The position numbers and the translations under genes were made by a program. A stretch of 64,000 nt of DNA from contig JAUICM010000010.1 of assembly GCA_030427885.1 (NCBI GenBank), positions 1 through 64,000 of the forward strand, read 5' to 3'. Under the pieces are notes generated by a model. That model had not been told where the DNA came from. It did no database searches and worked only from the letters and a program-made list of their open reading frames with translations. This stretch comes from Rhodothermia bacterium (GTDB lineage: Bacteria; Bacteroidota; Rhodothermia; Balneolales; Balneolaceae). Of this stretch, positions 1 through 64,000 are shown in pieces. How positions within the stretch are numbered: position 1 is the first letter of the stretch; each line of letters begins with the position of its first letter.

Positions 1-215
1 TGAAGTCCACTGGAGGCTACGGCCCAAACATCTTCCGGTGAGGAACCCCAGATATCATATAACCAACCCGAGGGACCGTTGGCTACTGTATCCACCTGCC
101 ATGTATAATTCCGCGGGCCGGGCTTTAAGGGCTCAGCATCATCCCCGCCTCCTAAAATAGAACAGCTGATGATGCTCGTTACAACAATCAGACAGGCTAC
201 AGCAACCGTATTCAT
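1..215 (-). CDS. Lipoprotein, N-terminal part only (runs off the window)
   Basis: The open frame from the ATG at 215 runs without a stop to the window edge, giving 71 residues. The N-terminus is a short hydrophobic signal ending in a lipobox-like SIISC, so the mature protein should be lipidated at Cys18. The visible mature part contains YDIWGSSPEDVW, a pattern often seen in secreted beta-propeller-like proteins of this group. It is divergent from the large ThuA gene. The rest of the protein is outside the window, so no function is assigned. Confidence 0.75.
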   Translation of the reverse strand, partial: MNTVAVACLIVVTSIISCSILGGGDDAEPLKPGPRNYTWQVDTVANGPSGWLYDIWGSSPEDVWAVASSGL

Positions 216-587
216 TTTGACCATCTCTCTCTTTTTATTCCAATAAATCATTTAACTCCGCTTTTACTTATTTCTAAGCATCTGTAAATCCAGAGTACTT
301 ATTTATTTGTTAAATGCATAGAAAATAATGCGCAAACGCCCCGCTATTTTATCCTGTACGGGAAGTAGATAGAAGGACGAAGGACGATGTTCAACACTCA
401 ACACTCAACTTTCAATGTTGAATGTTCAATGGTCATCCTTGTTATTTTCATAATACAACTGGAATTGACATTTTTAATATTAATGGTGATATAAGACGGG
501 TTATTTGGAAGCGGTTTTCCGGGTCTTTATCATATATTGAACTGGATTATCCTTTCACAGTATTATTTAACTCAATCACTCTTTGTT
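216..587. other. Divergent intergenic region with imperfect palindrome
   Basis: This spacer separates the minus-strand lipoprotein from the plus-strand ThuA gene and should hold both promoters. It contains the direct repeat GAAGGACGAAGGACGA (372-387). It also has an imperfect hairpin with arms TTCAACACTCAACA (390-403) and TGTTGAATGTTCAA (416-429), matching at 12 of 14 positions. Similar short ACTCAA-rich runs occur just before ilvC (around 46110-46135), so this may be a common spacer sequence in the genome. No convincing extra gene is seen. Confidence 0.5.
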
Positions 588-3500
588 TTGAAAAAGCTAA
601 GCCTCGTTCTTTTCCTGTCATTGTGTATCAGTTCCCTGAGTATCGCTCATGAATTCAAGGTCCTTGTATTTTCAAAAACCGCCGGATTCCGTCATGCATC
701 CATACCTGATGGGATAACAGCTATTCAGTTGCTCGGATCCAATAACGGTTTTATCGTCGACGCAACCGAGGATGCTTCCGTGTTCACCTATGAAAATCTG
801 ATCCAGTATGATGCCGTCATCTTCTTAAGTACAACCGGTGATATTCTGAATACAGAACAACAGGCCGCTTTTGAGCAATACATTCAGAGCGGGGGCGGAT
901 TTGTTGGCATTCATTCGGCAGCAGATACTGAATATAACTGGGCATGGTACGGCGGTTTAGTGGGAGCCTATTTTGATAGCCACCCCCCCGGAACCCCGAC
1001 TGCAACCATCAAAGTGGCGGATAAGGTGCACCCCTCTACCCGTTTCCTGCCTGATTACTGGGAGCGCACCGATGAATGGTATAACTACGGATCTAATCCT
1101 CGGGGCGATGTGCATGTACTTATGACCCTCAACGAAAGCAGTTATAGTGGTGGAAACATGGGATATGATCATCCGATAGCCTGGCTTCATACTTATGATG
1201 GCGGACGCTCCTGGTATACCGGCGGCGGACATACTTCAGAGAGTTTCTCAGAAGCTGAATTTCTGGAGCATATCCTGGGTGGGATCTTTTATGCCAGCGG
1301 AGATGTCCGCGGGATCTACGAGGGAACAGCCGATGATAAATATCAGGTCACCGTTCTGGATAATAACCCCAATGACCCCATGAACCTGGCCGTTCTCCCG
1401 AATCTGGATGTCTTGTATGTTGAGCGGGGTGGTGCGATAAAGCTACGAGATCATGCTACCGGACTCATTTCAAGTGCCGGATCGATATCCGTGGAAAGCG
1501 GACGTGAGGATGGTCTGCTTGGGATCGTTCTTGATCCTGATTTTGAAACTAATTCGTGGATCTACCTCTTCTACTCTCCCTTATCTGCAGTGGAGCAGCG
1601 GGTCTCAAGATTTGTGTATACCAATGGCCAGTTTGACCTTTCTTCGGAAGAAATACTGCTCAAGATACCGGTGCAACGCGATGAATGTTGTCACTCAGGC
1701 GGGGACCTTGAATTTGATGGCGACGGAAACCTTTTTATTACCGTGGGTGATAATACAAATCCCTTTCAGTCAGACGGGTACAATCCTATCGATGAGCGGG
1801 CGGGTTTTGAGCCATGGGATGCCCAGCGAACTTCGGGCAATACCAACGACCTCCGTGGAAAGATCCTTCGGATTCATCCGGAAGACGATGGAAGTTATTC
1901 TATTCCTGATGGCAACCTGTTTGCGGATTCAACTGCCGGTTTGCCTGAGATATTTGTGATGGGAACCCGGAATCCATTCCGAATGGCGGTTAGTAAAGTA
2001 ACCAATGAACTGGTTTGGGGAGATGTCGGCCCCGATTCAAGAACACAAAGCGCCAGCCGCGGACCGGTGGGATACGATGAATTTAACAGAACCAGTACCC
2101 CGGGAAATTTTGGCTGGCCTTATTGTATAGCTAATAATATCCCCTATACCGACTACAACTTTCAGACTCAGACCTCAGGCTCTGTTTTTGATTGCAGCGA
2201 TCCTGAGAACGATTCTCCTAATAACACGGGTTCATTGTCGCTGCCGCCCGCACAACCTGCGTGGTTGTATTATCCGTATGGCTATTCTGCCCAGCGTCCG
2301 GAATTTGGAAATGTCGATGCCCGTACAGCCATCGGAGGGGATTATTTCTACTTCGATTCAACCAAATCAGAAACCGGAAGTTTCCCGGAATACTTTGATG
2401 GTACCCTATTCATTGCAGAATGGACGCGAAACTGGATCAAGGAAGTACGGTTCGATTCTTCCGGCAACCTTTTCCAGATCAATCCATTTCTGGAAAGCCT
2501 GCAACTAAACCGACCGATCGATTTGCATTTTGGTCCTGACGGAGCGCTCTATGTCATCGAATGGGGAACGGGATTTGGTGGCGGGAACGCCGATGCCAGG
2601 ATCCTGAAAATTGAGTTCACGGAAAACCTGGAAAACAGACCTCCCAATGCTATCGCCTATGCGAATGTTACCAGCGGACTGGCACCTCTCGAGGTGGAAT
2701 TCTTTGGCGATCGTTCAAATGATCCGGATGATGACCCGCTTACCTACTCCTGGGATTTTGATAATGATGGAACGGAGGATGCAAATACCGTTAACGGAAG
2801 CTTCACCTTCAACACCGATGGTTTGTATGTTTCCAAGCTCACTGTTTTTGATGCAGAAGGCGATTCGGCGGTTGCTCAGGTCGAAATAGCGGTGGGTAAT
2901 ACAGCGCCTGTCGTAACTATTGTTGAGCCCCTGAATGGTGGTTTTTACGAAGATTTTGATACCATTGACTACAAAGTATCTGTTTCCGACCCCGAACAAG
3001 GTACAATCGGTGAGGGAATTGATTGTTCCGAGATCGTTGCTGAACCTTCCATTGGTCATGACGACCATGCGCACGGAACCGGCCAGTTGTTTGGATGTGA
3101 AGGCAGTTTTGAAACCGAATCACACGGGGATGGACCCGATAATGTATTCTATGTATTTAATGCTCAGTTCACCGACGATGGCGGCGGAATTGATGCCCCT
3201 CTGATTGGTAAAGGATCGGTAGTGCTGCAACGAAAAATAAAACAAGCCGAACATGCTCAGGAGTTCATTGACGTACAAGCCGAGGAAACCGGAGACGCTC
3301 TTGGTGGCGGGCAGAATATCGGATATATCAACAATAACTCCGCCCTGATGTTCTCTCCTATGAATTTCGAAGGAATAGAATTTATAACGCTCCGGTATGC
3401 ATCTTTGAATAATCCGGCGGATGTGGAAATACGACTGGATGAGGTTGACGGTCCGTTAATTGGTACGGTATACACCGCTGTAACCGGAGACTGGCAGCAG

Positions 3501-4364
3501 TATGATTATTTCACAAGCACCATTGATAATCCGGGAGGCACCCATGATGTCTATTTCGTATTCAAAAACACCGTAAACACCGGCGGGATCGGAAATGTAA
3601 ACTGGATTGAATTTCATGGAAAAGGGATAGCCCGTGAAGATGCCGATTCTCTCAGGGGGTTAGCTGCCTCTTATTATGATAATACAGATTTCAGTGGAAC
3701 TCCGGTGGTTCGTAAAGACCCGATGATCGCCTGGCGGTGGGATAATAAAGCACCCGTGGATGGCGTATCTGAAAACAGTTTCAGTGTTCGCTGGGAAGGA
3801 AAGATCGTACCACGCGTTGGAGGCCGGAAGTATCTTACATTTGAAGCATTGAACGGATCTGCTACGGTCTGGCTGGATGATGAGGTGATCCTCACCAGTA
3901 ACAGCGATTCCAAAGCAATTTCATTCACAGCCGGTGAACCAAGAAAATTGAAAGTGGAATACATTCATAATACCGGAGATGCCGGTATCTCGTTACGGTG
4001 GTATGGGCTTGGAGCAGAACCCAATGCGATTCATTCCTATGATCTGGTTCCTGATTCAGCTGCATTGATTGTTCCCAATGAAATCGATCCGGATATTCCC
4101 TCTGAAATTGCACTTGATCAGAATTATCCAAATCCATTCAACCCCTCTACTCAGATAGGATTTTCAATCCCGAAATCGGGGATGGTAAGATTGAAGGTAT
4201 TTAATGTACTGGGACAAACAGTGAACGTTCTTGTGGATCAAATGCTTAATCAGGGAAAACATTCCTATACTTTTAATGCTTCGGAATTATCGAGTGGTAT
4301 TTATTTTTATCAGCTCGAATTTAACGGGAAGATCCTTTCAAACAGAATGCTGCTTCTTAAATAG
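588..4364 (+). CDS. Secreted ThuA / glucose-sorbosone dehydrogenase-like / PKD / CBM6 / PA14 multidomain protein with sorting domain
   Basis: This is a ~1258-residue exported protein. From the N-terminus one sees a signal peptide (MKKLSLVLFLSLCISSLSIA), then a ThuA-like domain (about residues 20-235; FSKTAGFRH, GGFVGIHSAADT). Next is a PQQ-dependent sugar dehydrogenase-type beta-propeller (about 245-690; DGLLGIVLDPDF, HSGGDLEFDGDGNLFITVGD). It is followed by a PKD domain (DPDDDPLTYSWDFDNDG), a CBM6-like domain, a PA14-like domain (LRGLAASYYDNTDF) and the C-terminal sorting domain (QNYPNPFNPSTQIGFSIP). The TTG at 588 is preferred because it places the signal peptide at the start; a TTG at 537 is an upstream alternative. 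Such proteins are thought to act on sugars at the cell surface, but the substrate is unknown. Confidence 0.85.
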   Translation: MKKLSLVLFLSLCISSLSIAHEFKVLVFSKTAGFRHASIPDGITAIQLLGSNNGFIVDATEDASVFTYENLIQYDAVIFLSTTGDILNTEQQAAFEQYIQSGGGFVGIHSAADTEYNWAWYGGLVGAYFDSHPPGTPTATIKVADKVHPSTRFLPDYWERTDEWYNYGSNPRGDVHVLMTLNESSYSGGNMGYDHPIAWLHTYDGGRSWYTGGGHTSESFSEAEFLEHILGGIFYASGDVRGIYEGTADDKYQVTVLDNNPNDPMNLAVLPNLDVLYVERGGAIKLRDHATGLISSAGSISVESGREDGLLGIVLDPDFETNSWIYLFYSPLSAVEQRVSRFVYTNGQFDLSSEEILLKIPVQRDECCHSGGDLEFDGDGNLFITVGDNTNPFQSDGYNPIDERAGFEPWDAQRTSGNTNDLRGKILRIHPEDDGSYSIPDGNLFADSTAGLPEIFVMGTRNPFRMAVSKVTNELVWGDVGPDSRTQSASRGPVGYDEFNRTSTPGNFGWPYCIANNIPYTDYNFQTQTSGSVFDCSDPENDSPNNTGSLSLPPAQPAWLYYPYGYSAQRPEFGNVDARTAIGGDYFYFDSTKSETGSFPEYFDGTLFIAEWTRNWIKEVRFDSSGNLFQINPFLESLQLNRPIDLHFGPDGALYVIEWGTGFGGGNADARILKIEFTENLENRPPNAIAYANVTSGLAPLEVEFFGDRSNDPDDDPLTYSWDFDNDGTEDANTVNGSFTFNTDGLYVSKLTVFDAEGDSAVAQVEIAVGNTAPVVTIVEPLNGGFYEDFDTIDYKVSVSDPEQGTIGEGIDCSEIVAEPSIGHDDHAHGTGQLFGCEGSFETESHGDGPDNVFYVFNAQFTDDGGGIDAPLIGKGSVVLQRKIKQAEHAQEFIDVQAEETGDALGGGQNIGYINNNSALMFSPMNFEGIEFITLRYASLNNPADVEIRLDEVDGPLIGTVYTAVTGDWQQYDYFTSTIDNPGGTHDVYFVFKNTVNTGGIGNVNWIEFHGKGIAREDADSLRGLAASYYDNTDFSGTPVVRKDPMIAWRWDNKAPVDGVSENSFSVRWEGKIVPRVGGRKYLTFEALNGSATVWLDDEVILTSNSDSKAISFTAGEPRKLKVEYIHNTGDAGISLRWYGLGAEPNAIHSYDLVPDSAALIVPNEIDPDIPSEIALDQNYPNPFNPSTQIGFSIPKSGMVRLKVFNVLGQTVNVLVDQMLNQGKHSYTFNASELSSGIYFYQLEFNGKILSNRMLLLK

Positions 4365-4648
4365 CTGCGCAACATATTTTGAAAACTTCAGGTTTTACCT
4401 TCTCAGGCGAGTATCTCTAACTCTTTTTTAATTTAATTTATGTTTTTACGCAAAAGTCTGACCTTATCAATATGTGTAAATACTATTTTTTATAAATATT
4501 TAAGAAAAATAAACATTTAATATATATCTGTTAGATGATTGCTTTTGTCAGGTAGAGTTACGATATCTATAAAGCTATTTATAGAATTTTCATTTAATTC
4601 AGGATTTCAGTTTTAAGAAGGGATCCAAAAAAAAAAGTCGGGGTTCAA
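4365..4648. promoter_or_regulatory. AT-rich intergenic region upstream of hybrid kinase
   Basis: This 284-bp spacer is markedly AT-rich, especially 4430-4530, and presumably holds the promoter of the kinase gene. No clear intrinsic terminator for the preceding gene and no complete -33/-7 promoter pair could be picked out by eye. Confidence 0.35.
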
Positions 4649-7276
4649 ATGAATATCTTAATTCTTGAAGATAATACTGATGATAAGCTACTCCTCATTA
4701 ATTACCTGAAGAACACCCCGCTTGATTTCGAGTATTCACATGCTCCGGATAAAAAATCCTATCTTCACCTTCTCCGGAGTGAACACTTCGACCTGATCTT
4801 ATCAGATTACAATATTCCTGGGTATGATGTTGAAGAAGCATTTACTGAAGCCCGGAAAATTGACCACTATATTCCTTTTGTAATTGTATCGGGAGTCATT
4901 GAACATGAGCAGGCAGTGCGATTGGTTACAGAATTAGGGATAAGTGATTTTATTCTTAAGGACAATCTGAAACGCCTTTACGATGCTATTACCCGTGAAA
5001 TTAAATCATCTGAAACCAACAGAGAACTCGATGAAACTCAGAAGAGATTAAGAGAACAAAATTACAGACTCAGAAGAGCTCAAAAAGTCGCAAAACTCGG
5101 GGACTGGGCATTCGATGTCAAAACCGGTGAAATAACATGGAGTACTGAACTGTTTCATATTTATGACAGGAGAGTTTCTGAAGGTCCTCCCTCCTTTGAT
5201 GAAATGATCGGGCAATATTATCAGGCGGATGAAGGATATAAACTCCAACAGTTAGTAAATAAGGCTATAAATAAAGCGGAATCATATGATTTAGATCTTT
5301 TTGTAACTACACAAAAAGGAATAAAGTGTGTTCATCATATTGGTACTCCCGAGATGGATAAGGATGGAGTAGTTACCGGATTACATGGAATTATTCAGGA
5401 CGTCAGCACTCAAAGAGAGATGGAAGTCGAATTATCTGAAAAAAATAAAACTATTGGCGTAATAGCAGATAATATAAATGGAGTTTTACTTCGTTACGCA
5501 CTTTTCCCGGACGGTACCGGTAAATTGTTATTTATAACTGACGCGGTAGAAGATATTTTTGGAATCTCCAAAGATGAAGCTTTAAGGGATGATTCTTTAT
5601 TATGGAACCGTATTCTGGATGAAGACATCAAAAATATGAGAGCTTCTGTTCTGAAAGCTGCTCAGTTTAAAGAAGATTTGGATTTCGTATGGCGTGTCAG
5701 AGATAATAATAACGAAATACGACATATTAATGGTATGGGGAGACCCTTTGAAGGTGAAAATGGAGAGATTATCTGGAACTCTCTCCTGCTTGACGTTACC
5801 GAGCATTATAAACTACAGGAAAATATCATTGAAAGTGAAAAGCGACTGGATGCTGCTATTACGGGGGCAAACCTTGGTATTTGGGATTCAAATCTTTTAG
5901 ATGAAACTACCATAGCTAATAACCGCTGGTATGAGATGCTGGGGTATGAACCAGAAGAGGTCCCAGGTCCTGAAGCATTATTTGCGTTGTTTATCGAAAA
6001 TATTCACCCGGAAGACAAACCTAAAATTGTCGAGGCATTAGATTCAATTAAAGAAGGTGAGAAGCAAAGCTTTGAACTCATTCTCCGGGTTAAAAATAAG
6101 TCAGGAGATTATTTCACTATTCTGGATAAAGGTCAAGCTCTTGAGTTCGATGATAATGGCAAGGCGACACATTTAATAGGCACTGTACTTGATATTACGG
6201 AACAAGTACAGCTTGAAAATAAACTCAAGGAGAGCCAGTTCAGACTTCGAATGGCAGTTGAGGGAGCAAAACTGGGTATATGGGATTCAAATATCAGGGA
6301 TCAGACTAATATTGCAAATGAGCGTTGGTATGAAATGCTTGGGTATTCCCCTGAAGAAGTAAAAGAAGACTCTTTTACATTCTTTTTCTCCAGAGTTCAT
6401 CCAGAAGATGGTAAAAAAATAATGGATGAAATAAAGGCCATAGAACAAGGGAAAAAAGAATCATTTGAAGAGGTAGTCAGGGTCAAACATAAGTCAGGTG
6501 AATACATTACCATTCTGGATAAAGGTACGGCACTCGAGTTTGATGAAGATGGTTTTGTGACCAGAATGATCGGTACTCATCTGGACATAACAGAGCTGGT
6601 TTCAACTCAAAGAAGATTACAAAGGAGTCTTTCAGAAAAAGAACTGCTTATCAAAGAAATACATCACCGGGTTAAAAATAACCTAGCTATCCTGGCGGGT
6701 TTACTTGAACTGGACATTTTTACCAAAGGTGAAAATCCGGTACTCTCCGATGCGATTAGTCGAATTAGATCAATTGGATTTGTTCATGAATTGCTGTACC
6801 AGACCGAGACAATGATTGATGTGGATTTTAAAGAATACCTGAATTCTTACCTGAAGCACATAAAAAAAACGTATTCCATTGAAAATATACACATAGAAAC
6901 TGAAGTATTATCCGGGAATATAAATGTTAACGAAGCTGTGCCACTTGGGTTACTTATTAATGAGTTGGTTACGAATTCACTGAAACATGGCATTCCAAAC
7001 GGGGGAAATATTTCAATAAAACTTACAAATAAAGATGAACTGGAGAATTCTCATCAGTTTTATTATTCCGATTCAGGGTCAGGAATTGATCCTGAAAAAC
7101 TCAAAAAATCTACCCTCGGACTGGAATTAATAAAAACTCTTCTTTCTAATTTACATGCTGATTACGAATTAGTAACTGATAAAACTTTCCGACTGCAGGC
7201 CTACTTCACCCCTAAAGAACGTGGAGCTTTTGGAAATCCGGTGAAACTTGAACCAAATGATGAGGGTTCCAGTTAG
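4649..7276 (+). CDS. Sensor histidine kinase: REC - four PAS - HisKA_2 - HATPase
   Basis: This is an 875-residue cytoplasmic signalling protein with no membrane segment. The N-terminal receiver domain (1-120) has the acidic pair E7/D8 and phospho-acceptor D53 (LILSDYNIPG). A short coiled coil leads to four PAS/PAC units (about 150-255, 268-388, 395-522 and 528-652). The kinase core is of the HisKA_2 type (IHHRVKNNLAILAGLLELD, His672/His673) followed by a HATPase domain (NELVTNSLKHG). A receiver fused in front of a HisKA_2 kinase suggests that it is itself a phosphorelay target. PAS3 and PAS4 are near copies of each other. Its stop overlaps the stop of the convergent receiver gene by four bases. 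Confidence 0.92.
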   Translation: MNILILEDNTDDKLLLINYLKNTPLDFEYSHAPDKKSYLHLLRSEHFDLILSDYNIPGYDVEEAFTEARKIDHYIPFVIVSGVIEHEQAVRLVTELGISDFILKDNLKRLYDAITREIKSSETNRELDETQKRLREQNYRLRRAQKVAKLGDWAFDVKTGEITWSTELFHIYDRRVSEGPPSFDEMIGQYYQADEGYKLQQLVNKAINKAESYDLDLFVTTQKGIKCVHHIGTPEMDKDGVVTGLHGIIQDVSTQREMEVELSEKNKTIGVIADNINGVLLRYALFPDGTGKLLFITDAVEDIFGISKDEALRDDSLLWNRILDEDIKNMRASVLKAAQFKEDLDFVWRVRDNNNEIRHINGMGRPFEGENGEIIWNSLLLDVTEHYKLQENIIESEKRLDAAITGANLGIWDSNLLDETTIANNRWYEMLGYEPEEVPGPEALFALFIENIHPEDKPKIVEALDSIKEGEKQSFELILRVKNKSGDYFTILDKGQALEFDDNGKATHLIGTVLDITEQVQLENKLKESQFRLRMAVEGAKLGIWDSNIRDQTNIANERWYEMLGYSPEEVKEDSFTFFFSRVHPEDGKKIMDEIKAIEQGKKESFEEVVRVKHKSGEYITILDKGTALEFDEDGFVTRMIGTHLDITELVSTQRRLQRSLSEKELLIKEIHHRVKNNLAILAGLLELDIFTKGENPVLSDAISRIRSIGFVHELLYQTETMIDVDFKEYLNSYLKHIKKTYSIENIHIETEVLSGNINVNEAVPLGLLINELVTNSLKHGIPNGGNISIKLTNKDELENSHQFYYSDSGSGIDPEKLKKSTLGLELIKTLLSNLHADYELVTDKTFRLQAYFTPKERGAFGNPVKLEPNDEGSS

Positions 7277-7722
7277 AGGCTATCCCCGGGAGACTGATTT
7301 ATTGCAAGCCAATAAATTCCAAGATTATTGATCACTTTCACAAAGTCCTGATAATTAACTGGTTTTCTTACAAAACTGTTTGCACCCAACTCGTAACTTT
7401 TCAAAATATCCTCATCCTGCTTTGAAGTCGTTAACATTACTACCGGGATATGCTTTATATGCGGATCTTTTTTGATATGCTCAAGGATTTCAAGCCCGTC
7501 TACTTTGGGAAGATTTATATCCAGAAGAATAAAGGTTGGTCTGCCAATCGAATCCATTTCTCTATTCCCCTCTTTCCGAAGCAGGAAATTTAGAGCATTT
7601 TCACCATCCATGATGACTTTAATCCGGTTTGCAAATTTATTCTCTTTGAAGGCAAGTTGTGTCAACTCTATGTCATCTTCATTGTCTTCAATAAGAAGTA
7701 TGTAATTATTTGACTTATCCAT
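7273..7722 (-). CDS. Stand-alone response regulator receiver (CheY/Rcp1-like)
   Basis: This 149-residue protein consists only of a receiver domain. Acidic pocket residues E12/D13 and D16/D17, phospho-acceptor D68 (ILLDINLPKVDG), the Thr in MLTTS and the following Lys are all present. Its length and the insert before D68 resemble the Rcp1-type single-domain regulators that pair with phytochrome-like or HAMP kinases. It begins two bases after the stop of the upstream histidine kinase, so the two are almost certainly co-transcribed and are probably cognate partners. There is no output domain, so it most likely acts by protein contact or as a relay. Confidence 0.93.
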   Translation of the reverse strand: MDKSNNYILLIEDNEDDIELTQLAFKENKFANRIKVIMDGENALNFLLRKEGNREMDSIGRPTFILLDINLPKVDGLEILEHIKKDPHIKHIPVVMLTTSKQDEDILKSYELGANSFVRKPVNYQDFVKVINNLGIYWLAINQSPGDSL

Positions 7723-7724
7723 AA

Positions 7725-9134
7725 CTATCCAAAATTAAAATATACGGTTGTTCCTTTTCCTTCCTCGCTTTCAAAAAACAAAGTGCCTCTGTGTTTATTG
7801 ATAATTCGGGAGACAGTAGCAAGCCCGATACCCGTTCCTTCAAATTCTGATTTAGAGTGCAATCGCTGGAATGCTCCTGTTATTTTATCAACATATTTCA
7901 TATTGAATCCAACCCCGTTATCTCTCACAAAAAAGTAATTATTTCCACCCCTGGATATGGTCCCGATTTCAATTTTCTGAACCTCATTTAATGAAGAAAA
8001 TTTCACAGCATTTGATATCAGATTCAATAAAACGATTTTTGCCAGTCCCTCATCACAAGTTGTAGTTAGACTTTCAGTGATCTTCAATTCTAAAGTCTCT
8101 TCTGGTTCTGCTAAAATAAGGTTTAAAGTTTCTATACTTAATTTACTCAGGTCTACATTCGATCTTACAACTTCTTTTTTTGACAATCTTGAAAGTTTGA
8201 GGATCTCATCGATCAGTTCACCCATTTTTTCAGCGGCCCGGTGCACTCTGCCCAGATAATCTTTTGCTTCATCATTTAACTGGTCGCTGTGATTCCTTAC
8301 TAATGCTTCACTGAAGCCAGAAAGGCTGCGTAGCGGTGAACGCAGATCATGAGACACTGAGTATGCAAATGATTCCAATTCTTTATTTGCTTCATTCAGC
8401 TTTTGATTTGAAAGAATTAGATTATTTTCTGATTTAATGAGTGTTTCTATAGCATTATTATAAGCGATTATTAAATCACCGATCTCATCTTTTCTTTCTT
8501 CTTTTATCAGTGTTCTGTTACCATCAGACAGTTTTGCAATTTCTGTTTTAAGTCTTCTGAGCGGTTGTATAATCAAGATGGTACTTAATATTAGTGCAAT
8601 GAATGAAAACAGAATCACAAGAATCACTATTATTATTCCATATTGTCTGCTGTGATTTACATTAAGCTGTATCTCATTTAACAAATCACGGTTAGCTGTT
8701 TTCAGTTGTTGTTCGATGCTAAAGATCGCATCATCCAACTTACTATTAAACAGTAACAGGCTTTCATCGCCAATCTGAACAGGCTTCTCACTTTGCAGCA
8801 TAAGGTTATCCAGAGCTGTAAGATAGATATCTATATTTTTTCCCAATTCAGCTCTATTCAGGATATTATCAGTATACAGATCCGGTAAATGTTCAAATTT
8901 ATCCTGAAGAAGTGCCAGATCTGACTCAAATTTTGTATTGTCAGTTTGCTGGTCTGAAATTAAATTGTCTTTAAGTTGTTTTGTAGTGGTGTGAATTAAA
9001 CTCACTACTTCACTTGATTCAAAAATACGGGAGTGTGCTTCATTAAATCTTTCAGAGACGCTGTTTAAAAAAACAACCAGAAGAATATTCAGGGAAATGA
9101 TTAGTGCAAAAGGTATGAGAAGTTTTGAGGTCAT
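7725..9134 (-). CDS. Membrane sensor histidine kinase (HAMP-HisKA-HATPase)
   Basis: This is a ~469-residue kinase. An N-terminal membrane segment (SKLLIPFALIISLNILLVVFL) and a second one near residue 165-190 flank a helical periplasmic sensor of about 130 residues. HAMP and coiled-coil regions follow. The HisKA domain carries SYSVSHDLRSPLRSLSGFSE with phospho-acceptor His near 262. The HATPase has N, G1 (VRDNGVGF) and G2 (GTGIGLA) boxes. This domain order resembles bacteriophytochrome-related kinases that signal to Rcp1-like receivers, and the next gene encodes exactly such a receiver. The ATG at 9134 was chosen over a GTG at 9155. Confidence 0.93.
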   Translation of the reverse strand: MTSKLLIPFALIISLNILLVVFLNSVSERFNEAHSRIFESSEVVSLIHTTTKQLKDNLISDQQTDNTKFESDLALLQDKFEHLPDLYTDNILNRAELGKNIDIYLTALDNLMLQSEKPVQIGDESLLLFNSKLDDAIFSIEQQLKTANRDLLNEIQLNVNHSRQYGIIIVILVILFSFIALILSTILIIQPLRRLKTEIAKLSDGNRTLIKEERKDEIGDLIIAYNNAIETLIKSENNLILSNQKLNEANKELESFAYSVSHDLRSPLRSLSGFSEALVRNHSDQLNDEAKDYLGRVHRAAEKMGELIDEILKLSRLSKKEVVRSNVDLSKLSIETLNLILAEPEETLELKITESLTTTCDEGLAKIVLLNLISNAVKFSSLNEVQKIEIGTISRGGNNYFFVRDNGVGFNMKYVDKITGAFQRLHSKSEFEGTGIGLATVSRIINKHRGTLFFESEEGKGTTVYFNFG

Positions 9135-9208
9135 TATTATATTTATTACCTGCACTTCACAGTAGAAACAGATTTTATATTACGTAATTTTATCAAACAA
9201 AACCTTGA

Positions 9209-11605
9209 TCAGATTTCTAATTTCTGATATCCGGAAACCAATTCTTTTCTATACCCTTCCCATATTAAATATCCCTTCAGGCCATCTGGTAAAGTTATTT
9301 CAGCTTCCAGCTCCTTTTCATTATTTCGCTTAAAAGATACTTCAATCAGCCCTTTTTCATGAGGCACGGCTCCTTTTGCAAATTCCAGATTTCCCAGTTG
9401 AGGTTTAATGATCACAGACCGGAAACCCGGTTCAGCCGGCCGGATACCTAATACTGTTGCTAATAATCCATAATTAGGGTGAGCACTCCATGCATGAGAA
9501 TCGGAACGGGTGGGTTCAGGTTCTTCCGGAGTAGTGGTTAGTCCCATTGCAAGCATTTCCTTCCAGAGATCCAGATGATCCAGGTATTCATCACCCAATC
9601 CCGCTTTCAGTAGTGCTTCAAATACATAGTAACTGTAATAGTAAGTTGCCTGCGTCAGACCTGAATCCGTAAATACCCGCTGCATGAACGTTTCCTGATC
9701 TGCCTCATCCACCGCTCCCACAAGTAATGCCATGGTATTGGTCTGCTGACTGAATTCATCCAGTTCCAAAGCATCTCTGAATAATTGTCTTTTTTCATCC
9801 CATGCTTTCGCCCGGACTTGTTTGATAATCGATTCCGACAGTTTCATATAGTGACCGGCATTTATTGTATTCCCTAATTGCCCTTCAAGTTCGGCTGCCC
9901 GCTGTAAGGCATAGGCGAACTGAAGAGAGATCATCACAGAATGACCACTTTTGGCTCCGGGTGGCCTTCCAAGCTCCCAGCCCTGTGCCCAGTCTATGTA
10001 GGGCCAGAATGGAATGGAACCTGTCAAACCTGTTTCGTCTAACTGTTTTTCAAACCAGCCTAAGACAGCCCGGATTCCCGGTAACATAGAAGCCACAAAT
10101 TCCTGATCATCGCGGTGCATCCAGTAATCGTGTATCATGGCTACCCAGATCAATGAAAAAGTCGGAATGTATTGCGCAAGCTCAGACGGATACCTGCTTG
10201 CTGTTATTCCCTCCGGAATTCTTGATACATCAAAATGAGAGATAGCCTGGCGAACCAGCCGGTCATCATCACTCATGTACATCGTGATGAGTGCCTGAAT
10301 CCGGGTATCCCCTATATATTGCAGCTGCTCGTAGTATGGGGTATCAAAATAGGTTTCCCAGGCGCAAAGGCGGGCTACTCTCCAGTTGATCTCCCACATA
10401 TCACTGAGCCAGTCCATGTTGCTACCGAATGTAGCTTTTAATTCAAATGGGTATCCGGTGAAAATGCCATGCAGGTCGTGGATACGAAGTTCTTCTTCAC
10501 CCGTTTGTATATCCATTTTCACATATCGATAGGTTCGGAACCACAGGGTCTGATAAATCTCATTCGAACCTCCTCCGGGAAGAAAAAGATCCTGCAGCCC
10601 ATTGATGGTTTTACCTTCAATTTCATTACGGTTTCCTTTGAACCCACTGGAATCTTTGAGTGCCTCCGCATACGTTAATCTGATAGAACTCCCTAAACCC
10701 TTGCTGAGCTCCAGCACCGGATAGGCATTGGTCAGGTGAGCCTGGTCGATCAGTAATGAAACTGATGAATTGGATGGTATTACCAGATCTCCATCTCCTT
10801 TCAAAAAACTGTCTGTTGCCTCGATACCTTCTGTCCGACGCACCGTTAAAAACCGGGTTTCCGACTCTTCCATCTGAGGGATAGTTCTGGGTACTAATTG
10901 CCATTTGTTTCCCTCTCCGGTTGGCATCCCTCCCCTCATGCGGGTGATGTCAGCCCCCCAGCCTTCATTAGTCTCAGGAGTAAGCCATTCAACATCAGAA
11001 TAACTCAGGGTTTTCCATCCCCATGGATACAATGACCCATCAACGCGCTCACCTGGTGGAGACACATAATATCCATCTACCTGTCCCCAGCCGACAGGAA
11101 GTGCTTCATACGCTTCATTTCGAAGTACTTTCCAGCTTTTATCGGAATTAATCAATTCTGCTTCAACACGGCTGTTTCCCTGCAACAGAAACGCCGTTCG
11201 GTAACTGAACTGGGCAACGGGTTTATGCTCTCCCCAATTCCAGACCACCGCCGCAAGTACATTTTCTTTTTTGAGATATGGAGCCAGATCAATGGTTTCA
11301 TACCGCCAGTGCATCAGATCTGATCTTTGCGGACCACTGGAGATCATTTCGCCATTCAGAAACAACCGATAGCGGTTATCAGCAGATATATGGACAATAA
11401 ATTCTTCAGGTATCGAATCCAGATCAAATGTTTTTCTAAAATGAAATACACCATACTCATTACCGGGTACCCCTGGCGGAAACAGCCAGTATGCAGGCTT
11501 TGCCCCATCAAAAACAGCATCTTCATTTTGCCTTGCTTCGACAGGACAACACATACTTAGTCCCACCAGAACCAACAATAACATCCAACTTTGCTTCTTT
11601 CTCAT
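9209..11605 (-). CDS. Secreted alpha-L-rhamnosidase-like glycoside hydrolase (GH78-type)
   Basis: This is a ~798-residue protein with a signal peptide (MRKKQSWMLLLVLVGLSMCCPVEA). The N-terminal half holds beta-sandwich regions (FHFRKTFDLD, FILHISADNRYRLFLNG-like), as in Bac_rhamnosid families. The (alpha/alpha)6 catalytic domain shows CAWETYFDTPYYEQLQYIGD, corresponding to the conserved acidic segment of the family. The C-terminal part has SDSHAWSAHPNYGLL and a final beta-domain (FRSVIIKPQLG). The enzyme would cleave terminal alpha-L-rhamnose. The ATG at 11605 has an AGGA just upstream and starts the signal peptide; a TTG at 11632 is less likely. Substrate assignment to pectin comes from the neighbours. 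Confidence 0.8.
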   Translation of the reverse strand: MRKKQSWMLLLVLVGLSMCCPVEARQNEDAVFDGAKPAYWLFPPGVPGNEYGVFHFRKTFDLDSIPEEFIVHISADNRYRLFLNGEMISSGPQRSDLMHWRYETIDLAPYLKKENVLAAVVWNWGEHKPVAQFSYRTAFLLQGNSRVEAELINSDKSWKVLRNEAYEALPVGWGQVDGYYVSPPGERVDGSLYPWGWKTLSYSDVEWLTPETNEGWGADITRMRGGMPTGEGNKWQLVPRTIPQMEESETRFLTVRRTEGIEATDSFLKGDGDLVIPSNSSVSLLIDQAHLTNAYPVLELSKGLGSSIRLTYAEALKDSSGFKGNRNEIEGKTINGLQDLFLPGGGSNEIYQTLWFRTYRYVKMDIQTGEEELRIHDLHGIFTGYPFELKATFGSNMDWLSDMWEINWRVARLCAWETYFDTPYYEQLQYIGDTRIQALITMYMSDDDRLVRQAISHFDVSRIPEGITASRYPSELAQYIPTFSLIWVAMIHDYWMHRDDQEFVASMLPGIRAVLGWFEKQLDETGLTGSIPFWPYIDWAQGWELGRPPGAKSGHSVMISLQFAYALQRAAELEGQLGNTINAGHYMKLSESIIKQVRAKAWDEKRQLFRDALELDEFSQQTNTMALLVGAVDEADQETFMQRVFTDSGLTQATYYYSYYVFEALLKAGLGDEYLDHLDLWKEMLAMGLTTTPEEPEPTRSDSHAWSAHPNYGLLATVLGIRPAEPGFRSVIIKPQLGNLEFAKGAVPHEKGLIEVSFKRNNEKELEAEITLPDGLKGYLIWEGYRKELVSGYQKLEI

Positions 11606-11688
11606 AATTCCTGCTCCGAATATTTCCACCAAGAACGAACTTATCTTCTTAATAAAAAAGCTGCTCTGACACTTATAATCAGTATAAG

Positions 11689-12714
11689 CTAGTCCTCAAA
11701 AGAACGGGTATCTGGTCTGGGTTCTCCGAAAACCGGGTTTCCATCCTTATCCCATTCTAATACCTGAATGCGGGCATGTCGGTTTGGATCATTCAATGGA
11801 TGTACTTCCAGTTCTTTGTAACTGCGGGCGTGATAGATCAGAAGATCCGTCTTACCGTCTTTGGTAGTGGTGAAGCTGTTGTGTCCCGGACCATAGATCC
11901 CGTTTTCCTCCGAGGACTTAAATACTGGTTCTAGCGATTTTGTCCATGAATCAGGGTCTAGCAGATCTGCATTCTCATCAGCGGTCAGCAATCCCATGGC
12001 ATAGGTGTCATTGGTAGCACTGGCAGAATAGGTCATGAAGATCTTCCCATTTCGTTTGATCACGGCCGCTCCTTCATTCACTTTGTACATTTGAATTTCC
12101 CAGTCCAGTTCCGGGATCGTTAATTCAGCCTGAGGTTGTTTTATGGTCCAGGGATTTTCCATTTCAGCTATAAAGATGGAAGTCCCTGCTTCAGGCCGGT
12201 CAGGACGTTCGGCCCAGGCCAGATATCTTTTTCCTTTGTGCTCAAAGGTGGTGGCATCCAGTGAAAAGATGGGGTATTTCGTAGTGATCTGCCCTTTTTC
12301 GACCCAATCACCTTCCATTGGGTTCGGAGATGAATTCTCCAGTACATACATCCGTATCGCCCAGACATCCTCCGCCCCACCAGCCGCAAAGTAGATATAC
12401 CATTTGTTGTTGATGTAATGCAATTCCGGTGCCCAGATATGCGAGCCCATGATCCCGGTCTCATGCTTTTTCCATATCACTTTTTCTTCGGTGGTTTCCA
12501 GTTCATTGAGGGTCTGTGCCCGCCGAAGAATTAGCCGGTCGTATTCGGGAACAGTACCGGTAAAATAATAATAGCCATCGTTGTGCAGATATACCCATGG
12601 ATCAGCACGTTGATAGATCCAGGGATTGGGATAATCTGCATTTGAATCCTGAGCCTGAAGGACCGGACTCAACAACAATACTATGGCAATTATTAAAATA
12701 GAATTCAGTTTCAT
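11689..12714 (-). CDS. Secreted family 43 glycoside hydrolase
   Basis: This 341-residue protein has a signal peptide (MKLNSILIIAIVLLLSPVLQA). It is a single five-bladed beta-propeller of the GH43 type. The three expected acidic residues are visible: Asp in RADPWVYLHNDGYYYFTGT (base), Asp in SLDATTF (pKa modulator) and Glu in KVNEGAAVIKRNGKIFMTYS (acid). The segment GSHIWAPELHYINNKWYIYF is also characteristic. GH43 enzymes remove arabinofuranose, xylose or galactose residues from plant polysaccharides. Next to a rhamnosidase and a rhamnogalacturonan-lyase-like protein, an arabinofuranosidase role on pectin side chains is the likeliest. The ATG at 12714 places the signal peptide at the start. 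Confidence 0.88.
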   Translation of the reverse strand: MKLNSILIIAIVLLLSPVLQAQDSNADYPNPWIYQRADPWVYLHNDGYYYFTGTVPEYDRLILRRAQTLNELETTEEKVIWKKHETGIMGSHIWAPELHYINNKWYIYFAAGGAEDVWAIRMYVLENSSPNPMEGDWVEKGQITTKYPIFSLDATTFEHKGKRYLAWAERPDRPEAGTSIFIAEMENPWTIKQPQAELTIPELDWEIQMYKVNEGAAVIKRNGKIFMTYSASATNDTYAMGLLTADENADLLDPDSWTKSLEPVFKSSEENGIYGPGHNSFTTTKDGKTDLLIYHARSYKELEVHPLNDPNRHARIQVLEWDKDGNPVFGEPRPDTRSFED

Positions 12715-12825
12715 ATCAGAACTTCTGTTAGTTAGGATGTTCAAAAATAATAACAAATCCTCCGGTCGGTTTCACCCTTACCCAAAGAAATCTGTTCAAA
12801 AAACAATAGACTAACAGGATATCGA

Positions 12826-13392
12826 TCACAAAGCCTTAATAACTTTAGCAGGTATGCCTGCAACCACGCAGTTATCCGGAACATCTTTAGTGACTACAGC
12901 TCCAGCTCCTACAACTGAGTTTTCACCAACTGTAACCCCAGGTAGTATTGTTACCCCTGCCCCGATCCAGGCGTTCTTCTTAATAACCACTTTTGAAGGC
13001 ACCAGGGTCTTCCTTGTATCCACTTCAACCGGATGATCTTCGGAAGTGATATTTACCCTTGGACCGATCATTACGTCATCTTCAATTGTGATACCACCAA
13101 GATCCAGAAAAGAACAGCCGTGATTGATAAACACATTGCGCCCCAGACTTATCCCTCCACCATAATTGGTATAAAAGGGTGGAAAAATAACTGTACTGGT
13201 ATCAATGGGCTGACCTATAATTTCTGAAAGCAGGTTTCTCACTTTGTTTATATCACCCGAAGCATTCATCTGGCTGGATAACCTGAATGTTCTTTTAGTC
13301 CGCTTCCTGATGTCAGAATATCCCGGGTCATCCATAGGAACAGATTCACCCGATCTAAATCTTTCGAAAATATCTTTTTTTGAATCGCTCAT
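12826..13392 (-). CDS. Hexapeptide-repeat acetyltransferase (maltose/galactoside O-acetyltransferase type)
   Basis: This 188-residue protein is a left-handed beta-helix acetyltransferase of the Maa/LacA/NodL group. The hexapeptide repeats run from about residue 75 to the end. It shows the signature INHGCSFLDLGGITI and SEDHPVE (the catalytic-type His), and the C-terminal IGAGVTILPGVTVGENSVVGAGAVVTKD followed by VVAGIPAKV appears in order. It would transfer acetyl from acetyl-CoA to a sugar hydroxyl. It is cytoplasmic, with no signal peptide, so it probably acts on an imported or intracellular sugar. It is divergent from the lyase-like gene and sits at the end of the glycoside hydrolase group. 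Confidence 0.87.
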   Translation of the reverse strand: MSDSKKDIFERFRSGESVPMDDPGYSDIRKRTKRTFRLSSQMNASGDINKVRNLLSEIIGQPIDTSTVIFPPFYTNYGGGISLGRNVFINHGCSFLDLGGITIEDDVMIGPRVNITSEDHPVEVDTRKTLVPSKVVIKKNAWIGAGVTILPGVTVGENSVVGAGAVVTKDVPDNCVVAGIPAKVIKAL

Positions 13393-13686
13393 GATCAAAA
13401 TATACGATTTAGAAACGAACTCTCATGACCAAAGCCCCGCCAGCTTTTTAGTTGTTGAGTGCATGCAATTAATACGATGTAATTAAAAGTAAATACCGAT
13501 CGCACAAACTTAGCTAATGAAGTAGAAATCGGGATCGACCCTGTCTTTATTACATGAGAAGCATTGATAATAAAATCAGCCTGTTTTCCTTAACAGTTTG
13601 ACAGCTGTATTTACATAGCTTTCTGAGTTTGAAAATCATTGCCTGACATATATTTTTTTAGACCACCTGATAAAGAAAATTTCATT

Positions 13687-16479
13687 ATGAACAAGAATAT
13701 ATCCCGTCGCGATTTCGTAAAAAACACTGCCATGGCTGCAGCAGGTTTACCATTATTAAGCAGCAGCATTGCAGAAGCCAAACAAAACAAGCTTTCCAAG
13801 CCTAAATTCATAGCCACTGAACCCAATACACTTACCTGGGTGGATGGAAGCAAACCGGCTCTGCAATACGGGACCGCTTTTGGTGTGCCATGGCCAAAAG
13901 GGAAGCATCCAAAAGGAACGGAATTTCGACTAATAAATGCACAAGGAAAAAATGTTCCTGCTCAGACATGGATCACTGCAACCTGGCCTGATGGATCCAT
14001 CAAATGGACGGGACATGCGATTTCTGGAGCGGATACTGTAAGTGATCACTATCAGGTATTGCCCGGAAAACCAAGTCTTCCCTCTGTTACTGTTCAGGTT
14101 AAGGAAACCAATGATGGGGTATATGTGGATACCGGGAAGATGAAATGTGTGATTTCCGGCAAAGGTGAATACCTCATTCCATCGATTGAACGTAATGGCA
14201 GGAAGATCTTTGAAAACGGTTGCCTGACGGGCTCAAAGCAAAGTTCACCAGAAACGGGATCACCTCGGGTTCCTTTCACTTCGGACATCTCTGCTATTAA
14301 AGTAGAACAGAATGGCCCTATCCGTACAGTCATCAAAATTGATGGTACCCATAAAAATTCGGACGGTACCAAGTGGCTCCCGTTTTCAGTTCGTTTGTAT
14401 TTTCATGCCAACAGTGACGCGATAAGGATGGTTCACACGTTTGTATTCGATGGAGATGAGCATGAGGACTTCATTTCCAGTCTTGGAGTAAAATTTGAAG
14501 TTCCAATGCATGATGAGCTCTTCAATCGACATGTTCGTTTATCCGGTCAGGGAAAAGGGATCTGGGCTGAAGCCGTTCAGGGTCTCACTGGTCTGCGTCG
14601 AGATCCGGGCGCTGAAGTTCGTAAAGCCCAGATTGATGGTAAGGCAGTTCCACCGGCTCATACCTGGGACAAACGCGTCAGTTCCCGCATACACTGGATC
14701 CCGAGATGGGGCGACTACAAACTATCCCAACTTTCAGCAAATGGATTTAAAATAGAAAAACGAACAAAACCGGGACACTCATGGATCCCTGCGGATCAGG
14801 GTCCTCGTTCCTCCGGCACCGCATATATTGGAGGGGCTTCCGGGGGCGTTGCCTTTGGTATGCGCGATTTCTGGAAACTGCACCCAACTCAGATCGATAT
14901 CAGAAATGCTGCCAGCGATAAAGCTGAAGTCACCATGTGGTTATGGTCACCCGAAGCACAACCCATGGATATCCGCTTCTATCATGACGGAATGGGACAG
15001 GAGATCAACGGTCCGCTTCCTGACGTTGAGGCTGTGGATGGTGTGGAACCCAGTATTCCCGAAACGGCATACGCGAAACAACTGGATGCACTCAACATTA
15101 CATACGAAGATTATGAACCCGGATTCGGAACACCATATGGTGTAGCCCGTTCTACTGATCTGTTTTTTGTGATTTGTGAAGGAACTCCTTCCAAAACCTT
15201 CCTCGGCGATTTTGCTACGTCAGTAGAGCAACCACCACAATTGACCGTTCAGCCTAATGATTTCCTCAATGCAGGTGTGTTCAGTAATATGTGGGGGCTC
15301 CCGGATCGCTCTACAAAAAAACTGAGTGAGCTTGAGGACCGACTCGATTGGTCCATCCAATATTACAATGACCAGATTGATCAACGGCATTGGTATGGCT
15401 TCTGGGATTATGGTGATTTTATGCATACATATGATACCGATCGCCACGTTTGGCGCTATGATATTGGTGGCTATGCCTGGGATAATTCCGAGCTGTCCAC
15501 GGATATGTGGTTGTGGTATTCATTTCTGCGATCGGGTGATGTAAACGCTTACCGCATGGCAGAAGCCATGAACCGACATAACCGTGATGTGGACATCTAC
15601 CACAAAGGCCGGTTCGCCGGATTAGGAACCCGACATAACGTACAACATTGGGGTTGCAGCGCTAAACAATTGCGCATCAGCACAAGCATGAACCGCCGCT
15701 TCCACTATTTCCTGACCACCGATGAACGGACAGGAGATGTACTTCGTGAGGTACTCGAGGCAGATCGTCAACTGGCCAATATCAATCCGGTTCGAAAAAT
15801 TCCGGGACAACCTTTTAAAGTTGAGGATTGCCGGATCGGAGTAGGTACTGATTTCGGAGCCGCAGCTGCTAACTGGCTTACCGAATGGGAACGCACTGGT
15901 GATCCGAAAGTCAAAGGATGGATCGAGGAGGCCATGCGGTCTATCGGAAATTCAAAGTGGGGCTTTTTTACCGGAGCTTTTGCATTTGACATCGACTCCA
16001 AAAAAATGACCGAACCTGAAGATCCCCAACCACGTGCTTCACATTTGAATACAATGTTCGGTTTACCGGAGCTTTGTGCTGAATTGATTGAACTCATCGA
16101 CATTGCTGAATTCAAAGAAGCATGGCTGAACTATTGCCGCTTGTATAATGCCCCTCAGGAAGTACAGGAAGCCGCACTTGGAAATAGATACAGAGACCCC
16201 GGATTTGTACAATCACATTCCAGGATCACTGCCTATGCGGCTGCTATCACAAAGGATGAAAAACTTGCGGAACGGGCAGTTCCTGAATTGCTCGATGATG
16301 AATGGGGTGTCCATGGCAATGCACCTAAAATGGAAAAACTTCTGTCGACCACTCATCTTGAGGGCCCCGAAGTGCTAAACCCTGTTGATGAAGCACCATG
16401 GGTTGGTACTAACGATTCCGCCCAATGGGGATTGGCTGCCATCCAGGTGTCTGCACTCGTAGGAAAGCATGTTAAGTAG
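13687..16479 (+). CDS. Exo-rhamnogalacturonan lyase-like protein (YetA/PcRGLX family), Tat-type signal
   Basis: This 930-residue protein begins MNKNISRRDFVKNTAMAAAG, a Tat-type signal with the SRRDF twin-arginine motif, so it is probably exported folded. The N-terminal region (YGTAFGVPWPKGKHP) matches the RIFT-barrel domain of the PcRGLX/YetA family. The remainder contains a long aromatic-rich toroid-like region (YNDQIDQRHWYGFWDYGDFMHTYD, GLGTRHNVQHWGCSAKQLRISTS). Members of this family include a fungal exo-rhamnogalacturonan lyase and many uncharacterised bacterial proteins. The family call comes from motif recognition and the activity is inferred. The ATG at 13687 is chosen because it starts the Tat signal. 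The neighbouring GH78 and GH43 genes support a pectin role. Confidence 0.7.
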   Translation: MNKNISRRDFVKNTAMAAAGLPLLSSSIAEAKQNKLSKPKFIATEPNTLTWVDGSKPALQYGTAFGVPWPKGKHPKGTEFRLINAQGKNVPAQTWITATWPDGSIKWTGHAISGADTVSDHYQVLPGKPSLPSVTVQVKETNDGVYVDTGKMKCVISGKGEYLIPSIERNGRKIFENGCLTGSKQSSPETGSPRVPFTSDISAIKVEQNGPIRTVIKIDGTHKNSDGTKWLPFSVRLYFHANSDAIRMVHTFVFDGDEHEDFISSLGVKFEVPMHDELFNRHVRLSGQGKGIWAEAVQGLTGLRRDPGAEVRKAQIDGKAVPPAHTWDKRVSSRIHWIPRWGDYKLSQLSANGFKIEKRTKPGHSWIPADQGPRSSGTAYIGGASGGVAFGMRDFWKLHPTQIDIRNAASDKAEVTMWLWSPEAQPMDIRFYHDGMGQEINGPLPDVEAVDGVEPSIPETAYAKQLDALNITYEDYEPGFGTPYGVARSTDLFFVICEGTPSKTFLGDFATSVEQPPQLTVQPNDFLNAGVFSNMWGLPDRSTKKLSELEDRLDWSIQYYNDQIDQRHWYGFWDYGDFMHTYDTDRHVWRYDIGGYAWDNSELSTDMWLWYSFLRSGDVNAYRMAEAMNRHNRDVDIYHKGRFAGLGTRHNVQHWGCSAKQLRISTSMNRRFHYFLTTDERTGDVLREVLEADRQLANINPVRKIPGQPFKVEDCRIGVGTDFGAAAANWLTEWERTGDPKVKGWIEEAMRSIGNSKWGFFTGAFAFDIDSKKMTEPEDPQPRASHLNTMFGLPELCAELIELIDIAEFKEAWLNYCRLYNAPQEVQEAALGNRYRDPGFVQSHSRITAYAAAITKDEKLAERAVPELLDDEWGVHGNAPKMEKLLSTTHLEGPEVLNPVDEAPWVGTNDSAQWGLAAIQVSALVGKHVK

Positions 16480-16528
16480 CCCGATAGCTGTTTGTTACTT
16501 TTAAAACTTCGCACAGTAATTTTCATAA

Positions 16529-16560
16529 CAAAAAAAATCCCGCTTCATTGGAAGCGGGAT
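16529..16560 (-). terminator. Intrinsic terminator of the ankyrin gene
   Basis: A perfect 10-bp stem ATCCCGCTTC/GAAGCGGGAT (16537-16546 and 16551-16560) with a 4-base loop is followed, on the minus strand, by eight U residues (the A-run 16530-16537). It lies 36 bp past the stop of the minus-strand ankyrin gene and is oriented to terminate it. It also separates that gene from the convergent lyase-like gene. Confidence 0.85.
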
Positions 16561-16596
16561 CAGTGATCTTTAATAATGTTTCTAGTTAGATTGTGA

Positions 16597-16977
16597 TCAG
16601 TGTGCTCCAGCAGCACTTAACATGCTCGCTACAGATTCATGATTCTGAGCAACGGCCTGATCCAATGCCGACCAACCCCGGTCGTCGTGAACATCCACAT
16701 CGCTCTTATGTTCTATCAATAATTCTACAATTTTCTGGAACCCGTTCGTCGAAGCCCAATATAGTGCCGTAGTTCCTCTGTTATCCCTGTGATCGATCTC
16801 CGCTCCGTTTGAAATTAGCGCCTTAACGATATCGATGTGACCATGCTTTGAAGCTTTTAGAAGAGCGGTTCGGTCATGTACGTCTTTGGCGTCTACATTA
16901 ACTCCGTTATTAAGGAGTTCGTTTACTGTCTCGAGGTCGCCATTTTCAGCGGCGTCAAGAAATATTTCTTCACTCAT
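16597..16977 (-). CDS. Small ankyrin-repeat protein
   Basis: This 126-residue protein is made almost wholly of about four ankyrin repeats: LETVNELLNNGVNVDAKD, RTALLKASKHGHIDIVKALI, TALYWASTNGFQKIVELLI and SALDQAVAQNHESVASML. No signal peptide or membrane segment is present, so it is likely a cytoplasmic protein-binding module. A perfect AGGAGG Shine-Dalgarno lies 6 bases before the ATG, the strongest ribosome site in the window, suggesting high translation. It appears monocistronic, with its own terminator. The binding partner is unknown. Confidence 0.9.
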   Translation of the reverse strand: MSEEIFLDAAENGDLETVNELLNNGVNVDAKDVHDRTALLKASKHGHIDIVKALISNGAEIDHRDNRGTTALYWASTNGFQKIVELLIEHKSDVDVHDDRGWSALDQAVAQNHESVASMLSAAGAH

Positions 16978-17195
16978 AGTATTCCTCCTACAGTGTTTTA
17001 AATGAACAAGATTAGCTCTCGCATTGTAATTGCCAAGAGCAACAATGTCAAATTAGAATGCCATTTGAAAATGAATTTTGAATGAATCTGTCAAACTAAA
17101 ATTCTGACTTCAAACCTGCATCAATTTGCACACTGAAAACCATTCACTTTTGGGAATATTATATTTAAAAATGTAAAGAAGTAGCAGAGCCACAT

Positions 17196-17243
17196 AGTTA
17201 CAAAGGTACCAGGTAAACTTCGCTCCCAGGTACCTTTGTAACT
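17196..17243. repeat. Perfect 15-bp inverted repeat downstream of peptidase gene
   Basis: Arms AGTTACAAAGGTACC (17196-17210) and GGTACCTTTGTAACT (17229-17243) are perfect reverse complements with an 18-base spacer. It lies 13 bp past the stop of the minus-strand M49-like gene. No U-run follows it on either strand, so it is not a standard intrinsic terminator. It could be an RNA-stabilising 3' hairpin or a DNA site for a dimeric protein. Confidence 0.85.
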
Positions 17244-17255
17244 CACTGTTTTAAA

Positions 17256-18872
17256 TTACAATCCCAGGACTTCAACACCCTGCTCGAAGGTGATATCAAC
17301 CGGAATATCCTGGGCTGCCAGCTTAGCCAGTGATGCTTCAAGTTGAGGAGTACGAACGGCGTATTTATTCACGAATGCATCTACAGCATCGTAATCGCCA
17401 TTACCTTGCAGCGTCAGGATCTTCTCAGAGAGAGCCTGAACCGCGTCTCCTACTTTTTCAAAGTTGATAGAATAGGTTTCTGTGGTCTCATCAAAACTGA
17501 ACGCCCCCATTTCCTGGAAGAAATTAAACCGGATCAGGTTAGCCCTGCCATGTGCACTGGATGAACCAAAACGAATCGAGCGGAAGATACTGGCAAGAAA
17601 AGTCACATAATTATCTTCCATGGCGCCCTCTTCGATCATATCCAACTCACGAAGCGACTGAACCATATATAATCCAAGCACATCTGCCTTCCCTTCTTCC
17701 AGTGCAGAGTAGTGATTCTGTAAAGCCGTGCGAACGGTTCCACTTCCGTTGATCGTATTCTTGATTCCAAGCCCATGTGCCACTTCGTGAAACATTGTAT
17801 TTCCGAAGAATGCATCAAAGGTGATATACTGGCGTTGATCTTCAGCTATCAACACCTTTGAGATCGGAGTGAGGATCTTATCATATTTAGCTTTCATTGA
17901 GTTCTTAAGCTGTAAGCGTCGGGTTCCTTTCTGCAACTGCACTTCCTCATCGTTCGGGAGATTTATAGCAATGGTCTTAGAACCGGCATTACAATCACCA
18001 GCGTAATAGATCACATCGTAGGCATTCAGGTCTGAGTCACTACCCGGGTTTTCCTGCTTATAAGCTGCCGGAACTGGCAAACCTCGTTGTAATCTTGGAA
18101 GTAATGCGATGTACTTTGAAAGACGGTCACTCCATTGTCGGTCTTTAACCAGTACAAAGGACTCATGAGCCGCCTTATACCCAAACAGCTGATCCTCATA
18201 GTTCTCGATGGGGCCGATCACTATATCAATACCGTTATCTTTCATATCCATCCAGGCCAGATCACTTTGCTGATACTTGTTAGTGAGTAGTGCTTCTGCT
18301 CTTAACTCAAGATACTTTTTCAGTCCGGGATCTTCGGCAAATTCTGCGGCTTCCTTCAATTTGGCTGCTGCTTTTTGATGATGCTCTGCAAAAGCTTCAT
18401 TATATGGAATCGACATCAGATCACCCTCATCGTTCCTCCTTATCAGGGTATACAGGCTCGATTTGTCTGGATCATCCCAGGACTCAAATTCTTCCCTGGT
18501 CATATCCTGGGGATATAAATTAGCGCCGGCTGGTTTCTCTCCCACTTCTTTAACAAATGGTGCATTTCCATTCAGGCGATCCCAGGGACCATAGTTGATC
18601 TCAAAAAAACGAGCGGTTTCGGGATCCAGCTCCGATACCATTGATGGATCGTCAAAGGCTTGCTTTTGAAATACTTTATTCATTTCCTTAGCAGCTTCAA
18701 TAAGCAGAGGGATCATTTTCTTCTCAGCTTCTGACAACTGACTTACATCCGTTGTTAATGTAAAACTGGTATATTTACTCAATAGCTTATCCATAGGGTT
18801 TTCTTCCTTTTCACCTGAACATGCTGTTGCTACCAGGATCATTCCGATCACTGCCACTATAATACGTCTCAT
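17256..18872 (-). CDS. Lipoprotein zinc peptidase, M49 (dipeptidyl peptidase III)-like
   Basis: This 538-residue protein has a lipoprotein signal (MRRIIVAVIGMILVATACSG; lipid-attachment Cys18). The metal site is HEVAHG at 362-367 with the downstream EEGKAD (392-397) supplying a Glu ligand. The same two-motif arrangement is seen in the M49 family, although classical DPP III has an extra residue in its first motif (HEXXGH) and EECRAD. The length is shorter than typical DPP III (about 700). It probably cleaves peptides or is a relative with altered activity in the periplasm. An AGAGGA lies before the ATG. The inverted repeat downstream marks the end of the transcript region. Confidence 0.75.
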   Translation of the reverse strand: MRRIIVAVIGMILVATACSGEKEENPMDKLLSKYTSFTLTTDVSQLSEAEKKMIPLLIEAAKEMNKVFQKQAFDDPSMVSELDPETARFFEINYGPWDRLNGNAPFVKEVGEKPAGANLYPQDMTREEFESWDDPDKSSLYTLIRRNDEGDLMSIPYNEAFAEHHQKAAAKLKEAAEFAEDPGLKKYLELRAEALLTNKYQQSDLAWMDMKDNGIDIVIGPIENYEDQLFGYKAAHESFVLVKDRQWSDRLSKYIALLPRLQRGLPVPAAYKQENPGSDSDLNAYDVIYYAGDCNAGSKTIAINLPNDEEVQLQKGTRRLQLKNSMKAKYDKILTPISKVLIAEDQRQYITFDAFFGNTMFHEVAHGLGIKNTINGSGTVRTALQNHYSALEEGKADVLGLYMVQSLRELDMIEEGAMEDNYVTFLASIFRSIRFGSSSAHGRANLIRFNFFQEMGAFSFDETTETYSINFEKVGDAVQALSEKILTLQGNGDYDAVDAFVNKYAVRTPQLEASLAKLAAQDIPVDITFEQGVEVLGL

Positions 18873-18903
18873 GGTTCATCCTCTTGTAAGTTAATTAGTA
18901 AAT

Positions 18904-19809
18904 TTATTCCGCTATCATTTGTAAGCGTTTTAACTCCGTTAAGATCAACTCGGTGATCTCACTTTTCAACTGAAATTCATAGCGGATATCAAGTACATAG
19001 GCTTTTACTTTCAGTTCTATCACAAAATTCTTTTCAAATACTTTGTTATCTGTAACTATAACCACAGGCTTTTTTAAATATACATATCTGGATGAAACTG
19101 CAGCTTTGTACGCTATTTCTTTCACCCTGTCTACATCCGTGGAAGCCGGAAGAAAAATAGAGGTAACTACCTGACAATCCAGTTCGCCAGAGTTCGAATT
19201 AGAAACGGCATTACTTACGATATCCGCATTCGGGATCGTCACCAGTGAGTCATCCGGGGTCACAATCCGGGTAGAACGTAAACCGATCTCTACAACTTCA
19301 CCATAGTGATCATCAACATCAATTTTATCCCCTACCTGAAATGGCCGGTCCAGAATGATGATGAACCCACCGAATATATTTTTAAGAATATCCTGTGCAG
19401 CAAAACCAACGGCAATCCCAATAGAAGCTCCAACGGTTAATACGGTTTCTATGGGAGGATCGATGATACCGGCTATTACAATAAAGATAGCCAGCGACCA
19501 GAGTATCACATTCAGAAAAGGCACCATCCTCTTCAGAAGTAACCTGTAGGACGATTGTTTTTCGGCGAAAGCACCAAGCAGGAATACTAAAACCCTGTTG
19601 AGAAAATAAGTAAAGACCAATACGATGATAATAGAAATGATCTTCGATACCGAGAAGAACTCTTTAAACGGAACAATGTTCTCCCCCATACCGACTGCTG
19701 TACTGGTATCAGCAGGGGCCGTAGATAATGAATCCTGCCCGAATAACAGTGCGTCGGGAATCATCACAAATCCCAAGAAAACAATAAATATGAATAATGC
19801 TTTTTTCAT
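18904..19809 (-). CDS. MscS-family small-conductance mechanosensitive channel
   Basis: This 301-residue protein has a signal-like N-terminus (1-25), a periplasmic linker, and membrane segments at about 53-79, 97-115 and the pore helix 122-150 (VGASIGIAVGFAAQDILKNI, then FGGFIIILDRPFQVGDKI). The cytoplasmic beta-domain follows with TIPNADIVSNAVSN, as in MscS. The conserved Gly/Ala-rich pore pattern suggests a functional channel that releases solutes under membrane tension. It begins 7 bases after the stop of the large coiled-coil ATPase gene, so the two form a transcription unit. The link to the ATPase is unusual for a plain osmotic safety valve. Confidence 0.92.
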   Translation of the reverse strand: MKKALFIFIVFLGFVMIPDALLFGQDSLSTAPADTSTAVGMGENIVPFKEFFSVSKIISIIIVLVFTYFLNRVLVFLLGAFAEKQSSYRLLLKRMVPFLNVILWSLAIFIVIAGIIDPPIETVLTVGASIGIAVGFAAQDILKNIFGGFIIILDRPFQVGDKIDVDDHYGEVVEIGLRSTRIVTPDDSLVTIPNADIVSNAVSNSNSGELDCQVVTSIFLPASTDVDRVKEIAYKAAVSSRYVYLKKPVVIVTDNKVFEKNFVIELKVKAYVLDIRYEFQLKSEITELILTELKRLQMIAE

Positions 19810-19816
19810 AGCTGTA

Positions 19817-22756
19817 TTAGTGCAGGATGTTCTTTGTTTTCAATAATCGAACGACCTGACGATAGATGAGATCATTCAGGGTATGGTATTTACCCATTGG
19901 CACCAATAGTCCGCGCGCTTTCAATCTCAGTATCACCATAGCAGATTCTTCTACCGAAATATTTAAAACCTGAGCGAGCTCTTCGGAAGTAAGTGCATCA
20001 TGCAGAATGAATGCTGAAAGAGCAAATGTGGATACTGAGTCAAGACCATCCAGGTATTCCGTTTCTCCAAAATCAAATGGCTGGATACTGAAATAGTTGT
20101 CATCAAATTCACCGATGGAACGGATCCAGAATATCATTGCCACAGTTGCATTACCTTCGGCCATCCTCGATAGTTTCTCAAAATAATGTTCCCTCAAATA
20201 AGCCTGGGCTGCTTCATCATTATCCAGAAGCTTACGGTACGACCTGCTCTTCAGGGTACTGTTATCAGCCTGAAACCAAAGCTGATATCCACTTGCCTTC
20301 TGCCTCTTCATGATCAGGTTCTCAATATCCTTTTCATTGAGATCATCTGTAAGTATGGAATGTGAAAAATACTCGCTGACCTTGAACACAACATTCAGGA
20401 AATTCCACGCATAACGGCTGCATGATACAACCCAGAAGATCTCATTTCTAGTCTCAGAGATGATATTGATAAGAGATTTGATTGCTTCATACCCATGAAT
20501 ATTGCGCAGATAACAGTTCTGGATATTCTCAATCGAAATAGCACTTCCCTTTTTATGCTTCTTAAGCGCCTCCACTAACTCATCACTGGTACTCATTTTT
20601 TTGAATCCCAGTTTCTCACTCAGGCTCTCAATAAGATCTTCTTTCTTTTGGCGGGTATGTGTAAAAGAGATCGATTCTCCTGGAGTTTCCTTAAATATCT
20701 CATCGTGCAAGAAACGGACCAGTGTACTTTTACCACTTCCCTTTTCTCCAAGTATTGCCAGCGCTGAAGGAAAGCTGTTTTCCCATAATTCAAATGCTTT
20801 ACGACATGTTTCAAAATTTGCTGAGTCTTTTATAAAAAAAGCAGGTTCTATATCCCGATGAAAATCAAACAGGCGCCGGTATATGAAAGGAAGCTTCTCG
20901 AACTGCTGATCTGTGTCATACAGAAAGGTAGCCAGATTCGTCTTTCTGGTAGCAATGGATACTGTTTTCTGGAGCCCGAGAAACTTCTGAACCTGTTCCA
21001 GATAGTGTTTATACTTTCGAATGGTGAACCGATAAAACAGATCAAAACGGTCGATGAATTTAGCCCAGAATACGGTCCCTTTGGTTTTCCAGTCTCCGGC
21101 CGATTCCTTTACTTTCAACTGGGTGCTAACCCATCGCATCTCACTATGATCCTGCTTTATCAGGATCTCCGTTACTTTAGATAAAAACTCATTGGTTTGA
21201 TCGAATACCTTACTTTTCAGTTCATTTCGCCTTGTACCAAGTAGCTCCTGAACCTCGTCTATTTTCATCAAAGTACGTTTTAGCCCTTCCAAAGCAACCT
21301 TCTCGGGGGCTTCCTCTTCGGAATCTGTGGCTTCATCCACTATATCCAGGTTCGTCTCTATGATCTGAAGGATCTCATTATACTGCTCACCCAATTCCAA
21401 CAGCATTGCTTCCGGTTCTACCTTTTCAGGAATCAATTCCGCGACCATATATTCGGTAGTCATGCGTTTGATCAGATTCACCCAATCTACTTCTTTTATA
21501 TCGAAATCGGGTTTCTCACTCTCCAGATCCAGATCCTCTATGAGCTTCACCTTCTCCTTCCTGATCACTGAAAAAGAACCCAGCTGCTCAGTATACTGTT
21601 CGAATAATGAACTCAGATAATTTTCTTCGAGCCCCTGTGAAATAGCCTGATCAATTTCCTCCGTAATGCATACCCGAGTGTGTACCTGAATATCATCACA
21701 GAAATTCTCCAATTCACTAAAGTTTTTTAAATCCTTTTCCTCCAGTGTTTTAATTGACTTCTCGATATTACTTCTAAGATCCAGGTGATGCGAATACACC
21801 TTCTCTTCCAGAAACATATCTATCTGGCTTATCACTTTGGAACCGGATTCCTGCATCTCTTCTTTAAGATCCATCAACTCCAGGGAAATGAAGGTACGTT
21901 CCTTCAGGGCCTTGATCAGTTCAGCCCATTCATCAGCCAGTTTCTGAAGCCCTTCATTAAACTTTATTTTTAAGGCTTCAACCTTCCCATTGTTATAGCG
22001 ATCAGCTTTGTGGCCATAAGTGCCAACCACTTCGAGAGCCCTTTGAACTAAACTCTCCAGATCCTGATGAGACTGGATCAAGCCTTCTATTTGTTCTTTA
22101 TAGTTCTTTTCGGAGTGTTCATTCCAACGTTCAACCAGTTTTGCGAATTCTGGTAATTCTTCCTCTGTTCCATTTGAAATAGATCTAAGTGACCAGTCCT
22201 GTACTTCATGGAACACCCGGGCAATAAACCTGTATTCCTCCCGATGCCAGCTTGTGATCCTTGGTCTCATTTCCAGCATCAATTGCTTTACCAAACTCCT
22301 GAACGGAACTTCCCTGGAAGCAACCTTGAATTTTTTTTCGGGTTTTTTGAAGGCTCTCAGCACTCCGTTTTGAGCAGCTATTCCTGCTTTTAACAGTCCC
22401 CTTCTGATTCTCTTAAGCAGCTTAACCAGTTGAACATCCACTGAATCCCCATCCTGAGTAGTATAGTGGATCTCTTCCTGTGCAAGACTGATCATTTCCG
22501 GTAAACCCGAAGTAGCTTCTTCAATGGCATCGATCCATACTTCCACAAACCGGGTGTGTTGTGCCTCAGAGATGGCCACAAGCTTTCGGATCTCCTCATC
22601 AGGGAATCCATCCCCGCTAGGTACTACTGAAGAAAGGAGTGTATCAATATCCTTCTGTTGGGTATCAAGGATATACCTGATCGCCTGATCAAAAACCGGA
22701 GCACTTTGCTCTTTAAAATCATTAAGCAGCTTTTCTTTGCTAAAAGCAGAATTCAT
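19817..22756 (-). CDS. Large coiled-coil P-loop ATPase of unknown function, paired with MscS
   Basis: This is a 979-residue protein without signal peptide or membrane segment. Residues 1-630 are charged and mainly helical, likely coiled coil. A P-loop NTPase domain follows with Walker A GEKGSGKST at 670-678 and a Walker B-like AISIENIQ at 739-746, where Glu replaces the usual Asp. WVVSCSRYAWNFL, about 780-800, resembles the sensor region of ORC/TniB-type AAA ATPases. The last ~75 residues (ALTSEELAQVLNIS, VILRLKARGLLVP) look like a winged helix. No specific family was recognised. Its tight coupling to the MscS gene suggests that nucleotide-driven control of the channel, or a membrane-acting conflict system, is possible; this is inference. 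Confidence 0.75.
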   Translation of the reverse strand: MNSAFSKEKLLNDFKEQSAPVFDQAIRYILDTQQKDIDTLLSSVVPSGDGFPDEEIRKLVAISEAQHTRFVEVWIDAIEEATSGLPEMISLAQEEIHYTTQDGDSVDVQLVKLLKRIRRGLLKAGIAAQNGVLRAFKKPEKKFKVASREVPFRSLVKQLMLEMRPRITSWHREEYRFIARVFHEVQDWSLRSISNGTEEELPEFAKLVERWNEHSEKNYKEQIEGLIQSHQDLESLVQRALEVVGTYGHKADRYNNGKVEALKIKFNEGLQKLADEWAELIKALKERTFISLELMDLKEEMQESGSKVISQIDMFLEEKVYSHHLDLRSNIEKSIKTLEEKDLKNFSELENFCDDIQVHTRVCITEEIDQAISQGLEENYLSSLFEQYTEQLGSFSVIRKEKVKLIEDLDLESEKPDFDIKEVDWVNLIKRMTTEYMVAELIPEKVEPEAMLLELGEQYNEILQIIETNLDIVDEATDSEEEAPEKVALEGLKRTLMKIDEVQELLGTRRNELKSKVFDQTNEFLSKVTEILIKQDHSEMRWVSTQLKVKESAGDWKTKGTVFWAKFIDRFDLFYRFTIRKYKHYLEQVQKFLGLQKTVSIATRKTNLATFLYDTDQQFEKLPFIYRRLFDFHRDIEPAFFIKDSANFETCRKAFELWENSFPSALAILGEKGSGKSTLVRFLHDEIFKETPGESISFTHTRQKKEDLIESLSEKLGFKKMSTSDELVEALKKHKKGSAISIENIQNCYLRNIHGYEAIKSLINIISETRNEIFWVVSCSRYAWNFLNVVFKVSEYFSHSILTDDLNEKDIENLIMKRQKASGYQLWFQADNSTLKSRSYRKLLDNDEAAQAYLREHYFEKLSRMAEGNATVAMIFWIRSIGEFDDNYFSIQPFDFGETEYLDGLDSVSTFALSAFILHDALTSEELAQVLNISVEESAMVILRLKARGLLVPMGKYHTLNDLIYRQVVRLLKTKNILH

Positions 22757-22952
22757 ATATGTTTAAACCACCTGGTTTTTAAAAATTATCCCCGAAATTC
22801 ATCCTGTAAATGTCTTCCGTATTATTACCCTATATTCTACAATAAAAGACGATTTTCTGAGTAATAAACCTAATTTAAAAATATTCTACTCTATTAAAAC
22901 CAGCTTTCATCACTAGGTGTAAAACATTATCTTCTAAATCATCTACAATGCT

Positions 22953-24251
22953 ATGACTTACGAATTTAAAACCCCTGGAAGAATGCCCTCTTTGTATTCT
23001 CTGATCCGGTTATGTTCCGGTATGGTTTTTTTATCCCTGTTTTTTGCAGGGACAGTCTCAGCACAAACCCATCTGGAACGTGTTTCCAAAGCTGAAAGAA
23101 GTGATGGTCTGGGTTACGTAGTCCGATATCATTTAAGTAGTCCGGTCGATTCCTTCAAAGTACTGCAACCTGCTCCCGATCTGGTTCAGATGGAGCTATT
23201 TGGTTCCGGGATTGATACAACTGGTATTCAGCTCCCAACCGAGGAAGGAAAGATCCAGGAAGTCCGGCTTTATAAACTCGAAGAAAGTTACGGGGTCGAT
23301 ATCTATCTCGATTCCGATGTTTGGGTGACATCCAAAGCCTACATCGATAAAAATGGTTCTGATATTTTGTTGGCACTCACCAAAGCCGATGAATATGATG
23401 TTAAAGTATTCACCCAACAATTTCTTGCCCGTAACTGGTATAAGGATATAAATCCAGAAGATGCACTTGAACTGGCACCTGTAGAAATCCCTGTTCCTCA
23501 ACCAGATAACTCCTACAATCAGGTTCGCGATAAATTAAAGTTTGACACCATTGTGATCGATCCTGGTCACGGTGGACATGACCCTGGTAATATCGGGTAC
23601 CGGGGCGCCAAGGAGAAAGATGTGGTTTTGGCTATATCCAAGAAGCTGGGAGGTTATATCAATGAATATCTGCCTGATGTAAAAGTGATCTATACCCGCG
23701 ATGACGATACCTTTATTGATCTGGAAGAACGCGGGCCTATTGGAAATAAACATGAAGGCGATCTCTTCGTTTCCATCCATGCAAATGCCTTCGAAAAAAC
23801 GAGTGTGCGAGGAACCGAGGTATTCTTTTTAGGGATGCACCGTAACCAAACCTCCTTCGAGATCATGAAGCATGAGAATCAGGTCTTCAACACATCCGGA
23901 CACGATTATGTAGAACTCACTGAGGAAGATCTGATGATCTATGAGTTAGCTCATGCCGGGTACATTGCAACCAGCGAACGAATTTCCACTATGATAGATC
24001 ACCAGTTCACGAATCGTGCCGGCAGAAAATCCCGCGGAGTTAAACAGGCTGGTTTTGTGGTTCTCTACGGAGCGGCTATGCCGGCAATGCTGGTCGAGGT
24101 TGGTTTTCTTACTAATCCATCTGAACAACGATTCCTTTCCAGCGATTATGGACAGTCTATCATTGCTTCTGCTCTTTTCCGTGCTATCCGTGATTACAAG
24201 GTTGAATACGAGAATACCCAGGTATTCGACGATACAGCAACAAACCGGTAA
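22953..24251 (+). CDS. N-acetylmuramoyl-L-alanine amidase (AMIN-like + Amidase_3)
   Basis: This 432-residue exported enzyme has a signal segment (MVFLSLFFAGTVSA near 24-37). It continues with a beta-rich AMIN-like domain (about 45-150) that targets such enzymes to the envelope. The Amidase_3 catalytic domain starts near 198 with TIVIDPGHGGHDPG. Zinc ligands are expected at His206, Glu in GAKEKDV and His in VSIHANA, with the catalytic Glu in LVEVGFLTN. All are present, so the enzyme should be active in cutting peptide stems from peptidoglycan at cell separation. It is followed 11 bp later by udk on the same strand. Confidence 0.92.
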   Translation: MTYEFKTPGRMPSLYSLIRLCSGMVFLSLFFAGTVSAQTHLERVSKAERSDGLGYVVRYHLSSPVDSFKVLQPAPDLVQMELFGSGIDTTGIQLPTEEGKIQEVRLYKLEESYGVDIYLDSDVWVTSKAYIDKNGSDILLALTKADEYDVKVFTQQFLARNWYKDINPEDALELAPVEIPVPQPDNSYNQVRDKLKFDTIVIDPGHGGHDPGNIGYRGAKEKDVVLAISKKLGGYINEYLPDVKVIYTRDDDTFIDLEERGPIGNKHEGDLFVSIHANAFEKTSVRGTEVFFLGMHRNQTSFEIMKHENQVFNTSGHDYVELTEEDLMIYELAHAGYIATSERISTMIDHQFTNRAGRKSRGVKQAGFVVLYGAAMPAMLVEVGFLTNPSEQRFLSSDYGQSIIASALFRAIRDYKVEYENTQVFDDTATNR

Positions 24252-24262
24252 ATCTCTCGCAT

Positions 24263-24880
24263 ATGAATCCACTTATCATTGGTATTGCGGGAGGAAGTGG
24301 TTCTGGTAAAACAACGGTCGTTAATTTTATATGCGATCATTTTGGAGACGAGAATATCGTCCGGCTGGAACACGATGCATACTACCGGGATCTGAAGCAT
24401 CTTAAATTTGAAGACCGAATCACTCAGAATTTCGACCATCCCTCCTCTCTGGAAACTGAACTACTGATCCGACATATAAAAGCTTTGTCAGATGGCTACC
24501 CGGTTGAAGTACCCATGTATGATTTCGGAAATCACATCAGAAAAGAAGAGACTAAAACAATCGTTCCTACAAAAGTGATCGTGGTGGATGGTATCCTGAT
24601 CTTCAGTGAGCCTGAGCTGCTCGAACTTATGGACGTAAAGATATTTGTGGATACTGATGACGATGTTCGGCTCATCAGACGTTTACGCAGAGATATCGTC
24701 GAAAGAGGCCGTTCGGTTGAAGGGGTGCTTCATCAGTACGAGACCTTTGTTCGGCCTATGTACTTGGAATTCGTGGATCCCAGTAAACGGTATGCTGATG
24801 TGATCATACCCCGTGGCGGAAAAAATAAGATCGCCCGTGAAATGATGATATCGCTTATTGACCGAAAACTTAAATCCTGA
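24263..24880 (+). CDS. udk: Uridine kinase
   Basis: This 205-residue cytoplasmic enzyme phosphorylates uridine and cytidine in pyrimidine salvage. The P-loop GGSGSGKT is at residues 10-17. The family segments LEHDAYYRDL, FDHPSSLETELLIRH, VPMYDFGNHIR and IVVDGILIFSEPELLELMDVKIFVDTD appear in order, with DVRLIRRLRRDIVERGRSVE after them. Length is normal for the family (about 205-215). Its stop codon directly abuts the stop of the convergent coaX gene. Confidence 0.95.
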   Translation: MNPLIIGIAGGSGSGKTTVVNFICDHFGDENIVRLEHDAYYRDLKHLKFEDRITQNFDHPSSLETELLIRHIKALSDGYPVEVPMYDFGNHIRKEETKTIVPTKVIVVDGILIFSEPELLELMDVKIFVDTDDDVRLIRRLRRDIVERGRSVEGVLHQYETFVRPMYLEFVDPSKRYADVIIPRGGKNKIAREMMISLIDRKLKS

Positions 24881-25627
24881 TCAATCTTTTTGTTCAGCTA
24901 CAAACATCGCCATCCCATCAAATACGAGGGGCTTCTTTACTGACCCGGCTTCACCCAGTAATTGATTTAAAGTAACTGCATCTCCCCCGGTTATAAATAA
25001 CTCGTACTCTACAAAGATATCCAGATAGCGTTTCAGAATCGATTTAACACCATCTGTAAAAAAAACCACTTGTCCCCATTGCAATGACTCTTTTGTGCTT
25101 TTCCCCGGGAACACATCAGGTATCTCCACAGGAACTTCAGGCAAGGCCGGTGCATGTTCCTTAAATATCTTCATCACCGAACCCAATCCCGGCACGATCA
25201 CTCCCCCTTTGTAAACCCGGTTCTTATCCATAAAATCGATTGTGCAAGCCGTTCCGGCATCTATCACCAGCACTGCCCCTTCTGAATACTGCTTTGCTCC
25301 CAGGCATGCCAGAAACCGGTCTATTCCCAGAGTTTCAGGGGTTTCATAATCCAGCCGGTCTGCCCTGATCTGAGATACTTTCAATTCCTGCACCAAATGT
25401 GTTTCGATCTCTTTGTAAAGTGCATCTTTAAGATTCTCTCTCACACTGGATACAATGATCCTCTTCAGTGGATATGCATGGTTGTTTATCAGATATGCAG
25501 CTGAGTTAACAGTATGATGCGTGGCTACCGACCATTTTCCTTTGCTCAGGTATCCGGTTTTAATTGATGAATTACCCACATCAACAAAAAGTGTGGATTC
25601 GGTATATAGTGAATCGATATTGCTCAT
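24881..25627 (-). CDS. coaX: Type III pantothenate kinase
   Basis: This ~248-residue enzyme catalyses the first step of coenzyme A synthesis from pantothenate. The ASKHA-fold phosphate motifs are visible: TLFVDVGNSSIKTG near the N-terminus, ETLGIDRFLACLGA, VLVIDAGTACTIDFMD and YKGGVIVPGLGSVMKIFKEH. The C-terminal VEYELFITGGDA is also typical. The ATG at 25627 is preferred; another in-frame ATG at 25642 would add five residues, and neither has a clear ribosome site. It is divergent from the SDR gene with only about 50 bp between. Confidence 0.92.
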   Translation of the reverse strand: MSNIDSLYTESTLFVDVGNSSIKTGYLSKGKWSVATHHTVNSAAYLINNHAYPLKRIIVSSVRENLKDALYKEIETHLVQELKVSQIRADRLDYETPETLGIDRFLACLGAKQYSEGAVLVIDAGTACTIDFMDKNRVYKGGVIVPGLGSVMKIFKEHAPALPEVPVEIPDVFPGKSTKESLQWGQVVFFTDGVKSILKRYLDIFVEYELFITGGDAVTLNQLLGEAGSVKKPLVFDGMAMFVAEQKD

Positions 25628-25679
25628 CTTTTTGTAGTACATTTAGAACGAGAAAAGAATACGAAATCCAAGAATCAGT

Positions 25680-26399
25680 ATGAACCTTCAATCAAAAATT
25701 GCCATAGTAACCGGAGCCAGCAGCGGCATAGGTGCAGAATTCAGTAAAATTTTAGTCGAAAACGGGGCTACTGTATACGGTATTGCCCGAAGCATTGATA
25801 AACTCAAATCTATTAAAGACTCTTTGGGTGATTCATTTATTCCGGTAAAAATGGACATCACAAAAGCCCGTGATCTGGAAAAATGGGTAGACAAAACCTT
25901 CGATGAGAGTAACCAACCTGATATCCTGGTTAACAACGCTGGGCTGGGTTATTTTGCCGATGTAGATGAATTATCTCTGGATCAGTGGCAAAACATGCTC
26001 AATGTAAACCTGAGCGGCATATTCTATCTCACAAGATTGATCGTCCCACTGATGAAAGAAAACGAAAATATCTGCCATATTGTGAATATTGCATCCATTG
26101 CCGGGATGTTGGGGAACCCGCAAATGTCGGCATATAACGCTACCAAGTTCGGCGTTCGGGGAATGAGTGAAGCGTTGTTTAAAGAACTCCGTTATGACGG
26201 CATCAAAGTAACCTGCTTTCTTCCGGGTTCCATCTCAACCAATTTCTTCAATTCGGTAGATGCAATTGACCTCCACCCAAATATGATGCAGGCTGTTGAT
26301 ATCGCTAAAACACTGAAATATGTTCTGGAAACACCAGATAATTTCCTCATCAATGAGATAGTGATGCGACCACTGAATCCAAAACCTCCAAAGGATTAA
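25680..26399 (+). CDS. Short-chain dehydrogenase/reductase
   Basis: This 239-residue NAD(P)-dependent oxidoreductase of the classical SDR type has a nucleotide-binding motif TGASSGIG (about 11-18), NNAG, the catalytic Ser in NIASIAGM and YNATK. It lacks specificity-defining features, so the substrate cannot be stated; similar proteins are often labelled 3-ketoacyl-ACP reductase-like. The next gene (DUF4296) starts six bases after its stop, so they are co-transcribed. Confidence 0.9.
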   Translation: MNLQSKIAIVTGASSGIGAEFSKILVENGATVYGIARSIDKLKSIKDSLGDSFIPVKMDITKARDLEKWVDKTFDESNQPDILVNNAGLGYFADVDELSLDQWQNMLNVNLSGIFYLTRLIVPLMKENENICHIVNIASIAGMLGNPQMSAYNATKFGVRGMSEALFKELRYDGIKVTCFLPGSISTNFFNSVDAIDLHPNMMQAVDIAKTLKYVLETPDNFLINEIVMRPLNPKPPKD

Positions 26400-26405
26400 A
26401 CACTG

Positions 26406-26765
26406 ATGTCCCGTGTTCTTTTGATTTTTGGGATCCTGCTCCTTGGCTCTTATACATTATCGTGTGAAGAGGACCCTTTCCCAAAACCTGATGATCTTAT
26501 TCCCGAAGATACATATATCAAATTGATGGTGGATGTTCAGCTATTTGATGCCTTGGTGTATACCAGTGATTCTCTTGCCAATACAGACTCATTGAGACAT
26601 GCCTTGTTTGAGCAGTACAGTACGAATGAAGAAACCTTCCTGCGATCTCATTATTACTATCAGAGTAACATCAGGGAGCATAATACCAGATTAGACTCAG
26701 CTTTGAATGCACTTGCTGAGGAACAAAAAAAACTATATCAGGCCCCCGATTCCAATAACAAATAG
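26406..26765 (+). CDS. DUF4296-type lipoprotein
   Basis: This 119-residue protein has a lipoprotein signal (MSRVLLIFGILLLGSYTLSC, lipid Cys at 20). The mature part, with LIPEDTYIKLMVDVQLFDA and later EQYSTNEETFLRSHYYYQ, matches the DUF4296 family of Bacteroidota, a helical domain of unknown role. The usual length is about 110-130 residues. Its 3' end overlaps the end of the convergent recQ-like gene by 28 bp. Confidence 0.8.
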   Translation: MSRVLLIFGILLLGSYTLSCEEDPFPKPDDLIPEDTYIKLMVDVQLFDALVYTSDSLANTDSLRHALFEQYSTNEETFLRSHYYYQSNIREHNTRLDSALNALAEEQKKLYQAPDSNNK

Positions 26766-28675
26766 TGGCCTTGCTTTTTCTGGTCAGGTTCTATCATCTT
26801 CTCATTGATCAGATACTGAATCACTTTTATCACTTTCGCTTTACTCCACCCGGTCTGCCGCCTTAACTCAGTCTGACTGGTCCCTTCTTCTATCAGTTTA
26901 TTGAATCCGACCCTTATTTCATCTGTGGTTATTTCCGGCTCTTCCTTTTCCATCTTCAGGCAGTTGTCACAATGTCCGCATGATTTTGCTTCTGTATCTC
27001 CAAAATAGTTCCTCAGGTAGACTTCCCTGCATTCTTTCGTATTCGCGTATCCATTCATCTGATCAATTTTTCGGATCAGATTTTCACGATAATCCTCAAT
27101 ATCGTTTCCGTTTAAGGGAATATTCTTTGAACGGGCATCCAGCAACTTCACAAGACTTCTTTCCGGATATACAGTAAAAACCAGAACCTGATCATTTTGC
27201 ATCAACACATTCAAGCCCTTCACTAAAGCATTTCTCGATATCTCCAGTTTTGATAACACAAACTCCAGCTCCATATCCACCATATCAGCATAGGCAAAAT
27301 GACCGAAGATGCGCTCTAAGCGGTCTACAAATTCTGCTTTCTCAGGATTCTGACATCGTTCCCGGAACTTGGTCATCATTTCGGGACTCAACGTAAACTG
27401 CAGGCTCAGCATGGGAGCCACATCCTGCTTCAGTGCGATCACCCCAAACTGCTCCATTAATCGAATAGCCGAGCTGCATATCTTGAGCGCCAAAGAACAT
27501 CGTTTTTGAACCTGGCTCAACTCAAACCCCGCCAGTTCTTCCATTTCCGAACCTATTGCCTGATTCAGTGCATCACAGAGAGCCGTATATACTCTCTGAA
27601 GTTCGTCTCTGGTTGGGTAGTTTTCCTGTAATCTTTTTCTCGCTTTTATATAATCCGACCCGCGATAAAACAGGATCGGAAATCCCTCTTCTCCATCCCT
27701 TCCTGCCCGACCCGCTTCCTGGTAATAGGCTTCCAGTGAGTACGGCATTTCTTCATGGATCACATAACGACAATTTGATTTGTCGATCCCCATGCCAAAT
27801 GCATTAGTGGCCACCACTAAAGGTGTTTCCCCGCTGATCCAGCGAGTCTGGATCTCTTTTCTTAGTTCAGATTCAATACCAGCGTGATAAGCTTCCGTTT
27901 TAATTCCCTTCTTACTAAGGCGATCGGCCCAGGTCTCACAATTCCTGCGTGTCCCTCCATAAATGAGTCCGTCCCCCTGTTTCGAAGCCCGTTTTACAGA
28001 TTCCAGTATTTTCTGTGATTTGTTCTCCGTGTGAATAACCCACCATGTCAGGTTTGGGCGGCTGAATCCACGCGTTATAACATTCGGCTCTTTGAACTGT
28101 AGTGTCTTCAGAATATCATTCTTCACCTCAGGTGTAGCAGTCGCTGTAAGTGCCAGCCATCGTGTTCGGTCAGCAATCGGTTCCAGAGATTCCCTGATCT
28201 CCCGATAAGAGGGCCTGAAATCATGTCCCCACTCAGAAATACAATGAGCTTCATCAATGGCCACCAGAGCAATATTCAGGTTCTCAAGTTCCGCCTGGAA
28301 TAATGAGGTCTTTAAGCGCTCCGGAGCACAATACAACAGTTTGTACATTCCATTCCTGGCATTCACCAGGCGCTGTTCTACCTCGTAATTCGGAATCGTA
28401 CTATTAATGAAAGTTGCCGAAATCCCTTTCGATTTCAGCTGCTGCACCTGATCCTGCATAAGTGCTACAAGAGGTGATATCACCAGGGTGATTCCTTCAA
28501 AAACAGTAGCCGGAACCTGATAACACAGGGATTTACCTCCTCCAGTCGGAAATAAAACAAGCGTGTCTTTTCCCTCAAAAACAGACTGAACCACTTCATC
28601 CTGTCCGGGTCGGAAAGAATCGTACCCCCAGTATCGGGACAGGTTATCTGTTGCTTGTTGAAAGAGTTGCTGCAA
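26738..28675 (-). CDS. recQ: RecQ-family ATP-dependent DNA helicase
   Basis: This 645-residue superfamily 2 helicase shows the expected motifs: FRPGQDEVV (motif 0), LFPTGGGKSLCYQVPA (Walker A), IDEAHCISEWGHDFRPSYRE (DEAH box and RecQ loop), ALTATAT, GLIYGGTRRNCE, VATNAFGMGIDKS and YYQEAGRAGRDG. The RQC zinc site is seen as CREVYLRNYFGD followed by CGHCDNC. The C-terminus (TSQTELRRQTGWSKAKVIKVIQYL) is a small winged-helix-like region and there is no HRDC domain, as in many shorter RecQ paralogues. It unwinds DNA in recombination and repair. Because paralogues are common, orthology to E. coli recQ is not certain. Confidence 0.92.
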   Translation of the reverse strand: MQQLFQQATDNLSRYWGYDSFRPGQDEVVQSVFEGKDTLVLFPTGGGKSLCYQVPATVFEGITLVISPLVALMQDQVQQLKSKGISATFINSTIPNYEVEQRLVNARNGMYKLLYCAPERLKTSLFQAELENLNIALVAIDEAHCISEWGHDFRPSYREIRESLEPIADRTRWLALTATATPEVKNDILKTLQFKEPNVITRGFSRPNLTWWVIHTENKSQKILESVKRASKQGDGLIYGGTRRNCETWADRLSKKGIKTEAYHAGIESELRKEIQTRWISGETPLVVATNAFGMGIDKSNCRYVIHEEMPYSLEAYYQEAGRAGRDGEEGFPILFYRGSDYIKARKRLQENYPTRDELQRVYTALCDALNQAIGSEMEELAGFELSQVQKRCSLALKICSSAIRLMEQFGVIALKQDVAPMLSLQFTLSPEMMTKFRERCQNPEKAEFVDRLERIFGHFAYADMVDMELEFVLSKLEISRNALVKGLNVLMQNDQVLVFTVYPERSLVKLLDARSKNIPLNGNDIEDYRENLIRKIDQMNGYANTKECREVYLRNYFGDTEAKSCGHCDNCLKMEKEEPEITTDEIRVGFNKLIEEGTSQTELRRQTGWSKAKVIKVIQYLINEKMIEPDQKKQGHYLLLESGA

Positions 28676-28828
28676 GATCTTCTGTTTTTTGAAGGAAGGT
28701 ATCGAAACCCTGAGACCTCACAAAGAGAAAACCGCCATTCTTAAACTTTCACCAGATAGAACTCACTTTAGAACTGTAGTATTTCAGTGAATGACGACTG
28801 ATCGATGACGAACGTCATTCTTGATTCA
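28676..28828. other. Short intergenic region with small palindrome
   Basis: This 153-bp spacer between two minus-strand genes contains the palindromic segment ATGACGAACGTCAT near 28804-28817 and a nearby related AATGACG. No gene or U-tailed terminator is seen. Confidence 0.4.
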
Positions 28829-29287
28829 TTACCAGGTCTCGTGTTTCAGATCCTGAATGGCCTTCATTACATCCCGTTGGCTGATCTGGCCAACCAGTTT
28901 CCCATTTTCAAGCACTGGGAACCGGCGAAGTCGTAACTTCAAAAATAGTTTAGCCACTTCCATCACATTTTCATTAGGACCAATGACTACCGGATCGGGG
29001 GTCATATAGTCGCCAACACTTCCCATGATCTCAGGAGAATTGGTGTATTTACCGCGAACTACCTGCTTGAGGCAATCCCCTTCTGAAATTACTCCGATCA
29101 GATTACCCAGATCGTCAACTACCGGAGCACCCGAGATATTTTTTTCTACCAACATAGTTATCACAGAATGCATGGAATCATTGGGATGAAAGGTGATGAG
29201 TTTACGGGTCATGAAATCTTTGACCTGAACAGCCTGAGAAATGAATTTGGGTGGCTTAACCTGTGCCCCCTGATAACTGATTACCAT
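28829..29287 (-). CDS. Tandem CBS domain protein
   Basis: This 152-residue cytoplasmic protein consists of two CBS domains (about 22-85 and 92-150): KDFMTRKLITFHPNDSMHSVITMLVEKNISGAPVVDD, then DYMTPDPVVIGPNENVMEVAKLFLKLRLRRFPVLENG. Such Bateman modules bind adenine nucleotides and usually regulate partner proteins. No enzymatic domain is attached and no partner gene is adjacent. A GGAGG Shine-Dalgarno lies five bases before the ATG. Confidence 0.92.
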   Translation of the reverse strand: MVISYQGAQVKPPKFISQAVQVKDFMTRKLITFHPNDSMHSVITMLVEKNISGAPVVDDLGNLIGVISEGDCLKQVVRGKYTNSPEIMGSVGDYMTPDPVVIGPNENVMEVAKLFLKLRLRRFPVLENGKLVGQISQRDVMKAIQDLKHETW

Positions 29288-29874
29288 AGTGCCTCCAATG
29301 TGTTTATTCCTGTATCACAGTGATCCTTTGTTTTAAAGGCACTGTTATTAACAAAACAAAAGAATTGAGTGAAAGGCAAGTGATGGCTGATTTATATTGT
29401 TATCTGACATTTGACCTCGAGAATGTCCGCTATTTCTTTATGATGAAATTCTCTGTCCACTGAGATCTCCCTTACTTTTGGCTTGACCCAAAAGTAACAA
29501 AAGGTCAAGACACTGAAATATTCACGCGTTCATCCTCATTCGTTAAATAAATCCAAAGGTCTTCTTTCGTACCGGCAATTAGATAAAAACCTGAGCCTGA
29601 ATGGATTTATTTGTCCCGAAATTTTTCGGGACACGCTTAATCGGATTTACTTGCTCCGCGAATCTTTCAGAGGTCGGTTAGTGAAGACCTATCCAATACC
29701 GGATTTTTATAAATGCACCCCAAATAAAAACCGGAAGAAATGCGGTAGAAGAGTAGTTGGTGTGAGAAAGTATCCAGTCAAAGAAAAACGAACAGAGACT
29801 GGATAGAAAGTAATCTTCATTTCTTACGGCAACTTTTGGGTACTTTTGGTCGTTCAAAAGTACCATACAAAACA
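29288..29874. other. 587-bp intergenic region without convincing gene
   Basis: No reliable coding region is visible; a 66-codon minus-strand frame (29678-29878) overlaps the start of a repeat and lacks protein character. The spacer contains an inverted-repeat-bounded segment (29475-29863) and an internal hairpin GTCCCGAAA/TTTCGGGAC (29613-29632). The promoter of the CBS gene should lie near 29290-29350. Confidence 0.6.
29475..29863. repeat. Inverted-repeat-bounded spacer segment (possible degenerate mobile element)
   Basis: The left end ACTTTTGGCTTGACCCAAAAG (29475-29495), continuing TAACAAAAGG, is related to the reverse complement of the right end (29831-29863, ACTTTTGGGTACTTTTGG, then a CAAAAGTAC arm). 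When aligned, about three quarters of ~27 positions agree, with small gaps. The right end itself forms a perfect 10-bp hairpin GGTACTTTTG/CAAAAGTACC (29839-29864). The interior has no transposase. It could be a MITE-like remnant or a structured intergenic repeat. Confidence 0.45.
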
Positions 29875-32280
29875 TCACTTCAATAACACCATCTTTCTGG
29901 TTTCAGTGAATGCTCCGGAAGTCAGCGTATAGAAATAGACCCCGGAGCTCAGACTCCGGAGATCGATAGTCGTTGAGTAGCTCCCTGCATTCCGGACTTC
30001 ATCAACGGCAGTATACACCTTCTGCCCGATCGTATTAAAGACACTCAGATTTACTTTCCCAGCCTGTTCTAAGGTGTAACTAATTCTAGTAGATGGATTA
30101 AATGGGTTCGGGTAGTTCTGACTGAGACTAAAGGTCTTTGGTGATGCTTCTTCGGTTTCATTGGAAGTTGGTATACCGGAGATGATCATTCTTTTGACAC
30201 CCTGTCCGTTAGTTGCTGCATAAAGAGCAGTAGTTGTTTCATCTGTTGCTTTAACTGAAATGTCGCGGATCCACTTCTCACTATTTTCAAAAACTACAGA
30301 CCAGTTCATCCCTTCATCCAGACTCATAATTAACCCTTCATTTACCGAAAGGGCATACAAAACTTTGGGATTATTGGAAGCTATCTCCAAATCGTAAATA
30401 CTAACTCTTCCACTACTCATCGTACCTACTGAATCAATAAAAACCCAATTGTCTCCATTATCAGATGACTTATAGAACATATTCCCATCCATTACATAAA
30501 TAGTATTGGATTCATATGGATTCAGAAAGTAGAATTCATACCCCGATTTTTCTCTATCCGAAATTATCTTCCAGGTTTCTCCGCTATTATCGGTTCTCGC
30601 TATCATGTTTCTTTGAATTTCACCTCTTATCGAAACAATTGCATAAACTCTATCCTCATTAACCGGATCTATATTTATGTTTTCAATATAGTTCACATAG
30701 CTATTTTCGAATTCGAATCCGGTTAAACTACTCACTTCCCAAGTTTTACCAAAGTCGGTGCTTTTACCTAACCCAGAGACAATTGATCCATTATCGGTTG
30801 TTCCAATTCTGGTTTTGGCAAAAATCGTTTTACCATCTGAGCCGATATCAAACTCATAGTAATAATCCAAAGTATCAGATTTATTAAAATCCCAGTCATT
30901 CCCAAAATTAGAACTCTTAGCAAATGCACAATCATTATATCCTAAGCAAAACCTTCCGAAAATCGTACCTGGTTCACTTTGAGAAATCCTAATGAGATTT
31001 GGCCTTGAATCGAGCGAACTAAATACATTAACCCATCCCTGCTCTTCACTGTTAAGAGAAAAAATACCTCTTGAACTTACCCCCGCATATAATTCGTTTT
31101 CGACTCCAGTCAAAACATAATATACCTCACTAAGGTTGATACCTTCATTTTCAACAACCCAGTTTTGTCCACTATCATTTGAATATAAAATACCAATTGG
31201 GAATTGCACCTGATATTGAATCTCTTCTTTCTGAAGTATCGAAGAGTAAGATGTATTGAGTCCATTTCGATCAAATGTTTTGTATAAAGACCAATTAGCT
31301 CCTTCATCTAAACTTCGATAAACTTCTCCCAGGCTATCTGATCTGTTGATCTTTGCATAAAGTATATCTGGATTATTTTCGTCAATCATTAGAGAATGTA
31401 ACCTCTTCCTGAAACGTTCTTCTGTTTGATCCAAAGTCCCCTCAAGTTCATCAGAGATAATAACCCACGTCTTGCCCGCATCTTTAGTTCTTCTCCATTT
31501 TGAAGTTCTATAACCCGGATCTTCAACATAAAAAATGGAACTATCCTCAGGGTGAAATAAAACTTTATCAATAAAGAATTCAGGTGACAGCGATTCCCAA
31601 TCTACTTCATTACTTAAACTATCCCAGTGTTCTCCCATGTCAAAAGTTCCGTAAGAGCCTAAGGCATAAGATAAATCACCAGTATTTCTGGTTCTTTGAG
31701 CAATTATAACTTCTGGAAAGTAAGGATTCTGAAAAAACTCATATCCATCTCCGACAGCATTACGATAATCGTATCCAGGTTCCCAATAATCAAGACCTCC
31801 AACTATACTCTGCCAGGTTTCACCTTTATCATCAGTTTTATAAAGCTTTCTGCTTCCTGCAAGCATAGATTCTGGATTTTCAATATCAAGATATTTGATA
31901 TCCATTTCCTCATTGGTATAAAAAGTTTCCCAAGACACTCCTTTATTCGAAGATTTAAGAACTGTATTACCCTCCAACAAATAGATTTCATTTTCATCTT
32001 TCAAATTGAATAAAAATTTACCTGATGATGATAGACCTGATCTTAAATGAATCCATTCTTCTCCAGAGTTTGTCCTGTAGTAAAGTTTGTCATCTCCTAG
32101 AAAGTATACCCATTCAGGATCTTTAGGATTCTGGACAACAATTGAATTATATGGAACTCCTGTCGGTCCAATCTCCTCCCACTCTGAAAATGTTTGTGCC
32201 TGTAAGGTTGGAGTTGTTGGAAATGATAAAAGGATAGCCCCAAGAATGAGGGCTACAACAAAACGTAGCTTCTTACACAT
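29875..32280 (-). CDS. Secreted Asp-box (sortilin/sialidase-like) beta-propeller protein with sorting domain
   Basis: This 801-residue exported protein has a signal peptide (residues 1-29, ending LQA). The body carries at least ten Asp-box-like motifs of the form SxDxGxxW, for example KTDDKGETW, RTKDAGKTW, RSLDEGANW, KSTDFGKTW, RTDNSGETW and KSSDNGDNW, typical of Vps10/sortilin or BNR-type propellers. The C-terminus has the sorting domain QNYPNPFNPSTRISYTLEQA ending in MVLLK. The propeller is probably a surface-bound recognition or hydrolase-like module; no catalytic residues of sialidases are evident. An AGAGG precedes the ATG. Confidence 0.85.
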   Translation of the reverse strand: MCKKLRFVVALILGAILLSFPTTPTLQAQTFSEWEEIGPTGVPYNSIVVQNPKDPEWVYFLGDDKLYYRTNSGEEWIHLRSGLSSSGKFLFNLKDENEIYLLEGNTVLKSSNKGVSWETFYTNEEMDIKYLDIENPESMLAGSRKLYKTDDKGETWQSIVGGLDYWEPGYDYRNAVGDGYEFFQNPYFPEVIIAQRTRNTGDLSYALGSYGTFDMGEHWDSLSNEVDWESLSPEFFIDKVLFHPEDSSIFYVEDPGYRTSKWRRTKDAGKTWVIISDELEGTLDQTEERFRKRLHSLMIDENNPDILYAKINRSDSLGEVYRSLDEGANWSLYKTFDRNGLNTSYSSILQKEEIQYQVQFPIGILYSNDSGQNWVVENEGINLSEVYYVLTGVENELYAGVSSRGIFSLNSEEQGWVNVFSSLDSRPNLIRISQSEPGTIFGRFCLGYNDCAFAKSSNFGNDWDFNKSDTLDYYYEFDIGSDGKTIFAKTRIGTTDNGSIVSGLGKSTDFGKTWEVSSLTGFEFENSYVNYIENINIDPVNEDRVYAIVSIRGEIQRNMIARTDNSGETWKIISDREKSGYEFYFLNPYESNTIYVMDGNMFYKSSDNGDNWVFIDSVGTMSSGRVSIYDLEIASNNPKVLYALSVNEGLIMSLDEGMNWSVVFENSEKWIRDISVKATDETTTALYAATNGQGVKRMIISGIPTSNETEEASPKTFSLSQNYPNPFNPSTRISYTLEQAGKVNLSVFNTIGQKVYTAVDEVRNAGSYSTTIDLRSLSSGVYFYTLTSGAFTETRKMVLLK

Positions 32281-32388
32281 AGATGACCTCTCTGTCTTTA
32301 TTTGGCGTACAAACCCTGAAGCATTTCTAAATAACAGAACTTTAGGGAGAAATCCAATCAGACCTCAAGAAAGGAAGTTCTAAAAGTA

Positions 32389-32410
32389 CCGGGATTGGGT
32401 CCGGGATGAC
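32389..32410. repeat. Half copy of the dispersed hairpin repeat
   Basis: CCGGGATTGGGTCCGGGATGAC matches the right half of the dispersed two-hairpin repeat found at 47218, 49021, 61484 and 63067. It sits between two minus-strand genes, just after the start of one and before the stop... specifically in the spacer at 32281-32426. Confidence 0.55.
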
Positions 32411-32426
32411 ACCGTAATTAAGAAAC

Positions 32427-35400
32427 TTATTTGATCAAAGTAAACTTTCGAACTGCTGAATATTGAGATGTTCTGATCTGGTAAATATACACACCGGTAG
32501 AAAGTCCTGAAGCATTCATTATAACGCGATGCGAGCCTGCAGACCTGTGTCCTTCTATTAATGTACTAACCAAACGCCCGGTGATATCATACACTTTCAG
32601 GCTAATCTCTCCGGCTACAGGCAGATCAAATTTGATGGTCGTACTTGGATTAAATGGATTCGGGTAATTCTGATACAGTTCATATGAATCGGGAATAAGT
32701 TCAATTGCTTCATTACTGGTTGGAACCATCGACTCAGTTACATAAATATCCAGTACTTCCTCATCATCAAGGTCATAGTTATAGAACCGGATCTCATCAA
32801 TACTACCTTTGAAAAACACCGTATCTGTTATGGTTGAATCAAACGTAGTTGCCCCGATCCAGATATCTGCATTGTCTGTATTTATATAATTTGGAATAGT
32901 ACCGTATAAAGATCCGGCCTCTTCACCATCCACATATAGTCTGAGATACTCTCCTGCCCTGAACACTGCCAGGTAGTGATGCCATTTACTAAGATCTGGC
33001 ACATTTTCTTCCACTACGAGATTCAGAGGGACGTTCCCACTGGTAATACTGAATATGAGTCTGTTCTGGTCATCCATTCCAACGGCAAAAGGCGACATAT
33101 TTGGCTTTGATACAAACCCCGTAAATGAATCTTCATTCGCTTCTCCCTTTGCCCAGAACGAAAATGACAGGTTTTTTTGAGTGTGTAAAGAGTCGGGACT
33201 GGGTATGATCATATAGTCATCTACACCATCAAAGGCATAGGCACTGTCTGCCCACCCAAAGCGATCTTCGGACGGAGTAGCTCCATGCACGGTTGGATGG
33301 TTATCATGCCCGCTGTGATCCAGTGAATCACCGTTAAAGGGGTAATGAGCGGCTAAAACATCACTTGGAGGTTTGGTGGTGTCAGCTGAAGCCGGCCACC
33401 CACCTTCATGGTATAAAACATCTAACGTTGAATCACTTACTGCATAATTATAGATTCTGATATCATCCAGTTTCCCTCTGAACTGACGGCCCCTTTTTTC
33501 ATTTCCACCAATATGCATATTTGAGAATGTGATATCGATCTCACCATCATAGTGCAGTGAATCCTGTAATTTCTGATTTACAAATGAGCGGATATATTCT
33601 CCATCCCAGGTTGCAACCAAATGAACCCAGGTATTTCTTGGAATTGGATCTCCATATCTGGTTCCATTTGCATTCAGATTTAATTGAGAAGTTTCTAACT
33701 CATTTACCAAACCAAAAGCAATGCGGGCCTTTCCCAGCGGATCGTCCGATCTTTCCACAATGAATGAGTACGGACTTGGTTGTTCCGGATGAATATATGC
33801 CCATGCACTGATTGTAAGTCCTCTGTATAAAGAATCCAGTGCTCCGGAAATCACCGAATCCGGAACAGTAATTCTGCTAAACTCTCCATCAAACTCAAAT
33901 GCACCATTAGGATTACCAAACCGGTCAAATACAGAATTTACACCTTCAAGAATTCCATCATTGCCACTTCCAGTTGCATCGATTGCGTTTCCATTTAAGG
34001 GATAATAGGCAAGTAGTGTGTCGGGCATCATTTCGTGGATGTATTCTGCATCAGGCCATCCACCTTCTTTATATAACTCCTGGACCGCTGAATCGCTCAA
34101 TGCATAGTTATAGATTTTTATATCATCAATTATTCCCTGAAAATAACGCGTGTACACTGAACTGGATGAAGCCTTGCCAACAGAAATCGGGGCTTCAGTA
34201 TGTATTATCACGCTATCATTCAACACGGTTTGCATTAGCTCGCCATTCAGATATAACGAAGACCTTGTTGAATCTATAACTCCTGCAATGTGATACCATT
34301 TATTCGGCTGAATAACCTGATCAATTCTATTAGGTAGTAAACTTCCGGTATTATTTCCAATAGTGTTATAAACATCAAACGGAGCAAATTCATCGCCAAT
34401 TGAAAAGCTGAAATCTCTTTCTATACTTGTATCAAATGCCTTCCAGAGAAGTCCTTCAACATATACACCTTCATAATAATCTAACTGATACCCTTCCTTC
34501 CTGAACCAAAAATTAATGGTCATAGCATCTGTTTCATACTGATCAGCATTTGGAATTTCTATATAATCATCAATTCCATCAAAGTAGTAGGCTGATTCGG
34601 GGTTACCAAACCGGTCATGTGTAAGAGTAGCACCTTCAACAACTCCATGATTATCAAAACTACTGGAATCTATTGCACTACCACTAAAAGGATACCAAGC
34701 TACTAGTGTGTCCGGAAATATCTCTGTTGAGTCCTCAGAAAGTGGCCATCCCCCTTCTTTATACAACTCATGGATAACTGAATCACTAAAGGCATAATTA
34801 TAGATTCTTATATCATCAAGCTCTCCATGGAAATAATAGAATTTGGAGCTATTACCGGAATCAACTCTCCTTCCAATCTCTATTGGTTCGTTATAACTTT
34901 CCAGTGAATCAGGCACATCAACTGTTTCCTCTCCTTCTAAAACACCATTTTTGTACAACCTTATGTATTCACTTGGCTTATATACCCCAACATAATGATT
35001 CCATTCCAATGGGTCTGTCGAGGTGTGAACTGTAATTTCTGCTTTGGTGGTATCACTTGCGGCGGCTCTTAGAAATAACCGATCTCCTTCGTCAATACCC
35101 AGAAAAAAAGGATACCCTCTGCCCACAGCGATCAATCCTGCCAGGTCAAAAGTTGATGAAGTACCCTTAGCCCACACCGAAAATGTAAATCCTGATCGAA
35201 AGCTGAAGCTTGAATCGTAATCTACCTCAATATAGCTGCTGTCTCCAGTGAAATAATAGGCACTATCCACCCTACCAAATCGATCAGAAGTCAGCTCGGC
35301 ACCGTAAACAACTCCATGATTATCAAATCCACTTGTATCGTATGCATTCCCATTAAATGGATAATATCCAACCAAGGTTGAATCCTGAGCATTGACTGGC

Positions 35401-35468
35401 TGAATGGATACAAAGCTAAGGATAAGAATCCCGAATAAAGAGTAATTGTCCAGAGTTTTGATTTTCAT
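32427..35468 (-). CDS. Secreted protein with four LamG (concanavalin-like) repeats and sorting domain
   Basis: This 1013-residue exported protein has a signal peptide (residues 1-27, ending VNA). Four LamG-type jelly-roll repeats begin near residues 32, 253, 484 and 706, each opening with YPFNG- or YPLNG-like sequence plus a DRFG and FDG motif and closing with DDIRIYNY. Linkers end in KEGGWP or HEGGWP. The C-terminal domain starts QNYPNPFNPSTTIKFDLP. LamG proteins bind carbohydrate or act as adhesins. The four repeats probably arose by tandem duplication. It is likely a surface glycan-binding protein; no enzymatic domain is present. Confidence 0.88.
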   Translation of the reverse strand: MKIKTLDNYSLFGILILSFVSIQPVNAQDSTLVGYYPFNGNAYDTSGFDNHGVVYGAELTSDRFGRVDSAYYFTGDSSYIEVDYDSSFSFRSGFTFSVWAKGTSSTFDLAGLIAVGRGYPFFLGIDEGDRLFLRAAASDTTKAEITVHTSTDPLEWNHYVGVYKPSEYIRLYKNGVLEGEETVDVPDSLESYNEPIEIGRRVDSGNSSKFYYFHGELDDIRIYNYAFSDSVIHELYKEGGWPLSEDSTEIFPDTLVAWYPFSGSAIDSSSFDNHGVVEGATLTHDRFGNPESAYYFDGIDDYIEIPNADQYETDAMTINFWFRKEGYQLDYYEGVYVEGLLWKAFDTSIERDFSFSIGDEFAPFDVYNTIGNNTGSLLPNRIDQVIQPNKWYHIAGVIDSTRSSLYLNGELMQTVLNDSVIIHTEAPISVGKASSSSVYTRYFQGIIDDIKIYNYALSDSAVQELYKEGGWPDAEYIHEMMPDTLLAYYPLNGNAIDATGSGNDGILEGVNSVFDRFGNPNGAFEFDGEFSRITVPDSVISGALDSLYRGLTISAWAYIHPEQPSPYSFIVERSDDPLGKARIAFGLVNELETSQLNLNANGTRYGDPIPRNTWVHLVATWDGEYIRSFVNQKLQDSLHYDGEIDITFSNMHIGGNEKRGRQFRGKLDDIRIYNYAVSDSTLDVLYHEGGWPASADTTKPPSDVLAAHYPFNGDSLDHSGHDNHPTVHGATPSEDRFGWADSAYAFDGVDDYMIIPSPDSLHTQKNLSFSFWAKGEANEDSFTGFVSKPNMSPFAVGMDDQNRLIFSITSGNVPLNLVVEENVPDLSKWHHYLAVFRAGEYLRLYVDGEEAGSLYGTIPNYINTDNADIWIGATTFDSTITDTVFFKGSIDEIRFYNYDLDDEEVLDIYVTESMVPTSNEAIELIPDSYELYQNYPNPFNPSTTIKFDLPVAGEISLKVYDITGRLVSTLIEGHRSAGSHRVIMNASGLSTGVYIYQIRTSQYSAVRKFTLIK

Positions 35469-35540
35469 AGATCTGAAGAAAAAATGATTGGTTACACTTA
35501 ACCTATGAAAAACTGATAAATAACCCTAAATATTATACCG

Positions 35541-36656
35541 TTAAATCAGTGGTAAACTTCCTTCGAATAGATTTTCAAAAGAAGTCTCGTCAGAGATATC
35601 AGATTCGATAAGCAGGCTGATCACATCACCTACTTTGGAGCAGGAAACATGGCTGTCCGGATTCAGATCCGGAGTTACCAATCCTTTTTCGATCACTTTT
35701 CTCACTACTGATCTGATCTCTTCTGCCTCTTTGAACATTTCAAGACTATCGAGCAGCATGGCAGCAGAAAGGATAGTTGCTACAGGATTGGCAATGTCTT
35801 TGCCAGCCGCCTGAGGATAACTTCCATGAATGGGTTCAAAAAGTGAAGTTTGTTCTCCAACAGATGCAGAAGGAAGTAAACCGATAGACCCTGTTATTAC
35901 CGAGGTCTCATCTGAAATGATATCCCCGAACATATTCTCCGTCAGGATCACATCAAATTGGTTTGGTCGTTGAATTACCTGCATGGCAGCGTTGTCCACA
36001 AACAGATATTCCACTTCGATATCAGGATAGTGTTTGGCCAGATCCTGTATGGTTTCTCGCCAGAGACGTGAAGTTTCCAGTACATTGGCTTTGTCAACGA
36101 GGGTGAGTTTCTTTTTGCGTCGACCAGCAGCCTCAAAGGCCATTTTAGCTATTCTAAGAATCTCTTCTGTATTATAATTGCAGTGGTCATATGCCGATTT
36201 ACGATCTTTACTCCTGCCTTTGTCTCCGAAATAGATTCCACCAGTCAGCTCACGGTATACCACAAGATCAGTTCCGGCAATACGATCTTCCTTAAGTGGT
36301 GAACGCGAAATGAGTGAATCGAACAATTCAACCGGACGAATGTTAGCAAACAGGCCGAGACTCTTTCTGAGCTTCAACAGTCCTTGTTCAGGTCGAACTT
36401 TTGCATTTGGGTCATTGTCATATTTCGGATCACCGATCGCACCAAATAAAACGGCGTCTGCTAAGCGACAGGCCTCTATGGTCTCATCAGGCAGAGGATC
36501 TCCTGTTTCATCGATGGCCACTGCTCCCACCAGAGCAATATCATAGGTAAAAGTGTGGTCGAAACGGTGAGCTACCGCATTCAACACCTTGATGGCTTGT
36601 TTAACTACTTCCGGGCCGATGCCGTCCCCCGCTAATACTGCAATGCGTTTTTCCAT
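35541..36656 (-). CDS. leuB: 3-isopropylmalate dehydrogenase
   Basis: This 371-residue enzyme performs the oxidative decarboxylation of 3-isopropylmalate, step three of leucine synthesis. Family motifs are present: LAGDGIGPEVV at the N-terminus, GAIGDPKYD, RELTGGIYFGDKG, LTENMFGDIISDETSVITGSIGLLPSAS and EPIHGSYPQAAGKDIANP. It uses NAD as is usual for LeuB. It is the last gene of a leuACDB unit on the minus strand, 8 bp after leuD. Confidence 0.97.
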   Translation of the reverse strand: MEKRIAVLAGDGIGPEVVKQAIKVLNAVAHRFDHTFTYDIALVGAVAIDETGDPLPDETIEACRLADAVLFGAIGDPKYDNDPNAKVRPEQGLLKLRKSLGLFANIRPVELFDSLISRSPLKEDRIAGTDLVVYRELTGGIYFGDKGRSKDRKSAYDHCNYNTEEILRIAKMAFEAAGRRKKKLTLVDKANVLETSRLWRETIQDLAKHYPDIEVEYLFVDNAAMQVIQRPNQFDVILTENMFGDIISDETSVITGSIGLLPSASVGEQTSLFEPIHGSYPQAAGKDIANPVATILSAAMLLDSLEMFKEAEEIRSVVRKVIEKGLVTPDLNPDSHVSCSKVGDVISLLIESDISDETSFENLFEGSLPLI

Positions 36657-36664
36657 GCTGAAAT

Positions 36665-37258
36665 TTAAAACTCGACGTGCTGTTTTTCGAACACCTCTAT
36701 TTGTTCCTTTTTACTTAATAAGAAATCGATATCATCGTACCCGTTAATTAAACACATTTTTTTGTAAGGATTGATATCAAATTTTTCCAAGAGCCCGGCT
36801 GATGGTATAGATATCTCCTGCACCTCAAGTTCGATTACGATCTCTGTGGATGGATCCAATTTTACCTGAGCAAAGATCTTCTCAAGAAACTCCTGACTTA
36901 CCTGTACCGGCAGCAATCCATTATTGAGAGCATTTCCCTTGAAAATATCAGCAAAATAACTGGATACTACTGCCTTGAACCCATAGTCATACAATGCCCA
37001 TGCTGCGTGTTCACGACTGGAGCCACATCCGAAGTTTTCACCAGCTACAAGCACTTTACCTGTATAGGTATCATCGTTAAGTACAAAATCCTGCTTGGGC
37101 TGATCACCATCATTATAACGCCAGTCTCTGAACAGGTTGTCTCCAAATCCATCTCGGGAAGTTGCTTTCAAAAAGCGTGCAGGAATGATCTGATCTGTAT
37201 CGATATCCTGAACAGGTAGTGGCACTACGGTTGTGGTTAGTTTTTTGAATTTATCCAT
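36665..37258 (-). CDS. leuD: 3-isopropylmalate dehydratase small subunit
   Basis: This 197-residue swivel subunit of isopropylmalate isomerase has the characteristic [30 protein letters not shown] and [16 protein letters not shown] segments. It pairs with LeuC to isomerise 2- to 3-isopropylmalate. Its ATG overlaps the stop of leuC (TAATG), so the two are translationally coupled, as expected for a 1:1 complex. Confidence 0.97.
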
Positions 37259-38667
37259 TACGCTGGTACTCCTTCTCCAATATATTCTCTTGCATCAACG
37301 ATGCGGCCTTCTACTGCAATCACTGCTGCGGTGAGAGGACTCACCAGCATTGTTCTGGCTCCGGGCCCCTGTCGGCCTTCAAAATTCCTGTTAGAAGTAG
37401 ACACACAATATTCTCCTTTTGGGATCTTATCTTCATTCATTCCCAAACACGCTGAACAACCTGGTTCTCTGAGTTCAAATCCTGCAGCAGCCAGTACATC
37501 ATGAATACCTTCTGCTCTGGCTTGTTCTTCCACCTGCTTCGAACCCGGAACGATCATTGCCTGAACATGAGGTGCCTTGGTCTTTCCTTTAACATAGTCT
37601 GCTACGATCCGCAGATCTTCGATCCTGCTATTGGTACAGCTACCAATAAATACATGATCGATCTTTTTGCCCAGCAGGTTCTCACCGGGTTGAAGTCCCA
37701 TGTAATCCAGCGATTTCATCAGAGAATCCGGACTTTTAACTTCCTCTTTGGTTGGGATGTTCTGAGTGACCCCGATTCCCATGCCCGGATTGGTACCGTA
37801 GGTGATCATCGGTTCAATATCTTTTGCTTTGAAAGTATACTCAGCATCAAATACCGCATCTTCATCAGAATACAAGGTCTTCCAGTATTCAACTGCTTTA
37901 TCAAACTCCTCTCCCTGTGGAGCATACTGTTTGCCTTTTACATATTCGAAGGTTGTCTCATCAGGAGCAATCATTCCGCCCCGTGCTCCCATCTCAATAC
38001 TCATATTACAGATGGTCATGCGGGCTTCCATCGAAAGTGACCGGATTGCTGAACCTGCATATTCCACAAAATGCCCGGTTCCCCCGGCTGTGGTCAGTTT
38101 AGAAATGATATACAGGATAATATCCTTGGAATAGATCCCTTTCCCGAGTTCCCCTTCAATATTGATGCGCATGGTTTTAGGGCGCTGCAAAAGCAGGCAT
38201 TGTGTTGCCATCACCTGCTCTACCTGTGAGGTTCCAATTCCAAAAGCAATGGTACCAAATGCTCCATGGGTTGAAGTGTGGCTGTCTCCACAAACAATGG
38301 TCATGCCCGGCTTGGTCACTCCAAGCTCTGGACCGATCACATGAACAATTCCCTGATATTTATGCCCCAGACCATAGAGATCGATCCCGAACTCCTCACA
38401 GTTTCTGGTGAGAGTATCCACCTGAAACTTTGATAAAACATCTTTGATAGGCAGATGCTGATCTTTGGTTGGAACGTTATGATCGGCTGTCGCTACGATC
38501 CTTTCCTTTCGAAAAATATCAATACCGCGGTTTCTGATGCCATCAAAGGCCTGCGGACTTGTTACCTCGTGTATAAAGTGGCGGTCGATATATAAAATTT
38601 CCTGTCCGCCTTCCACTGAGTCGACGACATGCCGATCCCAGACTTTCTCGAATAATGTCTTACCCAT
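37258..38667 (-). CDS. leuC: 3-isopropylmalate dehydratase large subunit
   Basis: This 469-residue aconitase-family subunit carries the 4Fe-4S cluster. Cluster cysteines lie in [14 protein letters not shown] and in [14 protein letters not shown]. Other family segments include [30 protein letters not shown] and [22 protein letters not shown]. It is the second gene of the leu unit, 9 bp after leuA and overlapping leuD by the TAATG junction. Confidence 0.97.
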
Positions 38668-38676
38668 AAATATGAT

Positions 38677-39840
38677 CTATGCTGATTTAACAGCTGTTTT
38701 TGAGAAAAGTACGATCAGATCCTGATCCTGAACAACTTTCTTTTCATCTGCGATGTTCAGAAACTCCTCGTAATAATATTCCATGTCTTCCCGGGATACA
38801 TCGAAGCCAAGTCGTTTTGCTCTGAAATTCAATGCTGCACGTCCGCTTCGGGCGGTAAGTACAATTGATGATTCATCCACACCTACTTCAAGAGGATCAA
38901 TGATCTCATAAGTTTCCCGGCTTTTGATCACACCATCCTGGTGGATCCCTGAAGAATGCGCAAAGGCATTTGCTCCAACAATAGCTTTATTTGGCTGAAC
39001 CGGCATTCTCATTTTTGAAGAAACCAATTCGCTCATTGATTTCAGAAGACGGGTATTTACCCCTGTATCGTAATGAAGATCTTTGTGCTGACGAAGGATC
39101 ATGACCACTTCTTCCAGCGAGGCATTACCGGCACGTTCACCAATTCCGTTAATGGTGCACTCGATCTGAGTTGCTCCGTTCACAACACCAGCTACAGAAT
39201 TAGCAGTAGCCAGACCCAGATCGTTATGACAGTGCGTGGAGATAGTCACGTTATCAATTCCTTTTACATTCTCTTTCAGGAATTTGATCTTTTCACCGTA
39301 TTGCCATGGAAGGCAGTATCCGGTAGTGTCCGGAATATTTACCACAGTAGCACCAGCCGCAACTACGGCTTCAATTACCTTTGCCAAAAATACGTTATCA
39401 GTTCTACCGGCATCTTCCGCATAGAATTCCACATCTTCCACAAAACTCTTGGCATACTTGACAGCAGCCACCCCTCTTTCGATTACTTTCTCAGGGGTTG
39501 ATTTGAGCTTATCGTAGATATGACTTTCTGAAGTTCCTATTCCAGTATGGATTCGTGGATGCTTTGCCTTTTCGATTGCCTGAGCAGCAACCTCAATATC
39601 TCGTTCAACGGCACGCGAAAGCGCACAAACGGTGGATTCCGTTATGATTCCGGCAATTTTCTGGACAGAATGAAAATCTCCGGGACTTGATATTGGAAAA
39701 CCTACTTCCATTACATCAACTCCCAGACTTTCCAGTGCCCTGGCCACCTCTATCTTTTCCGCGGTGTTGAGCTGGCAGCCCGGCACCTGTTCTCCATCTC
39801 GTAAGGTAGTGTCAAAAATCTGGATTCGCTTGTTTGGCAT
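38677..39840 (-). CDS. leuA: 2-isopropylmalate synthase (short form)
   Basis: This 387-residue enzyme condenses acetyl-CoA with 2-ketoisovalerate, the committed step of leucine synthesis. The TIM barrel begins [19 protein letters not shown] and contains [18 protein letters not shown] with the metal-binding HCHND and the [14 protein letters not shown] region. The protein ends about 387 residues in, where longer LeuA proteins have a further ~120-residue leucine-binding regulatory domain, so leucine feedback by that route seems absent. Homocitrate or citramalate synthase are alternatives, but the leuCDB neighbours favour LeuA. Confidence 0.93.
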
Positions 39841-40056
39841 TATACTAATGATTTCTAACTTATCAACTGTATCTCTTTTACTTCAATTTGGTCAGAATTC
39901 AAGTAATTGATCCGCGAAAGTAGTTGTAGTGCTTATACTTATAAAACCGAATTAGTTCTTTATTACAACATCCAACGCGGCTAACTAACCACTAATAATA
40001 TATTAAGCACATTATTTACAGGTATTTAGATATCACCTAAAACCCTATTTCTTACA
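39841..40056. promoter_or_regulatory. Divergent promoter region, leu operon / helical-repeat gene
   Basis: This AT-rich 216-bp spacer must contain the promoters of leuA (minus) and of the 515-residue protein gene (plus). A leader peptide rich in Leu codons and a terminator hairpin were looked for on the minus strand and not found, unlike upstream of ilvD. Confidence 0.4.
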
Positions 40057-41604
40057 ATGGCCAACCAACCAAATGATCATCTTTACCAGCTTATAAAATC
40101 GCTGTCCAAAGCCGAAAAAAGAGGGTTTAAGATCTACGCCACCCGCAACAGCTCTGATGATGCGAAGTTCATCCAGCTCTTTGATGCAGTAGATAAAGCG
40201 AAGGACTATGATGAAGATGTGATCATTAAAAAGATCAAAGGGCTTAAGAAAACACAGCTTTCAAATCTGAAAGCTCACTTGTACAAACAAATACTTACCT
40301 CCCTGAGACTTAACTACGTCAATCATAATATTGATATTCAGTTGAGGGAACAGATCGACTATGCACGCATTCTGTACGACAAAGGCCTGTACAAGCAAAG
40401 CCTGAAGATCCTTGAAAAAGCCAAGGCACTGTCTTACGAAAATCACCGTATCACGCTCACAACTGAGATCCTGGGCTTCGAGAAGCTAATTGAATCTCAG
40501 TATATAACCCGAAGCCTTCGAAACCGCGCCGATCAGCTGATCGAGGAAACCGAGGAATCCGTCAGATCTGTTGAACGATACCATGCTCTTTCAAATCTGT
40601 CTTTGAGACTCTATGGTATTTATATCAAAGCTGGACATGTGCGTAGTGAAAGGGATTTTGATATCACCGAGAAGTTCTTTGAAAACGCACTCAAACAGAT
40701 CGATACGAGGGATATCGGTTTTTTTGAAAAGCATTACCTGAATGTTTCCTATGCCTGGTACAGCCTTATTGTTCAGGACTTTCTTATGCAGTACCGCTAC
40801 GCGCAAAAGTGGGTGGATCATTTCCGCAAAAACCCTGATATGCTTGCCCTGGAACCAATCTGGTACTTAAAGGGAGTGCATGTGTTGCTGGAAGCATTAT
40901 TTATTCTGGGACACTATGAAAAGCATCAGGAAGAAGTTCAAAGACTGAAGGAATTCCTTAGTGACCCTCCTACCCGTTCTAATGAGAATCTGGAAACGCT
41001 TGGCTTCCAGTATTACTATACATCTCTTATCAATTCCCACTTTCTGGCCGGGACTTTCACGGAGGGACTTTCAATCATTCCCGAGCTTATTAAAGAGATT
41101 GAGAAGTATTCAGATCATATCGATCCACACCGGATACTCGTATTCTATTATAAGATCGCGTGTATGTATTTCGGGGCCGGGAAGATCGAAAAGGCCATTG
41201 AATACCTTAATAAGATCATTAATTACCCCGATCCCCGACTTCGCGAAGATATTCATTGCTTTGCTCGCATACTGAATCTGATCGCTCACTTCGAACTGGG
41301 CAATGAAACCCTTCTCGACTACCAGGTACGTTCCACCTATCGCTTTATTCGTAAAATGAATGACCTGAATTCGGTTCAGGAAGAGATCCTTAAATTTCTG
41401 AGAAACCTAAGCTCAACCGACCCGAAAAATCTACGCCGTCAATTCATATCTCTACGTGAAAAGCTGATCGATATTCAGGAACAACCCTATCAAAGAAGAG
41501 CTTTTTTATACTTAGACATCATATCCTGGCTGGAATCAAAGATCAACCAAAAACCTATTCAGGAGGTCATTAATAGCAAATTCAAGCCTCGAAATGGACA
41601 TTAG
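40057..41604 (+). CDS. Uncharacterised alpha-helical repeat (TPR-like) protein
   Basis: This 515-residue protein has no signal or membrane segment. It is strongly helical, with paired helices in the style of TPR repeats, for example YDKGLYKQSLKILEKAKALS near 108-127 and FGAGKIEKAIEYLNKIINYP near 370-390. The start MANQPNDHLYQLIKSLSKAEKRGFKIYATR resembles conserved Bacteroidota hypothetical proteins. The function is not recognised; a scaffold role is likely. It sits between the leu and ilv units but is not part of either pathway. Confidence 0.7.
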   Translation: MANQPNDHLYQLIKSLSKAEKRGFKIYATRNSSDDAKFIQLFDAVDKAKDYDEDVIIKKIKGLKKTQLSNLKAHLYKQILTSLRLNYVNHNIDIQLREQIDYARILYDKGLYKQSLKILEKAKALSYENHRITLTTEILGFEKLIESQYITRSLRNRADQLIEETEESVRSVERYHALSNLSLRLYGIYIKAGHVRSERDFDITEKFFENALKQIDTRDIGFFEKHYLNVSYAWYSLIVQDFLMQYRYAQKWVDHFRKNPDMLALEPIWYLKGVHVLLEALFILGHYEKHQEEVQRLKEFLSDPPTRSNENLETLGFQYYYTSLINSHFLAGTFTEGLSIIPELIKEIEKYSDHIDPHRILVFYYKIACMYFGAGKIEKAIEYLNKIINYPDPRLREDIHCFARILNLIAHFELGNETLLDYQVRSTYRFIRKMNDLNSVQEEILKFLRNLSSTDPKNLRRQFISLREKLIDIQEQPYQRRAFLYLDIISWLESKINQKPIQEVINSKFKPRNGH

Positions 41605-41626
41605 ATCTTTGTTGGCCATCCCATTA

Positions 41627-41655
41627 TTGCCGATCTTTTTTCGGTTACTATGTTG
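41627..41655 (+). promoter_or_regulatory. Candidate promoter of the ilv leader
   Basis: TTG (41627-41629) and TATGTTG (41649-41655) are 19 bases apart, resembling the Bacteroidota promoter pair TTG / TAnnTTTG. It would start transcription near 41662, about 40 bases before the leader ATG. Call by eye only. Confidence 0.35.
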
Positions 41656-41704
41656 CTATAGTTCGATATAAGCCATTTATTTGCAACCAGCTAAAAATTT
41701 AATC

Positions 41705-41785
41705 ATGCTATCAACTGTCATTTCTTTGGTCATTATTCGAGTCATTGGTATTCAATACCGACCGGGAAGACTATGCAGTAAGTAA
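41705..41785 (+). CDS. ilv operon leader peptide (26 codons, Ile/Val/Leu-rich)
   Basis: An unannotated ATG-to-TAA frame of 26 codons lies between the helical-repeat gene and ilvD. Codons 5-16 read VISLVIIRVIGI, nine of twelve being branched-chain amino acids (five ATT Ile and three GTC Val plus one Leu). In total 11 of 26 codons are Ile, Val or Leu. It is followed by a terminator hairpin (41800-41834) before ilvD. This is the arrangement of ribosome-mediated attenuators in which stalling at Ile/Val codons allows readthrough. No Shine-Dalgarno is evident. The assignment rests on composition, position and the downstream terminator. Confidence 0.8.
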   Translation: MLSTVISLVIIRVIGIQYRPGRLCSK

Positions 41786-41834
41786 CATGAATTACTTTCA
41801 AAAAAGCCTTCCCGCACCGGAAGGCTTTTTTTTT
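41741..41834 (+). promoter_or_regulatory. ilv attenuator (pause hairpin, antiterminator, terminator)
   Basis: Within the leader coding region GGTAT/ATACC (41748-41752 and 41756-41760) makes a pause-type hairpin, extendable by GTC/GAC (41741-41743 and nearby). CGGGAAG (41763-41769) can pair with CTTCCCG (41808-41814) to form a 7-bp antiterminator. That pairing would prevent the terminator stem GCCTTCC/GGAAGGC. The mutual exclusion is the hallmark of an attenuator. Confidence 0.7.
41800..41834 (+). terminator. Intrinsic terminator in ilv leader
   Basis: Stem GCCTTCC (41806-41812) and GGAAGGC (41819-41825) with loop CGCACC, flanked by six As and followed by nine Ts (41826-41834). It lies 14 bp past the leader stop and 24 bp before the ilvD ATG, so it terminates before the structural genes unless antiterminated. 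Confidence 0.9.
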
Positions 41835-41858
41835 GACTAATAATTTTTGAAGATCTAC

Positions 41859-43538
41859 ATGGCGGAATTAAATAAGTACAGTAAACAGATCACTCAGGAT
41901 GGTTCACAGCCAGCAGCCCAGGCAATGCTGCATGCCCTTGGTTTAAGTGATGAAGATCTCTCGCGACCTCTTATTGGTGTGGCCAGCACCGGATATGAAG
42001 GCAACCCTTGTAATATGCATCTCAATGATCTGGCCGTTCATGTGAAAAGGGGTGTACAGGCTTCCGATCTCACCGGACTCATTTTTAATACGATTGGAAT
42101 AAGTGATGGCATCTCGATGGGAACTCCCGGAATGCGATACTCACTCCCCTCGCGCGACCTGATCGCTGATTCTATGGAATCGGTTGTGAAAGGCATGTTG
42201 TACGATGGTTTTGCTGCTATTGTGGGTTGTGATAAAAATATGCCGGGAGCACTGATGGCTATGCTTCGCGTGAACAGGCCATCTATTCTTGTTTATGGTG
42301 GAACTATTGCACCGGGATATCACAATGGCCAGAAGCTGGATGTGGTTTCAGCATTTGAAGCATGGGGGCAAAAAGTATCGGGCTCAATCGACGATACTGA
42401 ATTCAAAGATATTGTAATGAACGCTTGTCCAGGACCGGGAGCCTGTGGCGGAATGTACACTGCTAATACTATGGCTTCTGCGATCGAAGCAATGGGAATG
42501 GCGTTACCGTATAATGCGTCTAACCCTGCTAATGGAAGTGAGAAAGTGATCGAATGTGAAGAAGTTGGAAAATACCTCTACTCCCTTCTTGAGCAAGACC
42601 TTAAACCACGTGACATTCTCACCAAAAAATCTCTTGAAAATGCATTCAGACTTGTTACTGTTTTAGGCGGTTCAACAAACGCAGTGCTGCACATGCTGGC
42701 AATTGCCAAAACTGCTGAGATCGAATTCACTTTAGAAGATTTCCAGCATATCAGCGACACTACTCCATTCCTCGGAGACCTCAAACCAAGTGGTAAATAT
42801 GTAATGGAAGACCTTCACAAAGTGGGTGGTATTCCAGCTGTAATGAAATTCATGCTAGAAAATGACATGATCCATGGTGATTGCATGACTGTAACTGGTA
42901 AGACCATCGCCGAGAATCTGGCTGATGTCAAAGCTCTTTCAGTAGAGCAGGATGTGATACACGGACTGGACAACCCGATCAAGAAAAACGGACATATTCA
43001 GATATTGTATGGCAACCTGGCTACAGAAGGTGCGGTGGCTAAGATCACGGGAAAAGAAGGACTTGCTTTCAGCGGCACTGCCCGTGTATTTGACAGCGAA
43101 GAAGAAGCCAATGATGGCATCAGTGATGGAAAAGTCCGGAAAGGGGATGTGATCGTTATTCGTTATGTAGGTCCGAAAGGAGGACCTGGTATGCCTGAGA
43201 TGCTGAAGCCAACTTCCGCTATCATGGGGGCTGGTTTAGGAAAAGAGGTGGCTCTGATCACCGACGGACGTTTCTCTGGCGGATCACATGGATTCGTGGT
43301 AGGCCACGTAACTCCTGAAGCCCAGACCGGCGGTAACATCGCCCTGGTCAAAGACGGTGACAAGATCCTCATTGATGCTGAAAAGAATGAAATTCATGTA
43401 GCTGTAAGCGATGATGAACTCGCTGCTCGAAAAGCCCGATGGAGCGAACCTCCATTGAAGGAAAACAAAGGAACTTTATATAAATACGCCAAAACCGTTT
43501 CATCAGCCTCACAAGGCTGCGTGACCGACGAGTTTTAA
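41859..43538 (+). CDS. ilvD: Dihydroxy-acid dehydratase
   Basis: This 559-residue enzyme dehydrates 2,3-dihydroxy-isovalerate and -methylvalerate in valine and isoleucine synthesis. The Fe-S cysteines are in [27 protein letters not shown] and [24 protein letters not shown]. The C-terminal segments [11 protein letters not shown] and [21 protein letters not shown] are also typical. The ATG at 41859 is preferred to the TTG at 41847. It is the first gene of the ilvDBNC unit and is directly behind the attenuator. Confidence 0.97.
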
Positions 43539-43561
43539 TATTTAACACAACCTCACTCACT

Positions 43562-45301
43562 ATGGGAACTGTAGAAGCACCCACTAAAAAGAAATCAGAC
43601 AATTCAACCAAGACCGAGCGGATATCAGGATCAGAAGCTGTGGCACGAATTCTGGCCGAAGAAGGTGTCGAGATCGCTTTCGGATATCCGGGTGGAGCGA
43701 TCATGCCGGTGTACGATGCTTTGTATGATCATCAGGATGAGATACAGCACGTACTGGCCCGGCACGAACAAGGTGCCATCCATGCTGCACAAGGTTATGC
43801 CCGTGCATCCGGAAAAGTGGGCGTATGTCTGGCAACATCCGGTCCCGGAGCAACCAATCTGATCACCGGTATCGCCGATGCTCAGATCGATTCGACTCCT
43901 CTGGTCTGCATAACCGGACAGGTAGCCTCTTCCCTTCTGGGCAGTGATGCCTTCCAGGAATGTGATGTGATCGGGATCTCCATGCCGGTTACAAAATGGA
44001 ATTATCAGGTTACGCGTGCTGAAGAAATACCCGAGGCACTTGCCAAAGCTTTTTATATCGCTCGTTCTGGTCGTCCTGGTCCTGTGCTGGTCGACATAAC
44101 TAAAGATGCTCAGTTTGATCAGCTCGATTTCAGATATGATAAATGCACGCATCTTCGCAGTTATGTACCTGTACCAAAGCTGGATCATTCAAAAGTTAAG
44201 GAAGCAGCTGAACTCATCAACAATGCAAAACGGCCGTATGTGTTGTTTGGTCAGGGGGTGATACTGGCCAATGCTGAAGATGAATTCAAACAGTTCATCG
44301 AAAAAACTGGTATCCCTTCCGCTTGGACCATCATGGGATTATCCGCTCTTGATACCGATCATCCCCTGAATGTGGGAATGCTTGGAATGCACGGAAATTA
44401 TGGGCCGAATTTGCTTACCAACGAGTGTGATGTCCTGATTGCTATTGGGATGCGCTTCGATGACCGTGTAACCGGCAACTTATCGAAATATGCAAAGCAG
44501 GCTAAAGTAATCCATCTGGAGATCGACCCTGCTGAGATCGACAAAAATGTGAAAACTGAAGTTGCTGTACTCGGTGATGCTAAAGAATCACTGACTGAGT
44601 TGATCAAACATGTAAAACCAAACAGCCACGATGAATGGCTGCAAAAATTCCGTGATTGTGATAAGCTCGAGCACGAGAAGGTGATCCAGGAAGAACTCAA
44701 CCCGACCTCAGATATTCTGAGTATGGGTGAGGTGATAAAGCTCATCAACAAATACACTAATGGTGATGCCATTCTGGTTACCGATGTGGGACAACACCAG
44801 ATGGTTGCATGCCGCTATACCAAATTCAATAAATCCAAAAGTAATATCACTTCTGGTGGATTGGGCACTATGGGCTTCGGGCTACCGGCTGCTTTGGGAG
44901 CCGCACTTGGTGAACCCGACCGAAAAGTGATCTGCGTGGTAGGCGATGGTGGTTTCCAGATGACTCTTCAGGAACTGGCTACCATATATCAGACCCAGGC
45001 GAAAGTGAAAGTATTACTGCTTAATAACGAGTTCCTTGGCATGGTTCGACAGTGGCAGCAGTTGTTCTTCGAGAAACGATACTCTTCTACCGAGTTGATA
45101 AACCCCGACTTCCAGACTATTGCTAAAGGGTTTTATATCCCAACAAACAAAGTAACAGAACGAAGAAACCTGGAAGAAGCCATCAAAGAATTTGTCGAAT
45201 CGGACAGTGCATATTTCCTGGAAGTGATGGTAGGCAAAGAGAATAACGTATTCCCGATGGTGCCAAGCGGCTCGGGAGTAGCAGAAATCAGATTGGAATG
45301 A
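43562..45301 (+). CDS. ilvB: Acetolactate synthase large subunit
   Basis: This 579-residue thiamine-diphosphate enzyme makes acetolactate or acetohydroxybutyrate. Domains in order: N-terminal PYR domain with GYPGGAIMPVYDAL and the catalytic Glu in ARHEQGAIHAAQGYARASG; central FAD-binding-like domain (VLFGQGVI, MLGMHGNYG); C-terminal PP domain with the ThDP/Mg motif GDGGFQMTLQELAT followed by LLNNEFLGMVRQWQ. It is co-oriented with ilvD (23-bp gap). It needs the small subunit IlvN, encoded 165 bp later. Confidence 0.97.
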   Translation: MGTVEAPTKKKSDNSTKTERISGSEAVARILAEEGVEIAFGYPGGAIMPVYDALYDHQDEIQHVLARHEQGAIHAAQGYARASGKVGVCLATSGPGATNLITGIADAQIDSTPLVCITGQVASSLLGSDAFQECDVIGISMPVTKWNYQVTRAEEIPEALAKAFYIARSGRPGPVLVDITKDAQFDQLDFRYDKCTHLRSYVPVPKLDHSKVKEAAELINNAKRPYVLFGQGVILANAEDEFKQFIEKTGIPSAWTIMGLSALDTDHPLNVGMLGMHGNYGPNLLTNECDVLIAIGMRFDDRVTGNLSKYAKQAKVIHLEIDPAEIDKNVKTEVAVLGDAKESLTELIKHVKPNSHDEWLQKFRDCDKLEHEKVIQEELNPTSDILSMGEVIKLINKYTNGDAILVTDVGQHQMVACRYTKFNKSKSNITSGGLGTMGFGLPAALGAALGEPDRKVICVVGDGGFQMTLQELATIYQTQAKVKVLLLNNEFLGMVRQWQQLFFEKRYSSTELINPDFQTIAKGFYIPTNKVTERRNLEEAIKEFVESDSAYFLEVMVGKENNVFPMVPSGSGVAEIRLE

Positions 45302-45306
45302 TCATT

Positions 45307-45411
45307 ATGGCCATACACATTCAGACTCCTTCTGTCTTACCTTTATCTAAGTGTAAGGACTCTTTAATTTTAATAAGGAATAAAACCTTACCAAGGAGCC
45401 TTCACTCTTGA
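45307..45411 (+). other. 34-codon frame with alternative stems in ilvB-ilvN spacer
   Basis: The 165-bp gap between ilvB and ilvN contains an ATG-to-TGA frame of 34 codons with a LILI run at codons 20-23 (45364-45375). CTTAC (45336-45340) can pair with GTAAG (45353-45357), and GTAAGG (45353-45358) can pair instead with CCTTAC (45386-45391), giving mutually exclusive stems. No U-run follows. It may be chance; the coding nature is unproven. Confidence 0.25.
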
Positions 45412-45466
45412 CAAGGAATTGAAAGGTGTGTCATAATGATGATCATCAGAAATTAATTTAAAAATC

Positions 45467-46003
45467 ATGGAACAACAGGAATTTACCATCACCGCTTATA
45501 CCGAAAATCATGTAGGGCTCCTTCACCGGATCACCATCATTTTCACCAAGCGTAAGATCAACATCGAAAGCCTGACTACCTCTGAAAGTGAGACCGAAGG
45601 TATTCACCGGTTCACTATTGCAGTAACTGAGACAGAAGAAACAGTTCAGAAAGTGGTGAAACAGATTGAAAAGCAGGTTGAAGTACTCAAAGCCGGCTAC
45701 TACAAAAAGAAGGAAGTGGTTCAGCAGGAACTAGCCCTGTACAAGCTCCGCACAGATTCCCTGACCAACGGACTGGAAGTGGAGCGTATCGTGCGTGAAC
45801 ATGGCGCCCGTTTTCTAACCATCGAGAAGGAATTTGTGGTGATTGAAAAAGCGGGTTACAAACGTGAAACCAAAGCCCTCTTCGACGAACTTAAAACCTA
45901 TGACATCATAGAATTTGTACGATCCGGCCGAATTGCGGTTAGCCGGGAACAATATGGCCTCGGTCGTCAGGTCGCTGAACTGCTTGCAACAGAGGTGGTT
46001 TGA
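45467..46003 (+). CDS. ilvN: Acetolactate synthase small (regulatory) subunit
   Basis: This 178-residue protein has an N-terminal ACT domain (about 5-80; ITAYTENHVGLLHRITIIFTKRKINIESL) that binds valine for feedback control. It also has a C-terminal small-subunit domain (ELALYKLRTDS, FLTIEKEFVVIEKAGYKRE, YDIIEFVRSGRIAVSR). It activates and regulates IlvB. It is separated from ilvB by an unusually long 165-bp gap and from ilvC by 138 bp. Confidence 0.95.
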   Translation: MEQQEFTITAYTENHVGLLHRITIIFTKRKINIESLTTSESETEGIHRFTIAVTETEETVQKVVKQIEKQVEVLKAGYYKKKEVVQQELALYKLRTDSLTNGLEVERIVREHGARFLTIEKEFVVIEKAGYKRETKALFDELKTYDIIEFVRSGRIAVSREQYGLGRQVAELLATEVV

Positions 46004-46021
46004 TGCAACTAATTAAACACA

Positions 46022-46068
46022 CCCCTCAATCCTTTCTCAAGAGGGGAAGCTCTTTTCTCATGAGAGAA
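46022..46068. repeat. Adjacent small hairpins in ilvN-ilvC spacer
   Basis: CCCCTC (46022-46027) pairs with GAGGGG (46041-46046), and TTCTC (46055-46059) pairs with GAGAA (46064-46068). The CCCCTC...CAAGAGGGG core resembles, in inverted form, the repeats at 49239 and 62975. No U-tail follows, so a terminator is unlikely. Confidence 0.4.
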
Positions 46069-46141
46069 GAACAAGAATTGTGTTTCCCAACAACGATTTT
46101 ATAACTAAAAACTAATCACTCAAAACTCAACACTAAAAAGA

Positions 46142-47188
46142 ATGGCACTTTTAAATTTTGGCGGAGTCGAAGAAGAAGTAGTAACACGGGAGGAATTCCC
46201 TCTTGAAAAAGCTCGTGAAACCCTTAAAGATGAAACCATAGCGATCATCGGATATGGTGTGCAGGGGCCCGGACAGGCACTTAACCTGAAAGACAACGGT
46301 TTCAACGTGATCGTTGGTCAGCGTAAAGGCTCCAAAACATGGGACAAAGCTGTAGCAGATGGCTGGGTTCCCGGCGAAACGCTCTTCGAGATCGAGGAAG
46401 CTTGTGAAAAAGGAACCATCCTTCAGTACCTGCTTTCTGATGCGGGACAGATCTCTGTATGGCCGACTGTGAAGAAACATCTCACTCCAGGCAAAGCCCT
46501 TTATTTCTCTCACGGATTCGGTATCACCTATAAAGAACGTACCGGTATCATTCCCCCGGACGATGTGGATGTGATCCTCGTGGCTCCTAAGGGATCGGGA
46601 ACCTCCCTGCGACGTATGTTCCTGGAAGGTCGTGGATTGAACTCCAGTTTTGCCATTTTCCAGGATGCCACAGGAAAAGCATTTGACCGTGTGGTTGCTT
46701 TGGGGATCGGTGTGGGATCAGGCTACCTGTTCAAAACTGATTTCCGTAAAGAAGTATTCTCTGACCTTACCGGTGAACGTGGAACACTGATGGGCGCTAT
46801 CCAGGGGATCTTTGCTGCGCAATACGAAGTACTGCGTTCTAATGGTCACTCCCCTTCTGAGGCCTTTAACGAAACCGTGGAAGAACTTACACAGTCACTG
46901 ATGCCACTGGTTGCAGAAAATGGCATGGACTGGATGTATGCCAACTGTTCCACCACTGCACAACGTGGTGCCCTGGACTGGTGGAAGCCATTCCGCGATG
47001 CCACTAAACCGGTATTCGAAAAACTCTATAAAGAAGTGGCTGCAGGCAACGAAGCCCAGAAGAGCATTGATGCCAACTCAAAAGAAGATTACCGCGCAGG
47101 ACTTGAGGAAGAACTCAAGGAACTCCGCGAAAGCGAGATGTGGCAGGCCGGAGCAACGGTTCGGAAATTACGACCGGAGAATAATTAA
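46142..47188 (+). CDS. ilvC: Ketol-acid reductoisomerase
   Basis: This 348-residue enzyme performs the alkyl shift and NAD(P)H reduction of acetolactate. The Rossmann motif GYGVQGPGQALNLKDNG is followed by the cofactor loop GQRKGSKTWD. The knotted C-terminal domain has DLTGERGTLMGAIQGIFAAQYE with metal-binding Asp and Glu, and the NCSTTAQRGALDW segment. The length is close to typical class I enzymes. It is the last gene of the ilv unit, followed by repeat-rich DNA. Confidence 0.95.
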   Translation: MALLNFGGVEEEVVTREEFPLEKARETLKDETIAIIGYGVQGPGQALNLKDNGFNVIVGQRKGSKTWDKAVADGWVPGETLFEIEEACEKGTILQYLLSDAGQISVWPTVKKHLTPGKALYFSHGFGITYKERTGIIPPDDVDVILVAPKGSGTSLRRMFLEGRGLNSSFAIFQDATGKAFDRVVALGIGVGSGYLFKTDFRKEVFSDLTGERGTLMGAIQGIFAAQYEVLRSNGHSPSEAFNETVEELTQSLMPLVAENGMDWMYANCSTTAQRGALDWWKPFRDATKPVFEKLYKEVAAGNEAQKSIDANSKEDYRAGLEEELKELRESEMWQAGATVRKLRPENN

Positions 47189-47217
47189 ACAACGCTCGTC
47201 ATCCCGGCGGAATATTG

Positions 47218-47300
47218 GTCATCGCGGGCTTAGACCCGCGATCTCCCTGATTTAACTCACAGCCAAATTAATGGAAACCCCGGATCAAGTCCGGGGTGAC
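47218..47300. repeat. Dispersed two-hairpin repeat, copy A
   Basis: Begins GTCATCGCGGGCTTAGACCC and ends CCGGATCAAGTCCGGGGTGAC-like. Left hairpin CGCGGG/CCCGCG and right hairpin CCCCGGA/TCCGGGG are placed head to head with terminal GTCA/TGAC. Same layout as copies at 49021, 61484 and 63067. Confidence 0.7.
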
Positions 47301-47310
47301 TGTTTCTAAA

Positions 47311-47388
47311 GTCATCCTGAGCAAAAGCGAAGTACCTTATCGTCTCATCGGCAAGATTCTTCTCTGCCTTTTGACTGATCAGGATGAC
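47311..47388. repeat. Long inverted repeat GTCATCCTGA ... TCAGGATGAC
   Basis: Perfect 10-base arms (47311-47320 and 47379-47388) enclose 58 bases. The right arm is followed by six Ts, so it could act as a weak terminator for ilvC transcripts. It shares its arm sequence with the dispersed two-hairpin repeat. Confidence 0.6.
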
Positions 47389-47410
47389 TTTTTTATTATT
47401 TACACCTCCA

Positions 47411-47562
47411 GTCATTGCGAGCGGAGCGAAGCAATCTCCTAAACAACGCCTCCATTTGTGAACGAAGTGAAGCAATCTCAGGGTACGTGCCCATAACTAC
47501 GAGATTGCTTCGTCGATAAGGCTTTCAACTTGAATGAATATATGGCCTCCTCGCAAAGACAG
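47411..47562. repeat. GTCATTGCGAG-type intergenic repeat
   Basis: Opens GTCATTGCGAGCGGAGCGAA and closes near TCGCAAAGACAG, with internal AAGCAATCTC (twice, direct) and its inverse GAGATTGCTT. Elements of this look occur in many unrelated bacterial genomes between genes. Confidence 0.6.
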
Positions 47563-47618
47563 CTTTTACTTTTGAGTCGTCAATTCCTCTGTTCAGCCGG
47601 CCGATACCCTTAACCTCG

Positions 47619-47736
47619 TTCCGTAGCTCCGCTGCGGAATGCAAATAGGAAGCTCCAGCTTCCTGTTCCCTTGCACATTTAATTCCTTAACGCGAAGGGT
47701 TTTTCCTGAAGGAGTGCCTCTGGCAAGGCCTTCGCG
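47619..47736. repeat. Cluster of three strong palindromes
   Basis: TTCCGTAGC/GCTGCGGAA with loop TCC (47619-47639, one wobble), AGGAAGCT-CC-AGCTTCCT (47647-47664) and CGCGAAGG ... CCTTCGCG (47691-47698 and 47729-47736). They are spaced regularly within 118 bp. The arrangement resembles REP-type elements but no RAYT-type transposase is in the window. Confidence 0.6.
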
Positions 47737-47832
47737 AGTAACCGGAATGCATTCCTCTACTGCAAACTTGAAATCTATGTCGGAGTGATTCATTTCTCTG
47801 GTTTCCTCATTTTCAAATGAGTAATTTCAATT

Positions 47833-48180
47833 ATGAAAACACGGAAAGAACTCAAGGAAGAGTATAAACAGCGGAAGCCTCAGATGGGGGTATTCCGGAT
47901 CAGGAATATCAAAACCGATACGGTATTTATTGACAGCAGTATCGATATAGCTGCGAAACAGAACCGTCATCTTGCTCAGCTTAAGATGGGACTCCATCCC
48001 AATAAAGAGCTTCAGAAAGACTGGAAGGAATTCAGCAGTGAAGACTTCGCATTCGAACTTGTCTCCGAAATAGAACATCAGGATGAAGGTCAACCCGACT
48101 ACAAAAAAGAAGTGGAGTTGCTGCAGAATATGGTCATGGATGAACTAAAAGCTGATCCTTCTACCCGGTTTTACAATTGA
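47833..48180 (+). CDS. GIY-YIG-like small protein
   Basis: This 115-residue protein begins MKTRKELKEEYKQRKPQMGV and contains FRIRNIKTDTVFIDSS, KQNRHLAQLKMGLHPNKELQKDWKEF and FAFELVSEIE. That pattern matches small proteins of the group annotated as GIY-YIG nuclease family. The canonical GIY and YIG tripeptides are replaced, so nuclease activity is doubtful. It lies at the edge of the repeat-rich spacer and is probably monocistronic. Confidence 0.65.
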   Translation: MKTRKELKEEYKQRKPQMGVFRIRNIKTDTVFIDSSIDIAAKQNRHLAQLKMGLHPNKELQKDWKEFSSEDFAFELVSEIEHQDEGQPDYKKEVELLQNMVMDELKADPSTRFYN

Positions 48181-48259
48181 GCACGAAGCCTTGGCTTGTA
48201 ACTCACCTTTTTAATTGATTATTTGTGCCATTGAATAATTCGGGGATTAGAAAAAGCAC

Positions 48260-48988
48260 ATGATCACATTTCTTAGAAAACTACGGGAGCGTTTGATACC
48301 GGGAAGCGCCGTAACCAAATATCTGCTCTATGCCACGGGTGAGATCCTGTTGGTGGTGGTTGGTATCCTCATCGCTCTGCAGATCAACAACTGGAACCAG
48401 GAAAGGCAAAACCGTGCCTTGGAACATTCTTCTCTTGAGAATCTGATGGAAGATCTGGTCATACAGCGGGAGATCATCATCGAACATCTTGACTATGAAG
48501 AGATCATGCTCGCCCGGGTCGATTCCAGCCGGTGGTATCTGGAGGCGAAGATCGGCAACGAAGAGTTAACAAACTTACTTCAGTTACTGACCGGCCGCTT
48601 TACCTTTGTGGCCAATAAAGCCACTTTTACTAACCTGGGAGCTACAGGTAATATCGTGCTCATTGAGAATGAGGAACTGAAGAACAGCATCGTCCGGTAT
48701 TATCAATTACTGGATTATGTGACCTCGGTGGTCAACAATAACAACCTTTTCGTGATCGACAGTATCTTCGGGGAATTTGTAGCCAATAACAGAATCGGAT
48801 TCCGGTTGAACACCCGTGGAGAGATCGATGAGAACTACCGCCTCGATCCGGAACAGCAATTCACTCTCATTCGTCAGCTGGCAATGCGGGAGAGCAATTC
48901 TGAGAGTATCATTCTTAAATGTGATGAACTACTTGAAGCCACGGATGAACTGATAGCGCTGGTTCAGGCGGAGTTAGATGGGTTTTGA
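48260..48988 (+). CDS. DUF6090-type membrane-anchored protein
   Basis: This 242-residue protein has one membrane segment near 23-42 (YLLYATGEILLVVVGILIAL) preceded by a basic N-terminus, followed directly by QINNWNQERQNR. This start is the hallmark of the DUF6090 family in Bacteroidota. The remaining ~190 residues are helical and charged. Function is unknown. No co-transcribed neighbour is evident. Confidence 0.75.
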   Translation: MITFLRKLRERLIPGSAVTKYLLYATGEILLVVVGILIALQINNWNQERQNRALEHSSLENLMEDLVIQREIIIEHLDYEEIMLARVDSSRWYLEAKIGNEELTNLLQLLTGRFTFVANKATFTNLGATGNIVLIENEELKNSIVRYYQLLDYVTSVVNNNNLFVIDSIFGEFVANNRIGFRLNTRGEIDENYRLDPEQQFTLIRQLAMRESNSESIILKCDELLEATDELIALVQAELDGF

Positions 48989-49020
48989 GGTTTCTTTCTT
49001 CTGGTACTTTCACAATCATC

Positions 49021-49126
49021 GTCATCCTGAACTTGATTCAGGATCTTACGACGAGGCTTTGATCTCTTATCTACCCAGCCCTCACTATGAGACTTCATAA
49101 AGATCCCGAATCGGGTTCGGGATGAC
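49021..49126. repeat. Dispersed two-hairpin repeat, copy B
   Basis: Starts GTCATCCTGAACTTGATTCA and ends GATCCCGAATCGGGTTCGGG then ATGAC. Left hairpin CCTGAA/TTCAGG and right hairpin CCCGAA/TTCGGG with GTCATCC/GGATGAC termini, as in copies A, C and D. Confidence 0.75.
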
Positions 49127-49238
49127 CTGCTGGTTATTTTGTTTTTTCCCCTTCATCTTATTTCCTACCGCATTTCTTCCGGTCTTTATTTGGAAGCATT
49201 AATATCATTCCGTATTAGAAATTAGAGCCACAGTAAGT

Positions 49239-49315
49239 CTCCCCTTGAGGAGCCTGTGCTGAACTCGTTTCAGTAGAGATCAACATCGTTGTTCAAACGA
49301 TGTTGTGAGGGGTGT
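49239..49315. repeat. CTCCCCTTGAGGAG ... GAGGGGTGT repeat with internal hairpin
   Basis: Begins CTCCCCTTGAGGAG and ends GAGGGGTGT. It encloses a perfect hairpin CAACATCGTT/AACGATGTTG with loop GTTCA (49281-49305). It resembles the element at 62975-63025. Confidence 0.55.
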
Positions 49316-49326
49316 TGAGAGTTTTA

Positions 49327-49695
49327 TCACCGCACCCTCTTCGCTATTCTTGCTGCCTTATCGGAATCATTCAGCTCTTCTTGTTCTTCCACTTCAATAT
49401 GCAGGCGGGTGGTTTCGGCATCTTCACCTGACTGGATGGAATCCCAGGCTTCGCTGGTAACGATGGCTTCCAGATTTTTGAGACGCTCCAGAATCTGAGC
49501 ATTTTCCCCTTTGCTTTCCTTTAATGCTTTCCGGAGTTCACTGACCGTTGAATTCAGATCTTTATCCTTTTCCCCGAATAATTTTTGAAGTTCTTTGTAT
49601 TCAGATGACTTCTTTACGCCAAAGATAATGATACCCATAAGCAACACCAGGCTCACCATTCCCGCAATCAAGAAAACTACCAACGACCATTCCAT
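49327..49695 (-). CDS. Small membrane-anchored coiled-coil protein (PspB-like architecture)
   Basis: This 122-residue protein has one N-terminal membrane segment (about 4-27; LVVFLIAGMVSLVLLMGIII) followed by a charged coiled-coil (EYKELQKLFGEKDKDLNSTVSELRKALKES) and RLKNLEAIVTSEAWD. The membrane segment plus RLxNLEAIVxS is reminiscent of PspB-type envelope stress proteins, though longer. It lies beside two other small membrane proteins. Family assignment is tentative. Confidence 0.65.
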   Translation of the reverse strand: MEWSLVVFLIAGMVSLVLLMGIIIFGVKKSSEYKELQKLFGEKDKDLNSTVSELRKALKESKGENAQILERLKNLEAIVTSEAWDSIQSGEDAETTRLHIEVEEQEELNDSDKAARIAKRVR

Positions 49696-49782
49696 TCTAT
49701 TCTTCTTTTATTGATACCGATTATTGAATGCTTTGAAGTTAGAGAAAATGGGGATTGTTTTCATGATACTTTTGACTAACCT

Positions 49783-49947
49783 TCATTCCTGAACCTCTTC
49801 GTCATCTTTTTTCTTAGCCAGAATACGAGTTTCATACGCGCTCCCAAATACAACTCCAAGTGCGATCCATAATCCTATATTATCCGTTGCAACTCCAATG
49901 GCAACGCCTAATGCTATCCCTAAACCAATACCACTTCCTTTTTTCAT
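49783..49947 (-). CDS. Glycine-rich small membrane protein (54 aa)
   Basis: A 54-residue frame not usually called because of its length. It has a GAGGAAG ribosome site seven bases before the ATG and begins MKKGSGIGLGIALGVAIGVA, then TDNIGLWIALGVVFGSAY and a charged tail KKKDDEEVQE. The GxxxG-rich stretch would form one or two membrane helices. A clear paralogue is at 52006-52179, which supports that it is real. Function unknown. Confidence 0.75.
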   Translation of the reverse strand: MKKGSGIGLGIALGVAIGVATDNIGLWIALGVVFGSAYETRILAKKKDDEEVQE

Positions 49948-50008
49948 GTCTTCCTCTTTTAAATAGTTTTTTTTAATGTAGTGTATCCAATCAAAAAGTT
50001 AAATCTTC

Positions 50009-50401
50009 ATGAACCAGGACATCAAAGACTATAACAAATCCCAATCCGAAGCAGACCAGGACATCTGCGACTTGCTGGCAAGTGAGATCGACAAAGGACT
50101 TCCTGAAGCCGAGAACAAGATATGGCACGGTCATCCGGTCTGGTTTCTGGAGGGAAATCCAATAACGGGCTATAGCAAGCAAAAGAAAGGCATTCGACTC
50201 ATGTTCTGGAGCGGAGCCGATTTTGAGGAAGACGGATTGAATGTGCGCGGAGAGAAATTCAAAGATGCTTCCATTTTTTACACTAAAGCGGATGAGATCA
50301 ATACCAAGGACCTCCATCGCTGGCTTTCTAAATCAAGGGAGATCCAGTGGGATTACAAGAACATCGTGAAACGCAAAGGTAAGCTGGAGCGGTTGAAGTA
50401 G
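50009..50401 (+). CDS. DUF1801 domain protein
   Basis: This 130-residue cytoplasmic protein has GLPEAENKIWHGHPVWFLEG, SKQKKGIRLMFWSG and FKDASIFYTKADEINTKDL, the pattern of the DUF1801 (YdhG-like) fold. The family is small (about 110-140 residues) and of unknown biochemical role; some relatives were proposed as iron chaperones. It overlaps nothing and appears monocistronic. Confidence 0.8.
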   Translation: MNQDIKDYNKSQSEADQDICDLLASEIDKGLPEAENKIWHGHPVWFLEGNPITGYSKQKKGIRLMFWSGADFEEDGLNVRGEKFKDASIFYTKADEINTKDLHRWLSKSREIQWDYKNIVKRKGKLERLK

Positions 50402-50509
50402 ATTTAGCGAGAACAGAGGTTACTGAAACAGGAGGAACAGTAACTTTTGTTTTTTTGTTGAGTGCCATCAACGAATATTATTATCAATCGTTGTTATACT
50501 CTTTCGATT

Positions 50510-51976
50510 ATGTATCGACTTTTCCCAGTTTTAACTCTTCTTTTATTACTTATTGCCGGCTGCTCAGAACCATCCTATCAGGCTGTTTTTACAGAAACGG
50601 AACAAAATTTATTCAGCATTCGTGCTGACCAGGAATATCGTTTTGGATACTTGTCTGTTCCGGAAAATCGTAGCGATCCGAATTCCAATACAATTCAGCT
50701 ACCGGTATTTATCTTCAAAAGCCGTAATCCCAATCCAAAACCTGACCCAATTATCTATACAGTGGGAGGACCGGGTTCCTCAACCATGCCCTCAGCCCAG
50801 TATATGCGTTACTATCAGTATCTCGATGACAGAGATTTCATTCTTATTGAACAGCGGGGAACACAATACGCCAAACCTCATCTTGACTGTCCCGAATGGG
50901 CACTGGCCCAGCATCAGGCTGGTCAGCCTCATGTGGATGAAAGCGAAAAAAAGGAATTATTATCAAAGGCTGCCACTGATTGCCGGCAACGACTCACAGA
51001 AAAGCATATCGACCTGAATGGATACAATACCAACGAAATAGCGGCTGATATTGAAGATCTTAGAAAGGCACTGGGTTTCCAACATTACAACCTGCTTACG
51101 ATATCCTACAGCACCAAGATCGCCCAGGTATTATTACGAGATCACCCGGATGGGATCAGAAGTGTGGTAATGGATTCCCCTCTTCCTCTGGAAGTAAGTT
51201 ATGATGAAGAAAGTGTCCAAAATCTAATGGAATTAGTGAATACTATATTGAGTCAGTGTGAGAACGATTCGGCTTGTGCATCAACATATCCTGATATCAA
51301 AGAACAATTCTTCGGGTTTTTGAGAAAAATTACATCAGAGCCCCTGGAAGTTTCAGTAGATGATCCCAATACGGGAGTGGAACGTTCTTTTCTCTTGCGG
51401 GGAAAAGATGTCTTTACCATGCTTCTCTCTGCTCCTCCCTCCGATGTTCCCTTTGAGATCCATAAAGTGCTTAATAATGACCTGAGTAGTATACAATATG
51501 TGTTATCAGAAAGATTTGGGGAACCGGAATCTGGTTCCGGAATGGGCATGCGGTTATCGGTCTGGTGTGCGGAGGAAACACCGTTCGCTTCGCGCGACAT
51601 GATTGAGCAACAGAAAAACAGATACCCTGAGATCGCAGGACTTTCACCCGCTGTGTTTGAACCTGAACTATGTGACCTATGGGATGTAACGCCTGTTTCT
51701 GAGATAGAAGATGAGCCCATCAGAAGTGATATACCAGTGCTCATCATAAATGGAGAACTGGATAACAATACCCCCCCAAAATGGGGCGAGAAATTATATT
51801 TCAACCTCAGTAACAGTTATCATATGATCTTTAAGGGATGGGGACATACACCAACTACGAATTGGGGAGATCAATGTGCAATGGAATCGGCTAATGCATT
51901 TTTCAATAATCCCTGGGACCAACCCGCACCTGATTGTTTTGATGAAACAAGTAAGATCAGCTTTCGACTTGAATAG
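50510..51976 (+). CDS. Lipoprotein alpha/beta hydrolase (TAP-like, peptidase S33 type)
   Basis: This 488-residue protein has a lipoprotein signal (MYRLFPVLTLLLLLIAGCSE, Cys18). It continues with YRFGYLSVPENRSDP and VGGPGSSTMPSAQ, the oxyanion segment of tricorn/proline iminopeptidase-like hydrolases. The nucleophile region reads LLTISYSTKIAQV with Ser199, where the usual pattern is GISYGT. Asp in INGELDNNTPP and His in GWGHTP complete the triad. Role: probably cleavage of peptides at the envelope. The ATG at 50510 gives the lipobox; 50462 does not. Confidence 0.85.
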   Translation: MYRLFPVLTLLLLLIAGCSEPSYQAVFTETEQNLFSIRADQEYRFGYLSVPENRSDPNSNTIQLPVFIFKSRNPNPKPDPIIYTVGGPGSSTMPSAQYMRYYQYLDDRDFILIEQRGTQYAKPHLDCPEWALAQHQAGQPHVDESEKKELLSKAATDCRQRLTEKHIDLNGYNTNEIAADIEDLRKALGFQHYNLLTISYSTKIAQVLLRDHPDGIRSVVMDSPLPLEVSYDEESVQNLMELVNTILSQCENDSACASTYPDIKEQFFGFLRKITSEPLEVSVDDPNTGVERSFLLRGKDVFTMLLSAPPSDVPFEIHKVLNNDLSSIQYVLSERFGEPESGSGMGMRLSVWCAEETPFASRDMIEQQKNRYPEIAGLSPAVFEPELCDLWDVTPVSEIEDEPIRSDIPVLIINGELDNNTPPKWGEKLYFNLSNSYHMIFKGWGHTPTTNWGDQCAMESANAFFNNPWDQPAPDCFDETSKISFRLE

Positions 51977-52005
51977 ATGCCGTTCTTGTATAATTGGAAT
52001 TAGGT

Positions 52006-52179
52006 CTAGTCCTTTTCTTCTTTCAACCCAAACTTACACAGAACATCATCCAATTCTCCATTCTCGATCAGCACCCCTAATACCACACCAAGTGCGATCC
52101 AAACACCCATACTACCTGTAGCTGCACCAATAGCCACTCCTATTCCAATACCGATTGCCATACCTGCTCCCTTTTCCAT
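52006..52179 (-). CDS. Glycine-rich small membrane protein (57 aa), paralogue
   Basis: A 57-residue frame with a strong AGGAGGAAG ribosome site just before the ATG. It begins MEKGAGMAIGIGIGVAIGAA, then TGSMGVWIALGVVLGVLIEN and a charged tail ending KEEKD. It shares G-rich spacing and the WIALGVV segment with the 54-residue protein at 49783-49947. The two are the same orientation and about 2 kb apart, so a local duplication is likely. Function unknown. Confidence 0.8.
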   Translation of the reverse strand: MEKGAGMAIGIGIGVAIGAATGSMGVWIALGVVLGVLIENGELDDVLCKFGLKEEKD

Positions 52180-52303
52180 TTCTTCCTCCTGTTTATAATT
52201 TGTTGAATTAACGGTCAGTTACGGTGCACGGCATGAAAAGTTTCCACACTTCTCTCCTTTTATAAGTATTATGGTATTCATTCTAATCAAGCCCACTTCC
52301 TGT

Positions 52304-52765
52304 ATGGAGAATAATGATATTCTGCGCCGTCTTCGCTTCACTTTGAACTTCAATAATTCCAGGATGCAGGAAGTATTTGCCCTTGCCGATCAGGAGGTTG
52401 CCATATCTGATGTTAAGAACTGGCTTAAAAAAGATGACCAGTCAGGTTTTGTACTAATGCCGGATGTTATGATGGCTACTTTTCTTAACGGCCTGATCAT
52501 AATGAAACGTGGTAAACGGGAAGGCCCTCAGCCTGTTCCGGAAACGGAGATGAATAACAATCTTGTTCTGAAAAAACTCAAGATCGCTTTTGATCTCCAA
52601 AGCGACGATATGCTGGAAATCTATGATCAGATCGATAAAGGTATTAGTCCCCATGAACTCAGTTCCTTCTTCCGAAGCCCGGAATCAAGCAAATACCGGG
52701 AATGCAACGATCAGTACCTTCGTAATTTCCTTACCGGTCTTCAGGTTAAATACCGGGATGTGTAA
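52304..52765 (+). CDS. DUF1456 family protein (YehS-like)
   Basis: This 153-residue protein contains two copies of the ~65-residue DUF1456 unit: NNDILRRLRFTLNFNNSRMQEVFALAD, then VLKKLKIAFDLQSDDMLEIYDQID. Each is followed by a segment of the form WLKKDDQSGF or FFRSPESSKYRECND and a LNGLI or LTGLQ end. The E. coli relative YehS is uncharacterised. The ATG at 52304 (MENNDIL) fits the family start. Confidence 0.85.
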   Translation: MENNDILRRLRFTLNFNNSRMQEVFALADQEVAISDVKNWLKKDDQSGFVLMPDVMMATFLNGLIIMKRGKREGPQPVPETEMNNNLVLKKLKIAFDLQSDDMLEIYDQIDKGISPHELSSFFRSPESSKYRECNDQYLRNFLTGLQVKYRDV

Positions 52766-52836
52766 GCTTAACAATAATTCCTGAGCACTCTATTTATTCT
52801 GAATTTGTTTCGTAATTTTGATTTTCATTTACAAAC

Positions 52837-53571
52837 ATGTTCCGACATCAGGGTAAGAACCGCACTCCAAAACATAATCTTCAAATTGCTACAATCCTCT
52901 CATTTGTTGCCGGGATAGTAAATGTCACAGGTTTCCTGGCGATTGGTCAATTAACTACAAATGTTACTGGCCATTTCGCACTTTTTATTAATGATGTAGC
53001 GCACATAGAAGTTTGGAAAGGCACCGTCTACTTTCTGTATATATTTTCATTTTTAGCTGGTTCTTTCACTTCCAGTTTTCTAATCGAAGTTATCTCGGTT
53101 AAGAAAAAGGTTAATAAATATGTTTTTCCTACCATTCTGGAAAGTGCTCTGCTGTTGCTTGTAGCTCTGGGAGCTGAATTCTCTGTCATTTCGTCTCCGG
53201 ATCTCATCGCTTGTTTGCTTCTCTTTGCTATGGGAGTTCAAAATTCATTTGTCACTAAAATATCCGATGCTGTTGTACGAACCACACATTTAACCGGACT
53301 TTTCACCGATTTGGGAATTGAGCTCTCACACTTATTCTTCCCAAAAAAATTTTCTGACAAACATGCATTGGTTTCTCTGATTAAACTCCGGATCTACATA
53401 ATCGGTTTTTTCTTCCTGGGTGGTTTAATTGGGGGTTTCATCTATTCAAAAATAGGATATACTTCTCTCGTATTATGTTCTGTTATCCTTCTTTGCGGTC
53501 TCGTCTATGATAACCTCAGATTCAGGATCATTTCCATAAACCGGAGTGTTTCCATGAGGAATATGACCTGA
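52837..53571 (+). CDS. DUF1275 (YoaK-type) membrane protein
   Basis: This 244-residue protein has about six hydrophobic segments. The N-terminal IATILSFVAGIVNVTGFLAI followed by TNVTGHFALF is the typical signature of the DUF1275/YoaK family. It also has SFLAGSFTSSFLIEV and MGVQNSFVTKISDAVVRTTHLTG, further family motifs. Role unknown; an inner-membrane transporter-like protein is possible. Confidence 0.88.
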   Translation: MFRHQGKNRTPKHNLQIATILSFVAGIVNVTGFLAIGQLTTNVTGHFALFINDVAHIEVWKGTVYFLYIFSFLAGSFTSSFLIEVISVKKKVNKYVFPTILESALLLLVALGAEFSVISSPDLIACLLLFAMGVQNSFVTKISDAVVRTTHLTGLFTDLGIELSHLFFPKKFSDKHALVSLIKLRIYIIGFFFLGGLIGGFIYSKIGYTSLVLCSVILLCGLVYDNLRFRIISINRSVSMRNMT

Positions 53572-53618
53572 ATTCTTCTCCCTGTCACTTCAGGATATGT
53601 CCCAAGATCCCAGAATTA

Positions 53619-53652
53619 TTTGTTAGATATTTAAACTGTTTTAGTAACTTCG
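53619..53652 (+). promoter_or_regulatory. Candidate promoter TTTG-N22-TAACTTCG
   Basis: TTTG (53619-53622) and TAACTTCG (53645-53652) resemble the Bacteroidota -33/-7 pair (TTTG / TAnnTTTG). It lies about 45 bp before the ATG at 53696. Confidence 0.35.
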
Positions 53653-53695
53653 TTCGGTTTTGAACTACACAATCTGTTAATGGAGGATATATATT

Positions 53696-54112
53696 ATGCG
53701 TGATGTAATGTTAATTACACATTTCATTGGACTGGCAATGGGACTTGGGACCAGCTTTGCAATGATGTTTTTGGGAATTGCTGCTTCGAAGATGGAGCCG
53801 GAGGAAAGGGGCAAATTCATGATCAATGCTTCATTTGTTACCAAAATGGGTCACATCGGGATCACACTGTTATTTTTATCCGGTGGATACCTGATGACAC
53901 CATACTGGAGTCAGCTAAGTGCGCTTCCAACGCTGGTTGGTAAACTCACCCTTTTCCTAGTACTGGGGGGAATGCTGGGTATCATGACATCAAAACTTAA
54001 GAAAGCCAAAAATGGAGATATGTCGCAGTTGTTGGCCATCAAAAAGATGGGACCATTCACACTTATTATTTCCATTACTATTGTTATTCTGGCTGTATAT
54101 ACCTTCCACTAA
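53696..54112 (+). CDS. Uncharacterised four-helix membrane protein
   Basis: This 138-residue protein has four hydrophobic segments (about 4-27, 48-66, 80-97 and 115-136). A conserved His (LITHFIGLAMGLGTSF) lies in the first and another (KMGHIGITLLFLSGGYL) in the second, a layout that resembles haem-carrying membrane proteins such as DUF2269-type or CopD-like families, but this is only a resemblance. A TGGAGG ribosome site precedes the ATG. The next gene follows 14 bp later on the same strand. Confidence 0.7.
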   Translation: MRDVMLITHFIGLAMGLGTSFAMMFLGIAASKMEPEERGKFMINASFVTKMGHIGITLLFLSGGYLMTPYWSQLSALPTLVGKLTLFLVLGGMLGIMTSKLKKAKNGDMSQLLAIKKMGPFTLIISITIVILAVYTFH

Positions 54113-54126
54113 AATATTTATCTGCT

Positions 54127-54363
54127 ATGAAAACAATGACCTGCAGACAGTTAGGCGGTGCCTGTGACAAGGAATTTCATTCAGAGACTTTTGAAGAGAT
54201 TGCCCGCCAGAGTCAACAGCATGGCAAGGAGATGTTTGAACAGGGAGATGATGCTCATCTTCAGGCTATGCAGGAGATGCGGGAATTAATGCAGGATCCT
54301 GAAGCCATGCAGGAATGGATGAAAAGAAAAATGCAGGAGTTTGATTCCTTGCCTAATCATTAA
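54127..54363 (+). CDS. DUF1059-type small protein
   Basis: This 78-residue soluble protein begins MKTMTCRQLGGACDKEFHSE, matching the DUF1059 start with two conserved Cys, and continues with ETFEEIARQSQQHGKEMFEQ and a Met/Glu-rich helical tail. It is co-directional with the membrane protein upstream (14-bp gap). Function unknown. A bidirectional terminator follows. Confidence 0.85.
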   Translation: MKTMTCRQLGGACDKEFHSETFEEIARQSQQHGKEMFEQGDDAHLQAMQEMRELMQDPEAMQEWMKRKMQEFDSLPNH

Positions 54364-54370
54364 GGAAGAA

Positions 54371-54405
54371 TAAAAAGCCCTGACCATTTCTGATCAGGGC
54401 TTTTC
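54371..54405. terminator. Bidirectional intrinsic terminator
   Basis: Stem GCCCTGA (54377-54383) and TCAGGGC (54394-54400) with a 10-base loop, flanked by five As on the left and TTTT on the right. It lies between the DUF1059 gene (plus) and the convergent DUF6567-like gene (minus), so it can serve both. Confidence 0.85.
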
Positions 54406-54420
54406 TTTTTTGGTACTCAT

Positions 54421-54834
54421 TTATTCAAATTCGATCACATCCGCTGTCATTAATACCCTGGCATAGGTATAAATCACAAAATTCTGTGTATTTGCATCGA
54501 ACTGGACATTTACTAAAGCCAGCTTTTTACCCTCAACACTGCCATATTTTTCCTCATAGTTATTCCAAAAATCTTCACGAGCATCTTTGTATAACGTTGT
54601 GGTTCCATCCAGTTTCAATAATCCGAACGACTGAGTTGCAGCCCCCCATGAATAACTGGCTCCTATCAGATATGAAGATTCTGCACTACCCGTAACATTT
54701 TTTGCAACTATCTTATAATCCCCATTATCCAAAGTAACCTGTGTCTGATTGCTGGCTAAAAACATTCCGCTTTTGCTGCAACCTGTTAGTACCATGCCCA
54801 AAATCAGAAATACCAATATTGATTTTACTTTCAT
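54421..54834 (-). CDS. Lipoprotein, DUF6567-like
   Basis: This 137-residue protein has a lipoprotein signal (MKVKSILVFLILGMVLTGCS, Cys at 19). The mature part has QVTLDNGDYKIVAKNVTGSA, YLIGASYSWGAATQSFGL and YKDAREDFWNNYEEKYGSVEGKKLALVNV, matching the DUF6567 pattern of Bacteroidota. It ends in IEFE. Function unknown. It is convergent with the DUF1059 gene and divergent from the GNAT gene. Confidence 0.72.
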   Translation of the reverse strand: MKVKSILVFLILGMVLTGCSKSGMFLASNQTQVTLDNGDYKIVAKNVTGSAESSYLIGASYSWGAATQSFGLLKLDGTTTLYKDAREDFWNNYEEKYGSVEGKKLALVNVQFDANTQNFVIYTYARVLMTADVIEFE

Positions 54835-54933
54835 TTTTTTCTCTTTTGATTTAATTAAAAGTTCCGTGCTTCTTCGTTTTTGAACAATAACAGTTTCAGC
54901 TTAAATTCAATTTTAAGAATAAATTTTAATCTG

Positions 54934-55404
54934 ATGTTTAAATCCAAAGCAGACATGATATCTATGCTAAAACTGCGTGTCATTCAACAAGATGAAGATC
55001 TTACTGACCCGATATTTCAAAGTGAAGATGCCCGTCAACTTCTGGATATCTATAAGGATTATTATCCGGTGATCGGCTTTGAACTTCCATGGGTTGGCTA
55101 CATGATCATACATAAAAATAAAGTAGTTGGATCCTGTGGATTTACAGGAGCCCCAAAACAAGGTCAGGTTGAATTAGCATACTGGACCTTCGAAAAATTT
55201 GAAGGACAGGGCATCGCTTCATTCGCGTGCAAAGAGCTGGTTTCCATAGCGAGGGATGCTGATCCAACGGTTCAGGTCACAGCTAAAACTGCTCCGGAGA
55301 ACAATGCCTCCACCCGAATTCTTGAAAAGAATGGGTTTAAATTCAAAGAAGTGGTTCAGGATCATGAGATTGGAGATGCCTGGCTTTGGGAACTAAAACC
55401 CTGA
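54934..55404 (+). CDS. GNAT-family N-acetyltransferase
   Basis: This ~156-residue acyltransferase shows the GNAT fold: LRVIQQDEDLTDP at the start, GYMIIHKNKVVGSCGFTGAP (beta4), VELAYWTFEKFEGQGIASFACKELV (acetyl-CoA pyrophosphate loop GQGIAS) and NNASTRILEKNGFKF. It is of the RimJ/RimL-like subtype. Substrate unknown. The start is uncertain: ATG 54934 or the later ATGs near 54958-54967. Its 3' end overlaps the end of the convergent kinase gene by 12 bp. Confidence 0.85.
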   Translation: MFKSKADMISMLKLRVIQQDEDLTDPIFQSEDARQLLDIYKDYYPVIGFELPWVGYMIIHKNKVVGSCGFTGAPKQGQVELAYWTFEKFEGQGIASFACKELVSIARDADPTVQVTAKTAPENNASTRILEKNGFKFKEVVQDHEIGDAWLWELKP

Positions 55405-56439
55405 TCCATGCTCTTTCGCTTTTTCCAGCAAAAGCTTACACACATAAAGCTGACACCGGGCCCTCACCAGGTTGTGTTCAGGATATTTGGTCTTGTAATA
55501 TACATCTTCGCTCATGTAATCAGTAAGAAAGCGAACACCCATAATGAACGCCATATAAGCTCCCGCTTTGGGTAAGGATAACAGTTCTTCGTGCGTAAGC
55601 TTCATCCCGGCAGCATCCAGATATCCATTGAAAAATGCTTCATAGATTCCATCGTCGATCTTGACCAAATTCAAATCCTGTTCATCTTCATCTGCAGCTA
55701 TAGCTCCCGTTCTGATGCTATCGCCGACATCATAGAACACATAGCCCGGCATAACGGTATCCAAATCGATTACTGCGCGTACATTGCCATGGCGATCCAG
55801 TAACAGGTTATTGAATTTGGTATCATTGTGGGTGATTCTGAGTGGGAGTTCTTTTGCCTTCAGGTAAATTTGCTCCATCTCTTCCGCATATCCATTTACA
55901 AAACTGATCTCATCCGAAGCAGGACCGATCCTGGATGAAATGGCCTTTTCCATGGATTCTCTGAACTGCTCCAATCTTCTGCTCATGTTATGGAAATCTG
56001 GAATAGTGACTTTAAGCTCCTCTACGGGTAAGTCTTCCAGGTTCTCCAGGAACATACCAAATGCTCGTCCAGCCTCATACGACTGTCCCGCATTTTCTGC
56101 CTTATCTAATGACCGGGCTCCTTCTATGAATTCAAATACCCTCCAGTATTGATCCTCTTTTTCGATAAACAGTTCTCCCTTTTTTGTAGGGATGATGGTG
56201 AGTACTTCCGTTCCCAATGATCTCGATCTCAGGTGCTCCGTTACCTTTCGGATGTTTTCCATTAAGCCAGGTACGTCTTTGAATACTTCGTGATTCACCC
56301 TCTGCAAGAGGTACCCCGGATTACCCGGGGCATCCACTTTTACACGGTATGAATCATTGATATGGCCATTTCCGAAGGGAATTGCCATTATTGGCTTCCC
56401 TTCTAATCTGAAATGACTGATAATGGATAGCGGATCCAT
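55393..56439 (-). CDS. N-acetylhexosamine 1-kinase-like phosphotransferase
   Basis: This ~348-residue enzyme belongs to the aminoglycoside phosphotransferase fold. The segments FGNGHINDSYRV (nucleotide loop), LQRVNHEVFKDV, LRITHNDTKFNNLLLD (catalytic Asp in HND) and AVIDLDTVMPGYVFYDVGDSIRTG are those of NahK-type N-acetylhexosamine 1-kinases. The product would be GalNAc-1-P or GlcNAc-1-P. The ATG at 56439 follows the stop of the nucleotidyltransferase after one base, so the two are coupled. Assignment of sugar specificity is inferred from the GH109 neighbour. Confidence 0.85.
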   Translation of the reverse strand: MDPLSIISHFRLEGKPIMAIPFGNGHINDSYRVKVDAPGNPGYLLQRVNHEVFKDVPGLMENIRKVTEHLRSRSLGTEVLTIIPTKKGELFIEKEDQYWRVFEFIEGARSLDKAENAGQSYEAGRAFGMFLENLEDLPVEELKVTIPDFHNMSRRLEQFRESMEKAISSRIGPASDEISFVNGYAEEMEQIYLKAKELPLRITHNDTKFNNLLLDRHGNVRAVIDLDTVMPGYVFYDVGDSIRTGAIAADEDEQDLNLVKIDDGIYEAFFNGYLDAAGMKLTHEELLSLPKAGAYMAFIMGVRFLTDYMSEDVYYKTKYPEHNLVRARCQLYVCKLLLEKAKEHGSGF

Positions 56440-56440
56440 T

Positions 56441-57340
56441 TTATCCCCAGAGATTGTCGGGATATATACCCTTATCGATGAGTTTTTTAAGTTTCTGCTG
56501 AACAAGTGGTTTGTCTTCCTGATAAGTAACCCCAAACCAGGGTGAATCAGTCTCCGGCACAGGAATCTTAACTCCTTTATCCATTAATACCTGAAATACA
56601 GTTGGTGTCAGATATTCTTTTTTATTGGCTTCCTGACCATGTTCATTCCAGAACTCGATGAATCCTTTTTCCATTACTTCATATACCGGTACAGTATATC
56701 CCATCAGGTTCATTGATACCGGTTCATCGCCTGTAAGCTCATGTTCTTCCCCATCCTTTTCGTATATGATCTTCCCATCAGTTTTAGTGATGTTAAGGAT
56801 CTCATCGATCTCGGTTAAATATCCGTTTTCTGTCTGGCATACTCCTCTGTTCACAGAACCATGATCAGATAAAGTGTTACTGAGCCTGTATCCGACAATG
56901 CAGGCTCCAAGCTCTGAGTTATTCATAGATGTTAGTGTATCCGCCATTGTTTTCAGACCGTCATAGCCATAGAAATCATCTGCGTTAGCCATTGCGAAAG
57001 CTTCAGTCACTTCCGGTTTAGAAACCCAAAGTGCATGTCCTGTTCCCCAGGGTTTTTCACGACCTTCCGGTACCTTCAGTCCCTCAGGCAACACATCCAG
57101 TTCCTGATACACAAACGCCAGTTCGATACGGTTTCCAACTTTCTCTTTTATGATAGGCTCAAAAGTCTCTTTCATCGAACGTTTGATCACAAAAACGATC
57201 TTGCCATATCCGGCTTTGATCGCATCATAGATCGTGTATTCCATGATGGTCTCGCCTGACGGCCCAAATGAATCTGTTTGTTTATTTCCCCCGTAGCGGC
57301 TTCCCATTCCTGCCGCCAGAATTACTAAAGTAGGTCTCAT
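56441..57340 (-). CDS. Sugar-1-phosphate nucleotidyltransferase
   Basis: This 299-residue enzyme begins MRPTLVILAAGMGSRYGGNK, the GxGxR nucleotide motif of the NTP_transferase family. It continues with AFAMANADDFYGYDGL (metal-binding Asp) and LGACIVGYRLSNTLSDHGSV. It would activate the sugar-1-phosphate made by the next gene, giving UDP-GalNAc or UDP-GlcNAc. It is located between the SSS transporter (19 bp upstream) and the kinase, in one operon. No acyltransferase domain is attached. Confidence 0.88.
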   Translation of the reverse strand: MRPTLVILAAGMGSRYGGNKQTDSFGPSGETIMEYTIYDAIKAGYGKIVFVIKRSMKETFEPIIKEKVGNRIELAFVYQELDVLPEGLKVPEGREKPWGTGHALWVSKPEVTEAFAMANADDFYGYDGLKTMADTLTSMNNSELGACIVGYRLSNTLSDHGSVNRGVCQTENGYLTEIDEILNITKTDGKIIYEKDGEEHELTGDEPVSMNLMGYTVPVYEVMEKGFIEFWNEHGQEANKKEYLTPTVFQVLMDKGVKIPVPETDSPWFGVTYQEDKPLVQQKLKKLIDKGIYPDNLWG

Positions 57341-57359
57341 TATTACGTTAAGATATAGT

Positions 57360-59165
57360 TTATGATTTGATAGTTAATTTCGACCAGGATCTCATCAATA
57401 AGTAGATTGATATTCCAACAACAATTGCTAACACAAATCCGGTCACGATGTTTCCATACAGGAAATTACCGATTGAAAATAACGAACTATAGATCCCTAT
57501 GCATCCGAGAAACACACTAAGTAAACTCTGCGGCAGATCCCATTTCTCGTTGTCGGCATTCAATTCGATCCCCCGTTCCTTCGCAGCTTCAGCCACTTTA
57601 TTCCATCCCGGTCCGCCAGGTGTTGTTTTCTGATAAAACTTTATCAGTACATCCATAGGCTCCGGTTTGGTTAAAAATGTAGTTACGATCCAAACAACTG
57701 ATGTTATTGCAACCGCAATCATTAGTTTAACAGAAGCACCATCCAACAGATCGGTAGCTAAAGCCTCGTTCGGCACCCAGAATACCAGGATAAAAGCAAC
57801 AATAGTAGCCGAAGTCATTGCTACGATTTCCGTCCATGCGTTGATTCTCCACCAGAACCATCTAAGCAAATAGATCGCTCCTGAACCTGCCCCCGATAAC
57901 AAGAGAATATCAAAAGCTTGTGATGCATTCTCCATGACCTTGAGCGCCATAAATGCAGAAAGAACCATTAATAATGCAGTTGATATCTGACCAGTGACCA
58001 CCAGTTCCCTTTCTGAAGCTTCTGTGCGAACAAATCGTTTGTAGAAATCCTGAACGATGTATGAGGCTCCCCAATTCAGATGAGTACTTAGGGTTGAAAG
58101 TACTGCTGCTATCAAAGATGCAACCACCAGTCCCAGCCATCCTGCTCCAAGCTTGGTAAGCATCACCGGGTAAGCGATATCATGTCCCAGATACTGATCA
58201 CTTATGCCAGGGAATTCAGCTCTGATCGATTCAAGATCGGGGTAGAGAATAATTGATGCCAGTGCCACGATGATCCACGGCCATGGACGTAAAGCATAAT
58301 GGGCAAAATTGAATAATAAAGTAGCTCCAATGGCATTTTTCTCATCTTTGGCTGCCAACATTCGTTGAGCTATGTACCCTCCACCTCCGGGCTCAGCACC
58401 CGGATACCAGACTGCCCACCACTGAACGGCAATAGGAATAATAAACATGGTAACCAATACGGAAGCATTGGTCATATCCGGAAAGATATTGAGCTTGCCT
58501 TCCAGAGCCGGATTACTGAATAATGCACTCAGGCTGCCAATTTCCGGTTGTTGAATCGCAACATATGCAGCATAAAATGCACCAAGCATGGCTATCATGA
58601 ATTGAAAGAAATCCGTCCATATTACTCCTCTTATCCCACCTAAAGAAGAGTAGATCACTACCACTGTTGAAACGATCAGGACAATGCTCATTGGCTTCAT
58701 ATCGAACATGATCGTGCCGATCTTTATTGATGCTAATGTTACTGAACCCATGATCAGACAGTTGAAAAATATCCCCAGATATAAAGCTCTGAAACCTCTC
58801 AGAAAGGATGCGGCTTTCCCACCATAACGCAATTCATATAATCCCAGATCGGTTTCCACAGCAGATCTTCGCCACAGCTTGGCATACAAAAATACGGTTA
58901 CCATCCCTGTGATCAGAAATGCCCACCAGGCCCAGTTCTTTGATACTCCGCTTTCCCTCACAAAACCGGTAACCAGATTCGGAGTGTCGGCTGAAAAGGT
59001 GGTTGCTACCATTGAGATCCCCAACAGCCACCACGGCATAGATCGTCCTGCGAGGAAAAACTCAGTGGTGCTTTTACCAGCTTTGCGTGATGCCATCAGA
59101 CCGATCACGATCACCAGAACAAAAAAGAGTAGGATGATACCCCAGTCCAGATTTGATAAGATCAT
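57360..59165 (-). CDS. Sodium:solute symporter (SSS family)
   Basis: This 601-residue membrane protein has about 13-14 hydrophobic segments. The N-terminal region FFLAGRSMPWWLLGISMVATTFSADTPN and the later TDFFQFMIAMLGAFYAAYVA and LVVASLIAAVLSTLSTHLNWGASYI segments are typical of the SSS/SGLT family, with the conserved sodium-site Ser/Thr pair near LSTLSTHL. It would import a sugar, amino sugar or similar solute with sodium. It is the first gene of an operon with a nucleotidyltransferase and kinase, so an N-acetylhexosamine is the inferred substrate. Confidence 0.92.
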   Translation of the reverse strand: MILSNLDWGIILLFFVLVIVIGLMASRKAGKSTTEFFLAGRSMPWWLLGISMVATTFSADTPNLVTGFVRESGVSKNWAWWAFLITGMVTVFLYAKLWRRSAVETDLGLYELRYGGKAASFLRGFRALYLGIFFNCLIMGSVTLASIKIGTIMFDMKPMSIVLIVSTVVVIYSSLGGIRGVIWTDFFQFMIAMLGAFYAAYVAIQQPEIGSLSALFSNPALEGKLNIFPDMTNASVLVTMFIIPIAVQWWAVWYPGAEPGGGGYIAQRMLAAKDEKNAIGATLLFNFAHYALRPWPWIIVALASIILYPDLESIRAEFPGISDQYLGHDIAYPVMLTKLGAGWLGLVVASLIAAVLSTLSTHLNWGASYIVQDFYKRFVRTEASERELVVTGQISTALLMVLSAFMALKVMENASQAFDILLLSGAGSGAIYLLRWFWWRINAWTEIVAMTSATIVAFILVFWVPNEALATDLLDGASVKLMIAVAITSVVWIVTTFLTKPEPMDVLIKFYQKTTPGGPGWNKVAEAAKERGIELNADNEKWDLPQSLLSVFLGCIGIYSSLFSIGNFLYGNIVTGFVLAIVVGISIYLLMRSWSKLTIKS

Positions 59166-59321
59166 AAAATTTCGAATGTATTTGATTTCCGCATTGGTGG
59201 AAGAATATGCGATTACTGTCTCTCAATGCCAACCATAAAAGACTCTGAACTTTTCATACATTTTTTCTTTCAACTATACCTTGATTTCCTGACTTTGTCC
59301 TTCGAAACCAACCAAAAGCAA

Positions 59322-60725
59322 ATGATGGAAAGAAAGAAATTTTTACAGTCACTCATTGGAAGTTCAGCCTTGTTGGCGATCCCGGGATCCAGAGATCTGA
59401 ACGATGAATATGCTCTCCCTGAGATCATCCGAAATACGAAAAAAGCTGTAACCGGTGAAATGGTTGGCTTTAGTGTGGATGCCATCGATAAAGTTAAAGT
59501 TGGGATCATTGGATTGGGAAACCGCGGTTCTACCTTGCTTGAAATGTTCCAGTGGCTTATTGAGAACGACCGCGCAGAGGTCGTGGCGTTTTCGGATGTG
59601 GAGCAGGCAAAGGTGGATAGATCGGTTGAGAAACTGGCCCAGTGGCAAAAGAAAAAGCCAAAAACCTATTCTAAGAATGAAGATGACTGGAAAAACCTGG
59701 TAAAGCAGGATGATGTGGATCTGGTTTTGATCTGCACTCCATGGAGATTGCACACACCTATGGCCCTTTATGGGATGAGAAATGGAAAACATGTGGCATC
59801 AGAAGTACCTATTTCTTATACCCTTGAAGAATGCTGGGAACTGGTTGAGACCGCGGAACAAACAAAACGGCATTGCATCATGATCGAGAACTGCTGTTAT
59901 AATGAAGAAGAAATGTTTGTGCTGAATATGATTGAGAATGGTGTTTTTGGAGATATTACACACGCTGAAGGTGCTTACCTCCATGACCTCCGGGCCTTTA
60001 TGCTTACCAAAGATTATTACCACGACTGGTGGAGATTGAAGCAGCATGTATCCAGAGACGGAAATTTTTATACAACCCATGGTCTTGGGCCGGTAAGTCA
60101 TTACCTGCATATTGGTAGGGGCGACACCTATTCTCATTTAACTTCTATGAGCTCACGGGAATTGAATCTAAGTACCGCTGCAAAAAAGACGGGCGCTCCC
60201 TATACCGAATTCAAATGCGGGGATATGAATACCACACTCATCAAAACTGAGAAAGGTAAAACCATCATGCTCCAATTTGATGTGCATACCGGCCGGCCTT
60301 ATTCACGCATCAATAAAGTAGTTGGAACGAAAGCAGTTCATGATGGCTACCCAAGCCGACTGTACATCGACAAAGATGAGATCGCTTTTTCAGGACATAA
60401 CTGGCTGAAACAGGAAGAATATGACAAGTACCGGCAGGAGTATATGCATCCGATCATAAGAAAACTGAAAACAACCAGTGAGAGTTTTAAACAAGGACAC
60501 GGTGGCATGGATTTCGTAATGATCTACCGACTGATCACCTGTCTGAATCTGGGGGTTCCATTGGATATCAATGTGTACGACAGTGTGATGTGGAGTGCTG
60601 TAACTCCAATGTCGGAATTATCTGTGGCAAGTAAGAGCATCTCTCTTCCATTTCCAGACTTTACCGGTGGAACCTGGAAAATGCACGATGTAATGGAGAT
60701 CAACCGGGAACTGGAAACTGCATGA
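59322..60725 (+). CDS. GH109-like NAD-dependent glycosidase (alpha-N-acetylgalactosaminidase family)
   Basis: This ~467-residue protein has a signal-like N-terminus (MMERKKFLQSLIGSSALLAI) and the Gfo/Idh/MocA Rossmann fold VGIIGLGNRGSTLLEMF. The GH109-specific segments are seen in order: LEECWELVETAEQ, MIENCCYNEEEMFVLNMIENGVFGDI, AEGAYLHDLR, FYTTHGLGPVSHYLHIGRGDT, GHGGMDFVMIYRLI and the end PFPDFTGGTW. GH109 enzymes remove terminal alpha-GalNAc through a transient NAD-dependent mechanism. It is divergent from the SSS-kinase operon, fitting a GalNAc salvage locus. Activity may differ from the classic family. Confidence 0.85.
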   Translation: MMERKKFLQSLIGSSALLAIPGSRDLNDEYALPEIIRNTKKAVTGEMVGFSVDAIDKVKVGIIGLGNRGSTLLEMFQWLIENDRAEVVAFSDVEQAKVDRSVEKLAQWQKKKPKTYSKNEDDWKNLVKQDDVDLVLICTPWRLHTPMALYGMRNGKHVASEVPISYTLEECWELVETAEQTKRHCIMIENCCYNEEEMFVLNMIENGVFGDITHAEGAYLHDLRAFMLTKDYYHDWWRLKQHVSRDGNFYTTHGLGPVSHYLHIGRGDTYSHLTSMSSRELNLSTAAKKTGAPYTEFKCGDMNTTLIKTEKGKTIMLQFDVHTGRPYSRINKVVGTKAVHDGYPSRLYIDKDEIAFSGHNWLKQEEYDKYRQEYMHPIIRKLKTTSESFKQGHGGMDFVMIYRLITCLNLGVPLDINVYDSVMWSAVTPMSELSVASKSISLPFPDFTGGTWKMHDVMEINRELETA

Positions 60726-60753
60726 AAAAGTTCTGACTTAAAAAGGAGAATCT

Positions 60754-60984
60754 ATGGCAAAACGAATTCAAACTTACGAAGCCCCGGGAATCACTGTTAC
60801 TTTTGACCCCGAGGTATGTATCCATTCTGGAAATTGTGTAAGAGGACTTCCAATGGTATTCGATGTGAAACGCAAGCGCTGGATACAACCTGAACATGCT
60901 ACACCGGAAGAAGTAGCATCTCAGATACGAAAATGCCCTTCAGGAGCACTTCAGTATACTTTACATGATAAGGCTAAAGATTAA
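60754..60984 (+). CDS. Divergent 4Fe-4S mono-cluster protein (YjdI-type)
   Basis: This 76-residue protein has a YjdI/Fer4_19-like pattern: FDPEVCIHSGNCVRGLPMVFD with two Cys, then WIQPEHATPEEVASQIRKCPSGAL with a third Cys. It lacks a full eight-Cys ferredoxin set. It probably holds one Fe-S cluster and may act in electron transfer. A clear AAGGAG ribosome site precedes the ATG. Its last 4 bp overlap the end of the convergent GNAT gene. Confidence 0.85.
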   Translation: MAKRIQTYEAPGITVTFDPEVCIHSGNCVRGLPMVFDVKRKRWIQPEHATPEEVASQIRKCPSGALQYTLHDKAKD

Positions 60985-61463
60985 TCCAGCTCTTTAACCA
61001 TCAGCGAAACCCGTTTCTTTCCACCTTCAGAAAACTGCTGTCCCACTTCTCTGAACCCGATTTTCTGATGGAATTCAATTGATCTGGGATTAGCTGGTTT
61101 CAGATTCACTTCGCAGGTAATTCTTTCTTCTGAAGAATGTTCTGATAAATAGTGATAAAACTCACTTCCATAGCCTCTCCCCCGGTGGTCTTCCTGTATT
61201 ACAATTCTATCCACGTAATCGAAACTGGAATAGTGTTCTGAAAAGTAGCGGTAATTTTCACTGTCATACTTTTGTCCAGGCCCCAGTACGATCAGGAAAC
61301 CAGAAATGGTTCCGCCCGCTTCTTCAGCAACCACAAAATAAGAACTGATCTTCAGGAAATACTCAAAATCTGCGATCGAAATGCTATTCACATGAGGAAG
61401 TACTGCTTCATTGAGTTCTCTGATGGCTGGAAGATCGCTATGTCTGGCTGGTCTTATGTTCAA
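60981..61463 (-). CDS. GNAT-family acetyltransferase
   Basis: This 160-residue protein begins MNIRPARHSDLPAIRELNEA and contains YVDRIVIQEDHRGRGYGSEFYHYLSEH, with the acetyl-CoA loop RGRGYGSEF, and NPRSIEFHQKIGFREVGQQF. It belongs to the GNAT superfamily; substrate unknown. The end is convergent with the Fe-S protein. Confidence 0.88.
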   Translation of the reverse strand: MNIRPARHSDLPAIRELNEAVLPHVNSISIADFEYFLKISSYFVVAEEAGGTISGFLIVLGPGQKYDSENYRYFSEHYSSFDYVDRIVIQEDHRGRGYGSEFYHYLSEHSSEERITCEVNLKPANPRSIEFHQKIGFREVGQQFSEGGKKRVSLMVKELD

Positions 61464-61483
61464 TGCTTATCAGTTAATTAAAG

Positions 61484-61574
61484 GTCATCCCGGACTCCGA
61501 TCCGGGATCTTTGTAAGGTCTCTAAAAGACATTTAAAAACCTCACTTAAGATCCTGAAACAAGTTCAGGATGAC
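61484..61574. repeat. Dispersed two-hairpin repeat, copy C
   Basis: Starts GTCATCCCGGACTCCGATCC and ends AGATCCTGAAACAAGTTCAG then GATGAC. Left hairpin CCCGGA/TCCGGG and right hairpin CCTGAA/TTCAGG. It lies in the spacer between the GNAT and ilvA genes. Confidence 0.75.
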
Positions 61575-61684
61575 AACAAAGGGATTTAATTATGTCTGCT
61601 AAAAATTATAGACATCCGTTACTTCATAACACTATATTCAGGCACTCACAACATCATCGAATATTAGATCGGATACGAAGTCAC

Positions 61685-62950
61685 ATGGCGCAATCAGTAG
61701 ATACTAAACTCATTTCTGTTGAAGAGATCGGTCAGGCAGCAGAAACCCTGAAGAATATTGCCACTCATACTCCTACTGCTCAAAACCCTCAGCTTTCAGA
61801 GGAATACGGAGCTGATATTTGGTTGAAGCGGGAGGATCTGCAGGTGGTTCGATCCTACAAAATTCGTGGTGCTTATAATAAGATCGAGAATACACCCGAA
61901 GAAGAGCTAAAAAACGGAGTGGTATGCGCCAGCGCCGGTAATCATGCCCAGGGAGTAGCACTTGCCTGTTTTAAGAAGCAGATAAAAGGAACCATTTTCA
62001 TGCCGGTGACCACTCCCGAACAGAAAGTGAAGCAGGTGAAGATGTTCGGAAAAGAATTTGTAAAAGTGGTGCTTGAGGGAGATACATTTGATGATTCTTT
62101 TGCCAAAGCCAAAGCCTTTTGCGATGACCAGGGAGCAGCCTTCATCCCTCCTTTCAATGATCCCAAGATCATAGCTGGTCAGGGTACCGTTGGTAAAGAG
62201 ATCCTGGATGACATCAACAAACCCATCGACTACCTGATCGTACCTGTAGGTGGTGGCGGACTTTCAGCCGGTGTCGGTTCCTATTTCAAAGCGATCTCCC
62301 CCGAAACGAAGATCATTGGTGTGGAACCTGCTGGTGCTCCTGCCATGAAGGAATCCATCGCACAAGGAAAACTGGTTACCCTGGAACACATTGATAAATT
62401 TGTGGACGGAGCTGCTGTTCAGCGTGTTGGTAGTTTGACTCTCGAGATATGTAGCGAAGTCCTCGACCGGGTTATCACTGTGCCTGAGGGCAAGATCTGT
62501 GGCACTATCCTGAAAATGTACAACGAACAGGCTATTGTTGTGGAACCCGCAGGTGCTTTGTCAATTTCTGCCCTTGATCTGCTTAAAGATGAGCTCAAAG
62601 GCAAAACCGTGGTTTCTATTGTGAGTGGAAGCAACAACGACATCACCCGCACTGCTGAGATAAAAGAGCGTTCTCTGATGTACGAGGGACTTAAACACTA
62701 CTTCATCGTCGACTTCCCGCAACGCTCCGGTGCTCTCATGGAATTCCTGAGCGAGGTACTTGGCCCCGATGACGACATCACCTATTTCGAGTACTCCAAA
62801 AAAACCAACCGCGAACTGGGTCCTGCTTTGATCGGCCTCGAGATCAAACACAAAGAAGATCTGGAACCTCTCATGGAACGAATGAAAGCCAAGAACCTCA
62901 GCTTCGAATATGTAAACGATCAACCACGGTTATTCCGGTTTTTGACTTGA
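61685..62950 (+). CDS. ilvA: Threonine ammonia-lyase (threonine deaminase)
   Basis: This ~421-residue PLP enzyme makes 2-oxobutanoate, the first step to isoleucine. The cofactor Lys lies in VVRSYKIRGAYNKI (Lys59). Also present are CASAGNHAQGVALAC and the phosphate-binding VGGGGLSAGVG. The C-terminal ACT-like domain (HYFIVDFPQRSGALMEFLSEVLG) indicates allosteric control by isoleucine. An in-frame ATG at 61592 with an AAGGGA ribosome site would add 31 His-rich residues; the ATG at 61685 gives the usual family start but lacks a good ribosome site. Stand-alone, away from ilvDBNC. Confidence 0.93.
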   Translation: MAQSVDTKLISVEEIGQAAETLKNIATHTPTAQNPQLSEEYGADIWLKREDLQVVRSYKIRGAYNKIENTPEEELKNGVVCASAGNHAQGVALACFKKQIKGTIFMPVTTPEQKVKQVKMFGKEFVKVVLEGDTFDDSFAKAKAFCDDQGAAFIPPFNDPKIIAGQGTVGKEILDDINKPIDYLIVPVGGGGLSAGVGSYFKAISPETKIIGVEPAGAPAMKESIAQGKLVTLEHIDKFVDGAAVQRVGSLTLEICSEVLDRVITVPEGKICGTILKMYNEQAIVVEPAGALSISALDLLKDELKGKTVVSIVSGSNNDITRTAEIKERSLMYEGLKHYFIVDFPQRSGALMEFLSEVLGPDDDITYFEYSKKTNRELGPALIGLEIKHKEDLEPLMERMKAKNLSFEYVNDQPRLFRFLT

Positions 62951-62974
62951 TCCTTTCTTAAGGATTTGATTAGT

Positions 62975-63025
62975 CCTCCCTTGAGGGAGGTGGCATTTTC
63001 GGCTTGCCGAAAAGACGGAGGGTGT
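62975..63025. repeat. CCTCCC-TTGA-GGGAGG repeat with second hairpin
   Basis: A perfect hairpin CCTCCC/GGGAGG (62975-62990) is followed by the perfect hairpin TTTTCGGC/GCCGAAAA with loop TT (62996-63013) and GACGGAGGGTGT. The same start and end pattern occurs at 49239-49315. Confidence 0.6.
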
Positions 63026-63066
63026 CGACATTTCGTACCGGACACCCCTCGGATTAAATCAAAGCC

Positions 63067-63176
63067 GTCATCCTGAACTCGTTTCAGGATCTTACGATCC
63101 GGCCTCTGATCAATTTTCCTACCACCTGATTGTGTTACCAAACCCCGAAAGATCCCGGATCGAAGTCCGGGATAAC
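63067..63176. repeat. Dispersed two-hairpin repeat, copy D
   Basis: Starts GTCATCCTGAACTCGTTTCA and ends GATCCCGGATCGAAGTCCGG then GATAAC. Left hairpin CCTGAA/TTCAGG-like and right hairpin CCCGGA/TCCGGG. Last copy in the window. Confidence 0.75.
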
Positions 63177-63238
63177 CCGGGTTGGTTTTGAGTGCATTCC
63201 TTAACCAGACTTTCTCATTTCTTCTTGTATATTCCTGA

Positions 63239-63823
63239 ATGAAGAAGACGATTTCCATTTCAATATTAATTCTTTTTTCTCTCGCTCTCTCTGGTTTCTT
63301 TATCATTTTTGAGGATATAGATCTGAAGGTTTATAGCTCACCTATAATCCTTGAACCAGAAATTTTATCCACAAGCCCCTGGAGCAAAAACTTACCAGTT
63401 GGAATCTGGTATTCGGAGTTTGGGTACTTTCACGATTGTTGGGGATGTGAGTCAATGAATACATTGCAGCTTACTATTGCGGAAGACTCAAGTGTTACTT
63501 CAATAGACACTTTTCGTGAGATAAAACATCTATTTCAAATTCCAATATTAAATAAATTTTATGGTATACCTGGCGAGCGTGTTCACATTAATACTAATGA
63601 GTTTTTGTTCAGGGGAAATTGCCTTATTCATGAACCCAGATATTATGCTCAAATCAAATATGACTCAGGTTTGTTGAATAACGAGTTTAAACAACTACAT
63701 GAGTTTTACGATAAACAAGTCTCAACATATAATTGCAAACTTGAACCATTTGATGTTCCTGATCTTGTCTATAATTTTAAATTTGAAAATGAAGTAATAA
63801 AATTAACTCCAATTATTTTTTGA
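63239..63823 (+). CDS. Unrecognised exported or membrane-anchored protein (194 aa)
   Basis: This 194-residue protein has an N-terminal hydrophobic segment (ISISILILFSLALSGFFIIF, about 5-24) acting as signal or anchor. The remaining part is rich in aromatic and acidic residues with several Cys (DCWGCES, GNCLIHEP, YNCKLEP) that could form disulfides. No family was recognised. Its DNA is notably AT-rich compared with the ilv genes, suggesting recent acquisition or fast evolution. Its TGA is followed directly by the ATG of the aminotransferase gene, in the same frame. Confidence 0.7.
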   Translation: MKKTISISILILFSLALSGFFIIFEDIDLKVYSSPIILEPEILSTSPWSKNLPVGIWYSEFGYFHDCWGCESMNTLQLTIAEDSSVTSIDTFREIKHLFQIPILNKFYGIPGERVHINTNEFLFRGNCLIHEPRYYAQIKYDSGLLNNEFKQLHEFYDKQVSTYNCKLEPFDVPDLVYNFKFENEVIKLTPIIF

Positions 63824-64000
63824 ATGAACTGCCAGAAACACCTATTTAACCTTGACCCCGAACTAACCTATCTGAACTGCGCGTATATGTCCCCATTAAT
63901 GAAAACGGTGGAGCAGGCCGGTATTGATGGTGTTCTGAGAAAGCAAAAACCAGAACGTGTTTCAGGGGAGGATTTCTTCTCAGAGACCAATGAACTCAGA
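63824..64000 (+). CDS. Class V aminotransferase (cysteine desulfurase-like), N-terminal part
   Basis: The frame from the ATG at 63824 runs to the window end, 59 codons. FNLDPELTYLNCAYMSPLMKTVEQAG resembles the N-terminus of class V PLP aminotransferases (YLNxAxxxP). The catalytic Lys and most of the enzyme are outside the window. It begins directly after the upstream stop codon and is probably in the same transcript. Confidence 0.75.
   Translation, partial: MNCQKHLFNLDPELTYLNCAYMSPLMKTVEQAGIDGVLRKQKPERVSGEDFFSETNELR

Follow-up and report, generated by a model that had tools for sequence, protein, structure and literature searches.

The ilvDBNC operon of the window (the whole 64,000-nucleotide stretch of contig JAUICM010000010.1 from a Rhodothermia bacterium of the Balneolaceae) is very probably controlled by a classical ribosome-mediated transcription attenuator, which on the best reading would sense charged Ile/Val tRNA. 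The parts of the attenuator are present, conserved and covarying in relatives, and from these we infer translation of the leader, a kinetic choice between RNA folds and a response to Ile/Val. That ilv, leu and his operons can be controlled by ribosome-mediated attenuation is textbook knowledge, and an earlier sequence-only reading had interpreted this region in the same way, an interpretation now supported by the leader frame, by the conservation and covariation of the pairing and by the position of a candidate promoter motif.

Table 1. Features of the ilvDBNC leader region and operon in the window, and loci with other conserved elements in relatives
Feature	Position in window or loci	Strand	Evidence or remark
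Candidate -33 element, TTG	41653..41655	+	TTG 19-21 nt before TWnnTTTG, 17/28 loci
Candidate -7 element, TTTATTTG, Bacteroidota sigma-A type	41676..41683	+	conserved 18-23 nt before leader start
Putative leader ORF, 26 aa, MLSTVISLVIIRVIGIQYRPGRLCSK and stop	41705..41785	+	frame kept in 28 relatives, codon-multiple length differences
Control codons V5 I6.. V9 I10 I11. V13 I14	41717..41746	+	ribosome-position folding
Protector hairpin, arm 1	41724..41731	+	RNAalifold helix; covariation score reached by 0/500 shuffles
Partner of arm 1, overlapping arm 2	41760..41767	+	RNAalifold helix and covariation
Arm 2, CGGGAAG, antiterminator 5' strand	41763..41769	+	-12.5 kcal/mol with arm 3, shuffle P 0.02
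Arm 3, GCCTTCCCG, terminator 5' strand and antiterminator 3' strand	41806..41814	+	duplex scoring, RNAalifold
Intrinsic terminator, GCCTTCC-CGCACC-GGAAGGC and T9	41806..41834	+	-11.1 kcal/mol; 100% of cells paired, 28 sequences
ilvD	41859..43538	+	PF00920, PF24877
ilvB	43562..45301	+	TPP enzyme domains
ilvN	45467..46003	+	acetolactate synthase small subunit domains
ilvC	46142..47188	+	KARI domains
ilvB leader	L015, L017, L018, L020, L026, L030, L044-L046, L077-L086	opposite to ilvD
ilvB leader, further loci	L019, L021-L025
TGGAAGCGCTTTT-like site	L015, L016, L018-L022, L030, L044, L046		upstream of ilvD

Leader ORF and candidate promoter upstream of ilvD

The gene order ilvD-ilvB-ilvN-ilvC proposed in the sequence-only reading agrees with the Pfam domains, and every coordinate given there for the 26-codon Ile/Val-rich frame was correct (Table 1). 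The leader runs from an ATG at 41705 to a TAA at 41783-41785, with codons 5-16 reading VISLVIIRVIGI. Within a 13-codon core of the aligned leaders, Ile and Val account for 59% of codons in frame vs 7% and 5% in the other two frames, which contain 10 and 21 stops, and length differences inside the aligned part of the leader are 3 or 6 bases, corresponding to whole codons. Frame conservation of this kind provides good, though indirect, evidence for translation of the putative leader. There is no evident Shine-Dalgarno sequence upstream of the leader in the window. An in-frame TTG at 41681 was ruled out as start codon of the leader, as it precedes the predicted transcription start.

As a scan of the + strand for σ70 promoters gave nothing useful, the Bacteroidota promoter consensus (TTTG / TANNTTTG; PMC6847099, PMC9723704) was used in its place, the -7 box of which occupies positions -12 to -5 in Flavobacterium (PMC6847099). 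The arrangement TTG-N19-21-TWnnTTTG was present ahead of the leader in 17/28 loci (base-shuffle rate 0.4%), while the exact motif was missing in the remaining 11. In the window the candidate promoter is located 21 bases ahead of the leader with a -7 box without the consensus A, and transcription would start near 41688, at a distance of 17 nt from the leader ATG. A start beyond 41834 had been named beforehand as evidence that would speak against attenuation, and the candidate promoter motif precedes the leader rather than following the terminator. Further upstream, a TTGGNCATYCCAT-like motif (41612-41624 in the window) is conserved in nearly all 27 family members; elsewhere in the genome an exact copy occurs just once, in a region not evidently linked to the pathway.

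Terminator, antiterminator and protector hairpin

The terminator consists of GCCTTCC (41806-41812), the loop CGCACC, GGAAGGC (41819-41825) and nine Ts (41826-41834), and the CGGGAAG of arm 2 is complementary to CTTCCCG at 41808-41814; both elements had been placed correctly in the sequence-only reading. Arm 3 is common to terminator and antiterminator, which are thus mutually exclusive, and the protector (1:2) hairpin overlaps both the control codons and arm 2, as expected of an attenuator. The leader region folds with an energy of -40.2 kcal/mol vs -24.0 (sd 3.2) for dinucleotide shuffles, which is 5 sd better, although this energy alone says little on regulation because the terminator supplies much of it.

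An unguided RNAalifold analysis recovered the terminator and a second helix (columns 23-29 with 66-72), which corresponds to the protector hairpin and whose covariation had not featured in the earlier reading. Double changes were found in four of its six pairs. Counted over both helices, 28 alignment cells carry double changes, almost all of them belonging to the protector hairpin, and none of 500 shuffles reached this number. The two-helix covariation score and the paired percentage likewise exceeded those of every one of the 500 shuffles and of every slid version. The sequence of the terminator is nearly invariant among the 28 sequences, and the outermost pair of the protector hairpin (41724-41767) is not formed in the window sequence itself. 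For the antiterminator the covariation count was weak on the MAFFT alignment, the register of which slips by one base between clades, and for that reason it was scored per sequence as duplexes. In 25/28 loci, arm 2 and arm 3 paired better than dinucleotide-shuffled sequences (P ≤ 0.05), and own arms gave a mean of -11.8 kcal/mol vs -10.3 when reassigned between genomes, with none of 20,000 permutations as good (ignoring relatedness). When restricted to the main Balneolaceae clade the same swap test gave a P of 0.39, which is uninformative because the arms are nearly invariant there. The earlier reading had singled out two properties for comparison with relatives, hydrophobicity of the leader frame and pairing of the antiterminator, and both were found to be conserved or co-varying.

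One rival explanation is that the hairpin is a plain terminator for the upstream gene (40057-41604), that the small ORF is fortuitous or unrelated, and that ilvD is transcribed from its own promoter. While the upstream gene is indeed on the same strand and TAnnTTTG is found between terminator and ilvD in 2/28 loci, this internal -7 box is absent in the other 26, many genomes have only 9-24 nt left before ilvD, and the terminator is located approximately 200 nt past the stop codon of the upstream gene, after the conserved promoter motif and ORF. Together with the covariation of arm 2 with arm 3, this makes a plain terminator improbable. The conserved frame and hydrophobicity of the leader could also reflect a functional small hydrophobic protein, with the terminator fixing the fraction of read-through, but the non-Ile/Val residues vary freely (MLSTVISLVIIRVIG, LIQQRDIIVIIIEVIV, MNRQIINIISIIIVVIISHR) while the Ile/Val content and RNA pairing persist, and we consider this even less probable. 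Least credible is a tRNA- or ligand-binding RNA (T-box, riboswitch) working through the same output device, since no Rfam family, leader families such as Phe_leader and Thr_leader included, reached the gathering cut-off in the window (Phe_leader was best with 28.7 bits vs 55), the T-box covariance model did not match there either, and the RNA is only ~130 nt and mostly occupied by the ORF.

Ribosome position and the proposed attenuation switch

The classical attenuator was modelled by folding the RNA past the front edge of the ribosome, assumed to be 12 nt beyond the A-site codon, before the 3' strand of the terminator is made. A ribosome at codons 5-14 leaves arm 2 free, and in the five sequences tried such stalls resulted in the antiterminator, whereas a ribosome at codon 16 starts to cover arm 2 and one at the stop codon allowed essentially no antiterminator. 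In several loci the stop codon is inside arm 2 (TGATACAG, CGATGAGGAAG), and a terminating ribosome must therefore cover it. When the full RNA was folded at equilibrium the terminator was favoured in most folds, including those with a stalled ribosome, so that the choice between the two folds would have to be kinetic and made during transcription, like in classical systems.

In the proposed switch, RNA polymerase would begin near 41688 and be followed by a ribosome into the leader ORF. With Ile-tRNA and Val-tRNA both charged, the ribosome would reach the stop codon and cover arm 2, allowing arm 3 to fold into the terminator and halting transcription ahead of ilvD. If either tRNA is short, the ribosome would stall at codons 5-14 and the protector hairpin would be melted, upon which arm 2 could pair with arm 3 and the ilvDBNC operon would be read. 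Without translation, the protector hairpin would keep arm 2 and the terminator would form.

Conservation in the Balneolaceae and Flavobacteriaceae

The Ile/Val leader, terminator and complementary arm are found at the same place in 27/27 family members with a closely related in-line ilvD (77-100% identity, window included), and the full layout is also present in one genome of another family (L016), with an Ile/Leu/Val-rich leader. The leader peptides vary between relatives (MITRTIITVIINVIGTKYRPGK, LIQQRDIIVIIIEVIVQKR, MLNNLLLINVILLVLISKPR) yet remain rich in Ile and Val. A detector for short ORFs in which 10 codons include six or more Ile/Val, followed by a U-tailed hairpin within 70 nt, gave a single match in the window with both strands scanned, and no matches in dinucleotide-shuffled upstream regions (0/400) or in ilvD-internal (0/80), downstream (0/80), antisense (0/80) and hisG-upstream (0/28) control sets, while a stricter threshold (7 in 10) was not reached by any of 5000 shuffles of 41605-41846. 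When 129 genomes of the order were searched, the covariance model made from the 28 sequences scored strongly (E ≤ 1.2e-5) in 28 of them, with a single such hit in each, always directly before ilvD. Weak hits with this model (L067-L076) were rejected as attenuators, as they look like plain terminators lacking both an Ile/Val leader and a biosynthesis gene.

When the 80 named loci closest in IlvD sequence were examined, 34 passed the detector (9 Balneolaceae, 25 Flavobacteriaceae), which is a lower bound as the detector is strict; this breadth in the Flavobacteriaceae was likewise absent from the sequence-only reading. In many of the Flavobacteriaceae terminators, GCCTTCC...GGAAGGC is replaced by GCCTGTATC...GATACAGGC. 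At the leader end, the arm has become GATACAG or GATACGG to match, as in L195 (GGTTGATACAG with CTGTATCAACC), and the changes include a wholesale switch to GATACAG/CTGTATC. The 25 Flavobacteriaceae loci had a score of -11.3 for their own pairing vs -9.6 when swapped (0/20,000 permutations, ignoring relatedness), with 17/25 better than shuffles at P ≤ 0.05, and this swap test is a stronger test of the antiterminator than the Balneolaceae one.

The nearest named IlvD proteins are from Balneolaceae MAGs (82-86% identical), followed by Gracilimonas/Balneola, from which a Balneolaceae origin of the window follows. Between the window-type IlvD and that of Flavobacteriaceae the identity is 72-75%, but it is only 60-65% with the IlvD of several further Balneolaceae genera, which suggests that the ilvD operon, perhaps with the attenuator, may have passed between Balneolaceae and Flavobacteriaceae.

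Leaders of hisG and ilvB

In the window genome a His leader with GTG start (VNLDNLHTAHHPHHGIHHGHHRVH and stop) is located before hisG (L087/L088, G000:C10), and similar His leaders are present in most of the 28 readable family members. They have a small hairpin around the stop codon and a C/T-rich spacer, and no U-tailed terminator was found in the 28 readable family members. Inspection by eye of the region before leuA revealed no Leu-rich leader combined with a U-tailed terminator. Sister genera in which ilvD and ilvB are divergent carry, ahead of ilvB, a leader of 60-100 codons that is rich in Ile/Leu/Val and ends in ...SILISGILNLILIIS and a stop (Table 1). Behind it comes a hairpin with hardly any variation, GCCAGAGGTTAG/ACCTCTGGC (also given as GCCAGAGGTTAG...GACCTCTGGC), which has no U-tract and no Rfam match in the loci searched. 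A TCTGGC inside this leader could pair with the same hairpin arm. Without a U-tailed terminator, the his and ilvB leaders are more puzzling than the ilvD attenuator. The ilvB-ilvD intergenic region of the sister genera also contains a conserved TGGAAGCGCTTTT-like site, resembling a LacI-family operator, which is found upstream of ilvD in L016 as well, and in L129 an array of short repeats (GGGAACGAAGTGACCGCCC / AAAAGCAATCGAAGATTGCGCCC) is located upstream of ilvD.

We tentatively raise the possibility, to which we give well under even chances, that a single ilvD attenuator module is common to Balneolaceae and Flavobacteriaceae and moved with the operon, and that in sister genera the task falls to leaders lacking a U-tailed terminator (the long Ile/Leu leader of ilvB and the His leader of hisG), which would represent a second, undescribed output device. 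If true, this module would work in bacteria whose relatives start translation largely without Shine-Dalgarno sequences.

Comparison with known attenuators

The ilvDBNC leader represents a well-supported and testable ribosome-mediated attenuator in the Balneolaceae, which is absent from Rfam and reaches at least 25 Flavobacteriaceae ilvD loci, and it provides a simple annotation rule for Ile/Val regulation in Bacteroidota. Ribosome-mediated attenuation requires close coupling of RNA polymerase and ribosome, and its conservation would thus imply that coupling works in a phylum mostly without Shine-Dalgarno initiation.

As in the enterobacterial ilvGMEDA, ilvBN, leu, his and trp attenuators, a leader ORF with codons for the end product, a protector hairpin, an antiterminator and a U-tailed terminator follow each other in the same order. 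The window differs from these in its very short RNA (~150 nt), the minimal terminator of 7 bp and the promoter motif of Bacteroidota type; moreover, the leader is not preceded by an evident Shine-Dalgarno sequence and matches no Rfam leader family. Attenuator candidates were reportedly also listed in Bacteroidetes/Chlorobi by Vitreschak et al. in 2004.

Within the phylum, the Bacteroid-trp RNA (RF01692, PMC2864571) is likewise a cis-regulatory RNA motif listed for Bacteroidetes, by its name a trp leader, but it belongs to a different operon and has no match in the window. The thetaiotaomicron map contains sORFs reminiscent of attenuation leaders (PMC7366714). The view that such attenuators are rarely annotated in Bacteroidota/Balneolota stands for Rfam, given the lack of a match, but has to be qualified for the literature, as a transcript map of Flavobacterium psychrophilum already gives hints of attenuation by leader peptides upstream of amino-acid operons (PMC9723704), and the ilvDBNC attenuator is therefore a further case of a known mechanism. 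Those leaders are the same kind of element in what GTDB classifies as the same phylum, and the Flavobacteriaceae ilvD loci found here bear leaders of a similar kind; that work addressed transcripts of one species, whereas the present analysis adds the Balneolaceae and comparative support.
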